This document shows positions 1 to 64,000 of a stretch of 64,000 nucleotides of DNA, in pieces; the stretch's first letter is position 1, and the number at the start of each line of letters is the position of its first letter. Both the position numbers and the translations under genes were made by a program. The notes beneath the pieces are model-generated. The model was not told where the DNA came from, searched no databases, and was given only the letters and a program-made list of their open reading frames with translations. Location: the NCBI RefSeq assembly GCF_937770335.1, contig NZ_CALJHY010000002.1:372001-436000 (forward strand), written 5' to 3'. This DNA comes from an uncultured Glaciecola sp. Its GTDB lineage: Bacteria; Pseudomonadota; Gammaproteobacteria; Enterobacterales; Alteromonadaceae.

Positions 1-80
1 GTGTCTTTTTTGATAAAGTAGATCCACAATATATCGACTTGCTAGAAGAGCTGTTCAGTCAGACTAAGGAAGAGGTATAA
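1..80 (+). CDS. recB: RecB C-terminal end (partial)
   Basis: Only the last 25 codons are present, in the frame beginning at base 3 and stopping at 78-80 (ends ...LFSQTKEEV). The assignment rests mainly on position: recB normally lies directly before recD, whose start is 4 bases downstream. RecB is the helicase-nuclease subunit of the RecBCD recombination complex. The fragment is too short to confirm by motif. Confidence 0.6.
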   Translation, partial: VFFDKVDPQYIDLLEELFSQTKEEV

Positions 81-84
81 CGTT

Positions 85-2271
85 ATGTTGTTTTCTATTC
101 CTTCACCTATAGCAAAAAAAATTGGTTATTCATCTTGCACTGATTGCTTAGTCGCGCTGCATGACATTCAATCAATTGACTATTATTTTGCTAATAATGT
201 CGTTATGAAACGTTATGAGCACGAAACCGAAAATAGCTTTTTCAGCGACCAAAAATTAGTTTCTCAACTATTTCATATGCTATTGGCACTCTCTTATTTC
301 CAAAGGCAAGGACACAGCTGCCTAAATATTAAAGCGATCGCTGAAAAAACGTGTTGGTCTGAGGCTGATATTATTCACTATGAACCAACGTCTATTAAGC
401 AGAATACGACAATCAAAACCGGTTTTATATTTGCGAACGAAGCAGAGCTTAGCGATATTATTAAACGTTTTAACGCCATTTATCCGCAAAGAAAGGATAT
501 TCAGTGGAGCCAGCCCAACTTATATACAGGGCGTTATGCAAACTACGAAAATGAAGTGGCTGACTTTTTTAAACAGCAACAAAAGAAGTGCATAGTAGAT
601 TCAGAACTCGCATTTATAAGCCTGCAAAAATGCGCTGACGAGCTTTGGCCAACGCTATTTCCTGTTAAAGATGAACACGTCATTGACTGGCAGCAAGTTT
701 CTGTAGCTAATGGCTTAATATCACAAACTTCAATTATTAGTGGTGGTGCCGGAACAGGTAAAACATACACAGTCGCAAGATTATTATTATCTTGGTTGCA
801 TACACAAAAAAACGGTTTAGCTAATCAGGCTAAGCTTATGCTGGCGGCGCCGACAGGGAAAGCGGCACAGCGTTTAAATGAATCTATTTTGGCTGAATTT
901 ACGCAATTACTCGGTTCGAACAAACAAAATCAAGTTGCAACGTTGATTACTGAATTGATGCCGATGATACAAGCAAAAACAATCCACCGTCTACTTGGTT
1001 TAGGTATGTATGGTATTGAGCCAAGATACAACGATAAAAAACAACTGGATTGTGATTTTTTAGTCATAGATGAAGTATCAATGATCGATTTAGCTATGAT
1101 GACTAAGCTTTTGCGAGCGCTACCTAAAACGGCAAAGTTAGTTTTAATTGGAGATGCAAACCAACTGCCATCTGTCGAGAGTGGAGGTTTGCTAAAGGAC
1201 TTGGTTGATCAAGTAGCATGGCAAGATGCTTTAACGTTAAGTGATTACTCGGCTCTTTACAGTCAATCACATGTGTCGCTGCTAAATCAGTTACTACCTA
1301 GTTTTCCGACTAACAATAGTCAGAGAAAGCTAAGTGCTACCCAATGTGAAACTGGCATTAAAGAAGACGATAAAGAGAATGACTCAAAGCAGTATAATTA
1401 TAACCATGTTACGTTTTTACAAAAAAGCATGCGCTCGCAGAATGAGATAACGCAACTAGCACAGAGTATATTACTGGGCCAGTCTTCACAGTTTATGGCG
1501 TTGTTGTCTAGTAAGGACAATGAAAGCGGCATGTCAAAGCTTGATGACAACTCAACATCAGGACAATTATCATTGTTGACGCCAGAGGCAGTGACGCCAG
1601 TAGTAACGTGGCATAAAGATGCCTATACTCAAAAAGGGACAATCAAACCCGAGTTACTAAAGCAAATTGCGCAGCGCTACGCGTGCATATTTGAAAGTAG
1701 CAGTGTTAGCAACGCAATGAGGCTGCTGAAGGGATACAGATTGTTGTCTGCGACTAAAAAAGGTCGTTTGGGCACAGAGTTTTTGAATACTCAAATTGAA
1801 CAACAGCTAAGAAAGCGTTTCGCTCATATCGACGTTGGCCAAACGTATCGCGGAATGCCAATTATGATAGTTCAAAATGACTACCGGTTGAATTTATTTA
1901 ATGGCGATATCGGTGTTATATGGACCAATGAAGAAGGTCAATTGTTAGCATACTTTCCTGACCCAGACATGCCTGAAACTCAACTATCATTCAGTTTTAC
2001 CTCACTACCTGCGTTTGAATTGGTTTATGCAATGACAATCCACAAGACTCAGGGATCGGAGTTTGAGCATGTTGATATTCTATTGCCAAATTTACTGCCT
2101 GCTAATGCAATGGTCCATAGTAGTCAGCATTTAAGCAGAGAATTGCTGTATACCGGAGTGACCCGAGCGAAGAAGAGCATAGGCATTATAGCTAGCTCGC
2201 CAGTACTTAATGACTGCATAGGAAAAACATCAACACGGTTTAGTGGTTTAAAACAAAAACTAGGGCTCTAA
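85..2271 (+). CDS. recD: RecBCD exonuclease V subunit alpha (RecD helicase)
   Basis: RecD is the 5'-3' helicase subunit of RecBCD, which processes double-strand ends for recombination repair. The 728-residue product has a clear Walker A loop (GGAGTGKT, residues 220-227), a Walker B-like LVIDEVSMID, and the C-terminal superfamily 1 motifs AMTIHKTQGSEF and ELLYTGVTRAK. It is longer than the roughly 600-residue E. coli protein. The extra length includes a polar, low-complexity stretch after residue about 410, between helicase motifs. The start lies 4 bases after the recB stop, consistent with translational coupling in a recBD operon. Confidence 0.95.
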   Translation: MLFSIPSPIAKKIGYSSCTDCLVALHDIQSIDYYFANNVVMKRYEHETENSFFSDQKLVSQLFHMLLALSYFQRQGHSCLNIKAIAEKTCWSEADIIHYEPTSIKQNTTIKTGFIFANEAELSDIIKRFNAIYPQRKDIQWSQPNLYTGRYANYENEVADFFKQQQKKCIVDSELAFISLQKCADELWPTLFPVKDEHVIDWQQVSVANGLISQTSIISGGAGTGKTYTVARLLLSWLHTQKNGLANQAKLMLAAPTGKAAQRLNESILAEFTQLLGSNKQNQVATLITELMPMIQAKTIHRLLGLGMYGIEPRYNDKKQLDCDFLVIDEVSMIDLAMMTKLLRALPKTAKLVLIGDANQLPSVESGGLLKDLVDQVAWQDALTLSDYSALYSQSHVSLLNQLLPSFPTNNSQRKLSATQCETGIKEDDKENDSKQYNYNHVTFLQKSMRSQNEITQLAQSILLGQSSQFMALLSSKDNESGMSKLDDNSTSGQLSLLTPEAVTPVVTWHKDAYTQKGTIKPELLKQIAQRYACIFESSSVSNAMRLLKGYRLLSATKKGRLGTEFLNTQIEQQLRKRFAHIDVGQTYRGMPIMIVQNDYRLNLFNGDIGVIWTNEEGQLLAYFPDPDMPETQLSFSFTSLPAFELVYAMTIHKTQGSEFEHVDILLPNLLPANAMVHSSQHLSRELLYTGVTRAKKSIGIIASSPVLNDCIGKTSTRFSGLKQKLGL

Positions 2272-2294
2272 ATTAGAACGCTACATTAGCCGTG

Positions 2295-2699
2295 TTATGA
2301 TTTTATGTTTACGACGACGGTTCTCAGCGGTTCGGTGTAAAGGGAAAACGTAAGAATGGTTTTAGATTGAGTTAAGCCAGTATTAACGGTATGTACTTTT
2401 ACGGTTTTAGAAAAGAATAATTGGTTTTGTATGACTCGAATAAAACGCTGGGCATCAAAATAGTGTTGTTGGTTTAGACAAGCTAACTTAGTTAAGGATG
2501 AGCAATCAATCCAGCCAATAAGTTGATATGGATAGACGATGCTATTCTGTAAAGTTGCGATATCCTCTCTAAGAGTAAGGCTTGCGCCGAACACAGGTAG
2601 ATCTGACAATATGATTTCGGTCTTTTCGTCAGCAACTAATGAAAAAATATTGCCTTTAGACGGTTCTTCTAAGTTGTCATTAGCTTCTGAGTGGGGCAT
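2295..2699 (-). CDS. Hypothetical protein (134 aa)
   Basis: A 134-residue soluble protein, converging with recD (23 bases between stops). It has an acidic N-terminus and then alternating hydrophobic segments such as IILSDLPVFGASLTLRE and KTILTFSLYTEPLRTVVVNI, suggesting a beta-rich fold. No signal peptide or membrane segment is evident. A PilZ-like fold is conceivable, but the diagnostic RxxxR and D/NxSxxG motifs are not seen. I do not recognise the family. It is accepted as a gene because of its length, the absence of an overlapping gene and ordinary codon use. Confidence 0.55.
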   Translation of the reverse strand: MPHSEANDNLEEPSKGNIFSLVADEKTEIILSDLPVFGASLTLREDIATLQNSIVYPYQLIGWIDCSSLTKLACLNQQHYFDAQRFIRVIQNQLFFSKTVKVHTVNTGLTQSKTILTFSLYTEPLRTVVVNIKS

Positions 2700-2910
2700 A
2701 GTTTCTCTCCATTAGATACCTGTAATTGTGCTTCTAAGTATGACTACTCTGCTTTTCAATAACGCACCTTAGTTGTGAGTAAATGAAAAGGGGTTATTTG
2801 TATAGTAAGTTAGATTAAATTTTAGGTTAAATACTCTTCTTTGCTGATGATGCAGATCAAGCAATGTGTTCAGAAAATAAAAATAACGAAAATATTGGGA
2901 GTGGTGATAG

Positions 2911-5313
2911 ATGAGTTTGACGAAGTGGTTAAGTAGTGTCTTCTTTTTAGCTTTGCTATGTTTAATGCAAGTCGTTCAAGCACAAGATAAAGAAGACTTT
3001 CTGCAAGCGAAGCAAGCAATGTCTGGTTTTGTGCAAATTGTATATTCTAATAGTGATGATAAGGTTTACTTGGCATTGGATGTTGGGCAACTTAACCAAC
3101 AAATGTTATTTCAAAGCAGCTTGCCGCAGGGAATCGGTTCAAATGATATTGGATTAGACCGAGGTCAGTTAGGAGATACACGTCTTGTGGAGTTTCAACG
3201 CTTTGGCAATAAAATATTATTGAAGCAATTTAATACTGATTATCGCGCGAGTTCAAACAATGTTGCTGAACGTAAAAGTATTGATGAAGCTTTTGCGGAT
3301 TCAGTTATTGCTGGATTTGAGGTCGCACATGAAAGTGGTAATAAAATCTACATTGATTATACGGCATTTTTATTATCTGACGTGCACGGTATTGCAGATC
3401 AATTAAGTCAAAGAGCGCAGGGTAGTTATTCAATAGATAGTAGTCGATCTGGCATTTACTTACCAAAAACAAAAGCATTTGAGGGTAATACAGAGCTGGA
3501 AGCATTAGTGACCTTTGCAGGCACTCCCAAAGGTCAATATATTCGACAGGTAACGCCCGATGCAAAGAGCGTGTCTGTGCACCTACATCATTCGTTTTTT
3601 GCCTTACCTGATAATGGCTTTAAAACGCGTGTCTTTCATCCGTATTCAGGCTTTTGGAAACACAGTTTCTATGACTACTCCGCACCATTGGATGCTGAAA
3701 TGGAACAGAAATTTATTCCGCGTCACCGTTTATCAAAGGTGAACCCTAATGCTGATATAAGTGAGGCAGTCGAGCCTATCATTTATTATTTAGACCCTGG
3801 GATCCCAGAGCCCGTAATGACCGCACTGAGAGAGGGGGCGATGTGGTGGGATCAAGCATTTGCTGCTGCGGGTTATAAAAATGCATTTCAAGTTAAAGTA
3901 CTTCCCGAAGGCGCTGACCCAATGGATTCTCGCTATAACGTTATCCAATGGGTGCACCGAGCGACAAGAGGTTGGTCTTACGGCAGTTCGGTAATTGATC
4001 CACGTACAGGGGAAATCATTAAAGGACATGTCACTTTAGGTTCGTTACGTGTAAGACAAGACTTTTTGATTGCACTTGGTATGACGAGTCCTTTTGATAA
4101 TGAAAGTGCAGGGAAAGCTAATACAGATGCGCAGTTAGAAATGGCATTGGACCGTATTAGGCAGTTATCTGCACACGAAGTTGGACATACTTTAGGGATC
4201 GCACATAACTTTGCAGCAAGTGAGAATGATCGTGCATCGGTAATGGATTATCCACACCCACTTATTAGTTTGCAAAACGGTGACATTTCACTTGAGAATG
4301 CATATGCCAAAGATATTGGTGATTGGGATAAATATGTCATTGCCTATGGTTATCAGAACTTTGCTGATGCTGATGAAAATCAGGCATTAAGCGCACTAAT
4401 TACCAAAGCAAAAAAAGCGGGCTTTTTATACAAATCAGATCCTGATTCTAGAATTGCAAAAAGAGCCTCAAGTAACGGACATTTATGGGATAACGGTAAA
4501 AGCCCAACTGATGAATTTGCAAGAATGAGTGAAGTGAGAAAATTTGCACTCGCTCGATTCGGTGTTAATTCACTGCCAGTCGGTGCCGACTTATCTTCGC
4601 TTGAGGAGCGCCTTGTACCCATATATTATTCACACCGATATCAATTAGATGCCTTGGTAAAACAAGTGTCTGGTGTTATCTACGAATATGAGCAAAAAGA
4701 GTTAAATGTGCCACTTAAAGGCAGTTCATTTGTGAGTGGTGAAACGCAACTTCAAGCAACCGAAATGATAGTTAATGCAGCGTCAGCTAATTATCTGGCG
4801 ATACAACCAGCGTTAGCTAAACTGATCAATCCTAAAGTTTATGGTAGTAGCCGAAACAGAGAAAGCACGAATGGTAGGATGGGGATCGTATTCGATCCAA
4901 TAAGTGCAGCGGAGGCGGCATCAGGCTACGCAATCACTAATCTACTTGAGCCAATACGATTAAATCGATTGGCTTATCAACACTCTCTTGATTCTAGCAT
5001 TCCAAGTGCTCAGAAAGTGGTTAGTTTAGTATTTGATAACTTAGTAAAGACGCGTTCTGATGATGTATTAGAGCAACGTATCAAGCATGTAGCGCTGACT
5101 ATTTTCTTTGATATATTGAAAGCAGATGAATTGTCGCCGGAAGTTAAGTTAGCGATGCAAAGCGAACTATTAAGTTATCAGAGTTGGTTGGCGAAAAAAG
5201 GCAAAAGTGCTCAAGACAAGGTGTTACTTAAATACATTGAGCATTATTGGACGTCGAACGAATGGTTGGGCAGTTTTGCGGTTAAGCAATTGCCACCGGG
5301 TTCTCCCATTTAG
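2911..5313 (+). CDS. Secreted zinc metalloprotease, met-zincin type (DUF5117/DUF4953)
   Basis: An 800-residue exported protease. Residues 1-24 form a signal peptide with cleavage after VQA. The zinc site is HEVGHTLGIAH at residues 422-432, the extended HExxHxxGxxH signature of the metzincin clan, followed by NFAAS. A downstream methionine in SVMDYPHP fits the Met-turn. The N-terminal ~350 residues match the DUF5117-type domain usually found before this catalytic domain. It probably acts in the periplasm or outside the cell; the substrate is unknown. A good ribosome site (GGGAGTGG) precedes the ATG. It stands alone between non-coding stretches. Confidence 0.9.
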   Translation: MSLTKWLSSVFFLALLCLMQVVQAQDKEDFLQAKQAMSGFVQIVYSNSDDKVYLALDVGQLNQQMLFQSSLPQGIGSNDIGLDRGQLGDTRLVEFQRFGNKILLKQFNTDYRASSNNVAERKSIDEAFADSVIAGFEVAHESGNKIYIDYTAFLLSDVHGIADQLSQRAQGSYSIDSSRSGIYLPKTKAFEGNTELEALVTFAGTPKGQYIRQVTPDAKSVSVHLHHSFFALPDNGFKTRVFHPYSGFWKHSFYDYSAPLDAEMEQKFIPRHRLSKVNPNADISEAVEPIIYYLDPGIPEPVMTALREGAMWWDQAFAAAGYKNAFQVKVLPEGADPMDSRYNVIQWVHRATRGWSYGSSVIDPRTGEIIKGHVTLGSLRVRQDFLIALGMTSPFDNESAGKANTDAQLEMALDRIRQLSAHEVGHTLGIAHNFAASENDRASVMDYPHPLISLQNGDISLENAYAKDIGDWDKYVIAYGYQNFADADENQALSALITKAKKAGFLYKSDPDSRIAKRASSNGHLWDNGKSPTDEFARMSEVRKFALARFGVNSLPVGADLSSLEERLVPIYYSHRYQLDALVKQVSGVIYEYEQKELNVPLKGSSFVSGETQLQATEMIVNAASANYLAIQPALAKLINPKVYGSSRNRESTNGRMGIVFDPISAAEAASGYAITNLLEPIRLNRLAYQHSLDSSIPSAQKVVSLVFDNLVKTRSDDVLEQRIKHVALTIFFDILKADELSPEVKLAMQSELLSYQSWLAKKGKSAQDKVLLKYIEHYWTSNEWLGSFAVKQLPPGSPI

Positions 5314-5331
5314 TCGTGTTGATAACTTAAA

Positions 5332-5456
5332 AAACCGCCTAACGTGCTTATTATGCGCTGGCTTGGTTAAGTATTTCTCAACGCTCATACAGATATTGCG
5401 AACTAAAAACTTGCCACGGTTCGCAATTCTGATATGAGCCTTGCACATTGCGGTTT
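5332..5456. repeat. Long imperfect inverted repeat (~125 bp)
   Basis: The gap 5314-5686 (about 370 bases) holds no gene. Its left part is a nested imperfect palindrome. Outer arms at 5332-5347 and 5443-5456 pair as AAACCGC..GTGC with GCAC..GCGGTTT. Inner arms at 5394-5402 and 5419-5438 share ATTGCGAAC/GTTCGCAAT and CTCATA/TATGAG. It could be a miniature inverted-repeat element or a structured RNA. There is no clean U-run, so a plain terminator is unlikely. Confidence 0.45.
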
Positions 5457-5540
5457 GTCTACGAAGCTAGGTGGTCCCTTTTTTATCCGAATACGCCAGA
5501 CTGGCCATGTCATCACTTATAGTATTATTTGGTGTGGGCG

Positions 5541-5573
5541 AAATTATAAGCGAAGACTGTTAGCTTATAATTT
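5541..5573. promoter_or_regulatory. Perfect 11-bp inverted repeat upstream of phosphatase gene
   Basis: AAATTATAAGC at 5541-5551 is mirrored exactly by GCTTATAATTT at 5563-5573, with an 11-base loop. It sits about 115 bases before the phosphatase start. An operator or an mRNA hairpin are both possible. No T-run follows. Confidence 0.4.
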
Positions 5574-5686
5574 ATCTCAAATAGGTTTCCATACAATCTA
5601 TGAATAACCCTATATCACAACAAACAATTACCCTTCTGCGAGCAAAGGATTTAACCTTTTGTTTACACTTAAAAGGAACAACATAT

Positions 5687-6358
5687 ATGGCTCAATTATA
5701 TCTCGTACGACACGGTCAGGCGTCTTTTGGCGCAGCAGACTATGACAAGTTGAGTGACATAGGACATCAACAGTCGTTGTTGCTAGGGGAGTACTTTGCG
5801 CAGCGCGATATTGCGTTTGACAGTATTGTAACGGGTGACATGCGCAGGCACAAAGAAACAGCGGCAGGTATTCAAAAAGGCGGCGAGAGTGCTATACCGG
5901 TTGTTATTGATTCGGGCTGGAATGAATTCGACTTTAATGCAGTCGTAAGCGCTTATCTAACAGTTAATCCTTTGATGCGTCCCCCAGAAGACGCACCGCG
6001 AGCTGAGTTTTATCGCTTATTAAAGAATGCGATGTTTGCTTGGTCTAAACGAGAAATTGGTAACGATCTGCCCGAGTCTTGGGAGGAGTTTACAGGAAGG
6101 GTAGCAGGGGCTGTAGAACGTATTTGTGCATCCGATGCCAAGAATGTGTTGGTGGCGAGTTCTGGTGGCGCAATTGCGATAACGATGATGAATATGTTGG
6201 GATTAACAGTGGATAAAACCGTTAACTTCAATTTGCAAATTAAGAACACCAGTATCAATCACTTTTTCTTTAATCGTGATGGTATTCAACTAAGCAGTTT
6301 TAATAATGTGGGGCACTTAGACTTGCCTGAGCATAAATCATTAATTACATACAGTTAG
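5687..6358 (+). CDS. Histidine phosphatase family protein
   Basis: A branch-1 histidine phosphatase (phosphoglycerate mutase-like) of 223 residues. The phosphohistidine motif LVRHGQ is at residues 6-11 and a second-core sequence [11 protein letters not shown] lies towards the C-terminus. The usual second catalytic His at the VxHGG position reads SSGG here, so activity is uncertain. The ATG at 5687 is preferred because AAGGA precedes it at the right distance and the family starts a few residues before RHG. An in-frame ATG at 5600 would add 29 unconserved residues. It heads the acyl-CoA gene cluster (35 bases to the next gene), so an acyl or hydroxyacyl phosphate metabolite is a plausible substrate, as inference. 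Confidence 0.85.
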
Positions 6359-6392
6359 TAAACTGAATAACCAGATTAAGCACGGGGCGACT

Positions 6393-7616
6393 ATGAACTT
6401 TGATTACACTGAAAAAACGCAAAATTTGATCAATAAACTGCAGGCTTTTATGGATGAAAATATTTATCCAAATGAAGCTATTTATCACGACTTGGTGCAT
6501 CAATCCGAGAATCCATGGGTCACCCCGAAATTGATGCATGACCTGAAAGAAAAAGCAAAAGATGCTGGTTTATGGAATTTATTCTTACCAAGCGAATATC
6601 TGCCATATGGCGCAGGGTTAACTAACCTTGAGTATGCACCGCTTTGCGAATTGATGGGCCGCGTATTATGGAGCTCAGAAGTATTTAACTGCAGTGCTCC
6701 TGATACAGGCAATATGGAAGTATTGGCAAAGTATGGTAATTCAGAACAGCAAAAAAAGTGGCTTGAACCTTTGCTTAATGGCGAACTGCGGTCAGCATTT
6801 GCAATGACAGAACCAGCAGTGGCTTCTTCTGATGCAACCAATATTGAAACCTCGATTCAGCGTGATGGTGATGAGTATGTTATCAATGGCCGTAAATGGT
6901 ATACCAGTGGTGCAATGAACGAAAACTGTAAGATAATGGTAGTGATGGGTAAAACTGATACAACCGCTGCCAGACATGAGCAACAATCGCAAATTTTAGT
7001 ACCTTTAGATACTGCAGGTGTGACTATTGTTCGTCCTATGTCAGCGATGGGCTATCTTGATCAGCCTGTTGGTCATGCTGAAATCCTTTTCGAAAACGTA
7101 CGAGTCCCAGCAAGCAGCTTATTAGTGGGAGAAGGTAAAGGTTTTGAAATTGCTCAAGGTCGTTTAGGCCCCGGTCGAATTCACCATTGCATGCGTCTTA
7201 TTGGTTGTGCCCAAAGAGCATTAGATGAAGCTTGTGCTCGTGTGGAAGACCGCATTGCCTTTGGTCAACCGTTGAGTAAACAACAATCGGTACGCGAAAG
7301 TTTAGCGCAGATGTATTGCAAAATTGAACAGGCTAGATTACTTACTTTAAAGGCAGCAGACCATATGGATAAATATGGTAATAAAGTAGCGAAAAATATT
7401 ATTGCAGCAATTAAAATTGTTGCCCCTAAAATGGCTTGTGAAGTTATTGATGAAGCGATTCAAATTCACGGTGCAGAAGGGACATCACAAGACACAACAT
7501 TGAGTGAAACACTAGCCTATGCGCGAACTATTCGTTTGGCTGATGGCCCTGATCAAGTGCACATGATGCAATTGGGTCGGAATTTAGTTCAGCAAATGTC
7601 AGCTAAAAATCAGTAA
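6393..7616 (+). CDS. Acyl-CoA dehydrogenase (ACAD10/11 or LvaC-like)
   Basis: A 407-residue flavoprotein of the acyl-CoA dehydrogenase superfamily. Family landmarks are [16 protein letters not shown] (substrate/FAD loop), [26 protein letters not shown] and a C-terminal [11 protein letters not shown]. It is followed after 9 bases by an APH-type kinase gene, the same pairing as bacterial LvaA/LvaC and the fused human ACAD10/ACAD11. In those systems the kinase phosphorylates a 4-hydroxyacyl-CoA and the dehydrogenase-like enzyme removes phosphate to give an enoyl-CoA. That role is inferred from gene pairing; a standard short- or branched-chain acyl-CoA dehydrogenase remains possible. Confidence 0.88.
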
Positions 7617-7625
7617 ATAAAATTG

Positions 7626-8684
7626 ATGAGCTTTAAAATCACCCCAAACCTAACGACACTTCAAGCATATTGCGATAGCAACGTGCCTGAGGTGGGTAAG
7701 TTATTAACCCTCGAAAAGTTCAGTGGGGGCCAATCTAATCCAAGTTTTAAATTGACAACAACGACAGGAGAATTCGTTTTACGCCGACAACCACTGGGGC
7801 ATTTGCTAAAGTCAGCGCATGCTGTGGACCGCGAGTATAAGGTTATTTCGGCTCTGCAGAAAAGCAATGTGCCTGTGCCAAAAGCCATACACCTTTGCAT
7901 CGACAATGAGATTATTGGAAGCCAATTTTTTATCATGAGCTTCGTGTCCGGTGATATATTTTGGAATGCAGCGTTAGATACACTGGATAAACGCCCCTGT
8001 TTTGGAGAGTCACCTAATTCAAAACGTGCAAAGATATACGATCAAATGAACTTAGCATTGGTGAGCTTGCATAGTATTAAGCCGGAAGATGTCGGACTCG
8101 CTGACTTTGGTCGTCCGGGTAACTATTTTGCTCGTCAGTTGGATAGATGGACAAAACAATATATTGCTGCCAAAACAGAAGAAAATCATAACGCAGAATT
8201 TCTTATTAAATGGTTAGGTGAAAACTTACCGGATGATGATGGTTTAATATCGATTGTGCATGGCGATTTTCGTTTGGACAACATGATCTTTTCGCATGAT
8301 AGCCAAGACCTATGTGCGATCCTTGATTGGGAATTATCAACACTTGGTCATCCCTATGCAGACTTAGCCTATCAATGCATGCAGTTAAGGTTGCCTGCAA
8401 ATATGGGCAATGTGCCGGGTTTGGGTGGTGTATATAGAGAAGAGTTGGGCATACCTAGTGAGGAAGAATATGTTGCGCTTTATTGTGAACGTACAGGTAT
8501 TGATAAGATAGACAACTGGCAGTTTTATATCGCATTTAGCTTTTTTCGACTACTCTCAATAGTTCAAGGAGTTGTAAAGCGTGGTAAAGATGGTAATGCG
8601 TCAAATCCAAAAGCAGTAGAACTAGAACAACTATTAACACCATTATCAAATCTCGCAGTGCGAGCTATAAAGGAAGACTATTAA
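7626..8684 (+). CDS. APH-family kinase, acyl-CoA dehydrogenase-associated
   Basis: A 352-residue protein kinase-like phosphotransferase (APH/choline kinase fold). The lobe-N sequence GGQSNPSFKL and VLRRQPLG, the catalytic loop VHGDFRLDNM and the metal-binding ILDWELSTLGHPYADLAY are all present, so it should be active. Proteins of this type beside acyl-CoA dehydrogenases phosphorylate hydroxyacyl-CoAs rather than aminoglycosides. The ATG at 7626 is preferred over a TTG one codon earlier. The stop is one base from the next ATG, showing an operon. Confidence 0.88.
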   Translation: MSFKITPNLTTLQAYCDSNVPEVGKLLTLEKFSGGQSNPSFKLTTTTGEFVLRRQPLGHLLKSAHAVDREYKVISALQKSNVPVPKAIHLCIDNEIIGSQFFIMSFVSGDIFWNAALDTLDKRPCFGESPNSKRAKIYDQMNLALVSLHSIKPEDVGLADFGRPGNYFARQLDRWTKQYIAAKTEENHNAEFLIKWLGENLPDDDGLISIVHGDFRLDNMIFSHDSQDLCAILDWELSTLGHPYADLAYQCMQLRLPANMGNVPGLGGVYREELGIPSEEEYVALYCERTGIDKIDNWQFYIAFSFFRLLSIVQGVVKRGKDGNASNPKAVELEQLLTPLSNLAVRAIKEDY

Positions 8685-8685
8685 C

Positions 8686-9660
8686 ATGAAAGCGATTGTT
8701 TGCAATGATTTTGCGCCTGTTTCAAAACTAAAATTACAAGATATGCCTGACCCTACAGCATCCAAAGGTAAGGTTGTCGTTGATGTCGCTGCAGCGGGTG
8801 TTAATTTTCCGGATAGCTTGTTAGTGCAAGGTTTGTATCAGATGAAACCTGACTTACCTTTTATCCCTGGTAGTGAAGTTGCAGGTACTATATCTGAAGT
8901 AGGTGAGGGTGTACCTCATTTGAAAATGGGTCAAAAAGTCATTGGTTTATGTATGTTAGGTGGCTATGCTGAAAAAGTTGAATTGCCAGCATCTCATGTT
9001 ATTCCTTTACCTGATGGAATTCCATTGGATGAGGCGTCTGCTTTAGTTACAGCTCATGCAACTGCGCACCATGCGTTGAAGCAAAGGGCCAATTTAACGA
9101 GTTCTGATATCCTATTAGTCACGGGTGCAGCAGGTGGAACCGGATTAGCCGCAGTTCAAATTGGAAAGTTAATGGGCGCTAAAGTTATTGCTGTTTGTTC
9201 AACTGACGAAAAATGTCAAGTGGCAAAAGACAATGGTGCTGACATTTGTATCAATTATACAGGCATCGATTTAAAAGCAGCTATTAAAGAACAAACTAAT
9301 GGCAAGGGAGTAGATGTTGTTTATGAATGTGTGGGTGGCGACATGTTTCATATATGCTCGCGCAGCATGGCATGGAATGGCAGACTATTGGTAATTGGTT
9401 TTGCTGGTGGTGAAATTCCCAAATTCCCAGTTAATCTTTCGTTAGTTAAAGGATTTTCAGTTGTTGGCGTATTCTGGGGATCATTTACCCAGCATCAACC
9501 GCAAGATTTTATGGCTAATATGAAAGAATTGTTAACATGGTATGTTCAAGGTAAAATTAAAGTCGTTATAGACGAGCGATTTGCATTATCTGATGCCGTG
9601 GATGCAATTAATAAAGTGACGGATAGAAAAGTTAAAGGAAAAGTGGTCATTACCCCTTAG
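8686..9660 (+). CDS. NADPH:quinone oxidoreductase family protein (zinc-free MDR)
   Basis: A 324-residue medium-chain reductase/dehydrogenase of the quinone oxidoreductase branch. It has the N-terminal GroES-like domain (GVNFPDSLLVQGLYQ, PGSEVAGTI) and a Rossmann domain with VTGAAGGTGLAAVQIGK. No structural or catalytic zinc cysteines are visible, as expected for this branch. It is the last gene of the operon starting at 5687 and probably reduces an enoyl or enone intermediate with NADPH. The substrate is not deducible. Confidence 0.88.
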   Translation: MKAIVCNDFAPVSKLKLQDMPDPTASKGKVVVDVAAAGVNFPDSLLVQGLYQMKPDLPFIPGSEVAGTISEVGEGVPHLKMGQKVIGLCMLGGYAEKVELPASHVIPLPDGIPLDEASALVTAHATAHHALKQRANLTSSDILLVTGAAGGTGLAAVQIGKLMGAKVIAVCSTDEKCQVAKDNGADICINYTGIDLKAAIKEQTNGKGVDVVYECVGGDMFHICSRSMAWNGRLLVIGFAGGEIPKFPVNLSLVKGFSVVGVFWGSFTQHQPQDFMANMKELLTWYVQGKIKVVIDERFALSDAVDAINKVTDRKVKGKVVITP

Positions 9661-9706
9661 CTTTTACTATTAGGGCTTCTATTTCTGCTTGTAACAAAAA
9701 GTTAAG

Positions 9707-9737
9707 ATAAAAAAGGCGACTCTGGTGAGTCGCCTTA
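9707..9737 (-). terminator. Intrinsic terminator of the DUF3718 gene
   Basis: Stem AAGGCGACTC/GAGTCGCCTT (9713-9736) with loop TGGT. Read on the minus strand it is followed by a T-run at 9707-9712. It may also slow transcription from the plus strand, but no T-run follows on that side. Confidence 0.85.
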
Positions 9738-9802
9738 AGAAATGAAGTAACCTCCATCTATCATGTTGAATTCGGTATTCAAAATCGGTACTCAAAAACG
9801 TA

Positions 9803-10201
9803 CTATATACGTTCCTTAAGAGCCAGCGCGATTGGATTGTCGGACAAGCCTTGTTCGATTATCCATGCTTGTAATGTTTTACCATCTTCCTCTGGCGCTT
9901 CTAAGTCCTTCCTCGGCATTTTCTTAACTAATAGTGTTCCAGCTTCAACTGAGTTGTTCAATACAGCCTCGCGTATCATGCTATTACCATTGCATTTGAT
10001 GCCCGTGTAATAGTCCTTCAGCTGGAGTCTGAAATTTGAACGCACCAATTTAATTTTTTTACGTAATTCGCTTTTATCGTCGGCAACAACGATATTACAG
10101 ATGTTCGCCAGTGCTGTTTCAATTTCACTTGCTTGGGATGAGAATGACCCTAAAGCAAATGGAATAGCAACTGCAAGAGCGTATAATTTCGTTTTCAACA
10201 T
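9803..10201 (-). CDS. DUF3718 domain secreted protein
   Basis: A small exported protein of 132 residues. A signal peptide (MLKTKLYALAVAIPFALG, cleavage after SQA) is followed by a domain with paired cysteines (NICNIVVADDKSELRKKI and GIKCNGNSMIREA), which matches the DUF3718 family common in Alteromonadales. Function is unknown. The start at 10201 puts the signal peptide at the N-terminus; an upstream in-frame ATG would add 15 residues that break it. It is monocistronic with its own terminator. Confidence 0.8.
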   Translation of the reverse strand: MLKTKLYALAVAIPFALGSFSSQASEIETALANICNIVVADDKSELRKKIKLVRSNFRLQLKDYYTGIKCNGNSMIREAVLNNSVEAGTLLVKKMPRKDLEAPEEDGKTLQAWIIEQGLSDNPIALALKERI

Positions 10202-10362
10202 GATTTTTACACCATTTAATAATTGGGCTAGAAAGAATATACGCATTAAAAACGAGCTGTTCAGTCAGTGGCCGAATACTAGGGTGTTAAATATCATACT
10301 TTTTATTTTAACGTTGATACAAAAAACCTAATAATAACAATTTGTTAGATTTTTTGTAAAAC

Positions 10363-10378
10363 CTAGACATTAGTCTAG
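10363..10378 (-). terminator. Hairpin after the SDR gene, possible weak terminator
   Basis: CTAGAC (10363-10368) and GTCTAG (10373-10378) form a 6-bp hairpin with a 4-base loop. On the minus strand a short GTTTT follows. It lies between the SDR stop and the DUF3718 promoter region, so it may end SDR transcription. Confidence 0.35.
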
Positions 10379-10406
10379 TATTTGTATCGGGTAGTGTTTG
10401 TATCCC

Positions 10407-11171
10407 CTACCAGGCCGTCACGCCCCCATCAACAGCGATAGTCTGTCCATTCATATACGTATTGCCAGGTGATAATATTAATAACATCACGTTAACCATT
10501 TCCTGAGGGTCACCTAAGCGCTTCATCGGTGAACCTTTGGCCAGCATAGCTCGGGCTTCCTTGGTATTAAGTCCGTCAACGTCCATAATATTGGTTGGGC
10601 TGAAGAAAGGGCATATCGCGTTAACTTGAACATTGTAGCGAGCATACTCAACGGCGGCTGTTTTGGTTAACCCTGTAACAGCGTGTTTAGCAGCAACATA
10701 TGCGCCAGCTTTGGGCGCGCCACCTAAGCCAGCCAAAGAACTTATATTTAGTATGTGCCCGTGGCCCGCTAGCAGCATAGCAGGTATTTGATATTTCATA
10801 CCAAAAGCTACTCCTTTTACATTAACTGCGAATTGACTGTCAAAAATAGATTCTGTTAATTCATGTATTGCCGCCATTTCATGGGCAATACCGGCATTGT
10901 TTACTGCGATATTTAGACTTCCGAATTTGCTAATAGCAAGATCAACCAGTTTTTTTGAATTTGCTTCTACGGAAACATCACCCATTAATGCGCATGCTTT
11001 ATCTGGTGATGCTAGGTTTTTTATTGTGTCATCTAAGCCCGCTTGATTGATGTCACTTAGCACTAAGTTGCACCCTCGCTTGCTGAGCTCGATGGCAAGT
11101 CTCTTACCAAAACCATTTGCTGCGCCAGTAATAATCGCTGTTTTGTCCGTGAAATCTAATAAACTGTCCAT
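10407..11171 (-). CDS. Short-chain dehydrogenase/reductase
   Basis: A 254-residue classical SDR: NAD(P)-binding TGAANGFG at residues 15-22, NNAG at 91-94, catalytic Ser145, Tyr158 and Lys162 (YVAAK). The acidic residue after the second beta strand (LVLSD) suggests NAD(H) preference. It is divergent from the FadJ-like gene and next to the kinase/dehydrogenase operon, so it probably oxidises a hydroxyacyl-CoA. LvaD in the Pseudomonas levulinate pathway is also an SDR, but orthology is not shown here. Confidence 0.88.
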   Translation of the reverse strand: MDSLLDFTDKTAIITGAANGFGKRLAIELSKRGCNLVLSDINQAGLDDTIKNLASPDKACALMGDVSVEANSKKLVDLAISKFGSLNIAVNNAGIAHEMAAIHELTESIFDSQFAVNVKGVAFGMKYQIPAMLLAGHGHILNISSLAGLGGAPKAGAYVAAKHAVTGLTKTAAVEYARYNVQVNAICPFFSPTNIMDVDGLNTKEARAMLAKGSPMKRLGDPQEMVNVMLLILSPGNTYMNGQTIAVDGGVTAW

Positions 11172-11509
11172 TTCTATTCCTTATTGTCGATAGATGCATA
11201 ACTTGTTTAAAAATACATAGCATAGCTAATTGTTATAAATTAGTTAATAAAACAAGTATAATCTGTCGAAAATTAGCCAGCTATTTTAAATTTAAATAGA
11301 TATCTATTTATCAAAGTTAAAACGTGCGCTCTTGTGGTCATATAATCGTTTAAAAAGGTTAACCAACGATGAGTTTTATAATTACTCGATTTCACCACTG
11401 TATACAAACTCAATCAGCCAAACTTATTTTGCTATATAAAATCAATAAAGTGGGCTGATAGCTAGATTTACAATAGTCTTATCTCATCAAGCTAATTTGG
11501 GAAAAAGTC
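11172..11509. promoter_or_regulatory. Divergent control region, SDR / FadJ-like gene
   Basis: This 338-base AT-rich gap must hold both promoters. ACTTGTTT at 11201-11208 and its exact complement AAACAAGT at 11250-11257 form separated inverted half-sites. TATAAT at 11257-11262 is a possible plus-strand -10 box without a convincing -35. No FadR palindrome is seen here. Confidence 0.4.
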
Positions 11510-13633
11510 ATGTCGAACGAATCTACCTCAGTAAGTCCAGTTACTTATATTCAAGATCAACAACTCGCACTTGTTGGATTAAACAGCTCGCCAGTAAACG
11601 CATTATCAAAGGCGGTAAGAATAGGCGTTATTGAGAGTATCAACAAAGCATTGAGTGACGATCAGGTAAAAGCGATCGTACTGCATTCTCACTTACCACT
11701 ATTTAGTGCTGGTGCGGACATCTCAGAATTTAGCGGCGGTGACTTGTCGCCTATGTTGCCTGAAGTTTTGGATGTTATAGAGCAATCGACTAAACCTATC
11801 ATTGCAATTGTCAGTGGAAACGCATTTGGTGGCGGACTAGAACTCGCTCTAGCTTGTCACTACCGTGTTACCCACGCTAAAAATAAAGTAGGTCTGCCTG
11901 AAGTACATCTTGGTATTTTACCTGGTGCAGGCGGAACACAAAGATTACCCAGATTAACAGACCCAAAAACGGCGCTAGACATGATTGTAACAGGCGCACC
12001 GACGTCAGTTACCGCGCTTGGCAATGTATTTGACCTTATTGTTGATTCTGCAGACGAACTCCAAGCTGCTGCAATGAGCTTTGCGAATAATATTGTTGAA
12101 AAGCAAATGCCCGTAAAAAAAGTGTGTGATATTGAATTAGCAATGAGCGGCGATATCGAGACTTTGTTTGAACAATATAGCCAAGGTGTTGCTGCAAAAT
12201 CAAAAGGTTTTTTTGCACCAGGTCACTGTGTATTGGCAGTCAAAGCTGCTTTTACGCTTGACTTTAGAGCCGGTCTTGCTCGTGAAGCAGAATTATTCAT
12301 GGAATGTATGAAAACACCACAAGCCAGAGCACAACAGCATTTCTTTTTTGCTGAGAGAGCGGCTTCGCATGTTCAAGGAATTTCAAAAGACGTTAAAGCG
12401 CGTGATATAAAACAAGCGGCAGTGATTGGTGCAGGCACAATGGGTGGCGGTATTGCCATGAATTTTGCTAATGCGGGCATTCCAGTGGTGATGTTAGAAT
12501 TGAAGCAAGACGCATTGGATAAAGGTTTAGCCCTGATTCGTCGCAACTATGAAAACTCAGCTAAAAAGGGCAAGCTAACGACTGCGCAAGTTGAGCAGCG
12601 TATGTCACTACTGTCTGGTACCACACATTATGCTGATTTGTCGGATGCCGATTTAGTTATTGAAGCTGTATTTGAAAAAATGTCGGTCAAAAAAGAAGTA
12701 TTTGGTATGTTGGACAAGGTTTGTAAACCTGGCGCCATATTAGCTTCAAATACGTCTACCCTTGATTTGAATGAAATTGCGTCGTCAATTTCTCGCCCAC
12801 AAGATGTGATTGGTTTACATTTCTTTTCACCCGCAAATGTAATGAAGTTACTTGAAATTGTGCGTGGCGAAAAGACCAGCGATGACGTTATTAAAACGGC
12901 AATGAAATTAGCTAAAGTAATCCGCAAGGTTGGTGTTTTAGTTGGTGTTTGTTTTGGTTTTGTTGGCAATAGAATGATTGAACCTTACGGCAGAGAAGCC
13001 GGCCGTCTTATGCTTGAAGGCGCAACACCTGAGCAAGTTGACAAAGTCATTGGTAACTTTGGATTACCAATGGGCCCTTTCACAATGGGTGATATGGCGG
13101 GACTAGATATTGGTTATTTTGTGCGTGAGTCGCGCAGAGAACTGATAGCTCATGATCCAAGCTATTGTATCGTAGCTGATAAACTGGTCGCGCAAGGTCG
13201 CGTTGGATTAAAAGCTGGCAAAGGTGTGTATTTATACGAGCAAGGAAGCCGTCAACCAATACCTGATCCAGAAGTAGTTGAAATTGCGAAACAAGAAGCG
13301 AAGCGTTTAGGTATTGTGCAACGTGAAATTTCAGATCAAGAAATATTAGAACGTTGTATCTATCCACTTATTAATGAAGGCGCAGATATTCTTAAAGAAG
13401 GCATTGCGGCTAAATCCAGTGATATCGATGTTATTTATGTTTACGGTTATGGGTTTCCAGTCTTTAGAGGCGGTCCAATGCAATTTGCTGATGAGGTTGG
13501 TTTGAGCGTAATACGTGATCGCATGAACTATTATAAAGAAACACTCGGCGAATACGGACAACATTGGTTTACACCTTCAACACTATTAAATGAACTCGCA
13601 GATGCTGGCAAAACATTCAAATCAGTAAAATAA
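11510..13633 (+). CDS. 3-hydroxyacyl-CoA dehydrogenase / enoyl-CoA hydratase (FadJ/FadB-like)
   Basis: A 707-residue multifunctional beta-oxidation enzyme. The N-terminal crotonase domain contains LFSAGADISEF, GGGLELALACHY and GAGGTQRLPRL with the hydratase acidic residues. The central NAD-binding domain starts at about residue 303 (IGAGTMGGGIAMNFANAG), followed by the 3HCDH C-terminal domains (HFFSPANVMKL, GFVGNRM). No thiolase gene follows, and the length fits the peroxisomal-type/FadJ-like class rather than an operon-coupled FadB. The next gene, an acyl-CoA dehydrogenase, is 61 bases downstream. Together they supply three consecutive beta-oxidation steps. Confidence 0.92.
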   Translation: MSNESTSVSPVTYIQDQQLALVGLNSSPVNALSKAVRIGVIESINKALSDDQVKAIVLHSHLPLFSAGADISEFSGGDLSPMLPEVLDVIEQSTKPIIAIVSGNAFGGGLELALACHYRVTHAKNKVGLPEVHLGILPGAGGTQRLPRLTDPKTALDMIVTGAPTSVTALGNVFDLIVDSADELQAAAMSFANNIVEKQMPVKKVCDIELAMSGDIETLFEQYSQGVAAKSKGFFAPGHCVLAVKAAFTLDFRAGLAREAELFMECMKTPQARAQQHFFFAERAASHVQGISKDVKARDIKQAAVIGAGTMGGGIAMNFANAGIPVVMLELKQDALDKGLALIRRNYENSAKKGKLTTAQVEQRMSLLSGTTHYADLSDADLVIEAVFEKMSVKKEVFGMLDKVCKPGAILASNTSTLDLNEIASSISRPQDVIGLHFFSPANVMKLLEIVRGEKTSDDVIKTAMKLAKVIRKVGVLVGVCFGFVGNRMIEPYGREAGRLMLEGATPEQVDKVIGNFGLPMGPFTMGDMAGLDIGYFVRESRRELIAHDPSYCIVADKLVAQGRVGLKAGKGVYLYEQGSRQPIPDPEVVEIAKQEAKRLGIVQREISDQEILERCIYPLINEGADILKEGIAAKSSDIDVIYVYGYGFPVFRGGPMQFADEVGLSVIRDRMNYYKETLGEYGQHWFTPSTLLNELADAGKTFKSVK

Positions 13634-13694
13634 GCGAAGTAAAATATAATTGATAGCTGACATGCTCAGTTGTTTGAGATAGATAAAGGAAATT

Positions 13695-15494
13695 ATGCAG
13701 AATTTTAAAGCACCACAAAGAGATACTTTATTCGTAACCAATGAACTACTTGGTTTTGAAGCGCATTATCAGCGTTTAGGCTTCGAAGATGCTACGGACG
13801 ACCTAGTTCGTGCTATTTACGCTGAAGCAGCTAAATTTGCAGAAAATGTGTTGGCACCCATTAATGCCTCTGGTGATGAGGAAGGTTGCCAATTTAATGA
13901 TGGTGTTGTAACTACACCAACAGGTTTTAAAGAAGCATATAAACAGTATGTGGACGGTGGCTGGCCATCAATGTCACATCCTGTAGAGTATGGTGGTCAA
14001 GGCCTTCCATATTCGCTTTCAACTTCAATGGCAGAATGGTTTTCTGGTGCAAACCACAGTTGGGCAATGTACCCAGGCTTGAGTCAAGGCTGTATGGAAA
14101 CACTTAAGGCTCATGGTACTGAAGAACAGAAGAAAATTTATCTTGAGAAATTAATAGAGGGTAGCTGGACAGGCACTATGTGTTTGACTGAATCACACTG
14201 TGGTTCGGACTTAGGCATGCTTAAATGCAAAGCTGAACCAGCAGAAGACGGTACTTATAAGCTTACTGGAACGAAAATCTTCATTTCAGCGGGTGAGCAT
14301 GATATGTCAGACAATATTGTGCACATAGTACTAGCTAGATTACCCGGCGCGCCAGCGGGAACGAGAGGGATTTCATTATTCATAGTGCCTAAGTTTAATG
14401 TAGACGCGAGCGGAAATATAACTGACCGTAACGCTGTTAAGTGTGGCTCTATAGAGCACAAAATGGGTATTAAAGGCAGTGCAACTTGCGTTATTAACTT
14501 TGACGCAGCAAACGCTATTTTGATTGGTGAACCTAACCGTGGCTTAAACTGCATGTTCGTATTCATGAACATGGCAAGAATAGGCACTGGTGTTGAAGGT
14601 TTGTCTGCAACTGAAGCTGCATTCCAAGGTGCGTTAGCTTACGCGAAAGACAGAACACAGTTTCGTTCAATGTCAGGTGTGAAAAATCCAGATGGTCCTG
14701 CTGACCCAATCATTGTGCACCCCGATGTTCGTCGTATGTTACTAACGCAAAAAGCATTGCGCGAAGGTAACCGAGCCCTTGCGATTTATTGTATGCAGCT
14801 GGTTGACGTAACGCAGCATGATCAATCACCAGAAGAAAAGAAAATTGCGGAATCTAAACTGGCACTATTAACGCCTATTGTTAAGGCGTTTTTAACTGAA
14901 ACAGCACAAGAAACTACAAGCTATGGGATGCAAGTATATGGGGGCCATGGTTACATAAAAGAGTGGGGCATGGAGCAGTTGGCTCGTGATACTCGGATTT
15001 GTACCATGTATGAAGGTACAACTGGTATTCAAGCCATTGATTTATTAGCACGTAAAATTATGGGTTCAAAAGGTGAGCTTTTGAAAGTATTTACTAGTGA
15101 AATTAAGAGCTATTGCGCAACTATTCGCGATAAGAAGCAATTTAATCATTGGTCAAATGCGATTGAGTCTCACGTTGATGAATGGCTACAAATGACTAAT
15201 GAAATCGGCGTATCAGCGGCGAATAATCCTGACGAATTAGGTGCAGCGTCTGTTGACTACCTAATGTATTCTGGTTATGTCACCGTTGGGTATTTTTGGT
15301 TGAAAATGGCGGTTGTGGCACAACAAAAAATCGACGAAGGTACTTCTGAAGTTGATTTTTATAATGCTAAGCTGCAAACCGCAACATTCTATTTCGATAG
15401 AATGTTAACGCGAACTAGATCGCTAGTTTCGGCAATTAACTCAGGTTCAGAAAACCTAATGCAAATGGATGCCGAGCACTTTTATCAAGGCTAA
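13695..15494 (+). CDS. Acyl-CoA dehydrogenase with extended C-terminal domain
   Basis: A 599-residue acyl-CoA dehydrogenase of the long form with a PF12806-like C-terminal extension. It has CLTESHCGSDLGML, KIFISAGEHD, the middle-domain GIKGSATCVI and the YGGHGYIKEWGMEQLARD stretch ending with the acidic residue region TMYEGTTGIQA. It is membrane-free and uses an electron-transferring flavoprotein. It is co-directional with the FadJ-like gene and ends in a strong terminator, so the two form a beta-oxidation operon. Substrate chain length cannot be read from sequence. Confidence 0.92.
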   Translation: MQNFKAPQRDTLFVTNELLGFEAHYQRLGFEDATDDLVRAIYAEAAKFAENVLAPINASGDEEGCQFNDGVVTTPTGFKEAYKQYVDGGWPSMSHPVEYGGQGLPYSLSTSMAEWFSGANHSWAMYPGLSQGCMETLKAHGTEEQKKIYLEKLIEGSWTGTMCLTESHCGSDLGMLKCKAEPAEDGTYKLTGTKIFISAGEHDMSDNIVHIVLARLPGAPAGTRGISLFIVPKFNVDASGNITDRNAVKCGSIEHKMGIKGSATCVINFDAANAILIGEPNRGLNCMFVFMNMARIGTGVEGLSATEAAFQGALAYAKDRTQFRSMSGVKNPDGPADPIIVHPDVRRMLLTQKALREGNRALAIYCMQLVDVTQHDQSPEEKKIAESKLALLTPIVKAFLTETAQETTSYGMQVYGGHGYIKEWGMEQLARDTRICTMYEGTTGIQAIDLLARKIMGSKGELLKVFTSEIKSYCATIRDKKQFNHWSNAIESHVDEWLQMTNEIGVSAANNPDELGAASVDYLMYSGYVTVGYFWLKMAVVAQQKIDEGTSEVDFYNAKLQTATFYFDRMLTRTRSLVSAINSGSENLMQMDAEHFYQG

Positions 15495-15521
15495 GCAATT
15501 TTTTGTAGCGAGATAATAGAA

Positions 15522-15554
15522 AAGACGAACACGCTAAGTGCTCGTCTTTTTTTT
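15522..15554 (+). terminator. Intrinsic terminator
   Basis: Stem AAGACGAACAC/GTGCTCGTCTT with one mismatch and a 5-base loop, followed by eight or more T residues. It ends the FadJ-like/acyl-CoA dehydrogenase operon. Confidence 0.9.
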
Positions 15555-15591
15555 AACTGCAAGTAACCCAAGTTAAATTTAAAGGTACTTA

Positions 15592-16575
15592 ATGATTAGA
15601 GAATATGAAGCCGTATTGCCAACGACAACGATTCAATATCTTAGCGCTAACATTGAAGAAATAACCCTTAAGCCGATTCTATTATTTTTTCATGGTTTTC
15701 CTGAATGCAGTTTTGCTTGGGAAAAGTATCTAAACGCCATGTCTACTGAGTATTGTGTTATTGCGCCTGACTTGCCTGGTTATCGATTCTCTGATGGTTT
15801 TAAAAGCACCGATGAATATAATATTGAAAACCTGATTGCGTCGATGTCTGCGTTCGTTCGTCAAATGTTGATTGATTCTTCACAACGAAAAGTCCATCTC
15901 GTTGCACATGACTGGGGAGGGGCAATCGCTTGGCCGCTGGTTGCTTTTCATGAGTCATTATTCCACAGTTTGACAATTATCAATGCAGCGCATCCGAGTG
16001 CTTTTACGCGTGAGATGAGAGATAACCCAGTTCAACAGGAAAAGAGTGAATATATTGCAGATTTTATGCAAGCTGATGCGGCAATTAAAATACAAAATAA
16101 TGATTTCTGTATGTTTAAGAAGCTATTTGGGCCTGAATTTTTTACAGTTGAAAACGAAAATATTGATGATACCAATTTAAATGAAAAGGCCGATATAGGT
16201 CATCAAAAAGAGGATTCTTTGTTAACTTCGCGCCAAGTAAAGGAGTATATGAGTCAGTGGAATGATGCAAAATCGCTTGATAATATGCTGAATTACTATC
16301 GAAAGATGCCACAAATTAAAACTAAAGGTTATGTTAGCCAACAAGCTCCCTTCAAAATACCTAATATTCGAATTAACTTACCGACGTTGATTCTTTGGGG
16401 GGAGGATGATTCTGCATTTGTTATTGATAATTTAATTGGGCTGGATGAATGGGTCCCACATTTGCAAATCCATAAAATAGCGGGCGCAACACATTGGGTG
16501 CATCATCAACAACCCGAATACATTATGACCATGCTAAACGAATTTTTAATGAGCTTAATGAGTGGTTCGGATTAG
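15592..16575 (+). CDS. Alpha/beta hydrolase, epoxide hydrolase/dehalogenase-like
   Basis: A 327-residue alpha/beta hydrolase. The oxyanion loop HGFP is at residues 34-37 and the nucleophile elbow reads AHDWGG with Asp107, not Ser. The acid region is LILWGEDDSAF and the catalytic His lies in GATHWVHH. An Asp nucleophile is typical of epoxide hydrolases and haloacid/haloalkane dehalogenases, so an esterase or lactonase is unlikely. An acidic insert around residues 195-215 (cap domain) is notable. It sits between two terminators and is probably transcribed alone within the lipid catabolic block. Confidence 0.85.
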   Translation: MIREYEAVLPTTTIQYLSANIEEITLKPILLFFHGFPECSFAWEKYLNAMSTEYCVIAPDLPGYRFSDGFKSTDEYNIENLIASMSAFVRQMLIDSSQRKVHLVAHDWGGAIAWPLVAFHESLFHSLTIINAAHPSAFTREMRDNPVQQEKSEYIADFMQADAAIKIQNNDFCMFKKLFGPEFFTVENENIDDTNLNEKADIGHQKEDSLLTSRQVKEYMSQWNDAKSLDNMLNYYRKMPQIKTKGYVSQQAPFKIPNIRINLPTLILWGEDDSAFVIDNLIGLDEWVPHLQIHKIAGATHWVHHQQPEYIMTMLNEFLMSLMSGSD

Positions 16576-16595
16576 TGGGATTGATATGCAAATAT

Positions 16596-16625
16596 AAAAA
16601 ACGAGCTAATTAAGCCCGTTTTTTA
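16596..16625. terminator. Bidirectional terminator
   Basis: AAAACGAGCT/AAGCCCGTTTT hairpin with A-run before and T-run after, between the convergent hydrolase (+) and LysR (-) genes. It can serve both. Confidence 0.8.
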
Positions 16626-16639
16626 ATTAACACGTAATA

Positions 16640-17539
16640 TTAATTATTATATGTTTTAGCGACTTCCATGATTTGTTCTCGTAACCAAATATGTGCAAGG
16701 TCGTGATCGGCGCTTACATGCCAGTATAAGTAATATTCAACTGGTGGAATTTCAAATGGCATTTCGTATATCGCTAGATCATAATGTTTTGCCAAATGAT
16801 AAGGGATACAAGCAATTAAGTCAGTTTTAACAATGGTACTTGGCACCGTTAAAAAGTGCTGACCACGCATCACTTCTTTACGCTTCTTACCCATCTTATC
16901 AAGCTCAATGTCTATTGGACCAGCCCCTTTCTTGCGATGAGATACATTAATGTGTCCTAACTTTAAAAAGGTATCTAAATCCAAACCATTCTTCAGCAAG
17001 GGATGACCTTTCCTTGCCAGAACAACAAAACGGTCTGACGCAATTTTTTGCTTAAGCAAATGGGGATCAGTGAAAGTAGATGCGTCAGCAAAAAAGTCTA
17101 AACTACCGCTTGCCATGGATGACACCACGTTGGCTCTTGCAATCTCATAATTGTTTAGAGTGATGTTGGGTGCGCGACTCTGTAAAAGAGCCATAAGTCG
17201 CGGCATAATACTTACTTCTAATAAGTCACGACTCGCAAAGTTGAATGCTTTATGAGCGGTAGAAGGCTCAAAAGTGTGTGAGTCTTGTACACTTTTACGC
17301 AACAGGCCAAGTGCCTCGCGCGCAGGCCCTATAATATTCTGTGCAACTGGCGTAGGAGTCATACTGTGACCTGTTCGCACAAACAACGGATCGTTTAACA
17401 TTTCTCGGAGTCGAGCTAGAGAATTACTTACCGCCGGCTGAGTAATGCACAACACGTCGGCAGCCTTGGTTAAGCTACCAGCAGTGTAAATGGCATCAAA
17501 AACACCAAACAGGTTGAGATCGATACGATTCAAATTCAT
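16640..17539 (-). CDS. LysR-family transcriptional regulator
   Basis: A 299-residue LysR-type regulator. The N-terminal helix-turn-helix is typical (DAIYTAGSLTKAADVLCITQ, then PAVSNSLARLREML), followed by a substrate-binding domain. The N-terminus MNLNRIDLNLFGVFDAIY resembles the NodD/NahR-like group that starts with LNLL. It is divergent from the MaoC gene, the classic layout for a LysR regulator and its target, so it may control maoC and perhaps the receptor behind it. The effector is unknown. Confidence 0.9.
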   Translation of the reverse strand: MNLNRIDLNLFGVFDAIYTAGSLTKAADVLCITQPAVSNSLARLREMLNDPLFVRTGHSMTPTPVAQNIIGPAREALGLLRKSVQDSHTFEPSTAHKAFNFASRDLLEVSIMPRLMALLQSRAPNITLNNYEIARANVVSSMASGSLDFFADASTFTDPHLLKQKIASDRFVVLARKGHPLLKNGLDLDTFLKLGHINVSHRKKGAGPIDIELDKMGKKRKEVMRGQHFLTVPSTIVKTDLIACIPYHLAKHYDLAIYEMPFEIPPVEYYLYWHVSADHDLAHIWLREQIMEVAKTYNN

Positions 17540-17631
17540 CTTATAAATGTTCCCTATAGTACGACATTGTTATTTTCTATTCGACAAAGCTGATTGAATC
17601 CATCATTACTGTCAACTAATATATTAATATA

Positions 17632-17656
17632 ATTGATAGTATAAACCGAATTCAAT
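17632..17656. promoter_or_regulatory. Candidate LysR operator
   Basis: ATTGA (17632-17636) and TCAAT (17652-17656) form an interrupted dyad of 25 bp in the divergent LysR/maoC region, with a LysR-like T-N-A core inside. It lies about 30 bases before the maoC start. It is a pattern match only. Confidence 0.35.
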
Positions 17657-17683
17657 ACAAATTAGTAATAAAAAAGGATTAAA

Positions 17684-18127
17684 ATGAATTTCTCACAATT
17701 AAATGTTGGTGATAATTTACCCGAAACAGTCTGGTTTAAAATTACCCAACAAAAAATAAATGAGTTTGCAGTCGCTACAGGGGATCATCAATGGATCCAC
17801 ATTGACCAAGAACGTTGTGCAAAAGAAAGTCCATTTAAGACCACTATTGCACATGGGTTTTTATCAGCTTCATTGATGCCAATGATGTTTGAACAGGTCA
17901 TTACTGTCGACCCTACAAGTAGCACCATGCTTAACTATGGCATTGACAGTTTACGATTTCTGGAGCCCGTCAGAGTTGATGATTACATTAAATATCAGTT
18001 TACGGTTGCTGACATCGAACAAAAGCCGACAGGACAGTTGTTCAAAATTGCCGCACAAGTTGATATAAAAGACAGAAATAAACCTGCCTTGGTAGGTACA
18101 TTTCTTACCTTATTGATAGGTAAGTAA
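17684..18127 (+). CDS. MaoC family dehydratase ((R)-specific enoyl-CoA hydratase-like)
   Basis: A 147-residue hot-dog-fold protein. The hydratase 2 motif is clear: ATGDHQWIHID with Asp and His, then FKTTIAHGFLSASLMPMM. Such single-domain MaoC proteins hydrate trans-2-enoyl-CoA to (R)-3-hydroxyacyl-CoA. A strong ribosome site (AAAAAGGA) precedes the ATG. Its neighbours, a LysR regulator and a FadR-box-preceded receptor, fit a fatty-acid role. Confidence 0.88.
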   Translation: MNFSQLNVGDNLPETVWFKITQQKINEFAVATGDHQWIHIDQERCAKESPFKTTIAHGFLSASLMPMMFEQVITVDPTSSTMLNYGIDSLRFLEPVRVDDYIKYQFTVADIEQKPTGQLFKIAAQVDIKDRNKPALVGTFLTLLIGK

Positions 18128-18167
18128 ATGGTATTTATTATTTTTATTGAATACATAAATATAATCT

Positions 18168-18179
18168 CTGGTCAGACCA
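18168..18179. promoter_or_regulatory. FadR-like operator
   Basis: CTGGTCAGACCA contains the perfect palindrome TGGTC-A-GACCA, matching the core TGGTCnGACC of the gammaproteobacterial FadR box. It lies 168 bases before the TonB-dependent receptor start and 40 bases after maoC. FadR would repress in the absence of long-chain acyl-CoA. Whether this organism has FadR cannot be seen here. Confidence 0.5.
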
Positions 18180-18347
18180 TATTAAATTTAAATTATAACA
18201 TATAAATAACAATTCATTTACAAAGCGCAAAACTACTATTAGTATCAAATTACTACAGTCAATCCGCGGCTGTATTCAATAATAATTGATAACGTACATC
18301 CGTTAATCTGGGCAAAGATCCAGTATGGCGGAATTTTGGGGACACAT

Positions 18348-21002
18348 ATGAAATTTACCGCCAAAAAGTCAGCAATTGCTGCCTTCGTTGCATCACAGTT
18401 ACTTGCTTATCCATCCATTGTGCTTGCGCAAGAAGTTGAAGAAGATCAATCGGAAAATGTTGAAAAGATTTTGGTTACGGGTAGTTTCGTTCGACGAAGC
18501 GAAAATTTTGAATCGCCTTCGCCTTTAGCAATTTTAGATAGTGCTGAAATTGACGCGATAGGTGCTAAAAGTATCGCGGATATTACACAAACACTTACTA
18601 TTAACACGGGTTCAGAAAATACACCTGATGCCTTTACGCAAAACGCGACCACAGGTACATCAAATATTAATTTACGTGGCTTGGGTGTCTCCTCAACCTT
18701 AGTATTATTGAATGGTAAACGCCAAGTTGTAACTGCTCAGCCGAATAACGATGGATCGAATTTTGTTGACACAAGTTCACTCGTTCCTTTAATAGCGATT
18801 AACCGGGTAGAAATAGTGAAAGATGGGGCATCTGCACTATATGGTTCTGATGCGGTAGCCGGTGTTGTTAACTTTATTACAAAGAAAAATTACGAAGGAG
18901 CGACTATAACTGCCGATTATCAAGACGGTGCCCATGGCAACAACAAAGAATACATCCTGCAAGGCCTGTGGGGTGCGATAAGCGAGAATAGTAGCGTGAT
19001 GGCTGCTATAAGTTATACCAATCGTTCACCATTATTCACGAGCGATCGTCGTTTAAGCCGTCCTCAAGACGATACTAGTTCACTAGGTAATCCAGGTACA
19101 TTTTTTGCCGGTCCAACACCTCTTATTGACCCTGGTTGTTCAACGTTCGGTGGTTCACCTTTAGTCTTAGCTGCAGGGGTTGGCCCTCAAGGTACAGATG
19201 TTGGTCTTTGCCGTTTTGATTTTGGTGATTTCTTTTCTTTTGTGCCAGATGAAACTCGATTAAACGCTTATACCAGAGCTACTTATAATATTTCTGATGA
19301 AATAGAGTGGATAACGGATGTTAGTTTTGCGCGAAACAGATCTGAACGAGGTAGTTCACCAAGTTTCCCTATATTGACGTTCCCTACTGTGCCTGCTGAT
19401 CATCCAGATAACTTTTTTGGATTCCCTGTCTCATTCTTTGGTCGTGAGTTAGGTAACGGAGCTGAGCGCGATGTAGCAAATACTGAATCAGATACATTCC
19501 GCTTTAGTACTATGCTGCAAGGTGAACTCGATAACGGATTCTGGGAATTAAGTTATACCAATGCTACAAACAATTTCTTGTTTACAAATAATGATACGTT
19601 GGCGCAAGAGTTTCAAAACGCATTACGTGGATTTGGTGGCACTAGTTGTGACCCTGTTAGCGGAACAGCGGGTGAAGGAGGTTGTGAATATTTCAACCCA
19701 TTTTCAACGTCTTTTTCAACAAGCCCAAATACGCAATCAGTTATTGATTCGTTTACTGGTCAACTTCAAATTGATTCTAAAGCTGGCTTAGAGGTCGTAG
19801 AAGGGTTCGTTTCAACAGATTGGTTTGAAATGGACGGAGGCATCACAGGTGTTGCAATTGGTGCTCAATATCGTTATCAAGATTTGAGTCAAGATTATGA
19901 TGCAGCGTCTAATCAAGACCGTTTTGCTTTCCTTATTGGTAACCCTGATATTTCTGGTTCACAGGATGTAGTGGCGTTGTTTGGTGAAATAGCAATGCCG
20001 GTTACTGAAGACCTTGATATTCAGATAGCTCTTCGTTATGAAGATTACGGCAGTGCAATAGGAGATACTGTTGATCCGAAGCTCGCTATATCCTATAGAG
20101 CAAGTGACATGCTATCTTTGCGCGGTTCAATCTCAACGTCGTTTAGAGCGCCTTCTATCTTTCAGACAAAGGGTGGATCAACCAGTTTGCAACAGGCGTC
20201 TGACCCATTATCACCGGGTAATAATTTTATTGCAGTGCGTTCAAGCGGTAATCCAGATTTAGTACCAGAAGAATCAACGGCATTTAACCTAGGTTTCTCC
20301 TTAGAGCCAATTGATGATTTATCGATTGAAGTTGATTATTGGAGCTTTGACTTTACTGACTTAATTATTCAAGAAAGTTTTCAAGCGATCCTAAATGATA
20401 CTCCTCAAGACACTGTGCGTGTTATCCGAGCCGGTGACCCATTGAATGGTCCATTGCTTCAGGTTAACACCGCTTATGTAAATGCGAGTTCATTAGAAAC
20501 TTCAGGTTTGGATTTAGTGACGAGCTACAAAGTTGAAACTGAGGTTGGTACATTTACACCTTCGATTAACGCGACTTACGTACTTAAATATGATTTAGAT
20601 GATCCTCAGGCTGGAAAAGTTGAGGGTGCTGGGCTTCGTAACTTCAATAATATTGGCGTATCGAATCCAGAACTTCGTTTAAATCTGGGCTTGAATTGGA
20701 GTATGGATGCTTATTCTGCAAACATATTTGCACGTCACATCGGTAGTTATGATGATGACCAAAATACTGATGCTGACACTGGAAACTTTCTTGAGGTAGA
20801 CAGTCACACTACATTTGATGCGCAATTTAACATCGACTTAGGTAATATATTTGAAACAAAGTCTGACTATGTGTTAACGGTTGGTGGGGTTAACTTGACG
20901 GATGAAAATCCTCCACAAGTCTTTACTAATGCTGGCTTTGACTCAAAGGTTCATGATCCAAGAGGGCGCCAGATCTATGCTCGATTGGCTGTACAGTTCT
21001 AA
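18348..21002 (+). CDS. TonB-dependent outer-membrane receptor
   Basis: An 884-residue TonB-dependent receptor. A signal peptide (MKFTAKKSAIAAFVASQLLA, cleavage near LAQ) is followed by the plug domain (ILVTGSFVRR, NINLRGLGVSSTLVLLNGKR, GSDAVAGVVNFITKK) and a 22-strand-type barrel ending in aromatic-terminated ARLAVQF. The ATG at 18348 is chosen because GGGGA precedes it; an upstream TTG would lie inside that ribosome site. A FadR-like operator upstream and the acyl-CoA genes before it suggest uptake of a lipid or hydrophobic substrate. No siderophore signature is evident. Confidence 0.92.
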   Translation: MKFTAKKSAIAAFVASQLLAYPSIVLAQEVEEDQSENVEKILVTGSFVRRSENFESPSPLAILDSAEIDAIGAKSIADITQTLTINTGSENTPDAFTQNATTGTSNINLRGLGVSSTLVLLNGKRQVVTAQPNNDGSNFVDTSSLVPLIAINRVEIVKDGASALYGSDAVAGVVNFITKKNYEGATITADYQDGAHGNNKEYILQGLWGAISENSSVMAAISYTNRSPLFTSDRRLSRPQDDTSSLGNPGTFFAGPTPLIDPGCSTFGGSPLVLAAGVGPQGTDVGLCRFDFGDFFSFVPDETRLNAYTRATYNISDEIEWITDVSFARNRSERGSSPSFPILTFPTVPADHPDNFFGFPVSFFGRELGNGAERDVANTESDTFRFSTMLQGELDNGFWELSYTNATNNFLFTNNDTLAQEFQNALRGFGGTSCDPVSGTAGEGGCEYFNPFSTSFSTSPNTQSVIDSFTGQLQIDSKAGLEVVEGFVSTDWFEMDGGITGVAIGAQYRYQDLSQDYDAASNQDRFAFLIGNPDISGSQDVVALFGEIAMPVTEDLDIQIALRYEDYGSAIGDTVDPKLAISYRASDMLSLRGSISTSFRAPSIFQTKGGSTSLQQASDPLSPGNNFIAVRSSGNPDLVPEESTAFNLGFSLEPIDDLSIEVDYWSFDFTDLIIQESFQAILNDTPQDTVRVIRAGDPLNGPLLQVNTAYVNASSLETSGLDLVTSYKVETEVGTFTPSINATYVLKYDLDDPQAGKVEGAGLRNFNNIGVSNPELRLNLGLNWSMDAYSANIFARHIGSYDDDQNTDADTGNFLEVDSHTTFDAQFNIDLGNIFETKSDYVLTVGGVNLTDENPPQVFTNAGFDSKVHDPRGRQIYARLAVQF

Positions 21003-21043
21003 AGAGTAAGTTAACTAGCTCTTAGACGCTGTAAATCAATAAT

Positions 21044-21071
21044 AAAAGGTCTTGCTTGCAAGGCCTTTTTT
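21044..21071 (+). terminator. Intrinsic terminator of the receptor gene
   Basis: AAAGGTCTTGC/GCAAGGCCTTTTT hairpin with one G-T pair and a T-run, about 40 bases after the receptor stop. Confidence 0.85.
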
Positions 21072-21150
21072 ATTGCCTACATATTGTCTAAGGTTTTTCG
21101 TAAGCATATTGGGAATAAATGCATTGAGTAAGTAATAGATAATATAAGCA

Positions 21151-21179
21151 AAAAAAAAGCCAACACAGTGTGTTGGCTT
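21151..21179 (-). terminator. Terminator of tRNA-fMet copy A
   Basis: AGCCAACACA/TGTGTTGGCT is a near-perfect palindrome. On the minus strand it is followed by a run of T residues. It lies 8 bases beyond the tRNA 3' end. Confidence 0.88.
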
Positions 21180-21186
21180 CTTAATA

Positions 21187-21263
<77 letters not shown>

Positions 21264-21306
21264 ATTGTTCTGGCTTGAACCGGTTTGCCCGTTTCAAGAA
21301 GTGCGT

Positions 21307-21334
21307 ATTATACATAGGAAATTTTGCTTTGCAA
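21307..21334 (-). promoter_or_regulatory. Promoter of tRNA-fMet copy A
   Basis: Minus-strand TATAAT (21307-21312) with TTGCAA (21329-21334), spacer 16. The same elements are conserved in copy B. The leader between promoter and tRNA folds into a hairpin (CTTGAA..TTCAAG). Confidence 0.75.
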
Positions 21335-21459
21335 TATTAATATACTTACATATTGAATTTATATACTCAGTACAATTGAGTTGGCTAGTAATAAAGAGAC
21401 CTTATAGTTTCAACAGATACAGTCAAGTTAACGAGCAGACTCAGAAACGTGCGATAATC

Positions 21460-21487
21460 GGGTTATGAAAAATACTACAATCTATGC
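21460..21487 (+). repeat. Short gene-start-like repeat, copy A
   Basis: This 28-bp stretch is 24-25/28 identical to 27309-27336. Both read as ATG followed by codons for KNTTIYA, then diverge. They may be remnants of the same transposase N-terminus (IS110-type proteins start similarly), but no further homology is seen. Confidence 0.4.
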
Positions 21488-21557
21488 TGGATATGTCGAT
21501 CTATCCCAAAGAGTTATGCGCTTTGAGAGATTAAGCCTGTATTATTGCACCTTTGTG

Positions 21558-22253
21558 TTAAAAAGCTGCGTAGGTAATGCTCAATAACGCATTTGGTGAT
21601 TGAATGCTTCCCACTTTAGTTCGCAGTTCTGTGTCACTTGTCCAGTGATAACTAAGTTCGATATTTATCTGCTGAAAACGCAAACCAATTGACAAATCGG
21701 CATGTTGATAATTCAACAATGAAGGGATATTGAAATTGCCCAACTGAGCACGCCAATACCAATGTTTCGATACATCTTTGGTATATCGTGCTTTAGCTCC
21801 AATCCCTTTGACGCTGGCTGCATAGTAATTAGGTGAATACGAAATATCAAAAGATAAGCCATTAATATTCGAAAGGCGGGTAGAAACTTGGGTGAAGTCC
21901 CAATCGATTTGTGCTCGTGGAAACTTTCTATGAACAATATAAGTGCTACTCAGCCAGTTTTTGCCTATTGCTTTATCATATCCAATGTAAGTGGAAAAGT
22001 TACCGTCTCTTTGTAGGCTGTTATTGACGATAACCTTTCGTAATTGCGCTCCTACGATAATGTTGGATGTTAAGGCGTATTCGCCATTAACAGCTAGAAT
22101 GGGCTTGCCATTTGTCTCACTCACACCTTGATAGATAGCGTCAGTTGCAAGTCTCAAAGATAGAGTCGGATACTCAAGAGCACTCGATTCAATCGCTGAT
22201 AATAACAATAGCGCAGCAAATATAAACTTTGGGATGTAATTACGTTGATACAT
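21558..22253 (-). CDS. Outer-membrane-type beta-barrel protein (TIGR02001-like)
   Basis: A 231-residue exported protein. The signal peptide is MYQRNYIPKFIFAALLLLSA and the mature region has alternating amphipathic strands ending in a C-terminal Phe (SITYAAF), typical of outer-membrane barrels. The N-terminal motif LRLATDAIYQGVSETNGKP resembles the TIGR02001 family (TDYVFRGISQS-type). Start 22253 is chosen for its signal peptide; it lies 5 bases after the peptidase stop. It is the last gene of the sigma/anti-sigma/peptidase operon. Function is unknown. Confidence 0.72.
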   Translation of the reverse strand: MYQRNYIPKFIFAALLLLSAIESSALEYPTLSLRLATDAIYQGVSETNGKPILAVNGEYALTSNIIVGAQLRKVIVNNSLQRDGNFSTYIGYDKAIGKNWLSSTYIVHRKFPRAQIDWDFTQVSTRLSNINGLSFDISYSPNYYAASVKGIGAKARYTKDVSKHWYWRAQLGNFNIPSLLNYQHADLSIGLRFQQINIELSYHWTSDTELRTKVGSIQSPNALLSITYAAF

Positions 22254-22258
22254 TAATA

Positions 22259-23443
22259 CTATTCTTTGGAAGTCCCGAACATAGAATGAGTAGTTAACCA
22301 CTCTTTCAAATGCTTTGCGATAGTATGGTTATTAATATTTGGATTTTCACTTAATAAACTGACGGCGATTGCGCTTATTTGTGGTGCGGCTATTGAGTGT
22401 CCACTAACAATATCATAAGTACCGTTGGGTGATAATGACATCATACTGTAGCTCGCTAAAAAAGTATTGTCAGATAGGGATAATGGAGGGGCAGTGGTTA
22501 CGCCATATGCATACAAAACGCCTTTTTGTGAGAGTGGGAATCTATCATCCTGCGCACGTTTACTGTCATGTGCAGAAACAATAACGGTGCCTTGACCAAT
22601 TAGTTTGTTGATCAATGCCTCGAGAACTCTATCCTTGGGGCCCGATAAACTTAAGTTAAGGACGTTTGGGTTCGTTTGCACCGCCTTGTCTAAGGCTAAA
22701 GCCAAAGTTAACGTGGAGCATTTTCCAGCTCCCTGTGCATTTTCCCAACACCCTCTGTAATGGTGCATATTAGCTTGGTATACTAAACCTTGGATAGGAT
22801 TCGTTTTTGACATATTACTAGCAGCAAGTAATCCAGTGATAGCCGTGCCATGAGCTTCATTGTCATTATCGTTTTGGGCAAACACAAAGTTTTCATATAC
22901 TAATTGGTCGACATTAAATGCTGGATGTTTTCTATGTACACCAGTATCGACTACAACAATGTCGATACCTAAACCATAGTTAGGTAGATGGGTCGAAGGC
23001 ATCAATACAGGGCGAATTTGTGCTTTTTCTGTCACTCTAGTATAAGTATCAAACTCATTAAATGGTTGTATCCACTTTACACGTGAGTCTTTGAGCAAGC
23101 TTTCAATAATATGCTTAGACGGCCCTTCAATTAAAATACAGTGCACTCCAAGACTTTTCAACGGCCACTGGTCGCCAGCTATGAGTTGGTATTCGTCAAC
23201 TAGTTGTTTTGTAATCCTATTTAGTATTGGATCTTCAGCGTAGTCAATATTAGCTGAGTAACCGGGACCGGGTGCTCCAAAACGTCGTCTTTCACTTCTT
23301 GGGTCATCAATTACCAACAACATTGGTTGAGCAAAAGATGAAGCCTCAAACGATACGTTTTTGTTGTTAACTGCGCAGCCTTGACTGATCGTTATCAGCC
23401 CCATCGTGATTAAAATAATAATCGTTCTCAAAAGAAAACTCAT
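22259..23443 (-). CDS. S8 (subtilisin-like) serine peptidase, lipoprotein
   Basis: A 394-residue subtilase. A hydrophobic N-terminus ends in a lipobox (ITISQGC, Cys23), predicting a lipid-anchored protein. Residues ~70-130 look like an inhibitory propeptide (..VHCILIEGPSKHIIES.. ..VKWIQPF). The catalytic triad is Asp166 (VVVDTGV), His198 (EAHGTAITG) and Ser350 (SGHSIAAPQ). The oxyanion-hole Asn, normally in AAGN, appears to be Asp293 (VSAHDSK), as known for proprotein convertase 2. The start overlaps the stop of the anti-sigma-like gene by ATGA, so the two are translationally coupled. Confidence 0.9.
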   Translation of the reverse strand: MSFLLRTIIILITMGLITISQGCAVNNKNVSFEASSFAQPMLLVIDDPRSERRRFGAPGPGYSANIDYAEDPILNRITKQLVDEYQLIAGDQWPLKSLGVHCILIEGPSKHIIESLLKDSRVKWIQPFNEFDTYTRVTEKAQIRPVLMPSTHLPNYGLGIDIVVVDTGVHRKHPAFNVDQLVYENFVFAQNDNDNEAHGTAITGLLAASNMSKTNPIQGLVYQANMHHYRGCWENAQGAGKCSTLTLALALDKAVQTNPNVLNLSLSGPKDRVLEALINKLIGQGTVIVSAHDSKRAQDDRFPLSQKGVLYAYGVTTAPPLSLSDNTFLASYSMMSLSPNGTYDIVSGHSIAAPQISAIAVSLLSENPNINNHTIAKHLKEWLTTHSMFGTSKE

Positions 23444-24000
23444 TGTGATTTTTCAATTTTCTTAACAAAAACGGTTCTACTATCAGCACTCAAGGATGCT
23501 AAGTTACCTTCAAGACTGGACGTATGCGCTACTGTAATAATCTGAGAATTTGGATTTTTTTCAATTTCAGTCAATCCATAGTCTGCAATAAATTGTTCAA
23601 TATTGACGTTGTTTGCTAATACTATTTGAACTACGGGTTGTGCATAATTCATCGTTGGACTTGTTAGTGTCTCAAACTTGTTATTGATGGTGTGCTGTTG
23701 ACTACCTGTACTCAGATAAATTATAAACATAAAACTCACAGCTGCGGTTAAGCTATAAGTCCAATTGCGACCCCAGCTAAGTTGTGATTTAGTTAATTTA
23801 GCTTTAATAGCATCAAAATTAGGCATGCTTTTACTTTGTTTTTTAGCTTGTAAAAGTGATTGCCACTTTTTAACCTCGGTTAATTCTTCTGATAAGACTT
23901 GATTGCTTTTCAATTCACTCTCGAAGTTTTGTGTATCTATAATTGACATGTGCCCGTTTAAGTAATCAATACAAGCACTCTGATAGTCTTTCGCTTTCAT
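23440..24000 (-). CDS. Anti-sigma-like membrane protein with subtilase-propeptide-like tail
   Basis: A 186-residue protein directly after the ECF sigma gene. An N-terminal cytoplasmic part (KDYQSACIDYLNGHMS..) is followed by one membrane segment at about residues 80-98 (WTYSLTAAVSFMFIIYL) and a periplasmic C-terminus, the usual layout of an anti-sigma factor. No zinc-binding HxxxCxxC is present. The tail (about 122-184: VVQIVLANNVNIEQFIADYG.. IITVAHTSSLEGNLASLSAD) has the beta-alpha-beta pattern of fervidolysin-like S8 propeptides. The ATG at 24000 lies one base after the sigma stop. Anti-sigma and propeptide roles are inferred. Confidence 0.7.
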   Translation of the reverse strand: MKAKDYQSACIDYLNGHMSIIDTQNFESELKSNQVLSEELTEVKKWQSLLQAKKQSKSMPNFDAIKAKLTKSQLSWGRNWTYSLTAAVSFMFIIYLSTGSQQHTINNKFETLTSPTMNYAQPVVQIVLANNVNIEQFIADYGLTEIEKNPNSQIITVAHTSSLEGNLASLSADSRTVFVKKIEKSQ

Positions 24001-24001
24001 A

Positions 24002-24589
24002 TTAACTAACCTCTGCATTTTTGGAGTCCATGAAGGCTCTAATTTTTTGTCGTGCATGATGCAATCGGGTTTTAACTGTGTTTACCGGACAATTTGCAAT
24101 CAACGCAATCTCTTGTATGGAATACTCTTGAAAGTAACTTAGTTCAATAATCATTTGTTGTTTAGCGGGTAAATGCTTAATAGCTTTGTTTAGTAAGTCG
24201 GTCTTGTCGCTGGTACCTTGTTCAATACACTCACTAGTTTCTTCGGTTTTAAAAAAAAGGAAGTTATTTATAATTGTTTGCCGAAATTTTTGTTTTTTTA
24301 TCAGCGCTAGACAAGTTCGGTAAGCTATTGAAAATATCCAACTCGAAACCTTAGAGTTTCCTTTAAATTGGTCAGCCTTGTTCCAAACTATCAACATAAC
24401 GTCATTGTATGTCTCTTCAATTAATGCATGATCTTGTGTCATGCGGTTTAAAAACGGCACTAACCTTCCCCTATAACCATTATATAGCGTCTCCATCGCT
24501 GTTGTATTTCGATCGACTGCTATTTGTTGTAACAGCAGACTGTCGTTTGTATTTAGTTTTTCAAAATCCCGTGTTAAGGGAGTCGCCAT
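24002..24589 (-). CDS. ECF-type RNA polymerase sigma factor
   Basis: A 195-residue sigma-70 family factor of the extracytoplasmic function type. Region 2 includes ETYNDVMLIVWNKADQFKG and SSWIFSIAYRTC. Region 4 includes LPAKQQMIIELSYFQEYSIQ and CPVNTVKTRLHHARQKIR with the DNA-binding helix. The ATG at 24589 is chosen because AGGTGG precedes it at 5 bases; the upstream in-frame GTG lies within that ribosome site. It heads a four-gene operon and is divergent from the CHRD lipoprotein gene, which may be a target. Confidence 0.92.
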   Translation of the reverse strand: MATPLTRDFEKLNTNDSLLLQQIAVDRNTTAMETLYNGYRGRLVPFLNRMTQDHALIEETYNDVMLIVWNKADQFKGNSKVSSWIFSIAYRTCLALIKKQKFRQTIINNFLFFKTEETSECIEQGTSDKTDLLNKAIKHLPAKQQMIIELSYFQEYSIQEIALIANCPVNTVKTRLHHARQKIRAFMDSKNAEVS

Positions 24590-24843
24590 GTGAACCACCT
24601 ATATTGGTTAATATATGGTTAGAGTGTTTGAGTCGTTTTAAAAGTTCAATTTAAAATCGAAAAATTCATACATTGTATTTATTTATATTTTTTTGAACCT
24701 TTACGTTTTTAGTTTAACTCTTACTTGTTTTATACCATTTGATGAATACAACCGACACATTGTAAGTCTGCATATTGATTTGGTTCTAAAAACAATATCT
24801 GGCAAGCAAAGAAATGAATTAAATTAATAGTACAGGATTTGAT

Positions 24844-27159
24844 ATGAACATTAATGTTAAAAAACTCTATTTATACGGCGCAATTATATGTACCACTTTT
24901 TTGCTTGCAGCTTGTGGTTCTGATTATAATGATAATGATGAACCTGAACAATATGTTGAGCCAGAATACGTATTTACTCCAACTTTAAGCTATGAAGTAA
25001 CTTTAACCGGTAATCAGGAAGTACCTGTCAATGGTTCAACGCAAACTGCAACAGCATTAATTGAAGTAGACGAAGATGATGGGATTCTGCGCGCAAACAT
25101 CGATGTTAGTGCTGTTGAAGGTTTTGTCGCAGCGCACTTACACGAAGGTGGGTTAGGCCAAAACGGGGCTATATTTTATACATTCACACAAGGTAGTGGC
25201 ACCAGCTACGATGGGACTAGCACCAATAATGCGACTCAGTCACCCATAGATAGTGCAACGATTGAGGCGTTGAAAGCTGGTAATGTGTATGCGAATTTGC
25301 ATACAACTGACTTTTCAAGCGGTGAAATAAGAGCGCAAGTTGTTGTCGACACTGTCACGATCACTAGCTTTAAAGCAGACGGTTCGCAAGAAGTTCCTGC
25401 TGTTGATTCATTAGCAACAGCGACCGGCTACGCAAGCTATGATTCAGCTACAACGGCTTTAAAGCTTCGTCTTAATACTCAGGAATTAGATGATGCAACG
25501 GCTGCTCATATCCATACCGGCAGAATTGGTAACAATGGTTCTATATTAATTGCGTTGGAGGCAGATGCTGAGACAAGTTCTTGGAACAGCCCAGAAAATG
25601 CTAGCTTAGACGCTGAGACGTTCGAACTATTAGCGTCGGGTGGTCACTATGTAAATATTCATACTCCAGCTAATCCAAGCGGCGAAGTTCGAGGTCAAAT
25701 TTTGACAGCAAATTTTGCACTAATGACGTTTCCAATAGAAGGATCACAAGAAGTACCGGCAGTTTCTACAATGGCAAGCGGAGATGGATACATGCTCGTT
25801 GATACCGACAGTTTGAGTGCTGAATTAGTTGCGCTTACGCAAGGTGTTGAGGACGCGACTATGGCACATATTCATGCGGGTAGAATAGGTTCTAATGGGT
25901 CCATATTAGTTGCATTGGAACAATCGCTAGATGATGCAAATGTCTGGAATAGTCCTGACGAATTCGTGCTGGATGTTGCTACTTTTGAAGTATTAGCAGC
26001 AGGTGGTCATTATGTGAATGTGCATACCCCGAATAATCCAAGTGGTGAATTGCGCGGACAAATTCTAGCTGACGAATATGTATTGGCAACTTTCCCATTG
26101 CAGGGTTCACAAGAAGTACCAGCTGTATCTACCAGCGCGACTGGCGATGGCTATGCATTGATTAACACAGACACTTTTAGTGTAGAATTAAAACTACTTA
26201 CCGATGGTGTAATGAATGCCACGATGGCACACATTCATGCTGGTCGAATCGGTAATAATGGAGGTATTTTAGTCGCATTGGAGCAAGCTTCTGATAATCC
26301 AAATGTATGGATGACTCCAACCGATTTTGCAATTGACGCAGACATTTTTGCCCAACTAGTCTCGGGCGGTCAATATGTGAATGTGCATACTCCAGCCAAT
26401 CCGAGCGGTGAGCTTAGAGGACAGATACTAACGCGCAATTATGCGCTAGCGACGTTTTCACTGCAAGGGTCACAAGAGGTTCCAGCAGTTAACACGGATG
26501 CCAGTGGAAACGGTTATGCATTGGTCAATACAAGCGATTACAGCCTAGAATTAACGTTATTAACGGTTGGCGTAATGGACGCTAGTATGGCGCATATACA
26601 TACGGGTCGAATTGGCGCTAATGGACCTATTCTAATTGCATTAGAACAAGCCCCTGACGATGCCAATATTTGGAATACACCTGCCGACTCAACTATCGAT
26701 GCGGATACCTTCAATGTGTTAGCTATGGGAGGTCATTATGTCAATGTACATACTCCAGCCAACCCAAGCGGTGAGTTAAGAGGACAGATTTTAACTGATA
26801 ACTATACCCTCTTTACCTTCCCTCTTAGTGGTGAACAAGAAGTCCCTGCAGTCGTAACCGATGCAAGTGGTCGTGGGTATGCATTAGTAAATACAGATAA
26901 CTTTGGTTTGGAGCTTGTTGCTATCACTCAAGGCGTGGACGATGCGACAATGGCGCACATACATGCGGGTGATACTGGTTCGAATGGTTCAGTTTTAGTC
27001 GGACTAGAACGAGCTGAAGACGCAGTAAATATTTGGTTGACTCCAGCTGACTTCACTGTTGATGAAGACGTGTTTTCGCTACTAATAACAGGCGGTCATT
27101 ATGTCAATGTGCACACTCCAGCTAACCCAAGCGGTGAATTAAGAGGACAAATTCAATAA
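24844..27159 (+). CDS. CHRD-domain lipoprotein with six tandem domains
   Basis: A 771-residue lipoprotein (lipobox FLLAAC, Cys24) made of six consecutive CHRD domains of about 121 residues. Each has the signature GSQEVPAV .. AHIHxGRIGxNGxILVALE .. GGHYVNVHTPANPSGELRGQI; the first copy is the most divergent. CHRD domains are named from chordin and occur in bacterial surface proteins; their role there is not established. The repeat period in DNA is about 363 bp, with codon differences between copies showing that they are not recent duplicates. It faces the sigma/anti-sigma/peptidase operon across a 254-base gap, suggesting co-regulation. Confidence 0.92.
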   Translation: MNINVKKLYLYGAIICTTFLLAACGSDYNDNDEPEQYVEPEYVFTPTLSYEVTLTGNQEVPVNGSTQTATALIEVDEDDGILRANIDVSAVEGFVAAHLHEGGLGQNGAIFYTFTQGSGTSYDGTSTNNATQSPIDSATIEALKAGNVYANLHTTDFSSGEIRAQVVVDTVTITSFKADGSQEVPAVDSLATATGYASYDSATTALKLRLNTQELDDATAAHIHTGRIGNNGSILIALEADAETSSWNSPENASLDAETFELLASGGHYVNIHTPANPSGEVRGQILTANFALMTFPIEGSQEVPAVSTMASGDGYMLVDTDSLSAELVALTQGVEDATMAHIHAGRIGSNGSILVALEQSLDDANVWNSPDEFVLDVATFEVLAAGGHYVNVHTPNNPSGELRGQILADEYVLATFPLQGSQEVPAVSTSATGDGYALINTDTFSVELKLLTDGVMNATMAHIHAGRIGNNGGILVALEQASDNPNVWMTPTDFAIDADIFAQLVSGGQYVNVHTPANPSGELRGQILTRNYALATFSLQGSQEVPAVNTDASGNGYALVNTSDYSLELTLLTVGVMDASMAHIHTGRIGANGPILIALEQAPDDANIWNTPADSTIDADTFNVLAMGGHYVNVHTPANPSGELRGQILTDNYTLFTFPLSGEQEVPAVVTDASGRGYALVNTDNFGLELVAITQGVDDATMAHIHAGDTGSNGSVLVGLERAEDAVNIWLTPADFTVDEDVFSLLITGGHYVNVHTPANPSGELRGQIQ

Positions 27160-27183
27160 TAACTTGCCGTTACTGAAATACTG

Positions 27184-27220
27184 AGGCTAGCAATTTTTTG
27201 AATATTGCTGGCCTTTTTTC
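27184..27220 (+). terminator. Intrinsic terminator of the CHRD gene
   Basis: GGCTAGCAAT/ATTGCTGGCC stem with one G-T pair, followed by six T residues, 25 bases after the stop codon. Confidence 0.88.
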
Positions 27221-27819
27221 TGTGTAAGGCATTTTTGACACACTAGCTAATGTTGAACAAACACTTTATACAGCAGTATAGCTAGTCAAACTCGCTTTGC
27301 ACTAATCAGGGTATGAAAAATACTACTATTTATGCCGAGTGTCGCTACCTACCTCTAATTATCAGTTACTAAACCATCAGAAAGTAACTCAAAGGACAAC
27401 AAGCCACGCCAATCAGGATAGTCATCGATACATTGCGCAGTCATTCAGCAGCAATGAAATAATTGATAGTTGATGTTTGGCATTCTACTAAGTAATACGA
27501 AAACAACAGATGCGAATTATCCCATCAACCTAGTCGACAACAGGGAAGGTAGATTAGGAAATTTCGATCCCAAATCAGGCCCAACGATTTCTCTGTTGAT
27601 ATTGAGTGGTTGATAATCTGTTTAGGACTGGTCGCCATTTAATGAGTTCGAATAATGACGGACTTATCCGAGATAGAGCGTTCGTTAAATGGAACAGGGT
27701 GAGCGATGTCCAAAATTTTGTATAGGTAGTTAAAATACCATTCAATTAATTAGAACCTCGCAACTTAACAGTGTCCCAAAAACACAAACCTGGCAAAGTA
27801 AAAGCTCCCAAGGAATTTT
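27221..27819. other. Non-coding or decayed stretch
   Basis: About 600 bases without a credible reading frame. The only recognisable part is the ATG-KNTTIYA-like repeat at 27309-27336, after which the frame soon ends. The remainder may be eroded mobile-element DNA, but I cannot identify it. Confidence 0.4.
27309..27336 (+). repeat. Short gene-start-like repeat, copy B
   Basis: Partner of 21460-21487. The two copies lie just inside the tRNA repeats, at opposite ends of the sigma/peptidase/CHRD segment and in the same orientation. Confidence 0.4.
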
Positions 27820-27823
27820 AAGC

Positions 27824-27852
27824 AAAAAAAAGCCAACACAATGTGCTGGCTT
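27824..27852 (-). terminator. Terminator of tRNA-fMet copy B
   Basis: AGCCAACAC (27831-27839) pairs with GTGCTGGCT (27843-27851), one G-T pair, and a T-run follows on the minus strand. Confidence 0.85.
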
Positions 27853-27859
27853 CTTAATA

Positions 27860-27936
<77 letters not shown>

Positions 27937-27979
27937 ATTGTTCTGGCTTGAAGCGGCTTTCCCGTCTCAAGTACGGCGT

Positions 27980-28007
27980 ATTATACATAGCAAATTGTGC
28001 TTAGCAA
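27980..28007 (-). promoter_or_regulatory. Promoter of tRNA-fMet copy B
   Basis: Minus-strand TATAAT (27980-27985) and TTGCTA (28002-28007) with a 16-base spacer, matching copy A. Confidence 0.75.
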
Positions 28008-28190
28008 CCGTAGTTTTACAATTATATTAAAATAAGCGTTAAGTGCATAAATAAAATACTAAAAGGGCTTATATTGGCTCTATATTGCACATGTTTTTAG
28101 TGTGTATTCGACGTCGCTAAATGTTTTGATCTATTTATGCCTCGTTTAGCTCAGTAAATACCGCTGCCTTTCGGATAAAGATATTCGAAA

Positions 28191-28493
28191 TTACCTAAAA
28201 AGTTCCATTTTCTCAGCTAATTGGAAATCCAGTTCACTAATGCCATCAGCATCGTGAGTTGTTAACTGTACTTCAACTTTATTATAGACATTAAACCATT
28301 CTGGATGATGTTTTAGTTTCTCAGCCCATATTGCAATCTGTGACATCCATCCGAAAGCTCTAATAAAGCTTTTAAATTTGAAGGTTTTGCAGAGTTTGTC
28401 ATTTTCAATTGCCCACTGATCGTTAGCAGCTAAATTTTGATTTAATTGTGTTAATGCAACGTCGATTTGTTCAATACTATATTTTTCATGCAC
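28191..28493 (-). CDS. phhB: Pterin-4-alpha-carbinolamine dehydratase
   Basis: A 100-residue 4a-hydroxytetrahydrobiopterin dehydratase. It recycles the pterin cofactor used by phenylalanine hydroxylase. The family motif is complete: [19 protein letters not shown] then [15 protein letters not shown] with the three catalytic histidines. No phhA is adjacent, so it stands alone between the tRNA and the rimP leader. Confidence 0.93.
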
Positions 28494-28605
28494 GGTAAGT
28501 TCCCTTCATGGTTTATTTGGTGTGGGTAATAGAGTTATAGACTGTTACAGGTGAACTTATATTTCAAGTTATTGATACAAATAATAACAGAGCTATCACT
28601 TATAT

Positions 28606-28634
28606 TTGCGTATGCACAGCAAGGCAGTTATACT
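28606..28634 (+). promoter_or_regulatory. Promoter of the rimP-nusA-infB operon
   Basis: TTGCGT (28606-28611), 17-base spacer, TATACT (28629-28634). Transcription would start near 28641, giving a leader of about 240 bases before rimP. Confidence 0.65.
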
Positions 28635-28720
28635 ACACACAAGTTTTGAGGCGGGCTCCCTGCATTAACGTAAATTATTAGGATTACATTAACTGATAAT
28701 TTTCTGCATAGTAGCGTCTA

Positions 28721-28800
28721 GGTCAAGCGTCTGAAGGGCTTTAGGCATTTCGGGCATCAACATGAAGTATTTGTGAGCTCCGCTTGACCGGGGTTTTTTT
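28721..28800 (+). terminator. Leader terminator 1 (attenuator candidate) before rimP
   Basis: GGTCAAGCG at 28721-28729 pairs perfectly with CGCTTGACC at 28781-28789, enclosing about 50 bases that can fold further, followed by GGGG and seven T. It lies well downstream of the predicted promoter, so it would act on the operon leader. A rimP leader RNA has been reported in gammaproteobacteria; whether this is the same motif is not shown. Confidence 0.6.
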
Positions 28801-28842
28801 GTATCTAGCGTTTAGCAAATTAAGCGCGATAGACTGAAGTAT

Positions 28843-28862
28843 GGGCTACAAGCCCTTTTTTT
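28843..28862 (+). terminator. Leader terminator 2 immediately before rimP
   Basis: GGGCT-ACA-AGCCC followed by seven T, only 18 bases before the rimP start. It overlaps a possible upstream ATG at 28841, arguing against that start. Confidence 0.65.
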
Positions 28863-28879
28863 GTTTTTGGAGTGTAAAT

Positions 28880-29338
28880 TTGTCGCAACTTGAGCGAAAA
28901 CTAACAGATATGCTAATTCCGGCAGTTGAGGCATTGGGCTTCGAGATGGTTGGTGTAGAATTTGTGAGAGCAGGTAAACATTCGACTTTACGGGTGTTCA
29001 TTGATCATGAAGATGGTATTGATGTAGATGATTGCGCTAATGCCAGTCATCAAATAAGCGCTGTACTAGATATTGAAGATCTAATCACAGCGGAATACAA
29101 CTTAGAAGTGTCATCGCCCGGTATGGACAGACCGCTCTTTAATGCGGAGCATTATACATTGGTTATCGGTGAGACTGTTACAGTGAAGTTATCCATCCCG
29201 CAAGACGGCAGGCGTAACTTTAAAGGGCTATTATTAAAGTGTGAAAATGACACTATTTTAGTAAAAGTTGATAATGATGAGTTTTCTTTGGCTATTGCTA
29301 ATATTGAAAAAGGCAATTTAGTTCCAAATTTTGATTAA
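28880..29338 (+). CDS. rimP: Ribosome maturation factor RimP
   Basis: RimP helps assemble the 30S ribosomal subunit. With a TTG start at 28880 the protein has 152 residues beginning [20 protein letters not shown], which aligns with the E. coli start, and GGAG precedes it at 8 bases. The in-frame ATG at 28841 would add 13 residues encoded by a terminator hairpin and is rejected. Core motifs are VEFVRAG, LRVFID and [13 protein letters not shown]. It is the first gene of the rimP-nusA-infB operon. Confidence 0.95.
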
Positions 29339-29388
29339 CTACTGGGGAGTGTTTGCTTCTACTCGAAGCAATCTGTGAGGCTTATAAA

Positions 29389-30882
29389 ATGAGTAAAGAA
29401 ATTTTGTTAGTGGCTGAAGCCGTTTCAAACGAAAAACAAGTACCAAGAGAAAAAATATTTGAAGCATTAGAGTTCGCTTTAGTCAGCGCCACCAAAAAGA
29501 AGAATGAAGGCGATATTGAAGTTCGGGTCACTATTGACCGCGAAACAGGTGATTTTGATACTTTTCGTCGTTGGTTAGTTATTGAAGACGACAAAATACA
29601 AGAAAATCCGTATGCTGAAATGACAATTTCAGCAGCACAAATTGACGAGCCAGAAATTCAACTAGGTGACTACGTTGAAGAGCAGATCGAATCAATTACT
29701 TTTGACCGTATAACAACACAGACAGCAAAACAAGTTATCGTACAAAAAGTACGTGAAGCTGAACGTGCTCAAATGATCGCTGAATACGAAGACCGCGTCG
29801 GCGAGTTAGTCACCGGAACGGTTAAGAAAGTAAATCGTGATAACGTTATTGTCGACTTAGGCAATAATGCAGAGGGTGTTATTTATAGAGATGACATGCT
29901 GCCGCGCGAAACTTTCCGTCCAGGCGACAGGGTACGTGGATTGCTCTACGTTATTAGACCTGAAGCTAGAGGCGCGCAGCTTTACATTAGCCGAACGCAC
30001 CCTGATATGTTGGTTGAGTTGTTTAGATTAGAAGTGCCAGAAATTGCAGAAGAGACACTAGAGATAAAAGCGGCAGCGCGTGATCCAGGAGCAAGAGCTA
30101 AAATCGCAGTGAAAACTAACGATAAACGTCTCGATCCAATTGGTGCTTGTGTTGGTATGCGTGGTTCTCGTGTTCAAGCCGTATCCGGTGAACTAGGCGG
30201 TGAGCGAGTCGATATAGTGTTGTGGGATGAAAATCCTGCATCATTTGTTATTAATGCAATGGCACCAGCTGAAGTCGCTTCGATCGTTGTAGATGAAGAT
30301 AATAAAACAATGGACGTTGCTGTGGAGGCCGATAATCTGGCTCAAGCAATTGGACGCAGTGGTCAAAACGTTCGCTTAGCTAGTCAGTTGACTGGTTGGG
30401 AACTAAATGTAATGACAGTGGAAGCTCTAAACGCCAAGCATGAAGAAGAAAATGCGAAAGTATTAGGGATATTTACGTCAGGTTTAGATATTGACGAAGA
30501 GTTTGCATCGATTTTAGTCGATGAAGGTTTTACGTCATTAGAAGAAATAGCTTATGTACCAGTAAGCGAATTATTGGCAATAGATGGTTTGGATGAAGAT
30601 ACCGTTGAAGAGTTGCGTGGCAGAGCGAAAGCTTGGTTAACGACTCGCGCACTAGCAAACGAAGAATCATTAGAAGCGTGTGAGCCAAAACAAGAATTAC
30701 TCGACCTTGAAGGCATGAACAGACATGTTGCGTACGTTCTTGCGAGTAGAGGCATCACCGATCTAGAAGGGCTTGCAGAGCAAGGTACCGACGAAATCAG
30801 TGATATTGAAGAATTAGACGAAGAAAGTGCGGGTAAGCTTATAATGGCTGCGCGTAACATCGTTTGGTTTAGTGAAGAATAG
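29389..30882 (+). CDS. nusA: Transcription termination/antitermination protein NusA
   Basis: NusA binds RNA polymerase and modulates pausing, termination and antitermination. The 497-residue protein has the N-terminal polymerase-binding domain, an S1 domain ([20 protein letters not shown]), two KH domains ([27 protein letters not shown]) and two acidic C-terminal repeats as in E. coli. The ATG at 29389 ([16 protein letters not shown]) is the conserved start. It lies 50 bases after rimP. NusA could act on the hairpins in its own operon leader. Confidence 0.97.
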
Positions 30883-30906
30883 GTCAGCAGGGGGATAGTA
30901 AAGAAT

Positions 30907-33516
30907 ATGGCAGAAGTATCCATAGATAAGCTCGCCACAGATATTGGCACAACCGTTGATCGTTTGGTTCAGCAGTTTAAAGATTCTGGTGTAACGAAAG
31001 CCGCAGGTGACGTAGTTACTGAGGAAGAGAAAAAAACATTGCTTGATCACCTGAGTAAATCTCATGGTGGGACAGGTATGGAAGCGCCAAAGAAAATGAC
31101 GCTTCAACGTAAAACGACGAGCACGATTAGCTTAGGTAAATCGAAAGCAGTTAAAGTTGAGGTTCGTAAAAAACGGACTTACGTTAAACGCACAGATACT
31201 GAAGAACAGAGTATAGTCGATGAAGAGACTGCGAGAGTTGCCACTGAAGCGCTTGCTCAGTTAGAAGCAGAAAAACAAGCAGCAGAAACAGCAAAAGCAG
31301 CCGCTGAAGCGAAAATTGCTAAAGCCGCTGAAGCACGCAAAGTACAAGAAGTAGAGCGCGCTGCGAGAGTTGAAAAAGCGAAGAAAGAAGCTGAAGAACG
31401 TAAGAAAAATGAGCCAACTATGTCCCCAGAGGAAAAGAAAGCTCATGAAGAAGCACGTTCGGAAGAAGAGCGCATTAGAAAACAGCAAGAAGAAGAAATT
31501 CAACGCAAACTTGAAGAAGATGCGAAGAAAGCAGCTGAAGAAGCTCGTAAGCTTGCTGAAGAAAATGACATGCGTTGGAAAGAAGAAGAGATACGTCGCA
31601 AGAAGCAGGAAGCTGAAGACGTTCACGTTCATTCCAACCGTTATGCGCAAGAAGCAGAAGACGAACAAGATATGAAAGTTGAACGCACTTCTCGTCGTCG
31701 TAAGAAGTCGAAGAAGAATGCGGGTGAAGATCTTAAGCATGGCTTTAACAAGCCTGCACAGCCAGTTGAAAGAGTTGTTAAGATTGGCGAAACCATCACC
31801 GTTGGTGAACTAGCTAGCCGTATGGCGAAGAAAGGCACTGAAGTCATCAAAGCGATGATGAAAATGGGTGAAATGGCGACAATCAACCAAATACTTGATC
31901 AAGATACCGCTGTGCTAGTTGTTGAAGAAATGGGCCATAAGTATGAGCTTGTTAATGACAATGCACTTGAAGACGAGTTAATTGCTGACTCAGCACAAGG
32001 TGACAAAACTACCCGTGCTCCAGTAGTGACTATTATGGGTCACGTTGACCATGGTAAAACGTCTTTGCTTGATTTCATCCGACGCGCGAAAGTGGCTGAC
32101 GGTGAAGCGGGCGGTATTACACAGCATATTGGTGCTTATAGCGTTGAGACTGATAACGGTCGTATCACTTTCCTTGATACCCCTGGACACGCCGCGTTTA
32201 CTGCAATGCGTGCACGTGGTGCAACTGCAACAGATATTGTTATATTAGTTGTTGCAGCTGACGACGGCGTAATGCCGCAGACAAAAGAAGCTGTTCAGCA
32301 TGCTCGTGCAGCTGGCGTACCTTTAATCATCGCGGTTAACAAGATGGATAAAGAAGGCGCAGATCCTGACAGAGTTAGAAACGAGTTGTCACAACTCGAT
32401 GTTATTTCTGAAGAGTGGGGCGGAGAGAATCAATTCGTATCTGTTTCAGCTAAAACAGGTCTAGGTATCGACGACTTACTTGAAGCAATTTCGTTGCAAG
32501 CTGAATTACTTGATTTGCAAGCGGTAGCAACGGGCCCAGCCCGCGGTATCGTTATTGAGTCTCGCTTGGATAAAGGGAGAGGCCCAGTTGCTTCAGTTCT
32601 TATCCAAGAAGGTGAATTAAAAGCGGGTGACATCTTATTATGCGGTGAAGAATACGGTCGTGTTCGAGCTATGCGTGATGAGCATGGACAAGAAATTAAG
32701 CTTGCAGGTCCTTCGACACCAGTTGAAGTGCTTGGCTTATCTGGTGTACCTATTGCTGGCGAAAATGCACTTGTTGTTCAAGATGAACGCAAGGCAAGAG
32801 AAGTTGCAGCAAAACGCCACACTAAACAGCGCGAAGTTAAATTAGCTAAGCAACAGAAAGCTAAACTAGAAAACATGTTTGCGAACATGGAGTCTGGTGA
32901 TGTGAGCGAATTGAATGTTGTTTTAAAAGCGGATGTTCAAGGTTCAATTGAGGCCATTGCGGACAGTCTGATTAATCTCTCTACTGACGAAGTTAAAGTC
33001 AACATTGTAGGTAGTGGTGTAGGTGGTATTACTGAAACTGACGCAAGTTTAGCCGCAGCATCAAGTGCTATCGTCGTTGGTTTTAACGTTCGTGCCGACG
33101 CTACTGCGCGTCGAATTATCGAAACTGAAGAAATTGACTTACGTTACTACAGCATTATTTATGAATTGATTGATGAAGTGAAGAAAGCGATGAGCGGTAT
33201 GCTTGCGCCTGAATTCAAACAACAAATCATGGGTATTGCAGAAGTACGTGATGTCTTTAAATCGCCGAAGATTGGAGCAATTGCTGGTTGTATGGTCACC
33301 GAAGGTGTCATCAAGCGTGCTAACCCAATCAGAGTAATTCGTGACAACGTTGTTATTTACGAAGGTGGACTTGAATCATTACGTCGCTTTAAAGATGATG
33401 TTCAAGACGTTAAGAAAGGCATTGAATGTGGTATCGGTGTTAAAAACTATAACGATGTTAAAGTTGGCGACCAGATTGAAGTATTCGAAGTTGTTGAAGT
33501 CAAAAGAGAACTCTAA
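30907..33516 (+). CDS. infB: Translation initiation factor IF-2
   Basis: IF-2 brings initiator tRNA to the 30S subunit. The 869-residue protein has an IF2_N domain, a long Lys/Glu/Ala-rich linker (about residues 115-240, coiled and low complexity), a second IF2_N domain and the GTPase core (G1 [13 protein letters not shown]3 DTPGHAAF, G4 NKMDK), followed by domains II-IV. It starts 24 bases after nusA. An internal start giving a shorter IF-2 beta form is known in E. coli but not tested here. Confidence 0.97.
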
Positions 33517-33580
33517 AATACTGCTTAACGAAAAAATAATACGTTATTTTAGTAACTTATAAATAGAGTATAGAAATCAA

Positions 33581-33609
33581 ATACGGAGGCTTTTAGCCTC
33601 CGTATTTTT
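33581..33609 (+). terminator. Strong intrinsic terminator between infB and rbfA
   Basis: ATACGGAGGC/GCCTCCGTAT, a perfect 10-bp stem with a 5-base loop and a short T-run, 65 bases after infB. In many relatives rbfA is in the same operon, so this would separate or reduce downstream expression. Confidence 0.85.
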
Positions 33610-33649
33610 CGTTGCGCACGTTGTGTGTAACTGGAATTAGGAGAATGAA

Positions 33650-34045
33650 ATGCCTAGAGAATTTTCTCGGACAGATCGAGTTGGTCAGCAAGTCCATAAA
33701 GAAATTGCCAGTATATTACAAAATGAATTTAAACATCGCGAACCTGAAGTAGGTATGATCACTATATCAAGTGTTGAAGTTTCTCGAGACCTCGCACATG
33801 CTAAGATATATGTCACTTTCTACAACAGTGATGAAGAAAAGATTAAGGACGACCTAATTCGGCTGCAAGATGCAAAAGGCTTTATTCGCACCGTACTTGC
33901 TAAGCGTATTCGTATGCGCGCTGTTCCGGCGGTTCACTTTTTTAGAGATGAATCTATTACGGAAGGTATTCGTATTTCGACTTTGGTTAATCAAGCTCGA
34001 GCGAAGGATGAAGCAAAAGCAAAAGATACTTCTGAAGACGAGTAG
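33650..34045 (+). CDS. rbfA: 30S ribosome-binding factor A
   Basis: RbfA is a KH-fold cold-shock factor in 16S rRNA 5'-end maturation. The 131-residue protein begins MPREFSRTDRVGQQVHKEIA and has the conserved EVSRDLAHAKIYVTF and RMRAVPAVHFFRDESI. AGGAG lies before the ATG. It is 15 bases from truB. Confidence 0.95.
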   Translation: MPREFSRTDRVGQQVHKEIASILQNEFKHREPEVGMITISSVEVSRDLAHAKIYVTFYNSDEEKIKDDLIRLQDAKGFIRTVLAKRIRMRAVPAVHFFRDESITEGIRISTLVNQARAKDEAKAKDTSEDE

Positions 34046-34060
34046 AGATTAAAGTAGAAC

Positions 34061-35023
34061 ATGGCAAGAAGAAAAAAAGGCAGGGCGATTAACGGCGTCG
34101 TTCTTGTAGATAAGTATAGCGGTGAGTCATCTAATTTTATCTTGCAGCAAGTTAAACGTTTATATGGAGCGGCAAAAGCCGGTCATACAGGCGCACTTGA
34201 CCCGCTTGCAACGGGTATGTTGCCAATCTGCCTCGGCGAGGCAACTAAGTTTTCTCAGTTTTTGTTAGATGCAGACAAAACTTATGTAGTGACTGCAAAG
34301 CTGGGAGAGCGCACCGATACGTCTGATTCAGATGGTGATATTGTGGAAACTAAAGCGGTTAATGTAACGCGGGAACTTATTGATTCCGCTGTTGAGGCTT
34401 TTCGGGGACCTATTAAACAAATTCCATCGATGTTTTCAGCGCTTAAACATAAAGGTAAACCTCTTTATTCTTACGCAAGGCAAGGTATTGTTATCGAACG
34501 CGAAGCACGTGACATTACCGTTCACTCCTTAATTGTATTACGCTATGAAAATAATGAGCTGGATATGCAAATAGCATGTTCGAAAGGGACTTATATTCGT
34601 TCCTTAGTGGATGATTTAGGACAGGCATTGGGTTGTGGCGCGCACGTTACAATGCTTAGGCGCACAAAAGTAGCAGACTACCCAAGTGAAAATATGATTA
34701 CCGTTGAAGAGCTACAAGAGCTGTCTGAAGATTTGTCAGTAGACCGAGAGTTTCGCGGTTTCAATAAATTGGATGCATTGCTATTACCAACGGACACCGC
34801 AGTTTCAAATCTTCCAGCCTTCAATGCATTAGACGATAGCATTGAGCGGTTCTTACATGGACAAGAGATCCTTGAAGATAACCAATTTGCTAAAAATGAC
34901 CTAGTTAGAATTTATAGAGATTCAGACAAGCGTTTTTATGGTATGGCAGAAGTCGATATCGGTGGAAATCTGCAACCCAAGAGAGTCGTTGTTTATAAAG
35001 AAAGCTATTTCGGCGAAAACTAA
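34061..35023 (+). CDS. truB: tRNA pseudouridine(55) synthase TruB
   Basis: TruB makes pseudouridine 55 in the T loop of tRNAs. The 320-residue protein has the catalytic motif [15 protein letters not shown] with the Asp nucleophile, plus [20 protein letters not shown] and [10 protein letters not shown], and a C-terminal PUA-like region. It is of normal length. Confidence 0.96.
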
Positions 35024-35033
35024 TCTAAAGCCC

Positions 35034-35061
35034 TTGTTTATTATCGCTTCATAGGTATAAT
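35034..35061 (+). promoter_or_regulatory. rpsO promoter
   Basis: TTGTTT (35034-35039), 16-base spacer, TATAAT (35056-35061), about 78 bases before rpsO. A separate rpsO promoter after truB is known in E. coli. Confidence 0.7.
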
Positions 35062-35138
35062 ACTCTCTCTTTTTGGCATGACTGAATTAGTGATCGGCAT
35101 GCTGTTGTTTAAACCATCTATCTATATTGGAGATAACT

Positions 35139-35408
35139 ATGTCACTAACTACACAAGAAATTGCAACAATCATATCGGATTACGGCGTTAAAGAAGGTGA
35201 TACAGGTTCACCAGAAGTTCAAGTTGCTTTGTTAAGTTATAACATCAACAAACTTCAAGGTCACTTTAAAGAGCATAAGAAAGACCACCATTCACGTCGT
35301 GGTTTATTACGCATGGTTAGCCAGCGTAGAACGTTACTCGATTACCTAAAAGGTAAAAACGTTGAGCGTTACCAAAGTCTTATCAAGCGCTTAGGCCTAC
35401 GTCGTTAA
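35139..35408 (+). CDS. rpsO: 30S ribosomal protein S15
   Basis: An 89-residue S15, binding 16S rRNA early in 30S assembly. It starts at the ATG ([16 protein letters not shown]) preceded by TTGGAGA; the upstream in-frame TTG lies inside that ribosome site. All conserved blocks are present ([29 protein letters not shown]). In E. coli S15 represses its own translation through a leader pseudoknot; I did not resolve one here. Confidence 0.97.
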
Positions 35409-35432
35409 TTCGGCAGCTTAACGCTAGATATA

Positions 35433-35459
35433 AAAAAAGCACCGTCGGGTGCTTTTTTT
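35433..35459 (+). terminator. Intrinsic terminator of rpsO
   Basis: AAAAGCACC/GGTGCTTTT stem with loop GTCG and a seven-T tail. Confidence 0.92.
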
Positions 35460-35556
35460 GTGTTTGGTACTCTGTAGTTTTTGAGTCAAATGCTGCTATT
35501 CGTTGCCTATGCAATTAACAACTCAGATATTTACTTACCCTAGTAAATAAATATTT

Positions 35557-36282
35557 TCAGATTGTTTTCTTTGCAATTTCCTGCAGCAACGATTCCAAAT
35601 CAGAAATCTTTTCAAGTAACGTTGAATTTTTCGATTCTAAATTTTTGACCTTATCACTTAGGGTTTTTATTTGATTTATCTGATTGCTTACTTTTTCACC
35701 CGTTTGTTCTGCATTAACATTCACAACCAGAATATCATTGGCCTGGGTGGATAATTTTTCATTTAAGCCGTTTATACGGTTTAACATCTGTTGAACATTA
35801 GTAGTCGCCTCTGCAAGAGTAACCTGGATGTTTTTGATATCGGTACCAAAGTTTCCCTTTGTACTTGCTAAGTCGTTATTCAAGGTCTTTATTTCTTCCT
35901 GATTACGTCTCCAAGCCGACGCCCATAATTTGTCCATTTGGCCCCATAAATCTTCTGTCCTTTCGGCTAACTCAGTGACTTTCACGCTAAGCGCTACAGC
36001 TGAATTTCCCATCTCCTCATCTGTTGCAGATAAACGCTGTTCGAGGGATTTAAGCCTATTTTCTGTATTTTCCGCTACTGTATTAGCTTGTTCTAGTTGC
36101 GTGTAGAGATAAATGCAACCGATACTGGCACCTATTGCAACGACCAGTGCAATTGACATTAATACATTTGAACCACTAGATGTTGAATTAGATTCTGGCG
36201 GCTCTGGAGATGTTTTACCTATCGGACGACGTTCATCAACTTCTATATTAATGGGCGCAAAATCTTTATCATTCTGTGACAT
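35557..36282 (-). CDS. Membrane-anchored coiled-coil protein, unknown function
   Basis: A 241-residue protein: a 40-residue polar, Pro/Ser-rich N-terminus, one membrane segment at about 41-60 (LMSIALVVAIGASIGCIYLY), then a long predicted coiled coil to the end (heptad-like QLEQANTVAENTENRLKSLE and similar). A Trp-rich patch (DLWGQMDKLWASAWRRNQ) interrupts the coil. The N-terminus is probably cytoplasmic and the coil periplasmic. I do not recognise a named family. Confidence 0.75.
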   Translation of the reverse strand: MSQNDKDFAPINIEVDERRPIGKTSPEPPESNSTSSGSNVLMSIALVVAIGASIGCIYLYTQLEQANTVAENTENRLKSLEQRLSATDEEMGNSAVALSVKVTELAERTEDLWGQMDKLWASAWRRNQEEIKTLNNDLASTKGNFGTDIKNIQVTLAEATTNVQQMLNRINGLNEKLSTQANDILVVNVNAEQTGEKVSNQINQIKTLSDKVKNLESKNSTLLEKISDLESLLQEIAKKTI

Positions 36283-36497
36283 ATGTGTAATTTCTTATAG
36301 TATTAATCTTCTGTAGATATGGTAAATCAAAATTTCAAACTATTCATGTTTAAATTTACTTAACTACATACTTTTAGCATAGATTCAATGATTTATAGGT
36401 ATGTTTTTGATGGGGTAAAAATGGCTGTAAGGTATAGACAGAGATACTGTGATAACCTATATTGCCAATTGAGCCCCTTTGGTGTCGAATATATTCT

Positions 36498-38915
36498 ATG
36501 AAGTTAACCAGCAAAATATCGTTTACGCTAGGTATACGAACGCTCATATTAGTATTAATGCTAGGTTTTGCCATGTCTTTTCTACAAACCTATATCGACT
36601 TTAAAAACCGACGAGCAGAAGTAAATGCATCCATTGAGTCAATCATTGATGCATCAAAGGATTCTGCAAAGAACGCTGTTTGGAACTTAGACAGCAATTT
36701 AGCTGCATTGGTTATCGAAGGCCTTACTTATTTCAATTATTTTTCCTATGTCGCAATCTTAGACGAATGCGACAATGTTTTAGCCGAGTCAAACGACAAA
36801 GAATTCGAGCAATCCAACCAGGTTCTCTCATTTTTCTTAGTCCCTAATATTAAAGAATACATTGTCCCCTTAACCGAATCTGATTCTTCACCGGTCGATG
36901 GCATTGTATGGCCCCTAGAATCTGGAAAAATGCTCGTTCGAATAAATATACATTCTTCCCTCCGTGATGTTTATGAGCGAGCAATAAGAACCTTTATTAT
37001 CTCATTGGCAGGCTATATATTTATATCCGTCGCATTGGTTTTACTTTATCACTTCAGTCTAGCTGCGCCGCTTATGCGCTTAGCTAGCCGCTTTGAGAGA
37101 GTGAACACGTCATCTTTTACTAAGCAGTCTATTAGTAAGCTTAAAGGTCATGAGTCGGATGAATTTAGTAAAATCATTGATTCAGCTAATGATTTATTAG
37201 GACGAATAGCATCAGGTCAAACCCTCCTGACTCAACGAAGTCAGCGCTTTAGGCTAATCCTTGATACTGCTCCTGCTATTATTTATTCACTGGACAGTGA
37301 TAGTAAATTTGTATTCGCCAATAAAGCGACTGCATCATTCTATGGTTTCTCTATATTTGATATGAAAGGAAAGTTAGCGTCTGACATTATTCAGCCAGTT
37401 GACCCAGCTTTAATGGAGGTCTTGAATAAGTTTATAGCGGATAATTCGCGCCAGATGAACACAGTATTTGAGGCTTATGATTCGCAGAAAATCAAATGCG
37501 TAATAGAAATGTCGCTTGTAAAATTTCATACATACGATGGAAAAAGTATTTTAGTAGTAGGCAACGATGTCACAAAGCGTGTAGCAGCCGAAGATAAAAT
37601 TGAAAGTTTAGCGTATTGTGATTCACTCACTAACTTGCCAAATCGCAACAAGGTATATGAGATATTAAACGCTCAAAATATTGCGGTTTCAAACAGTCAA
37701 TACCAAGTAGTTATATTGGCCGACTTAGACCAATTTAAGCGAATTAACGATACCTTGAGCCACAGTGTGGGAGACCAACTCATTATAAAGTTAGCAGAGC
37801 GACTATCAACCGAATTTGAGGGTATCGGTTTTGTTGCACGCTTGGGTGCTGATGAATTTCTACTACACAGTGAGCAGCTATCTAGCAATCGAGAGATTGC
37901 GAATACAACTGCGTTTGAACTTGCCGAGAAACTAAGAAAATGTGTGAATAGAGAAATAGATATTGGGTTGCATCGCTATAATTTGTCTGCAAGTTTAGGT
38001 GTAGTTGTATTTAAGCCTGGTTTTGAAACAGCTGATGAAATTTTGCAGTATGCAGATACTGCTATGTACGAATCTAAAAAAACGGGTCGTAATTGCTCAA
38101 CCCTGTTTATAAATAAAATGGCAACGGAAGCGGCTAAACTACTTAAATTAGAACGTGATATAAGTACTGCTATTTTAAAAGATGAATTCTTCTTCGTTCT
38201 TCAGCCATTGATATCATCTGTAACCATGGAGGTTTCTTCGGCAGAGGCGCTTATTCGCTGGCAGCAAGATGATACGATCGTTGCACCTGACGATTTCATT
38301 CCTTTTCTTGAAGAAAGTGCGTTGATTATTGATGTTGGTGATAAAATGCTAACCAAGGTGTGCGAATTCTTAGTGCAATTAAAAAAGCAGGGACTTTTGG
38401 CCAATTCTTTTAAAATCGCGGTTAACATTAGTGGAAAGCAATTGTCTGAAGGCAACTTCATAGACAAAGTAACCAATGTGTTGAGAAAACATCAGATTGC
38501 TGGTCATTATCTTGAATTTGAAATCACCGAAAGTGTCGCGTTATGCAATCTAAAAGACACTATATATAAGATAAATCAATTAAAAAAAATTGGTATCAGT
38601 TTTAGTCTGGACGATTTTGGTACGGGCTATAGTTCACTTAGTCATTTAAAAGACTTGCCTGTTGATAAACTGAAAATTGACCGGTCATTTATCAATGATA
38701 TTAATGTTGATAAACAAGATGAAAACCTAGTTAAGTCAATTCTTCAACTTGCTGTCAATCTAGGTATTGTTACCGTTGCCGAAGGGGTTGAAACAAAGGA
38801 GCAGCTGGAATGGCTAAAAGAACACGGTAGCATGTTGTTACAAGGTTACTATTTCAGTTGCCCAATCCTACCCACTGAATTCGTTAATAAATATTTAACT
38901 CCAAGTATAAAGTAA
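36498..38915 (+). CDS. Membrane GGDEF-EAL protein with PAS domain
   Basis: An 805-residue cyclic-di-GMP turnover protein. Two membrane helices near the N-terminus bracket a periplasmic sensor, followed by a HAMP-like linker, a PAS domain (ILDTAPAIIYSLDSDSKFVF), a GGDEF domain and an EAL domain. The GGDEF signature reads GADEF (450-454), so diguanylate cyclase activity is doubtful. The EAL domain looks intact (EAL at 583-585, then EITES, DDFGTGYSSL, EGVETKEQ), so phosphodiesterase activity is likely. The ATG at 36498 is preferred over an upstream TTG. Confidence 0.92.
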   Translation: MKLTSKISFTLGIRTLILVLMLGFAMSFLQTYIDFKNRRAEVNASIESIIDASKDSAKNAVWNLDSNLAALVIEGLTYFNYFSYVAILDECDNVLAESNDKEFEQSNQVLSFFLVPNIKEYIVPLTESDSSPVDGIVWPLESGKMLVRINIHSSLRDVYERAIRTFIISLAGYIFISVALVLLYHFSLAAPLMRLASRFERVNTSSFTKQSISKLKGHESDEFSKIIDSANDLLGRIASGQTLLTQRSQRFRLILDTAPAIIYSLDSDSKFVFANKATASFYGFSIFDMKGKLASDIIQPVDPALMEVLNKFIADNSRQMNTVFEAYDSQKIKCVIEMSLVKFHTYDGKSILVVGNDVTKRVAAEDKIESLAYCDSLTNLPNRNKVYEILNAQNIAVSNSQYQVVILADLDQFKRINDTLSHSVGDQLIIKLAERLSTEFEGIGFVARLGADEFLLHSEQLSSNREIANTTAFELAEKLRKCVNREIDIGLHRYNLSASLGVVVFKPGFETADEILQYADTAMYESKKTGRNCSTLFINKMATEAAKLLKLERDISTAILKDEFFFVLQPLISSVTMEVSSAEALIRWQQDDTIVAPDDFIPFLEESALIIDVGDKMLTKVCEFLVQLKKQGLLANSFKIAVNISGKQLSEGNFIDKVTNVLRKHQIAGHYLEFEITESVALCNLKDTIYKINQLKKIGISFSLDDFGTGYSSLSHLKDLPVDKLKIDRSFINDINVDKQDENLVKSILQLAVNLGIVTVAEGVETKEQLEWLKEHGSMLLQGYYFSCPILPTEFVNKYLTPSIK

Positions 38916-38973
38916 TGACCTTCAAAGAGAAAACCTGACCACTGATTGGATTACTCATCGTCTTATATTTTTA

Positions 38974-39570
38974 CTACTTAACTTTAGTTTGTGCAGCTAA
39001 TGCTAAATCTAAAAAAACGATTTCAGGTTCATTCACAATGCCAACCTTGCCCCCGTTTTCCTCATTGAGCAGCCATCCCTAACTTTCTGTTTGATAGGGG
39101 ACACTCTTCTCAATGACCGACGTGTTGTAGCCAAATTAGTAAACATTGTGTACGTAGGTTAGATAACTAAGAGCGTTTGTATCATTGATACTAAGTGTAT
39201 CGTCTTTTTGAATATGCAATAGTTTGTAAGGGGCATCTCCTGCACAAATTCTTGCTTTTGGCGTAACTTGTCCAGTCTTGGTCAATAAATCAATTTCATA
39301 CAAATCTTAGCTGCCCGGGGATATTGATGCTTTTTGTAAAACCGCAGCACTGCCTCTAGGCTCGAAAATAAGATCAATACCCGAGCAAGACATTGCTTTG
39401 TGACGCAGTTCGTCTTACAGGGTGACATGAGTCCCTAATATTAGTAGTTGTGGCCGTGATTTGTCGATAGCGAAAGTTGATAAAGGAAGTACATTAGCAG
39501 CACTGACTATTGCAGCCTATTTCAGAATATGGCGGCGTAGCTTATCTACATTGTTATACAACTTATCCAT
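38974..39570 (-). pseudogene. Decayed ABC-transporter substrate-binding protein gene
   Basis: A single minus-strand frame of 198 codons from an ATG with a GAGG ribosome site reads as a PotD-like solute-binding protein: twin-arginine-like start (LRRHILK), LLILGTHVTL, EPRGSAAVLQKAS, AGDAPYKLL and GKVGIVNEP. It has five internal stops at 39517-39519, 39415-39417, 39307-39309, 39136-39138 and 39079-39081. Several can be explained as Gln or Trp codons changed by one base. A stretch after DLYE seems deleted in frame, and the C-terminal half is missing. No frameshift occurs. The family call is from motif memory and is moderately sure; the pseudogene status is clear. Confidence 0.65.
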
Positions 39571-39840
39571 AATGCCTCTTATTGGCTGTAAAACTCAATT
39601 TGTAAAAGATTTCATAGTCTAAATGTAGATTAAGCTAACACGCTTTAATTTACTTAAGTTAAGTGGGGATAAATATTTAAAAAATAGTGATCTTTTTAAT
39701 AAAAGCCTAACTTTCTTATGCTAATGTAGCACTTTATAAAATATAAGTCCTTTTTTATTGTTACCTAATATTTAAGCTTTGTTGGGTTGATCACTAATAA
39801 GGGGTTAACGTTTAATTCCTATTCCTGTAATCGTATTGAA

Positions 39841-41472
39841 ATGGAAAGTACTCAAACAATGAATATTGCCGATATGCCAGCTGATGAAATAAGCCGTTTA
39901 AATGCCCTGTACAGGTATCAAATACTTGATAGTGAGAATGAAAGCATATTTGATGAACTAACGCAGTTGGCGTCAGAGATCTGTGATACCCCAATCGCAT
40001 TAATTAGCTTGATAGGCCCAGACCGTCAGTGGTTTAAATCTAAAGTAGGTTTGGACGCAGAAGAAACTGCCAGAGACATTGCTTTTTGCTCTCACGCAAT
40101 AAATCAAGAAAATGTATTTGAAGTAAACGATACGCTCCTTGATGAACGCTTTAAAGATAATCCATTAGTGACCTCTGATCCAAATATTCGATTTTATGCT
40201 GGCGCACCTCTAATAACGCCAAGCGGCCATGCAATAGGGACTATTTGCGCCATTAGTGATAAGCCTAAGAAGCTGAATACACATCAACGTAAAGCAATGG
40301 AAATTCTTAGTCGAGAAGTTATATCGCAATTAGAGCTGCGCCTAAGGCTGATTCAATTACAAAAAGAAAATGAGAGAACAACTGAATTTCTATCTAGATT
40401 AAGTCATGAATTGAGAACTCCTCTTCATTCCATCTTAAGCTTGAGCCAACTAATGTTGGCTGATGGTGAGTTCAAAACCTCACAAAAAAATACATCTTAT
40501 CTGCAACACATCGATTTTAGTGGCAAGCGACTATTAGAATTGGTTACTTCAATCCTCAACATTAGCAAAATTGAGAAGGGTTGTTTGGAGCTGCACGAAA
40601 GAACAACGAACGTACAAAATTTCTTTTTTAATATAGACGGTATTGCATCTTCGTTGGCGAATAAAAAGCGTATTGATGTTAATTTTAACCTGACTTCAAA
40701 TAACATTGATTGTATTAAGATTGATGATTTGCGCTTAACTCAAATTATTTTAAACTTGATTAGCAATAGCATTAAATTTTCAACTTCAAAACAATCTATA
40801 TTCATAGATGTAGTCGTTAACAAAACTAAAATTGTTATAGCAGTAAAAGATAATGGGATTGGAATATCTGAAAGCGATATCTCTTTATTATTTAATAAAT
40901 TTCAACGAGTGGGTAATAACAATACAGAGGAAGGCGCAGGTCTGGGCTTAATTATTACTAAGGGCCTAGTGGAGCTTATGAATGGGGATATAAAATTATT
41001 TAGTAAATTAGATGAAGGTACATTGGTAAAAGTAAATATTCCTTTGAATCATAATAATATTGATGAGCAACCCGCGAATCCAGATCTAATGCGAAAATCC
41101 TTTGATCCAAACATAAAAATATTAGTCGTAGAAGATAACAACATTAATCAAGAGGTAGCTAAGGCTGTCTTCGGCTCAATAAAGCTAAATATCGATATTG
41201 CTGATAATGGTGCGAGTGCTGTGATCTTTGCGAATAAATACAAATATGATGTTATTTTTATGGATTTACATTTACCAGATTTTGATGGCTTTGAAGCAAG
41301 CAGAAGGATAATCAAATCAAATCCTCAGCAGAACATAATCGCTTTGACCGCTGACGTCTTTGCAAAGCAAAGCCCGAAGTTAATTGCTTGTGGAATCAAA
41401 GATGTTTTAAATAAACCATTTGATCTAAGCGTCTTGCTTGATATTCTTAACAAATACTTTCCAATGAAATAG
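39841..41472 (+). CDS. Hybrid sensor histidine kinase / response regulator with GAF domain
   Basis: A 543-residue cytoplasmic hybrid kinase. An N-terminal GAF domain (ICDTPIALISLIGPDRQWFK) is followed by HisKA with His189 (RLSHELRTPLHS), a HATPase_c domain (NLISNSIKFS, DNGIGIS, GAGLGLIITKGL) and a C-terminal receiver with phosphoacceptor Asp475 (IFMDLHLPDFDGFE) and the Lys of NKPF. No membrane segment. The start at 39841 is favoured; an upstream TTG would add 18 residues. The output partner is not encoded nearby. Confidence 0.92.
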   Translation: MESTQTMNIADMPADEISRLNALYRYQILDSENESIFDELTQLASEICDTPIALISLIGPDRQWFKSKVGLDAEETARDIAFCSHAINQENVFEVNDTLLDERFKDNPLVTSDPNIRFYAGAPLITPSGHAIGTICAISDKPKKLNTHQRKAMEILSREVISQLELRLRLIQLQKENERTTEFLSRLSHELRTPLHSILSLSQLMLADGEFKTSQKNTSYLQHIDFSGKRLLELVTSILNISKIEKGCLELHERTTNVQNFFFNIDGIASSLANKKRIDVNFNLTSNNIDCIKIDDLRLTQIILNLISNSIKFSTSKQSIFIDVVVNKTKIVIAVKDNGIGISESDISLLFNKFQRVGNNNTEEGAGLGLIITKGLVELMNGDIKLFSKLDEGTLVKVNIPLNHNNIDEQPANPDLMRKSFDPNIKILVVEDNNINQEVAKAVFGSIKLNIDIADNGASAVIFANKYKYDVIFMDLHLPDFDGFEASRRIIKSNPQQNIIALTADVFAKQSPKLIACGIKDVLNKPFDLSVLLDILNKYFPMK

Positions 41473-41510
41473 ATTCATCTACATTGCTATGTATTGAATT
41501 TAAACAAAAA

Positions 41511-41537
41511 AAAGACGCCTAAAAGCGTCTTTTTTGA
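41511..41537 (-). terminator. Intrinsic terminator of ssrA
   Basis: AAGACGC (41512-41518) and GCGTCTT (41525-41531) form a hairpin with T-runs on both sides, serving ssrA (-) and probably the kinase gene (+). Confidence 0.88.
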
Positions 41538-41539
41538 AT

Positions 41540-41897
41540 TGGTGGAGCTGGCGGGAATTGAACCCGCGTCCAGAAAGCGTCAACCTTCGGTACTACATGC
41601 TTAGTTTGTCATTTATTTAATCCTATGGACCCCGACAAACAGGGTTCCTTCGGACTGGCCTAATACTATTTCGCGGTTCAACCTTAGACAAGTATCCCTC
41701 GCTATTTCACTAGTATGACCTTCCGTACCTCAGTTAGTGAAAAGAACTTGAGTGGAAGGGCCTATGCAGGGTATTAAGCTGCTAGTGCGTAGTTTTCGTC
41801 GTTTGCGACTATTTTTTTGCGGCTTTTTTAAGAGGCCAGCCGCACCTCTGCATGCACCTCCAGCATCATTGAATCCTGTCGAATCCAGAGCAGCCCC
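41540..41897 (-). ncRNA. ssrA: Transfer-messenger RNA
   Basis: A 358-nt tmRNA that rescues stalled ribosomes with SmpB. The 5' end is GGGGCTGCTCTGGATTCGAC and the 3' end is the tRNA-like TTCAATTCCCGCCAGCTCCACCA, with encoded CCA and the TTC-type T loop. The tag frame at 41774-41806 encodes ANDENYALAA then TAA, identical to the E. coli tag. The 5' end coincides with the left junction of an integrative element, so the native upstream promoter has been displaced. Confidence 0.97.
41881..41897. repeat. Attachment-site core, left (tmRNA 5' end)
   Basis: GAATCCAGAGCAGCCCC, the last 17 bases of the ssrA 5' end on the plus strand, repeated exactly at 48683-48699. Confidence 0.85.
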
Positions 41898-41902
41898 AGA
41901 TG

Positions 41903-41972
41903 TGTTACGAGTCGCGTGTAACAGGTTTCATAATATCATTATTTTTCACTAATAGTAACAACATTAGTAACA
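41903..41972. promoter_or_regulatory. Left-end GTAACA repeats (possible integrase arm sites)
   Basis: TGTTAC (41903-41908) and GTAACA (41918-41923) form a dyad, with further GTAACA at 41955-41960 and 41967-41972. The same motif occurs near the right end at 48621-48638. The pattern fits arm-type sites for integrase or an excision factor. Confidence 0.4.
41930..41958 (-). promoter_or_regulatory. Element-borne promoter now facing ssrA
   Basis: Minus-strand TTACTA (41953-41958), 17-base spacer, TATTAT (41930-41935). Transcription would start about 25-30 bases before the mature tmRNA 5' end. In the excised circle the same promoter would read across the core into the integrase. Confidence 0.45.
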
Positions 41973-42034
41973 TCAATATAAACAAGGAGTACTTTATATT
42001 ATTTATATTCTTAGGTTGAACTAACTTGACCACT

Positions 42035-42265
42035 TCAATCTCCGCTTTTAAATGCAAAGCAGAGTAATAAACCAATAATTGTTACTGTTACCAGTTGAAG
42101 TATAAGCAATTCACGCAAAACACTATGAAACGTTGGGTATTTAGCAAGATAAAAAGTGTATTCTACCCCTCCGCTATAACTGTTCTCAGCAACGGGAGGA
42201 AATAAAAACATAAGTGCCAAGCTCAAAGCCGTAAATATTAGAGTAAATCTTTGGTACATATTCAT
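42035..42265 (-). CDS. Small membrane protein, unknown
   Basis: A 76-residue protein with two hydrophobic segments (RFTLIFTALSLALMFLF and LILQLVTVTIIGLLLCF) joined by a short polar loop. An AAGGA ribosome site lies 8 bases before the ATG. It follows the 161-residue gene by 35 bases and may be co-transcribed. No family recognised. Confidence 0.6.
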   Translation of the reverse strand: MNMYQRFTLIFTALSLALMFLFPPVAENSYSGGVEYTFYLAKYPTFHSVLRELLILQLVTVTIIGLLLCFAFKSGD

Positions 42266-42300
42266 TGGTATTTCCTTATTTTTACATTTATCTAGGAGAG

Positions 42301-42786
42301 CTACGAGCCTCTTAATTTGCAATTCATAATACTGAAACGATTTATCTTCCGTTCAAAAAAAATAGACTTAAGATTATGAGGCTTTTGATTACTTACACTA
42401 TATTTATAACTAATCATTTTGTCTTGTGATAGTGTTCTTAATTTGGTTTTAACCTCACCTCTGCAGATATCTTCAAACTTCTCAGTTAGCTTTTGCCTGT
42501 TCGGTTTAACAGTAAAGAACAGAGTGTGATACGGCATCACTATATATTTACTATCTATCGGAGCATCGCAGTAATAAGAAGAGTCGGTATTTTTTAAAGC
42601 AAGCCGCCATAAAATTGTGTGTTTATGATAGCGACTAATCCATTTTCTAAATTGTTTACCATGCTCTAGGGCATCTCTTGAGTTACTGTAAGATTGATAA
42701 AAGATGCTTACTTGGCATACCCAATCATAATTATCTAGGTGTTGTATGAATATTCGCTTTGATTTATCTTCAGCAGACTCTGGCAT
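42301..42786 (-). CDS. Hypothetical element protein (161 aa)
   Basis: A basic, soluble 161-residue protein rich in Lys, Arg and aromatic residues (FRKWISRYHKHTILWRLALK, MPYHTLFFTVKPNR). The Phe/Tyr/Lys pattern with a central strand-like LFFTVKPN suggests nucleic-acid binding, but no known catalytic motif is seen. It forms a small minus-strand unit with the downstream membrane protein. Confidence 0.55.
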   Translation of the reverse strand: MPESAEDKSKRIFIQHLDNYDWVCQVSIFYQSYSNSRDALEHGKQFRKWISRYHKHTILWRLALKNTDSSYYCDAPIDSKYIVMPYHTLFFTVKPNRQKLTEKFEDICRGEVKTKLRTLSQDKMISYKYSVSNQKPHNLKSIFFERKINRFSIMNCKLRGS

Positions 42787-43122
42787 TTATTTACTTTAAT
42801 GTTCGATGTGTACGGTTTAGGTTATTACATGATTCTTATTGTAGCAACATAAAGTAGATATATTACTTCCTATACTCTAAAACTAGTAAAGCAGTAAGGG
42901 CTTTAATTATATTGTGCTACATGTCATTTTCGTTATTATTTATAGTGCTACTTTAGCGGTAGTTTTGTGTTCTTTTTAAGGTTTTTAAGCAACTAGCCTA
43001 AAGTGCAGTTATTTAGATTAGCTGCTGAGCTTATTATTGAGACACCGAATGAGCTGTTTGGGTGTAAGGGGGGCTCTTTAATTTGTTTTCACTAACTCAA
43101 ACTTGAACTGGCAAATATAAAC
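42787..43122. other. Intergenic stretch in the element
   Basis: 336 AT-rich bases with no credible gene. It should contain the promoter of the 161-residue gene; I see no clear terminator or repeat. Confidence 0.4.
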
Positions 43123-43608
43123 TCAATCAAATAGCTTTGCTTTTTCTTTCTCAAACTCTTCTCTGGTGATTAAACCCTTTTCTAGCAGTCGACCTAGCCT
43201 CTCAAGCTGGTCATAAGCCTCCACTGAATTTTTGGTTTTGCTCTTGCTGGCTTCTTCACAAACAAAGATTAATTCAACTCTAGGGAAATTTCCTAAAATA
43301 TGAGGGGGTACTGAGGTTTGCTCTTTAATTACTTGATATCCTAGCTTCCTTTGCTCACAAAAGCGGTTTGCTCGATTCTCAGCCATCTCTCTAACTTCGT
43401 TTAAGGTTACAAATCCACTATTACCATGCTGAAAAACCCTATACTCGATTAACTCGTTTTCGTTATCTGAAACAGAAGTTATATTCCCTTCGAATACTGC
43501 GTTCTGAAAGCCTGAATTAGACTTTGCGGCTTCTATTATTGGGGAGGCAGAGGAGCAAGCTTGCGTTAATGCGATAAGGCTTAAGGTAAATAATAGATTT
43601 TTCGACAC
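43123..43608 (-). CDS. Lipoprotein with C-terminal SHOCT-like motif
   Basis: A 161-residue lipoprotein: lipobox LIALTQAC, a middle domain (GNSGFVTLNEVREMAENRAN .. FPRVELIFVC) and a C-terminal short helix pair (DQLERLGRLLEKGLITREEF) matching the SHOCT motif. A GTG start is supported by AAGGAAGGG. The middle domain shares SGFV, an alpha helix with Cys, and FPxVELxFxC with the next lipoprotein (43753-44016), so the two look paralogous. Confidence 0.72.
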   Translation of the reverse strand: MSKNLLFTLSLIALTQACSSASPIIEAAKSNSGFQNAVFEGNITSVSDNENELIEYRVFQHGNSGFVTLNEVREMAENRANRFCEQRKLGYQVIKEQTSVPPHILGNFPRVELIFVCEEASKSKTKNSVEAYDQLERLGRLLEKGLITREEFEKEKAKLFD

Positions 43609-43752
43609 TTTCCCTTCCTTGAGTTTGATTATCTTCTAATGTGAAAGTTGAGTTATGGAAATTACAAATAAAGCATGGCGAACTTTAAGATATTATCACA
43701 CTCAAACAGGTTTCATCTCAGCGTTTCGTTAGGCGTTTTTAGTGCGCCAGAA

Positions 43753-44016
43753 CTAAACGCATTTAAACTTTAATTCAACCTCAGGAAACTTACCAAAACC
43801 AGAGTCTGAATTGAATGAAACTTCTTCAAGTGACTTACTGAGGGTTTTGCAATGCTTCTCAGCACCCTTGTAAGCATCAGCTTTCATACCACCTACAGGA
43901 ACAAACCCACTTTGGCCAGAAATCATTATTGTATATGTATCATCGCCTATGGGTATTATTCCGGGACTCGATGTACAGCCAACAAGAGTTAATGCGAGTA
44001 ATAACAATCTAATCAT
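43753..44016 (-). CDS. Small lipoprotein, paralogue of 43123-43608
   Basis: An 87-residue lipoprotein (lipobox LTLVGC) with the domain GQSGFVPVGGMKADAYKGAE .. KHC .. FPEVELKFKC. It lacks the SHOCT tail of its neighbour. AAGGA precedes the ATG. The function is unknown; exclusion or envelope modification by the element would be guesses. Confidence 0.65.
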   Translation of the reverse strand: MIRLLLLALTLVGCTSSPGIIPIGDDTYTIMISGQSGFVPVGGMKADAYKGAEKHCKTLSKSLEEVSFNSDSGFGKFPEVELKFKCV

Positions 44017-44028
44017 TATGCTGATTCC

Positions 44029-44244
44029 TTATTTACCTAGCAGCTTATTATGTAGAAGCCGCAACAATATCTCAACGTAAACTTTTTTATAACTATAGTA
44101 ATCTGCGGCATAAGCAAACAGTATCTGCGCCAGTACTTTCCTAGAATAGTTATTGCGAATTATCTTATATAAGAAATAGAGGACGTAACACAATAATTTC
44201 TGCAGAAATTCTGGAAGGGCTATGCATATAGCTTTATCAATCAT
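44029..44244 (-). CDS. Doubtful small ORF (71 aa)
   Basis: A 71-residue hydrophobic and basic product (LLCYVLYFLYKIIRNNYSRK). The AAGG before its ATG is too close to act well. Its first codons lie in a sequence repeated at 44923-44972, where a similar start is quickly followed by a stop. It may be a real small gene or a fragment. Confidence 0.3.
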   Translation of the reverse strand: MIDKAICIALPEFLQKLLCYVLYFLYKIIRNNYSRKVLAQILFAYAADYYSYKKVYVEILLRLLHNKLLGK

Positions 44245-44272
44245 CCTTCACCCCTTGTACGGGTAGGCTTGT
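44219..44272. repeat. Dispersed ~50-bp element repeat, copy 1
   Basis: Shares TATGCATATAGC and a downstream CCCCTTGTACGGGTAGG-like block with 44923-44972, same orientation. Confidence 0.45.
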
Positions 44273-44640
44273 TGCTAAAAACAATTCAGATATGGCTATT
44301 GTTATTCATATTGTTATTAGTACCTTTAAGACTATAGCTATATAGGTTTGGTTTAACCCTCTATTTAGGGTGTATCTCGCCATTACGAGGTTTGAAGTGC
44401 ACACCCCTTGTCACCTATCAGATTCCCTTTCAAACATTAAAGTAGGCATTAAAAGGCGGTTTTAAGCATCAAACACTATCAATAAAGTATTTAGCTTACT
44501 GTCACTCAATAGGGTGTTATTTCTATTAATAGTTAAGCATTTTAAGGGCCTTCTGAGAATGTCAGATTGTTTGCTGGTAGGTGGTTAGCGAGTTATCGTT
44601 ATAATTCAAGGGTAAGCATTACAAGTAAAGGGAGATTGAT
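44245..44640. other. Intergenic stretch in the element
   Basis: About 400 bases without a gene apart from the tail of the dispersed repeat. AT-rich; several short TATAAT-like sequences precede the small plus-strand gene, none decisive. Confidence 0.4.
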
Positions 44641-44829
44641 ATGATAAGAAATGTGAAAGTGATAATAAGGCTGATTGGTCTTTTGGTATTAGCGACACTT
44701 TCAGGGCGCTCTAAGTATTCAACTTATGATGAGTGCAGGCTTGTTGAAGAAAAAGAGGGTGTACCCGAAATGACAGCGGTTAGTTACTGCTGGGAGTTAG
44801 TTAAAAAAGGGGAGATTTCTAGGGGGTAG
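44641..44829 (+). CDS. Small exported protein (62 aa)
   Basis: A 62-residue product with an N-terminal hydrophobic segment (VIIRLIGLLVLATLSG) and a short polar tail with two cysteines (YDECRLVEE, VSYCWELVKKG). GGGAGATTGAT precedes the ATG, a good ribosome site. The lipobox-like position reads TLSGRS without Cys, so a cleaved or anchored peptide is more likely than a lipoprotein. Unknown function. Confidence 0.5.
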   Translation: MIRNVKVIIRLIGLLVLATLSGRSKYSTYDECRLVEEKEGVPEMTAVSYCWELVKKGEISRG

Positions 44830-45311
44830 TATTTGGTGTGTTTTGCTTTGTTCTTTTGTAAGGAAAGCTAGCTTGGAGGCGCTTCAAAAGTTTGTAATTT
44901 TTGTAAAGATTCTTAAGAGGTTATGCATATAGCCGCATAAGCCAACAATCCCCCTGTGCGGGTAGGGTTTATCATTGGAGTTAAATTAAGTAAACTACTT
45001 ATTACGATGATTATCGCACCTATCGCTATCGTAATTATTAAGAATACACTTACCCCTCACTCATAACTCCCGCATAAGCCCCTGAGTGGCTATATAAGGG
45101 GTTTTAATTAAGAATCTACATATACCTACGTGGTTTACTTTAAGCCTCCTGCATTTGCTTTTAATTGGCGATTAGATTTCAGGGACTATCAATAGGGTAT
45201 ACCTATTTGAGTGAATCTCGACAGGTGAGTTAGTGAAGCTTTCTCTATCAATAGCCTTGCAAAATAACCTTAATGATATATTATCAATGAGGGTTGGTTG
45301 ATTATAGGTAT
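44830..45311. other. Intergenic stretch with hairpin
   Basis: About 480 bases without a gene. It holds the second dispersed repeat (44923-44972) and a weak hairpin CCCCT/AGGGG at 45079-45101 followed by TTTT, a possible terminator. Confidence 0.4.
44923..44972. repeat. Dispersed ~50-bp element repeat, copy 2
   Basis: Partner of 44219-44272: TATGCATATAGC, then CCCCCTGTGCGGGTAGGG. Confidence 0.45.
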
Positions 45312-45317
45312 ATGATA

Positions 45318-45941
45318 ATGAAAGCAAGGGCATATTTGAGAGCGTCTACAAAAGAACAGGATAGTCGAAGAGCAGAAGAATTATTAAGCTCATTTGCAAT
45401 TACTAATCAGTTGGAGATTATTGATACGTACTTTGAGAACTACTCTGGAACGAAGTTAAACAGGCCTGTTTTAAATAAGTTGTTATTGGACTCTAATTTA
45501 GGGGAGGTCTTACTAGTGGAGTCCGTGGATAGGCTATCAAGACTTAGTTATGATGACTTCGATACATTGAAGCGAAGGTTATCAGATAATGGCTTGAGAT
45601 TGGTGGTTGTGGATTTACCTACCACTCATATGAATCTTTCTACTGGTATCACTGGAGAAGTGATGCGGGTCATTAATAATATGTTGATTGATTTAATGGC
45701 GACTATGGCAAGGCTGGATCAAGAAAAACGTATTGAAAGGATTAAGCAAGGAATGGATAGGGCTAAGATTCAAGGTAGAAGAATTGGAGGGAGGGGTAAA
45801 AATAAGCAATTCAGAGAGCAGGTTGAAAAATATCTAGCGAGGGATATGACGGCTCAAGAGATTTCTAAGTTAGTTGGTTGTGGTGTTGCCACTGTTTATC
45901 GGGTGCAAAAAGAGTTTAGTGTTAAGTTGTATCCAAAATAG
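45318..45941 (+). CDS. Serine recombinase / resolvase family protein
   Basis: A 207-residue resolvase-type recombinase. The catalytic Ser10 lies in AYLRASTKEQD, and the conserved VESVDRLSRLSYDDF and MIDLMATMARLDQEKRIERI follow. A C-terminal helix-turn-helix (MTAQEISKLVGCGVATVYRV) binds DNA. Resolvases of this size resolve cointegrates or invert segments; here it may assist the element's circle or act on a nearby site. The ATG at 45318 is favoured by an AGG upstream; 45312 is an alternative. Confidence 0.9.
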   Translation: MKARAYLRASTKEQDSRRAEELLSSFAITNQLEIIDTYFENYSGTKLNRPVLNKLLLDSNLGEVLLVESVDRLSRLSYDDFDTLKRRLSDNGLRLVVVDLPTTHMNLSTGITGEVMRVINNMLIDLMATMARLDQEKRIERIKQGMDRAKIQGRRIGGRGKNKQFREQVEKYLARDMTAQEISKLVGCGVATVYRVQKEFSVKLYPK

Positions 45942-46246
45942 TAAGCTTCCTAAGAAATTTACAATAGATTGAATGTAGGTTATTCAGTCGAATCTTCGAC
46001 GATTTTAAATTGAGAGTTAGACCAAGCCTTATAGTTTCCTGCGCTGCGATTAGAGTCGCTCGACCTTAATTATTAGTACGTTATGAAAGTTAAGGTTGTG
46101 TACTTATTGCATAAAAACTATACTTTAGTCGAAGTGCAGTGTCGAGTACACTATATTCTAGCACCTCAAGCATGGATACACGGATGACTTGAATACTCAA
46201 AGTAAGTGAGTGTTTTTTAAATTTATGGACTAAAGGATTATCAAAA
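45942..46246. other. Intergenic stretch before the barrel gene
   Basis: 305 bases without a gene. It contains the promoter at 46096-46124; nothing else is recognised. Confidence 0.4.
46096..46124 (+). promoter_or_regulatory. Promoter of the small barrel gene
   Basis: TTGTGT (46096-46101), 17-base spacer, TATACT (46119-46124), about 120 bases before the ATG. Confidence 0.6.
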
Positions 46247-46822
46247 ATGAAAAGAAAATTTTTACTCTTAGCGGCCCTCGCAATGACTTCATCAGCAACA
46301 CTTGCAGGAACTCCAGCTTTTAACTTTATAGAAGCTGGTTATGGCACAGCCGATATTGACGACGTTGACGAAGTGTCTCCAAGCGGGTTTGCAATTGGAG
46401 GGAGTTTCTTAGTGGGTGAAAGCGTCTTTGTAACAGCTAGTTACGCTTCTCTTGGCGACGATGTATTCGGTACTGACATTGATTTAGTAACTAGCTCGAT
46501 TGGCCTTGGCTATCGCCTTAGCCTGACAGATTCAACAGATGCCTATGCGTCAGTAAGTTACGAATATGTCGAGGCTGATATTGAAGGCTTTGGAAGTGAG
46601 GACGATAATGGATACGGGTTAACCGTTGGGTTTAGAAGTCGATTAACTGAGCAATTTGAATTGGATGGTTCAATTGGTTATGTCGATATCGCCGATGAAA
46701 GTGAGACAGCTGTCGGTATCAGTGGACACTATTATTTTACTCCTAATTTCGCCGTGGGATTATCTTATTCGACTACGGCTGATATAAGTATAACAGGGGT
46801 TTCCGCTCGTTATGCTTTCTAG
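46247..46822 (+). CDS. Outer-membrane beta-barrel protein (OmpA/opacity-like)
   Basis: A 191-residue exported protein: signal peptide MKRKFLLLAALAMTSSATLA, then eight or so amphipathic strands (FNFIEAGYGTADI, AIGGSFLVGESVFVTASYAS .., HYYFTPNFAVGLSYS) ending in C-terminal Phe (SARYAF), the usual BamA signal. It matches small barrel proteins of the OMP_b-brl type. The mature part is acidic and Gly-rich. It may be cargo that changes the host surface. Confidence 0.82.
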   Translation: MKRKFLLLAALAMTSSATLAGTPAFNFIEAGYGTADIDDVDEVSPSGFAIGGSFLVGESVFVTASYASLGDDVFGTDIDLVTSSIGLGYRLSLTDSTDAYASVSYEYVEADIEGFGSEDDNGYGLTVGFRSRLTEQFELDGSIGYVDIADESETAVGISGHYYFTPNFAVGLSYSTTADISITGVSARYAF

Positions 46823-46844
46823 TAGAGTTTAAGTAATGACTGAG

Positions 46845-46873
46845 GCTCACTCTACGTTTAAGGGTGGGCTTTT
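46845..46873 (+). terminator. Probable terminator of the barrel gene
   Basis: GCTCACTC (46845-46852) pairs with GGGTGGGC (46862-46869) using two G-T pairs, then TTTT. Confidence 0.55.
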
Positions 46874-47043
46874 CTATATCGCAGAAAACATTAAAAGTTA
46901 GACATTGCACTGAAACTTTTACAAAGGTCTTTCTATGTTTAAATGTGCTAGATTAAGTTTAAGCCATTACAAATAGTGATGTTTTACAAATATTTAAAGT
47001 GCTTAGTCTGATTTGTGGTGCTCACAAATTTTAATGAATTTAG

Positions 47044-48603
47044 TTATTCTTGCCAGTCGACCAATGTGGTTAGTTTAGTAATATTTATATTTTCCTTTCT
47101 TATGTAGGAAGCTGTTTGTTTTAGCTCTTTGTTACTATGACCTACAATTAGCTGTAAAAGCCCTAATTTATCAGGGTGGCGCTGGAATGTTTCATTGATA
47201 AATGTTGTTCTGAATGAATGAAAAACTTTTCGTCTTCCATTAGCGGTTTCTTTTGGAATGCCTAACTTGGGGAAGAAGTTCATTCTAAAGAAGTCACCAA
47301 TAGGCTTACTGTATGGCTCATTATTTCTAGGTGCTAAGCCCTCCCAAATATTTGTGTTATTTGGTTTGGTAGATGCTTCCTGTGCCCAATCACTGAAAAT
47401 CTTATGAAGCGGTATTATTCTTTTCCCACTTTCTGTCTTTATGCTTTGCCCTTCGTTCAGCGTCATTAAATCCAAGTAATACCTAGATGTTTCTTTATCA
47501 AACTTAACGTCTTGAGCTTGTAACTGGCCTAACTCAGATGCCCTAGCTCCAGTATATATTGCTAGCATCGGTATCCAGTATTTCCAGCCTGAATAATCCT
47601 TTAGCTTTTCCTTGATTAACGCAATCTCATCAGGTGTGTATGAAGCCCAACCGCTATCATCATCATTGGGTTTTAATTGTACTCCAATGAAGGGATTGGA
47701 GGCCACCACATCATTGGCAACTAACCAGCTAAAAAATTGATTATATCGTTGGTAATATTTTTCAATAGTCGAATGTTTTCTAGGGGGATTTCCAGAATCT
47801 AATAGTTCATCAAGAGTACTGTTCCCTCTGTGCCTAGAGGGAGGTAGTAAATAAAGTGTATCTATAAATCCTTCAACTTTTAGTTTTGTTAGCTCTATTG
47901 GTGAAATATCGCCTTTAACAAATAAGAACTCCTTAAATGAGTCATTAAATTGTTTGACGCGGTTTTCGCTTGACGGGTTTCTTGAATTTTGAATCTCATC
48001 CAAAAACTTCTCGAAATAGCTACTTATCTTTTCGTTGGTATTTTTTTCTTTGAACAGGTTTTCAAGTTGTCTTTCTTTTATGAAGTCCCTTTCTATTTTG
48101 GCTTTTAGGAGGGCTCTGACTTTATCCAATTGTGAGCTTGTGTCATCACTAAAATGTTTTGAGTCCCAGTAAATTTTTCTATATTCATTACTCATATAGG
48201 AAAGGGCTAGGAGCACTTCTTGCCTAGGCTCCTTAAATAAACCACCCCCATTAAGAGCTTGATACTGCAAATTACCTAGCTCGCTAAACGCATGGTCGCT
48301 AAAATCACTGGTATCATAATTATCTTTAGGGGGTAAATTAAATATATCAACAATTTCTTCGGCTAATTCAATGGGATTGATAATCATTAATGTTTCTTCC
48401 TTGAGTTCACTTAATAACTTGCTCGATATACCTTTTTTACGCAATTGTAGCAGTCTAGCTGTGAAGTAAGAAAGGGCTTTTAAGGATACATTTAAATTGT
48501 TTGTTCGAAGACTAAATGCAAAGGGAGGATTTTGAATGCGAATATAAAATATTCCATTTCTCTCATAAAGGTATTTGGTGCTGACTGTCTTTATATTGTG
48601 CAT
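47044..48603 (-). CDS. Tyrosine-type site-specific integrase
   Basis: A 519-residue tyrosine recombinase. The N-terminus (STKYLYERNGIFYIRI) matches the DUF6538-type start of many island integrases. The catalytic domain shows TGARASELGQL (Arg), FHSFRTTF (HxxR), GHSNKELKQTASYI (His and Tyr nucleophile). The ATG at 48603 is chosen for this N-terminus. The frame stays open to a TTG at 48711, but that region includes the 17-bp attachment core and would begin near the predicted transcription start. It drives integration and excision of the ssrA element. Confidence 0.93.
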   Translation of the reverse strand: MHNIKTVSTKYLYERNGIFYIRIQNPPFAFSLRTNNLNVSLKALSYFTARLLQLRKKGISSKLLSELKEETLMIINPIELAEEIVDIFNLPPKDNYDTSDFSDHAFSELGNLQYQALNGGGLFKEPRQEVLLALSYMSNEYRKIYWDSKHFSDDTSSQLDKVRALLKAKIERDFIKERQLENLFKEKNTNEKISSYFEKFLDEIQNSRNPSSENRVKQFNDSFKEFLFVKGDISPIELTKLKVEGFIDTLYLLPPSRHRGNSTLDELLDSGNPPRKHSTIEKYYQRYNQFFSWLVANDVVASNPFIGVQLKPNDDDSGWASYTPDEIALIKEKLKDYSGWKYWIPMLAIYTGARASELGQLQAQDVKFDKETSRYYLDLMTLNEGQSIKTESGKRIIPLHKIFSDWAQEASTKPNNTNIWEGLAPRNNEPYSKPIGDFFRMNFFPKLGIPKETANGRRKVFHSFRTTFINETFQRHPDKLGLLQLIVGHSNKELKQTASYIRKENINITKLTTLVDWQE

Positions 48604-48620
48604 GCTAAATATGTCTCTTA

Positions 48621-48638
48621 GTAACTTATTTAGTAACA
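48621..48638. promoter_or_regulatory. Right-end GTAAC repeats (possible arm sites)
   Basis: GTAAC at 48621-48625 and GTAACA at 48633-48638, just before the integrase start, repeat the motif seen at the left end. Confidence 0.35.
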
Positions 48639-48682
48639 CTTTATGGGTATGCTTCCGAAAGCCATGTATGGCAGTGGGTTTA

Positions 48683-48699
48683 GAATCCAGAGCAGCCCC
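48683..48699. repeat. Attachment-site core, right
   Basis: Exact copy of GAATCCAGAGCAGCCCC at 41881-41897. To its right lies the presumed original upstream region of ssrA. Confidence 0.85.
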
Positions 48700-48712
48700 G
48701 AGATAAGACAAA

Positions 48713-48741
48713 ATTATAGCACGCTTTTATTGATAGGACAG
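48713..48741 (-). promoter_or_regulatory. Displaced native ssrA promoter, now facing integrase
   Basis: Minus-strand extended -10 TGCTATAAT (hexamer 48713-48718) with a partial -35 CTGTCC (48736-48741), spacer 17. The predicted start near 48706 would leave about 6-7 bases before the tmRNA 5' sequence, as in E. coli pre-tmRNA. In the present arrangement it transcribes the integrase. Confidence 0.6.
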
Positions 48742-48885
48742 TGATATTTCATTAATTTTAGTTTGTTAGAATAATAAACCGACAACTATTCAACGGGTTA
48801 TAATAAACTATTCAGCGAGGTGACTTGAAATAGCAACCTATGATGGCATTGTATATAAAATGTCAAATTATAAGACCAACTTGCC

Positions 48886-50109
48886 ATGAAAGCATTCACG
48901 CCACTTATTCTTCCAAATGGACTAGCAATAAAAAATCGTTTTGTAAAAGCCGCTATGGAAGAAAATATGTCGGAAGGGTATCAGTTACCGGGAACTGCGC
49001 TAGAAAACTTATATGCGGCGTGGGCTAAAGGTGGTGTAGGTATAATCATTACGGGTAATGTAATGGTCGATAAAATGGCGATGACGGGTCCTGGCGGTGT
49101 TGCGCTAGAGGCTGAATCTCCTATTGAGCCATTTCAGGCTTGGGCTAAAGTAGCAAAGCAAAACAATACAACCGTAATAATGCAAATTAACCATCCGGGC
49201 CGTCAGGTGTTTAAAAAAATGGGCGGAAAAGTGCTTTCGCCATCAGATGTTGCTTTGAACATGGGTAAACATAGTCGTCTGTTCACACAACCCAAAGCGA
49301 TGTCGGAAGCAGAAATTCAAGAGGTTATTGCGCGCTTTGTCATAACAGCAAAACGAGCAGAGGAAGCGGGTTTTGATGGTGTTGAAATTCATGCTGCTCA
49401 CGGCTATCTGGTCAGTCAGTTCTTATCGCCGTTGACGAATATTAGAAAAGACCAGTGGGGCGGTGAATTGCAATCACGCGCTAAAATACTTTATGAAATT
49501 ATTCGTCAGGTTAAAAATAGCTGCTCTGCACAGTTTATTGTTTCCGTTAAACTTAATTCTGCCGATTTTCAACGTGGTGGCTTTGATGTTGAGGATGCCA
49601 TTGAGGTCGTTAAAACGCTAAACACGATGGGACTTGATTTTATTGAATTATCCGGTGGTTCATATGAAGCACCAGCTATGCAGGGGAAAAGCGGAGACGA
49701 TAGAACATTAGCTCGAGAGGCTTATTTTCTTACTTTTGCAAAACAGATTGTCGAGCACAGTAGCATTCCAGTGATGATAACTGGAGGCATTAAACGACTT
49801 ACTGTGGTCAATGACATACTAGATTCTAACATTGATCTTGTTGGTATGGCGTCTGCACTAGCCTTCAATCCTGCATTAGTCAACCAATGGGAAGTTAGCC
49901 AAGATACACTTGGTTATATACCCGCAACATCATGGAAGGACAAAACACTCAGTGGATTAGCCAATATGGCTTTGGTTAAGAGGCAATTGAGGCGGCTAGG
50001 AAAAGGCGATTCTCCATGTAACAGTTCTTCACCCTTGATAAGCTTAATTATCGATCAGGTAAGGGCTGCTCAATTGACAAAAAGATATAGAAACCAATAT
50101 ATAGATTAG
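48886..50109 (+). CDS. NADH:flavin oxidoreductase, old yellow enzyme family
   Basis: A 407-residue FMN enzyme of the old yellow enzyme/2,4-dienoyl-CoA reductase N-domain type. It has the TIM-barrel features FTPLILPNGLAIKNRFVKAA, the active-site region GFDGVEIHAAHGYLVSQFLS and the C-terminal phosphate site VMITGGIKR. No Fe-S or NADH domain follows, so it is the single-domain form. It likely reduces activated C=C bonds with NAD(P)H; the substrate is unknown. It lies beside the integration site but outside the element. Confidence 0.9.
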   Translation: MKAFTPLILPNGLAIKNRFVKAAMEENMSEGYQLPGTALENLYAAWAKGGVGIIITGNVMVDKMAMTGPGGVALEAESPIEPFQAWAKVAKQNNTTVIMQINHPGRQVFKKMGGKVLSPSDVALNMGKHSRLFTQPKAMSEAEIQEVIARFVITAKRAEEAGFDGVEIHAAHGYLVSQFLSPLTNIRKDQWGGELQSRAKILYEIIRQVKNSCSAQFIVSVKLNSADFQRGGFDVEDAIEVVKTLNTMGLDFIELSGGSYEAPAMQGKSGDDRTLAREAYFLTFAKQIVEHSSIPVMITGGIKRLTVVNDILDSNIDLVGMASALAFNPALVNQWEVSQDTLGYIPATSWKDKTLSGLANMALVKRQLRRLGKGDSPCNSSSPLISLIIDQVRAAQLTKRYRNQYID

Positions 50110-50281
50110 TATTAAATAACGATATTTCACTCGTTTTTTTATATTGATGGGGTTGTTCCTATTTTGCAGGCAGGAACCATCGTGTTTTATATCGAACAGT
50201 GCCTCTCAAGTAGCTACAGTAGTCACTCGAGAGCTGTTTACTTAGCCGCTTTTATGCACAAAGTTGTGGTACAAGCTTTTA

Positions 50282-50752
50282 CTAAGCACTACGCTTCATC
50301 ATTCGTTCTTTTTGACGCGCCCAATCTCTGTCTTTCACAGTGTCGCGTTTATCGTGTTCCTGCTTACCTTTGGCTAACTGAATTTCAAGTTTTACCCAGC
50401 AGGCTTTCCAATACATTGCGGTTGCGACAATGGTAAGACCTTGTCTATCGAGTCCTCCCATAAGTTCTTCAATTTCGCGTTTTTTTAATAACAGTTTACG
50501 CACGCGAGTAGGTTCACTAACCACGTGTGTAGACGCCTGATTTAAGGGCATGATGTTAATATTACTCACATAAGCTTCGCCGTCTTTGATAAAAACGTAG
50601 CTATCAGTAATATTTGCCTTTCCGGCGCGAATTGCTTTAATTTCCCAGCCCTGTAATTGCATTCCAGCTTCGAATTTATCAATAAACTGATATTCGTGGC
50701 GAGCTTTTCTATTCAGTGCAATGGTGTCGGTGTTGTTTTTTGATTTTTTCAT
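50282..50752 (-). CDS. smpB: SsrA-binding protein SmpB
   Basis: SmpB binds tmRNA and delivers it to stalled ribosomes. The 156-residue protein has [34 protein letters not shown] and the basic C-terminal tail ([17 protein letters not shown]). It is encoded about 1.6 kb from the original upstream edge of ssrA, so smpB and ssrA were closer before the element inserted. Confidence 0.97.
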
Positions 50753-50870
50753 AATACCTATTATACGTAGTCTTAATTACTTTGTCTTTATGTCCTTGAT
50801 TTTTCGTCACGAAATTTCTAAAGATCATGGTAGAATATGGAATATTGTAACCTGAAGTTGTGTTTTAGTA

Positions 50871-51302
50871 ATGCCTAGTATTCAAAGAAGTGCATTGGTA
50901 GCATATAGTGCTAGCCAAATGTATGACTTAGTCAACGATGTTGAAAAATACGATAGCTTTTTACCAGGTTGTGTAAAGAGTGAAGTATTAGAAAGTGGCG
51001 ATAACTATATGCTTGCCTCGCTAGTGCTGTCTAAAGCCGGCGTAAAACAACGATTGACTACGTCAAACACCTTAATTAAAGATACAGCGATTGAAATGGA
51101 TCTCTCTGATGGACCGTTTAAATCTCTTTCTGGCGGTTGGCGTTTCACACCGCTGTCTGATGATGCATGCAAGATTGAACTTAAACTCGATTTTGTTTTT
51201 TCCAGCAGGTTAATGGAAGTTGCTTTTGGAAAAATATTTAAGTCATTAGCTAATAATATGGTTAATGCATTTAGTCAGCGCGCAAAACAGGTGTACGAAT
51301 AA
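50871..51302 (+). CDS. ratA: RatA/COQ10-type START-domain protein
   Basis: A 143-residue START-like protein. It has the family start MPSIQRSALVAYSASQMYDL, VNDVEKYDSFLPGC and a C-terminal helix MVNAFSQRAKQVY. In E. coli RatA was reported to block 70S assembly, while homologues (COQ10) bind coenzyme Q; which role applies here is open. Divergent from smpB, the usual arrangement. Its stop overlaps the rnfH start. Confidence 0.92.
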   Translation: MPSIQRSALVAYSASQMYDLVNDVEKYDSFLPGCVKSEVLESGDNYMLASLVLSKAGVKQRLTTSNTLIKDTAIEMDLSDGPFKSLSGGWRFTPLSDDACKIELKLDFVFSSRLMEVAFGKIFKSLANNMVNAFSQRAKQVYE

Positions 51303-51661
51303 TGTCGAGTACTATTAATGTTGAAGTTGTTTATGGTTTGCCAGATAAGCAGAGCCTGCTGAGTTTGAAAATCGGGCCAGATAGTAGTGTTTTACAGGCA
51401 ATAGAAGCGTCGGGTATAAAAAACATATATCCCGAAATTGATTTAAACGAAAACAATGTCGGAATATGGAATCGAACCTGCAAGCCATCCGATATTTTAC
51501 TTGACGGCGATCGTGTCGAAATTTATCGTCCTCTAGTTGCCGATCCCAAAGAAGTTCGAAAACGCCGCGCTGAGAAAGCCAAAGAAGAGGGGCGTGCAGA
51601 TAAAGTGACTGGTGGTCGTCCAAATCCAATGAAAGCAAATAAAGTAGAAAAAAGTGATTAG
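51302..51661 (+). CDS. rnfH: RnfH family ubiquitin-like protein (RatB)
   Basis: A 119-residue beta-grasp protein: INVEVVYGLPDKQSLLSLKI, VLQAIEASGI and DRVEIYRPLVADPKEVRKRR. The last base of the ratA stop is the first base of this ATG (TAATG), so translation is coupled. The function of RnfH proteins is not established. A Lys-rich tail ends the protein. Confidence 0.92.
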   Translation: MSSTINVEVVYGLPDKQSLLSLKIGPDSSVLQAIEASGIKNIYPEIDLNENNVGIWNRTCKPSDILLDGDRVEIYRPLVADPKEVRKRRAEKAKEEGRADKVTGGRPNPMKANKVEKSD

Positions 51662-51684
51662 CATGAGAGTTGCTAATCACTTTT
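51650..51684. terminator. Bidirectional terminator, rnfH/ppsR
   Basis: AAAAGTGATTAGCA/TGCTAATCACTTTT, a perfect 14-bp stem with a 7-base loop that includes the rnfH stop codon. Runs of A and T allow function for both convergent genes. Confidence 0.88.
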
Positions 51685-51720
51685 AAAGACAATTATGTAT
51701 GACAATATAGCCAAGGTCAA

Positions 51721-52533
51721 TTAGTACTTTCTTCTTTGTAAACCAGTGTTCGCTAGTATTTTAGCTGAAATTTCTTCGATTGAAAATTTAGTACTATTTA
51801 AGAATGGAATTTTCTCTTTTCGATATAAATTTTCAACTTCACGCAATTCCATTCTGCATTGCTGCATTGATGCGTAGCGACTATTTGCTTTCCGTTCAGA
51901 CCGAATTTGATGCAATCTATTGGCATCAATAGTGAGCCCAAACAGCTTCTTTTGGAACCCCTTCAATGATGTCGGCATTTTTAAAATGTCGCCCATATCA
52001 TCTTCTGTAAATGGATAGTTGGCTGCTTTTATTCCATACTGAAGTGCTAAATATAAGCTTGTTGGTGTTTTACCGGAGCGGGACACTCCAACCAATATAA
52101 TATCAGCCTCATGATAATCTTTTAGGTTTGAACCATCGTCATTTGCTAGTGCATAATTTACTGCTTCAATTCGTATATCGTAGGTTTTTTCATGGATACT
52201 GTGGGTGCGATGTTTTTCAGGTTTAGACGGAACCCCAATTACTTTTTCGAGAGGTGCCACAAATTGATCAAGAAAATTATAATTAATCCCAACTGATTCA
52301 CTCATCAATTTTCGAATTTCAAAATTTACCATCGTATAAAATACTAATGGGCGTTGTCCGCTTTCTTCAAAATGCGCTTTGATTTGTTCAAGCACTGTTT
52401 CAGCATGTTGTTCTGTTTCAACAAAAGGGATCGTAATGTGTTGAAATTCCACAGGGAATAAAGACAGCAAAGCATGCCCGAAAACCTCTGCGGTTATGGC
52501 CGTACCATCGGATATATAAAAAGCAGCTCGCAC
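51721..52533 (-). CDS. ppsR: Phosphoenolpyruvate synthase regulatory protein (PpsR)
   Basis: A 270-residue bifunctional kinase/pyrophosphorylase that inactivates and reactivates PEP synthase by threonine phosphorylation (DUF299 family). The N-terminus FYISDGTAITAEVFGHALLS and the P-loop GVSRSGKTPTSLYLA are complete. Divergent from ppsA, its target, as in E. coli. Confidence 0.95.
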   Translation of the reverse strand: MRAAFYISDGTAITAEVFGHALLSLFPVEFQHITIPFVETEQHAETVLEQIKAHFEESGQRPLVFYTMVNFEIRKLMSESVGINYNFLDQFVAPLEKVIGVPSKPEKHRTHSIHEKTYDIRIEAVNYALANDDGSNLKDYHEADIILVGVSRSGKTPTSLYLALQYGIKAANYPFTEDDMGDILKMPTSLKGFQKKLFGLTIDANRLHQIRSERKANSRYASMQQCRMELREVENLYRKEKIPFLNSTKFSIEEISAKILANTGLQRRKY

Positions 52534-52733
52534 AACATCTCCTTAACATTGTTGTAAATTAATTACGAAATAAAATTAAATTTTACTTAGTATACAGGTC
52601 AATTTAGACTCCCACGTGAGCATTGTAAATATGCAGTTAGTCGTGTGTACTAATGTTCGTAATTAATCATACCTTGTTACAACAAACAGTGACAAAATTT
52701 ATCGGTAAAATAAATCAGCGGGAGACTTTAGCA

Positions 52734-55109
52734 GTGCAAGAATTCATACTTTGGTATCAAGAGTTGGGCATGGACGATGTTAGCCGTGTTGGTGGTAAAA
52801 ACGCGTCATTGGGTGAAATGATATCAAATCTGTCGAATGCAGGCGTTCAAGTTCCCGGTGGATTTGCAACGACATCGCATGCTTTTAATCAATTTTTAGA
52901 ACAAAGCGGCGTTGAAACAAAAATACATGAAATACTAGATGCACTCGATGTAGATGATGTGAATGCATTGGCTGAAGCGGGTAAAACCATTCGCCAGTGG
53001 ATATTAGATACACCATTTCAATCTGAGTTAGAAGACGAAATTCAGTCTGCTTTTATTAAATTACAAGGTGAGATGGGTGATCAAGCGTCATTTGCAGTGC
53101 GCTCATCTGCGACCGCTGAAGATATGCCAGATGCATCATTTGCAGGCCAGCAAGAAACGTTTCTTAATGTAAAAGGCTATGAGTCTGTCCTGGTCGCGAT
53201 TAAGCATGTTTTTGCCTCATTGTTTAACGACAGAGCGATTTCTTATCGTGTACATCAAGGATATGATCACAAAGGAGTCGCTTTGTCAGCCGGCATTCAA
53301 CGCATGGTGCGCAGTGATTTATCTTCTTCAGGCGTCATGTTCAGCATAGATACCGAGTCTGGTTTCGAAGACGTTGTTTTCATTACAAGTTCATTCGGCT
53401 TAGGTGAAATGGTTGTGCAGGGTGCAGTGAATCCGGATGAGTTTTATGTGCACAAGCCTACTTTAAGTAAAGGCAATCCCGCTATCGTTCGCCGAAATTT
53501 AGGTAGTAAATTAATCAAAATGATTTACTCAGAAGACTTAGAACATGGCAAACAGGTAGAAATTGTCAATATCGATAAAGCAGATAGCACCCGCTTCTCA
53601 TTAACTGATGACGAAGTAATGGAGTTAGCTAAGCAAGCTATTGTTATTGAGAAACATTACAAACGTCCGATGGATATAGAATGGGCTAAAGACGGTTCGG
53701 ATGGTAAATTATATATTGTTCAAGCGCGTCCAGAAACTGTTCGTAGTCGCGAGGACATGCAAGTTATAGAGCGTTATCAATTAAAAGGAAATGCAACTAA
53801 AATCGTTTGTGAAGGCCGCGCTATTGGTCATAAAATCGGTGCCGGTAAAGCAAAAGTACTTAGCTCTATTGCTGAAATGGATAAGATTGAAGCAGGCGAT
53901 GTGCTTGTTACTGACATGACTGACCCAGATTGGGAACCGATCATGAAAAAGGCATCTGCGATTGTTACAAATCGCGGTGGGCGCACTTGCCACGCCGCTA
54001 TTATCGCCCGCGAAATGGGGATTCCAGCAGTTGTTGGTTGTGGCAATGCCACCGATAGTATAGCAACGGGTGACGCAATCACCGTAAGCTGTGCTGAAGG
54101 CGATACGGGCTTTATCTATAATCAAGAACTTGATTTTGAAGTCATTACATCACGAGTCGACTCCATGCCCGATTTACCACTGAGCATTATGATGAATGTC
54201 GGGAATCCGGACAGAGCATTCGATTTTGCTCGATTACCACATGAAGGCGTTGGTTTAGCTCGTTTAGAGTTTATCATAAACCGCATGATTGGCGTGCATC
54301 CAAAGGCATTGCTCAACTTTGATGATCAACCTAGCGAACTAAAACAAGAAATCACTGAAATGATAGCGGGCTATGCATCCCCTGTGGAATTTTATATAGA
54401 GAAATTAGTTGAAGGTATCTCTACTATTGCCGCAGCTTTCTCTCCGAAGAAAGTCATTGTTCGTATGTCAGATTTTAAGTCGAATGAATACTTCAACTTA
54501 GTAGGTGGCTATCAATACGAGCCACATGAAGAAAACCCAATGTTAGGTTTCCGCGGGGCTAGTCGTTATATTTCTGAAGATTTCAGAGATTGTTTTGCGC
54601 TCGAATGTGAAGCAATTAAGCGAGTTCGTAATATAATGGACTTAACCAATGTTGAAATTATGATCCCATTCGTCAGGACATTGGAAGAGGGTGAAAAAGT
54701 TATCGAGCTGCTGGCTGAGCAAGGATTAGTTAAAGGTGAGAATGGTTTGCGTGTCATTATGATGTGTGAATTACCCTCAAATGCACTCTTAGCCGACCAA
54801 TTTCTCGATATATTTGACGGTTTCTCTATTGGTTCTAACGACTTAACTCAGTTAACGTTAGGGCTCGATCGTGACTCAGGTCTTATAGCGCATTTATTTG
54901 ACGAAAGAAATCCTGCAGTCAAAGCATTGCTAGCGATGGCTATAAAAGCAGCTAAAGCGAGAGGCAAATATGTTGGGATATGTGGTCAGGGTCCTTCTGA
55001 TCACGAGGACTTTGCAGCTTGGTTGGTCGAACAAGGTATCGATTCAGTGTCGTTAAATCCAGATACGGTAGTCGAAACTTGGTTATACCTTGCTGAGAAG
55101 CATGCTTAA
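52734..55109 (+). CDS. ppsA: Phosphoenolpyruvate synthase
   Basis: PEP synthase converts pyruvate and ATP to PEP, AMP and phosphate in gluconeogenesis. With a GTG start at 52734 the protein has 791 residues beginning [20 protein letters not shown], matching the E. coli length and start, and GGAGA precedes it. An ATG at 52653 would add 27 unconserved residues. The phosphohistidine motif [13 protein letters not shown] and C-terminal [10 protein letters not shown] are present. Regulation by the divergent PpsR is likely through the Thr before the catalytic His. Confidence 0.96.
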
Positions 55110-55123
55110 AAGACGGTAGACAC

Positions 55124-55152
55124 AAAAAAGGCTACATGTTGTAGCCTTTTTT
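55124..55152 (+). terminator. Intrinsic terminator of ppsA
   Basis: AAAAAAGGCTAC/GTAGCCTTTTTT hairpin with a 5-base loop, 14 bases after the stop. Confidence 0.93.
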
Positions 55153-55248
55153 ATTACTCAGAGCGATTATATTCTCACCTGCTTCCATAGGGTTGCCAGC
55201 CTAATTGCAGGTGCTTCCAACATTATTAAATTTTTAAAATAACTTTTC

Positions 55249-55464
55249 TTATTTGTACTTTCGATTCAGCAAAAAAATATCTAAGCTTCTGGCGCTGAGC
55301 GTTATTGCACGCTGCACTTTGGTAAGAAAACGTCTAGCAGGATAAAAATCGACACTCAGTAACACTAGGCCGCCCAATAAAAATAGTGTTGAACCTGGGA
55401 GAATAGTGAATATAACACCACATAATATCAATATTATACCTGTGAATACTCTAAATAGTCGCAT
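55249..55464 (-). CDS. Small membrane protein (PGPGW-like)
   Basis: A 71-residue protein with two close hydrophobic segments (VFTGIILILCGVIFTIL, STLFLLGGLVLLSV) and a basic tail. The layout resembles the PGPGW family (Gly-rich turn LPGPG between helices; here LPGST). Function unknown. Confidence 0.65.
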   Translation of the reverse strand: MRLFRVFTGIILILCGVIFTILPGSTLFLLGGLVLLSVDFYPARRFLTKVQRAITLSARSLDIFLLNRKYK

Positions 55465-55604
55465 ACCTGTACTCTTCGATTTTGATTGAAATGCTATTAA
55501 TTTGGATCATAGCGCAAATCCAGGTGACCAGGTATGTCAACGTGTTACAAGTTGTAACTAACCGCATTAATTGGGTTAGCAGAGGTTGGTAATGAAGTTA
55601 GCTT

Positions 55605-55760
55605 TTAGCTTTCTTCTCTTTCAGCTTGTATGATTTTGTATAACTTTTTAGTTTTCACTACTTTACAGCCCATAGAGCCTTCAACCGCTTTTCTACCAAG
55701 GAATGCAACAGGTGCATAGGGGTGGCGTTTCTTAAATAACTTTTTGAAAAATTTCTTCAT
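55605..55760 (-). CDS. Small basic protein (51 aa)
   Basis: A 51-residue, strongly basic product (begins MKKFFKKLFKKRHPYAPVAF, ends QAEREES). AGGAG lies 6 bases before the ATG, the best ribosome site in the neighbourhood. The N-terminus is an amphipathic cationic helix. No family recognised. Confidence 0.55.
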   Translation of the reverse strand: MKKFFKKLFKKRHPYAPVAFLGRKAVEGSMGCKVVKTKKLYKIIQAEREES

Positions 55761-56136
55761 TTTTAACTCCTAATTATTTGTTGCACACACGCATTGTTTT
55801 ACGTCGTATGGTGGCAACAAGGTTTATTATCCTCTTTATTAACGTTTTCGACATAGTAACTATAACCTATATAGGTATAAATTGATATATGTAAATACCA
55901 ATTATTTTTAAGTGGTTATTATATTTACCAGCTTGCAGGCAAGTTGCTGCTGTTTTAGGTGTCGGAAATAGTACAAGCTTTAGAGTATCAGGTAATCATT
56001 AAGCTTATTTCATTAGAAGATACTCAAATGACAGTTCAAATATTTTGGAATAAGAGAAATATAAATCATACATAAACCTACTAGAGCATTTGCTTCGTAG
56101 TCTATATACTGGCGTTGCTACTTAAGGAGAGCTCAG
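55761..56136. other. Intergenic stretch before ydiJ
   Basis: 376 AT-rich bases without a gene. It must hold the ydiJ promoter and that of the small basic protein; no clear operator stands out. Confidence 0.4.
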
Positions 56137-59100
56137 TTGACCGAATTAACAGCTATTTTAGATACAAAGCTGACAAAAAAATTACCTATATTAGTGCCAC
56201 AGAGTGCGCTGCATAAAGATGTTCAACAATATATTATTGAATTAGAACACTCAGTATATGCAGGAGATATTGAAGTTAGTTATTCAAGTCGATTAGCTGT
56301 TGCAACAGACAATAGTATATATCAACAACTGCCCCAAGCAGTATTGCATCCAAAGTCGACTGAAGACCTCAGTATTATTACGAAAGTCGCGAATGCGTGG
56401 CCTAAAGTTACCTTTAGCGCACGAGGAGGAGGAACGGGTACAAATGGCCAATCGCTGACGCCTGGCATTGTAGTGGATACATCTCGATATATGAATAATA
56501 TAATCGCGCACAATATAGAAGAGGGCTGGGTTAAAGTGCAGTCAGGGGTGATAAAAGATGCTCTTAATGATTTTTTAAGACCTTATGGTTATTTTTTCTC
56601 TCCAGACTTATCAACGAGTAATCGCGCTACTGTGGGTGGGATGATTAGCACCGATGCTTCTGGTCAAGGATCCTTAGTTTATGGCAAGACGAGTGACCAT
56701 GTACTCGAATTAACGTCCGTTTTAGCTAATGGCGATGTAATTGATACAAAGCCTATGCAGATAGAAGAAGCAAAGCTTAGAGCGCAGAATAATGACAGTC
56801 TTGGCATTATTCTGCAGCAAATCATGCAAACCTGCGTGCAAAAGCGCGAACAGATAATAGCTAAATTTCCTCGTTTAAACCGCTTCCTTACTGGCTACGA
56901 CCTTGAACATGTTTACAATGAAAATGAACAACTGATTGACGTAAGCCGATTAATTACCGGCGCAGAAGGCTCACTGGCATTCGTTTCAGAAGCTAAACTT
57001 AATATTACAAGAATTCCTAAATACACTGCGTTAGTCAATGTAAAGTATGATCTATTCGAGTCGGCATTGCGCCATGCTCCGAGTATGATTGCAGCGCAAG
57101 CGACTTCGGTTGAAACGGTCGATAGTACAGTCTTAAATATGGCTCGCGCTGACATCATCTGGCATAGCGTTTCTGATTTAATTACTGACGTAGAAAATAA
57201 AGTAATGCTTGGCCTTAATATGGTTGAGTACAACAGTGATGACCAACAAGAGATCGAAGCTAAAATAGCGATGCTTTCGAAGCGATTGCAAATGGCTGCA
57301 GAGCAAGGTACTGACGGTGTTATTGGTTTTCAGGTGACCTATGAACGGGCTGAAATTAATAAAATTTATGCGATGAGAAAAAAATCGGTTGGCTTGTTAG
57401 GCAAAATAAAAGGGATTAAAAAGCCAATTGCATTTGCCGAAGATACTGCCGTTCCGCCTGAGCATTTAGCTGACTTTGCTATGGAGTTTAGAGATTTACT
57501 CGATAGTCATGGTTTGAAATATGGCATGTTCGGTCACGTTGATGCAGGTGTATTGCATGTCCGACCTGCACTTGACTTATGCGACATAGAGCAAGAAAAA
57601 CTAGTTAATCAAATTTCTGACCAAGTGGTTGCATTAGTTGCTAAATATGGCGGACTAATGTGGGGTGAGCATGGCAAAGGGTACCGCAGTGAATATGCGC
57701 CTGAGTTTTTTGGTGAAGAACTTTTCACAGAACTACGTAAAATAAAATCTGCTTTTGACCCGCTAAATAAAATGAATCCGGGTAAAATCTGTACGCCATT
57801 CGACTCATCAGCAATTATGGTTAAAGTGTCCGATACTAAGCGAGCGACGTTTGACCGCACTATTCCAATTGCATTTAAGAACGAATTTGAACCTGCAATG
57901 AGCTGCAATGGCAATGGTTTGTGCTTTAACTATGACACTACCTCGCCAATGTGTCCGTCGAGCAAAATTACGCATGACAGGAGGCATAGTCCAAAGGGCA
58001 GGGCTGGATTGATCCGCGAATGGTTGCGCTTGTTGAGTAAAGAAGATGTGGATACATCATCCCTCAGTTATCATCAATTTCAAAGCAATTGGTTAACTAA
58101 ATTAAGAAATTCAAAGACTAAAAAAAATGACTTTTCGCATGAGGTTTTTGAATCTATGAATGGTTGTTTAGCTTGTAAGTCTTGCTCAAGCCAATGTCCC
58201 GTTGGTGTAGATGTTCCTGACTTTAGAGCGAAATTTTTATCAATTTACTATCAACGTTATACGAGGCCGTTAAAAGACCACTTTGTTGCCAACGTTGAAA
58301 TTTTAGCACCCGCTATGGCTAAGTTCCCGCGCTTTTTTAACTTCTTTTTAGCATCGTCGGTTGTTAAAACGGGCATTAAAAAAGTCATCGGTTATGTTGA
58401 TGCGCCATTGCTATCATATCCGACACTCGCAAGCAGAATTAAAAGCATTGAGTGCACGCATGACGTTGCAGCTTTAAAACAGCTCAGTGTCGCGCAGAGA
58501 GCAAATTACGTTGTTATAGTTCAAGACCCCTTTACTAGCTTCTATGATGCGCAATGTGTTGAAAAAATGCTGAAAGTGGTAAAAATGTTAGGCTATCAAC
58601 CAGTATTGCTGCCGTTTTCACCTAATGGCAAAGCTCAGCATGTAAAGGGCTTTCTAAAGCGCTTTGAGACGACGGCTAAAACGACCTCATCTCTATTGAA
58701 TACGATCGCTTCTTTGGACCTCACAATGATTGGTGCAGATGCCTCGTTGGTATTATGTTATCGCGACGAGTATGCAAAAATATTAGGTGACGAAAGAGGT
58801 GATTTTACTGTAAATACGCTGACAGAGTGGCTGTCGGTGCTGCCAAGTGAACGCATTTTAGCGCTCGCTACGATAGCCAAAAACAATAATAAAACTAAGA
58901 CTAAGGACCCTAGATAACAACGTGACCTATAAGTTACTCGCGCATTGCACCGAAAAAACAGCATTACCAAAGACTGAAACACAATGGCAGAGTCTATTTG
59001 AATTATTAGGCATGACGCTTGAAATAGTGCCTGTGGGTTGCTGTGGAATGGCCGGGACTTATGGGCATGAAGTTGAACAATTAGAAAACTCTAAAGGTAT

Positions 59101-59257
59101 ATACGATTTGAGCTGGTCACAGCCGGTCAAAGTTGCGGTTCAGAATAATCACAAAGTATTAGCAACCGGATATTCATGTCGGAGCCAAGTTAAGCGTTTT
59201 GATAGCGAAAGGCCACAGCATCCGATTGAAGCGATTTGTGATGTACTAATTGAGTGA
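56137..59257 (+). pseudogene. ydiJ: FAD- and Fe-S-binding oxidoreductase YdiJ, frameshifted
   Basis: YdiJ is a D-lactate/2-hydroxyacid dehydrogenase-type flavoprotein fused to Fe-S modules. Frame 1 (56137-58917, 926 residues) has the FAD motif SARGGGTGTNGQSLTPG and cysteine clusters (MSCNGNGLCF.., NGCLACKSCSSQCPVG). It stops at 58917, but the missing C-terminus continues at once in another frame to 59257 (LLAHCTEKTALP, VGCCGMAGTYGHE, ATGYSCRSQVKRF). Together they match the ~1020-residue family length. The shift lies around 58880-58915, in an A-rich stretch. A TTG start with AAGGAG before it is used. Sequence error and real mutation cannot be separated here. Confidence 0.85.
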
Positions 59258-59282
59258 AGCGGTAGGAGTATGTTTAATAACA

Positions 59283-59309
59283 CGGGAAGTTAATGTAATT
59301 AACTTCCCG
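59283..59309. terminator. Hairpin after ydiJ
   Basis: CGGGAAGTTAAT/ATTAACTTCCCG, a perfect 12-bp stem with a 3-base loop between convergent genes. The following T-runs are poor, so termination strength is uncertain. Confidence 0.6.
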
Positions 59310-59321
59310 CATTACAAAATA

Positions 59322-59534
59322 TTATTCTTCAGATTCAACAGTGGTCGTTGAAAGAGTGCGAGTGATACGAGCAAAGAAACGTGTCTTTGGCATATATGGC
59401 TTTTCAACCAAAAGCGCGCTTACATCATTCTCAAAGTCAGCTGTTTCTATAACTAAACTGTATTGTTCAAATGATTCTTTGATAAGCTGCATAGTGATTG
59501 CTTTATCAGTGACTAAATCTGTGGTTGCATTCAT
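59322..59534 (-). CDS. Hypothetical small protein (70 aa)
   Basis: A 70-residue acidic/neutral protein (ITMQLIKESFEQYSLVIET .. PYMPKTRFFARITRTLST) without a signal or membrane segment. The ribosome site is weak. It converges with ydiJ. Family not recognised. Confidence 0.5.
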   Translation of the reverse strand: MNATTDLVTDKAITMQLIKESFEQYSLVIETADFENDVSALLVEKPYMPKTRFFARITRTLSTTTVESEE

Positions 59535-59823
59535 GGTTGCATTTACTGTCCCTGTAAATACGGTGAGATGCCAATATTAGAAATATTGAGTTTTTCTTGA
59601 GTTTCATTCTTTTGCCTTAAGTTGATTTGTTGCTTTTAAGTTGATTTTGTTAATAATTTATTAATTTGTTGTAAACGCTTTATTCCGTTAAAATACAACA
59701 CCTTAATATTGCTAATCGACTGCTATATTAGGCTAAAAATTTCAAATAATATAATGATAAAAACTTTTCTTAATAATTAGAAAAACTAATGTATAATTTA
59801 GAAAAAATGAGTGGAAATTGTTG

Positions 59824-60719
59824 ATGGCAAAAAGATTACCCCCCATTGAATGCCCTAAAAGCCTTTGAAAACTGCTGCAAGGCATTTGAGTTTTACAAAA
59901 GCAGCGGAAGAGCTCTTTGTTACGCAAGCTGCTGTTAGCCATCAAATTAAATCATTAGAAAATTATTTAACGACGAAATTATTTCTGCGACGAAATAGAA
60001 AGCTGCTTTTAACAGAGGAAGGCCAGTCTTACTTTATAGAACTCAAAGATATATTCTCTGACTTGCAAGGCGCAACAGATAGGTTACTTGCTTTGGGGTC
60101 GAAAGGCGCGATTACAGTCGCAGCCCACCTAGTTTCGCAAGCCAATGGTTAGTTTCCAAAATTAGTCAGTTTTCGATTAGCCATCCTGATATCGATGTTC
60201 GGATAAAAGCGGTCGATTTGGGACGATGGCTTTTTAGATGAGACAGTCGATGTCGCTATTTACTATGGAAAAGGCAATTGGCCTCGAGTTGATGCTGTTA
60301 AACTTCAAACTGAATACTTAACGCCTATGTGCTCTCCCTTGCTTTTTCAGCAAGCCAAACCAGTAGACACGCTTACCGACTTAAAAAAACACGTTCTTTT
60401 GCATGACAGTTCAAGGAGTGCATGGAAAAACTGGTTAAAACATTTTGGCGTTAATCAAGTCAACGTTAATCAAGGGCCCATGTTTAGCCATACTATGTTA
60501 GTTTTGCAAGCCGCGGCGCTTGGCCAAGGTATTGCGTTGTCCAATGTGCTTCTAGCTAGACCAGAAATTGATTCTGGCCGCTTGATTTGTCCTTTTGAAG
60601 AAAGTATTGAGAGTAAAGATGCTTGTTATTTGGTTTGCCATCTTGGGCAAGCAGCGGTAAGCAAAATACAATTATTCAGAGACTGGATGCTAGAACAAGT
60701 GGATGACGAACATGGATAA
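59824..60719 (+). pseudogene. gcvA: GcvA-like LysR regulator with four frameshifts
   Basis: The sequence reads as GcvA, regulator of the glycine cleavage system, only if four single-base shifts are allowed: an extra C in the run at 59839-59844, an extra A at 59868-59871, a missing C at 60124-60126 and an extra G at 60220-60222. The restored product is about 295 residues, starting MAKRLPPLNALKAF, with the helix-turn-helix ELFVTQAAVSHQIKSLE and C-terminal YLVCH. It lies upstream of ygdD and rlmM as in E. coli. All shifts are in homopolymers, so sequence error is the leading explanation. Confidence 0.85.
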
Positions 60720-60789
60720 GATTACTGGCTGGGGACAAACAACAGCAGATGAAATTGCGAATGAACCGAGGCCAACGCGCGCTTTGGTA

Positions 60790-61167
60790 ATGAGTATAGA
60801 GACAAAAACAAGTGTTTTTATTGGCGCATTTTATTTGTTCCTAGGTGTATTATTAGGTGCATTTGCGGCGCATAGCCTCAAAGACACATTGAGTGAATAT
60901 CAAATGGATATTTTGCAAACGGGCGTTAGGTATCAACTTATTCATGGCGTCGCCTTGTTAATGCTCGGCGTATTATATTCGCTCTATCAAAAACGTTTAT
61001 TTTATACTGCGACTATTTGTGTGGCCATTGGGGTTTTCTTCTTCTCTTTTTCTTTGTACGCAATCGCTTTTTCAGGTGTTTCGTTACTCGGAATAATCAC
61101 CCCAATCGGCGGTGTCTTTATAATTTTAGGATGGTTGCTAACAATGTACGCCGTGGTTAGGAAATAA
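60790..61167 (+). CDS. ygdD: DUF423 membrane protein (YgdD-like)
   Basis: A 125-residue protein with four membrane helices and the family pattern GVLLGAFAAHSLKD, LQTGVRYQLIHGVALL and TPIGGVFIILGW. The ATG at 60790 gives the usual N-terminus; upstream starts at 60703 or 60715 would add a polar extension overlapping gcvA. Its position between gcvA and rlmM matches E. coli. It has no frameshift. Confidence 0.88.
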   Translation: MSIETKTSVFIGAFYLFLGVLLGAFAAHSLKDTLSEYQMDILQTGVRYQLIHGVALLMLGVLYSLYQKRLFYTATICVAIGVFFFSFSLYAIAFSGVSLLGIITPIGGVFIILGWLLTMYAVVRK

Positions 61168-61219
61168 AAATGAATTTTAGGCGTATTTAATAAAAGCAAC
61201 AAGATAGACACTAAGGTCT

Positions 61220-62308
61220 ATGCTGTTTTACTGCCGAGAAGGCTATGAAGCCGATCTTGGTGCAGATACTGGAACATGTATCTGCAAGCCATAAATTGTA
61301 TGGATATAGTCAGTTTGTGCGAAATAGTGCAATGGTTCAATTTCCATTTTTATCAAGCGCTCAGTGCTCATGAACAGTTTGCCAGCTTTGCACTAAGTGA
61401 ATGTGTTTTTGCTAGGCAGCGTCTTTGTGTTATTGGCCATGTTGAATTAGCTGATGCCAGCGACAGGATCACAACTATTCTTGATTATTTAAAAGACAAG
61501 ACAGAACTCAGCCAGCAATGCTTAGGTGATATATTCGTTGAACACGCTGACAATGAAAAAGGTAAGGAGGTAGCGAAGTTTTGCAAAAAGTTCACAGTTC
61601 CTATGCGTCAAAGACTCCGAAAGGAAGGGTTGTTAACTAGCAAGCCGCATTCTGGTTTACCTTTTATTCATTTAGTTTTCTCTGATAGTAGCAAGTGCAT
61701 AGTTGCTTTTTCTTACCCTAAAAATCGTCATTCGCAACCGCTAGGTATCACTCGTCTTAAATTCCCACCGGAAGCACCAAGTCGCTCAACGCTCAAGCTG
61801 GAAGAGGGCTATTCAATTATTTTTGAGTCCAAATCAGCAAAGTGTCTGTTTACAAAAAGGGATGACTGCTGTTGATCTTGGTGCGTGTCCAGGCGGTTGG
61901 ACATATCAACTAGTGTCACGCGGGATAAATGTAGAAGCGGTTGATAATGGTGCCATGGCAGAATCCTTGATGGCAACAGGGTTAGTTAAATACCAAGCTG
62001 CTGATGGTTTTAAATATAAACCCTTGGATGGTCATGTTGATTGGTTAGTATGCGATATGATTGAAAAGCCCGAGCGTGTTGCGCAACTAATGACGGATTG
62101 GCTATGCAGCCGGAAAGCTACAAGTACGATTTTCAACCTAAAATTACCAATGAAACAACGTTTTCAAACCGTAAAAGCGTTAATATCGACGATTATTGAT
62201 GCGTTGAATGAACGGCAGATCAAACATAAATTAAGCGCTAAACATCTTTATCACGATAGAGATGAAATTACCGTGATAATACTTACAGGTGCACATTTAA
62301 TTCAATAG
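61220..62308 (+). pseudogene. rlmM: 23S rRNA 2'-O-ribose methyltransferase RlmM, frameshifted
   Basis: RlmM methylates C2498 of 23S rRNA. The start MLFYCREGYEADLG, the THUMP-like middle (CVFARQRLCV, KFCKKFTVPMRQRL, RLKFPPEAPSRSTLKLEEG) and the SAM-binding C-terminal domain (MTAVDLGACPGGWTYQL, DNGAMAESLM, NLKLPMKQR) occur in order but in different frames. Shifts lie near 61262-61266, at the T-run 61347-61351 (one T too many) and near 61816-61825. Restored length is about 360 residues, as in E. coli. The repeated small shifts suggest sequence error. Confidence 0.88.
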
Positions 62309-62473
62309 ATTCATATTGCTTAAGTTAAATTTTGCACATTTATTGTGGGTTTTATTAGCTATTGTTTACGATGTTTTTGAATTCTTTTTAAAGAATACAC
62401 TGAAAACAGTGTAATTCGTCTGCAATAATCTATATAATCCGCCCCGATTTTTTAGAACCTATAAAGTGGAAAC

Positions 62474-64000
62474 ATGACAGATTTAGCACACTACAGAAAC
62501 ATAGGTATTTTTGCTCACGTTGACGCGGGTAAAACGACCACAACAGAACGAATTTTGAAACTTACCGGTAAAATCCATAAAACGGCGAAGTTCATGATGG
62601 TGAATCAACCACGGACTTCATGGAACAAGAAGCAGAGCGCGGTATTACTATTCAGTCTGCTGCGACTACATGTTTCTGGAAAGATCACCGCATGAACATC
62701 ATCGATACTCCTGGGACACGTTGACTTCACAGTTGAAGTTTACCGTTCATTGAAAGTACTTGATGGTGGTGTGGGGGTATTTCTGCGGATCTGGTGGTGT
62801 TGAGCCACAATCAGAAACAAACTGGCGCTACGCGAACGACTCAGAAGTTGCACGAATTATCTTCGTAAACAAAATGGACCGTATGGGTGCTGACTTCTAC
62901 CGTGTTGTTAAGCAAGTTAAAGACGTGTTGGGTGCAAATCCGCTCGTTATGGCTTTGCCAATTGGTATTGAAGACGACTTCGTCGGCATCGTTGATGTGC
63001 TTGAGAAAAAGTCATACGTTTGGGATGACACTGGTCTTCCAGAGAACTTCACAGTTGGTGACGTGCCTGCTGACATGGTTGACAAAGTAAATGAATACCA
63101 CGAACTTCTAATTGAAACAGCATTAGAGCAAGACGACGAATTATTGATGGCATATATGGAAGGTGAAACACCGTCTCTAGCTGACGTCAAACGTTGTATA
63201 CGTGACGGAACTCGTAAACTTGAGTTCTTCCCAACATATTGTGGTTCTGCATTTAAGAACAAAGGCGTGCAAAACATTCTTGACGCAGTTGTTGATTACT
63301 TGCCGGCGCCTGCTGAAGTTGATCCACAGGATTTGACCGATGAATTTGGTGAGCCGAATGGCTTGAAAGCGATTGTTTCTCCTACAGAACCTTTCCGCGC
63401 CTTAGCATTTAAAATCATGGATGACCGTTTTGGCGCATTAACCTTTATCCGTATCTACTCTGGTACGTTGAACAAAGGTGACAGTGTTCTAAACTCGTTC
63501 ACTGGTAAGTCGGAGCGTGTAGGCCGCATGGTTGAAATGCATGCGAATGACCGTACTGAAATAAGCACGGCACAAGCTGGTGATATCATTGCTATCGTGG
63601 GTATGAAGAACGTTCAAACCGGTCATACATTATGTGATCCGAAGCATTCTTGTACACTAGAGCCAATGGTTTTCCCTGAGCCAGTTATTTCTATTGCCGT
63701 TGCACCTGCAGATAAAGGTTCGACTGAGAAGATGGGTATTGCAATTGGTAAAATGGTTGCTGAAGATCCAACATTCAAAGTTGAAACTGATGAAGACTCA
63801 GGCGAAACAATTTTGCGTGGAATGGGTGAGCTTCACTTAGATATCAAAGTAGACATTCTTAAGCGTACTTACGGTGTTGAGTTGACTGTTGGTAAGCCTC
63901 AAGTTGCATACCGTGAAACAATCACTCAAGAAATTGACGATTCATACACGCACAAGAAACAATCTGGTGGTTCTGGCCAGTTTGGTAAAATCGATTATCG
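62474..64000 (+). pseudogene. Elongation factor G paralogue, frameshifted and incomplete
   Basis: A translational GTPase of the EF-G family: G1 [15 protein letters not shown], switch [12 protein letters not shown]3 DTPGHVDF (after correction), G4 NKMDRMGA. Three shifts occur early: a missing G at 62584-62585, an extra G at 62713-62715 and an extra T at 62780-62782. After that the frame is open to the window end with domains II-IV. There is no rpsL/rpsG or tufA context, so it is probably the second EF-G copy found in many gammaproteobacteria rather than the str-operon fusA. Because the rest is intact, I think sequence error is likelier than a dead gene. Confidence 0.85.

Follow-up and report, generated by a model that had tools for sequence, protein, structure and literature searches.

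The element at ssrA and its genes

The window, a stretch of 64,000 nucleotides from an uncultured Glaciecola sp., contains ssrA, the gene of the stalled-ribosome rescue RNA tmRNA, and next to the gene's 5' end a 6.8-kb element with an integrase gene at the far side. The features are as follows, with the basis of each in brackets.

41540..41897, minus strand: ssrA (tmRNA) gene, complete, 5' end at 41897 (ARAGORN; Rfam RF00023, E 6.7e-92)
41881..41897, minus strand: ssrA-junction core, 17 bp, equal to mature tmRNA nucleotides 1-17 (exact repeat search)
41930..41958, minus strand: promoter-like TTACTA-N17-TATTAT with TG, facing ssrA (score within chance range)
41953..41971, plus strand: tandem arm-like TAGTAAC pair (41953, 41965), 12 bp apart (repeat search)
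42301..42786, minus strand: 161-aa open reading frame without family match (ORF list, profile searches)
43123..43608, minus strand: SHOCT-domain protein (family match), with a lipoprotein-like N terminus (by eye)
45294..45941, plus strand: element-borne serine recombinase, resolvase/invertase family (family match)
46247..46822, plus strand: element-borne outer-membrane beta-barrel protein (family match)
47044..48603, minus strand: tyrosine integrase, 519 aa from ATG, unbroken reading frame (profile matches, catalytic alignment)
48619..48637, plus strand: tandem arm-like TAGTAAC pair (48619, 48631), 12 bp apart, just upstream of the integrase start codon (repeat search)
48683..48699, minus strand: outer core, 17 bp, displaced copy of the tmRNA 5' end (exact repeat, empty sites of relatives)
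48713..48721, minus strand: native ssrA extended -10 (TGCTATAAT), now facing the integrase (position, relatives, score)

The initial annotation had described 17-bp copies of the tmRNA 5' end as the bounds of the element, and both were located, at 41881-41897 and 48683-48699. They form an identical direct repeat with a start-to-start distance of 6802 bp, and the whole 3.85-Mb genome holds two exact copies of this core, both at the element bounds. The first base of the outer core is the exact would-be start of mature tmRNA. The tmRNA target is rebuilt whole, with the displaced fragment at the far end of the element in unchanged orientation. The G+C content of the element (0.33-0.39 per kb) is similar to that of the flanks and shows no contrast.

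The integrase matches the PHROG integrase family (E 9e-23) and, just below the cut-off of 27.1, a Pfam family (score 24.9), and its catalytic residues R354, H462-x-x-R465, H489 and Y500 are aligned in 5/5 sequences, four distant homologues included. Its likely start at 48603 had been missed earlier, and an in-frame GTG upstream is also possible; 79 bp separate the ATG from the core upstream, and the gene is not split by integration. A TTG at 48711 was rejected as start codon, since the native transcript is predicted to begin downstream of it, at 48706. Predicted leader folding makes the start-codon region somewhat more accessible in the circular transcript (6.6 kcal/mol) than after integration (9.2 kcal/mol), a difference too uncertain to use. 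Among 394 genomes of the order only four other relatives were found at E 1e-20, with 28-29% identity over the C-terminal part, and 11 plasmid-collection records and one phage record match at up to 30.2% identity. Peptide patterns limited to close relatives gave none that was confirmed in genome contigs or viral contigs, and no solved structure was found. One of the four relatives (L145) begins immediately behind the 3' end of a tRNA-Met, and the wider integrase family is therefore not tied to ssrA.

The TAGTAAC pairs have the same orientation and spacing at both element ends, an arrangement seen in 0 of 20,000 simulated end pairs, and are as expected of integrase arm sites, which speaks for integrase action. 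IHF-like sites were restricted to 11-of-13 matches, which are uninformative. The copy at 41953 shares bases with the -35 of the element-end promoter candidate, the one that would serve the integrase in the excised circle. Neither the paired sites nor this overlap had been noticed in the initial annotation.

Empty sites and the exchange of upstream regions

For comparison the genus (Glaciecola group) is represented by 12 further genomes, with 13 ssrA loci of at most 8 kb each, two of them from one genome. An empty ssrA site is present in four of the 12, including Glaciecola pallidula DSM 14239 and Glaciecola sp. 33A: the two flanks of the window overlap there by exactly 17 bp, and directly before ssrA lie the extended -10 and TATCTC. 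In the remaining eight, the locus has diverged, has been rearranged or is interrupted by a contig end, and the right flank cannot be aligned continuously to ssrA. The element interior (41898..48682, 6785 bp) has no blastn match in the ssrA loci of the 12 genomes, and a degenerate ssrA 5'-end pattern occurs once in each of these genomes.

It had been anticipated that the sequence right of 48699 would adjoin ssrA in element-free relatives. This is the case in 4/12, extended -10 included, and the refuting check named beforehand, run on these relatives, did not go against the reading. Because the right-flank sequence directly precedes ssrA in relatives, with flanks that overlap by 17 bp, the upstream regions of ssrA and the integrase have been exchanged at the DNA level, and the empty sites show that the native promoter was displaced away from its target gene. 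An origin of the outer 17 bp by chance or local duplication, without site-specific recombination, is extremely improbable: we found no point in its support, and it is contradicted by a 17-mer with two copies only, by exact empty sites in four relatives, and by an adjoining integrase with paired repeats at both ends.

Promoter-like sequences and proposed mechanism

The extended -10 TGCTATAAT gives a predicted transcript start at 48706, 7 nt ahead of the tmRNA sequence, in agreement with the 6-7 bases given by the initial annotation, which also had its orientation towards the integrase right. The TATTAT of the element end belongs to an extended -10 as well (TGATATTAT, 41930-41938), which had been overlooked, with a predicted leader of 26 nt; its -35, TTACTA, matches the consensus at 3/6 positions. 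The claim that TTACTA-N17-TATTAT points at ssrA, and at the integrase in the circle, is correct as to orientation when right end, core and left end are joined by script. Promoters were evaluated by a simple sigma-70 score, against resampled versions of the element-side upstream region and against other window stretches. The score of the native promoter was reached by 0.007 of the resampled sequences and by none of the sampled window stretches. For the element promoter these fractions are 0.20 and 0.10, which is not outstanding, and for its -10 part alone 0.12 and 0.045. A consensus promoter scan listed neither of the two. Of the promoter swap as it was proposed, the exchange of upstream regions and the relocation that brings the native ssrA promoter before the integrase stand, whereas the score at the element end remains within chance, being reached by 5-20% of comparisons, depending on the measure. 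Activity of the element end as a promoter, and with it a dependence of tmRNA on the element and an integrase output that follows tmRNA transcription, are predictions.

This score, no better than chance, is a point in favour of an alternative in which the insertion occurred as described but ssrA is transcribed from another element promoter, through read-through from the minus-strand genes at 42035-42786 or from some other site, with TTACTA/TATTAT a chance match. Minus-strand ORFs do lie upstream of ssrA, and the scan listed no minus-strand terminator-like site between those at 42035-42786 and ssrA. On the other hand, no candidate in the 150 bp before ssrA scores higher than TTACTA/TATTAT, which also contains the TG typical of an extended -10, and we regard transcription from elsewhere in the element as rather unlikely. 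tmRNA is probably made from element-borne sequence. With either leader, predicted folding of the pre-tmRNA gives a best pairing probability of at least 0.95 at all seven positions of the acceptor stem, which the greater leader length thus leaves intact in the prediction.

The most probable explanation, which we hold with good confidence, is integrase-mediated insertion at the ssrA 5' end, by which the native promoter was displaced to the integrase gene and the element end became a new ssrA upstream region with a candidate promoter. The element's own tyrosine integrase would recombine a 17-bp attP core with the identical ssrA nucleotides 1-17. Integration rebuilds the whole tmRNA and yet severs everything upstream, because the target is the 5' end of an RNA gene. 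The native ssrA promoter is left on the far side, directed into the integrase, and the left end of the element takes its place before ssrA. tmRNA is matured by an RNase P cut, and the 26-nt leader provided by the extended -10 of the element could in principle be removed in this way. The same element-end sequence would drive the integrase in the excised circle; its -35 lies inside an arm-like site, and the integrase is therefore expected to repress that promoter in the circle. What the DNA itself displays is the anatomy, the empty site, the exchanged upstream regions, the paired arm-like repeats and the conserved catalytic residues; from these we infer binding of the arm repeats by the integrase, activity of both promoters, removal of the leader and continued excision.

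A further step would be to see the tmRNA promoter as an integration switch. The circular integrase gene would depend on a weak promoter, shut off by integrase through the arm site in the -35, and the integrated gene on the strong ssrA promoter; tmRNA would come from an integrase-sensitive element promoter, integrase level would directly tune ribosome rescue, and a host that lost the element end would be left without tmRNA. We consider this extension unlikely. It is possible, though less likely than not, that we are dealing with an immobile domesticated remnant of a single past exchange, in which excision is lost and integrase transcription driven by the ssrA promoter is without function. Among the nine ORFs scanned (all of at least 60 aa) no excisionase and no transfer gene was recognised, and the element occurs once only in the searches made, with no second copy in order genomes, genome contigs, viral contigs, or plasmid and phage records. 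The identical cores, the exact arm-like pairs and an open integrase frame with its catalytic residues kept argue against such decay.

Other insertions at ssrA and comparison with known systems

Partial screens, which took in genomes, viral contigs and open-access papers, gave no other case of insertion at the ssrA 5' end. The family screen comprised 295 genomes and covered the 194 in which the degenerate 5'-end pattern matched, the other 101 being outside its coverage; family, order and class sets overlap. At least two matches occurred in 21 family genomes besides that of the window. For 10 of these the listed places are on different contigs, where a contig break inside an element is possible; among the other 11, places and matched letters revealed no contig with a 5' fragment close to its ssrA. 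One of the genomes (G619), whose surroundings were read, has two whole smpB-ssrA starts and no fragment, and another (G420) shows six matches, of which five share one sequence that differs from Alteromonadaceae tmRNA starts. The order and class screens are partial, because the pattern that excludes intact ssrA covers only GGGGCTGATT..GGATTC starts followed by a base other than G, and misses the window's own outer copy. It matched in 1/394 order genomes, on another contig than that genome's ssrA, and in 1/369 class genomes, where the match looks like coding sequence by eye. The 14 matches in viral contigs (8 + 6) had no tmRNA gene on the stretches examined and are read as coding, because all lie within open frames of at least 145 codons. 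On three of these contigs (L163, L165, L167) an integrase-like ORF is visible by eye at 1-1.7 kb from the match.

tmRNA is essential in some bacteria. Its genes are a favoured landing site of mobile elements (PMC4383910), and insertions that reconstitute a bacterial tRNA gene leave it under its own promoter, with very few exceptions (PMC8371274). Landing at the 5' end places a core RNA downstream of mobile-element sequence and lets the element gain a host promoter. The effects on tmRNA level and integrase output can be measured directly against relatives that retain the ancestral promoter.

Promoter exchange by insertion at a gene 5' end is already known from SXT at prfC and from dusA islands (PMC8409611), precedents that the initial annotation had not mentioned. 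In these systems, dusA-specific islands such as IMEVchUSA3 among them, the target is likewise the 5' end of a host gene and the element supplies a new promoter, here a candidate one; that of a dusA island was expressed in a lacZ fusion, more weakly than the native promoter (PMC8409611). As described, dusA and prfC are protein genes of which the N terminus is altered, whereas here the mature sequence of an RNA gene is rebuilt exactly, and, unlike in those elements, the displaced native promoter faces the integrase. The archaeal pTN3-like elements, a further case of an exchange called 'seldom' in bacteria, resemble the present one in targeting an RNA gene at its 5' side: they integrate into tRNA genes in the 5' half, after which the promoter of the integrase expresses the restored tRNA, and transcription from the tRNA promoter may run on into an integrase C-terminal fragment (PMC8371274). 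Their integrase gene is split by integration, while here it is unbroken downstream of the core and the target is tmRNA.

For IntS of prophage KplE1, as for P4, the integrase promoter overlaps integrase sites of the att region, and negative autoregulation was shown for IntS (PMC2951348); in the present element only repeats point to such an overlap. These two target tRNA 3' ends in the account given, whereas the overlapped promoter described here would, when integrated, serve ssrA. ICEclc is a conjugative element at a tRNA gene, its promoter Pcirc drives int in the circle, and we know of no exchange of the host gene's promoter. The promoter-like sequence at the element end can be likened to Pcirc, which is constitutive and faces outward from its element (PMC9286271). 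Dehalococcoides vcr islands use the same target gene, ssrA, but at its 3' end, in the T-loop region, and with a serine recombinase (PMC3146451). The ssrA 5'-end insertion thus appears as a variant of the known promoter-exchanging insertions, well supported in its anatomy and with promoter activity that is predicted.

Insertion at the 5′ end of ssrA

Both copies of the tmRNA 5′ end that the initial annotation had proposed as boundaries of the element were located. The first 17 nt of the tmRNA (41881-41897) recur exactly, on the same strand, at 48683-48699, the two cores are separated by 6785 bp, and the genome holds no further copy. The features concerned are:

41540-41897, minus strand: ssrA (tmRNA gene), from gene call and RNA family match
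41953/41965: left arm-like TAGTAAC pair, 55 bp from the left core
45294-45941, plus strand: serine recombinase of the element
48603: ATG of the tyrosine integrase gene (519 aa), just inside the outer core
48619/48631: right arm-like TAGTAAC pair, 45 bp from the right core
48713-48721: extended -10 of the native ssrA promoter, upstream of the outer core

The ssrA loci were compared with those of 12 other genomes of the genus, each with one match to the 5′-end pattern of the gene; the close relatives belong to the Glaciecola group, within which Ningiella and Agaribacter also fall. The site is empty in four of the 12 (G. pallidula DSM 14239, Glaciecola sp. 33A, an uncultured Glaciecola MAG and genome G003): the left and right flanks of the window align to the core, overlap by exactly 17 bp and leave no intervening sequence. 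An element-free relative with other sequence before ssrA had been named as evidence against the promoter swap; the proposal withstood this comparison, as these four carry the right flank of the window immediately 5′ of the gene. As judged from the alignments, the 6.8-kb stretch arrived by insertion at ssrA. In three of the remaining eight (loci L067, L091 and L103) an oxidoreductase gene adjoins ssrA and the intergenic stretch has diverged; the other five (L069, L076, L085, L096 and L097) show a different arrangement, are unalignable in the stretch compared or reach a contig end. No ssrA locus compared among the genus relatives matched the element sequence.

Two genomes deserve mention. Upstream of ssrA, Glaciecola sp. 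UBA2563 (L012/L085) is unlike the rest of the genus up to the contig end at 95 bp; a further insertion may account for this, or divergence alone. Assembly G619 contains two distinct smpB-ssrA starts (contigs C89 and C96; loci L118 and L129), so that either the locus is duplicated or the assembly is mixed.

Gene content and putative arm sites

The integrase residues R, HxxR, H and Y align with those of four distant homologues of the order. Besides the serine recombinase, the element encodes a SHOCT-domain protein and an outer-membrane beta-barrel protein, and it has small ORFs that match no family; none of the nine element ORFs scanned was recognised as an excisionase or as a gene for replication or transfer. 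Besides the window's own, relatives of the serine recombinase (E 1e-15 or better) occur in six of 60 genomes searched, the highest identity being 54%, in a different genus of the same family, and none was found at that threshold across the 12 other whole genomes of the genus.

Tandem TAGTAAC pairs of equal orientation and equal 12-bp spacing lie inside both element ends, and the 64-kb window contains no further pair so spaced. Single TAGTAAC motifs are not rare there, the rarity residing in the paired arrangement: when 120-bp end pairs were simulated 20,000 times with a first-order Markov model derived from the element, none had any 7-mer repeated at equal 8–25 bp spacing in both ends. Since known tyrosine integrases bind arm sites flanking the attP core on both sides, we read these pairs as predicted integrase arm sites. 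The cores, arm pairs and integrase gene are all unbroken, which suggests that the element is recent or still competent.

Elsewhere in the window, two tRNA-Met genes (21187-21263 and 27860-27936, minus strand) lie 6.7 kb apart, identical across the gene and similar in their near flanks. Between them are ORFs judged by eye to be sigma-factor-like, protease-like and repeat-protein, with no recombinase seen among those of at least 120 aa. A ribosomal S15 leader RNA (RF00114) lies at 35074-35195, plus strand.

Exchange of upstream regions

That the regions upstream of ssrA and the integrase have been exchanged, as initially supposed, is established at the DNA level. From the native promoter, transcription is predicted to begin 7 nt ahead of the tmRNA, and only a fraction of 0.007 of resampled sequences reach its score; its transcript is now predicted to carry a 103-nt leader ahead of the integrase ATG. 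The four relatives with an empty site share the elements of this promoter, the extended -10 TGCTATAAT (TGTTATAAT in G003) and TATCTC preceding ssrA there. TATCTC stands immediately 5′ of ssrA in nine of the 12 genus genomes and in the outer flank of the window, and is absent directly before the window's own ssrA.

Facing ssrA, the sequence TTACTA-N17-TATTAT, whose -10 is preceded by TG, has a predicted start about 26 nt before the tmRNA, and the acceptor stem of the pre-tmRNA is predicted to be undisturbed by the longer leader. Since 0.05–0.20 of comparison sequences score as high, we only infer that this promoter is active. Unless read-through over 6.8 kb suffices, ssrA transcription must come from within the element, and a promoter exchange making tmRNA dependent on it is plausible from the sequence. 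The -35 hexamer TTACTA reads as TAGTAA on the opposite strand, where it is part of the first site of the left arm pair, and RNA polymerase would face competition from any integrase bound at this position. In the excised circle such competition would amount to negative autoregulation of the integrase; in the integrated state the same predicted site stands ahead of ssrA.

Comparison with known systems

No second ssrA 5′-end case emerged from partial pattern screens, which covered viral contigs and three overlapping genome sets (295 from the family, 394 from the order and 369 from the class). None was found in searches of open-access full text; this is weak evidence, because most subscription journals lie outside that scope and the Islander method admits 5′ fragments (PMC4383910). 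Such cases may thus sit in the Islander database.

Integration at a gene's 5′ end by elements that bring a promoter is already known. Examples are the dusA islands, whose promoter was tested with lacZ, and SXT at prfC (PMC8409611). Archaeal pTN3-like integrases target the 5′ half of tRNA genes, the rebuilt tRNA being transcribed from the integrase promoter, a targeting seldom met in bacteria according to a review citing Williams 2002 (PMC8371274). One feature for which the literature consulted gave no description is a predicted integrase arm site within a promoter that would serve the host tmRNA. For IntS of KplE1, negative autoregulation has been demonstrated (PMC2951348), and a parallel is proposed here for the circle.
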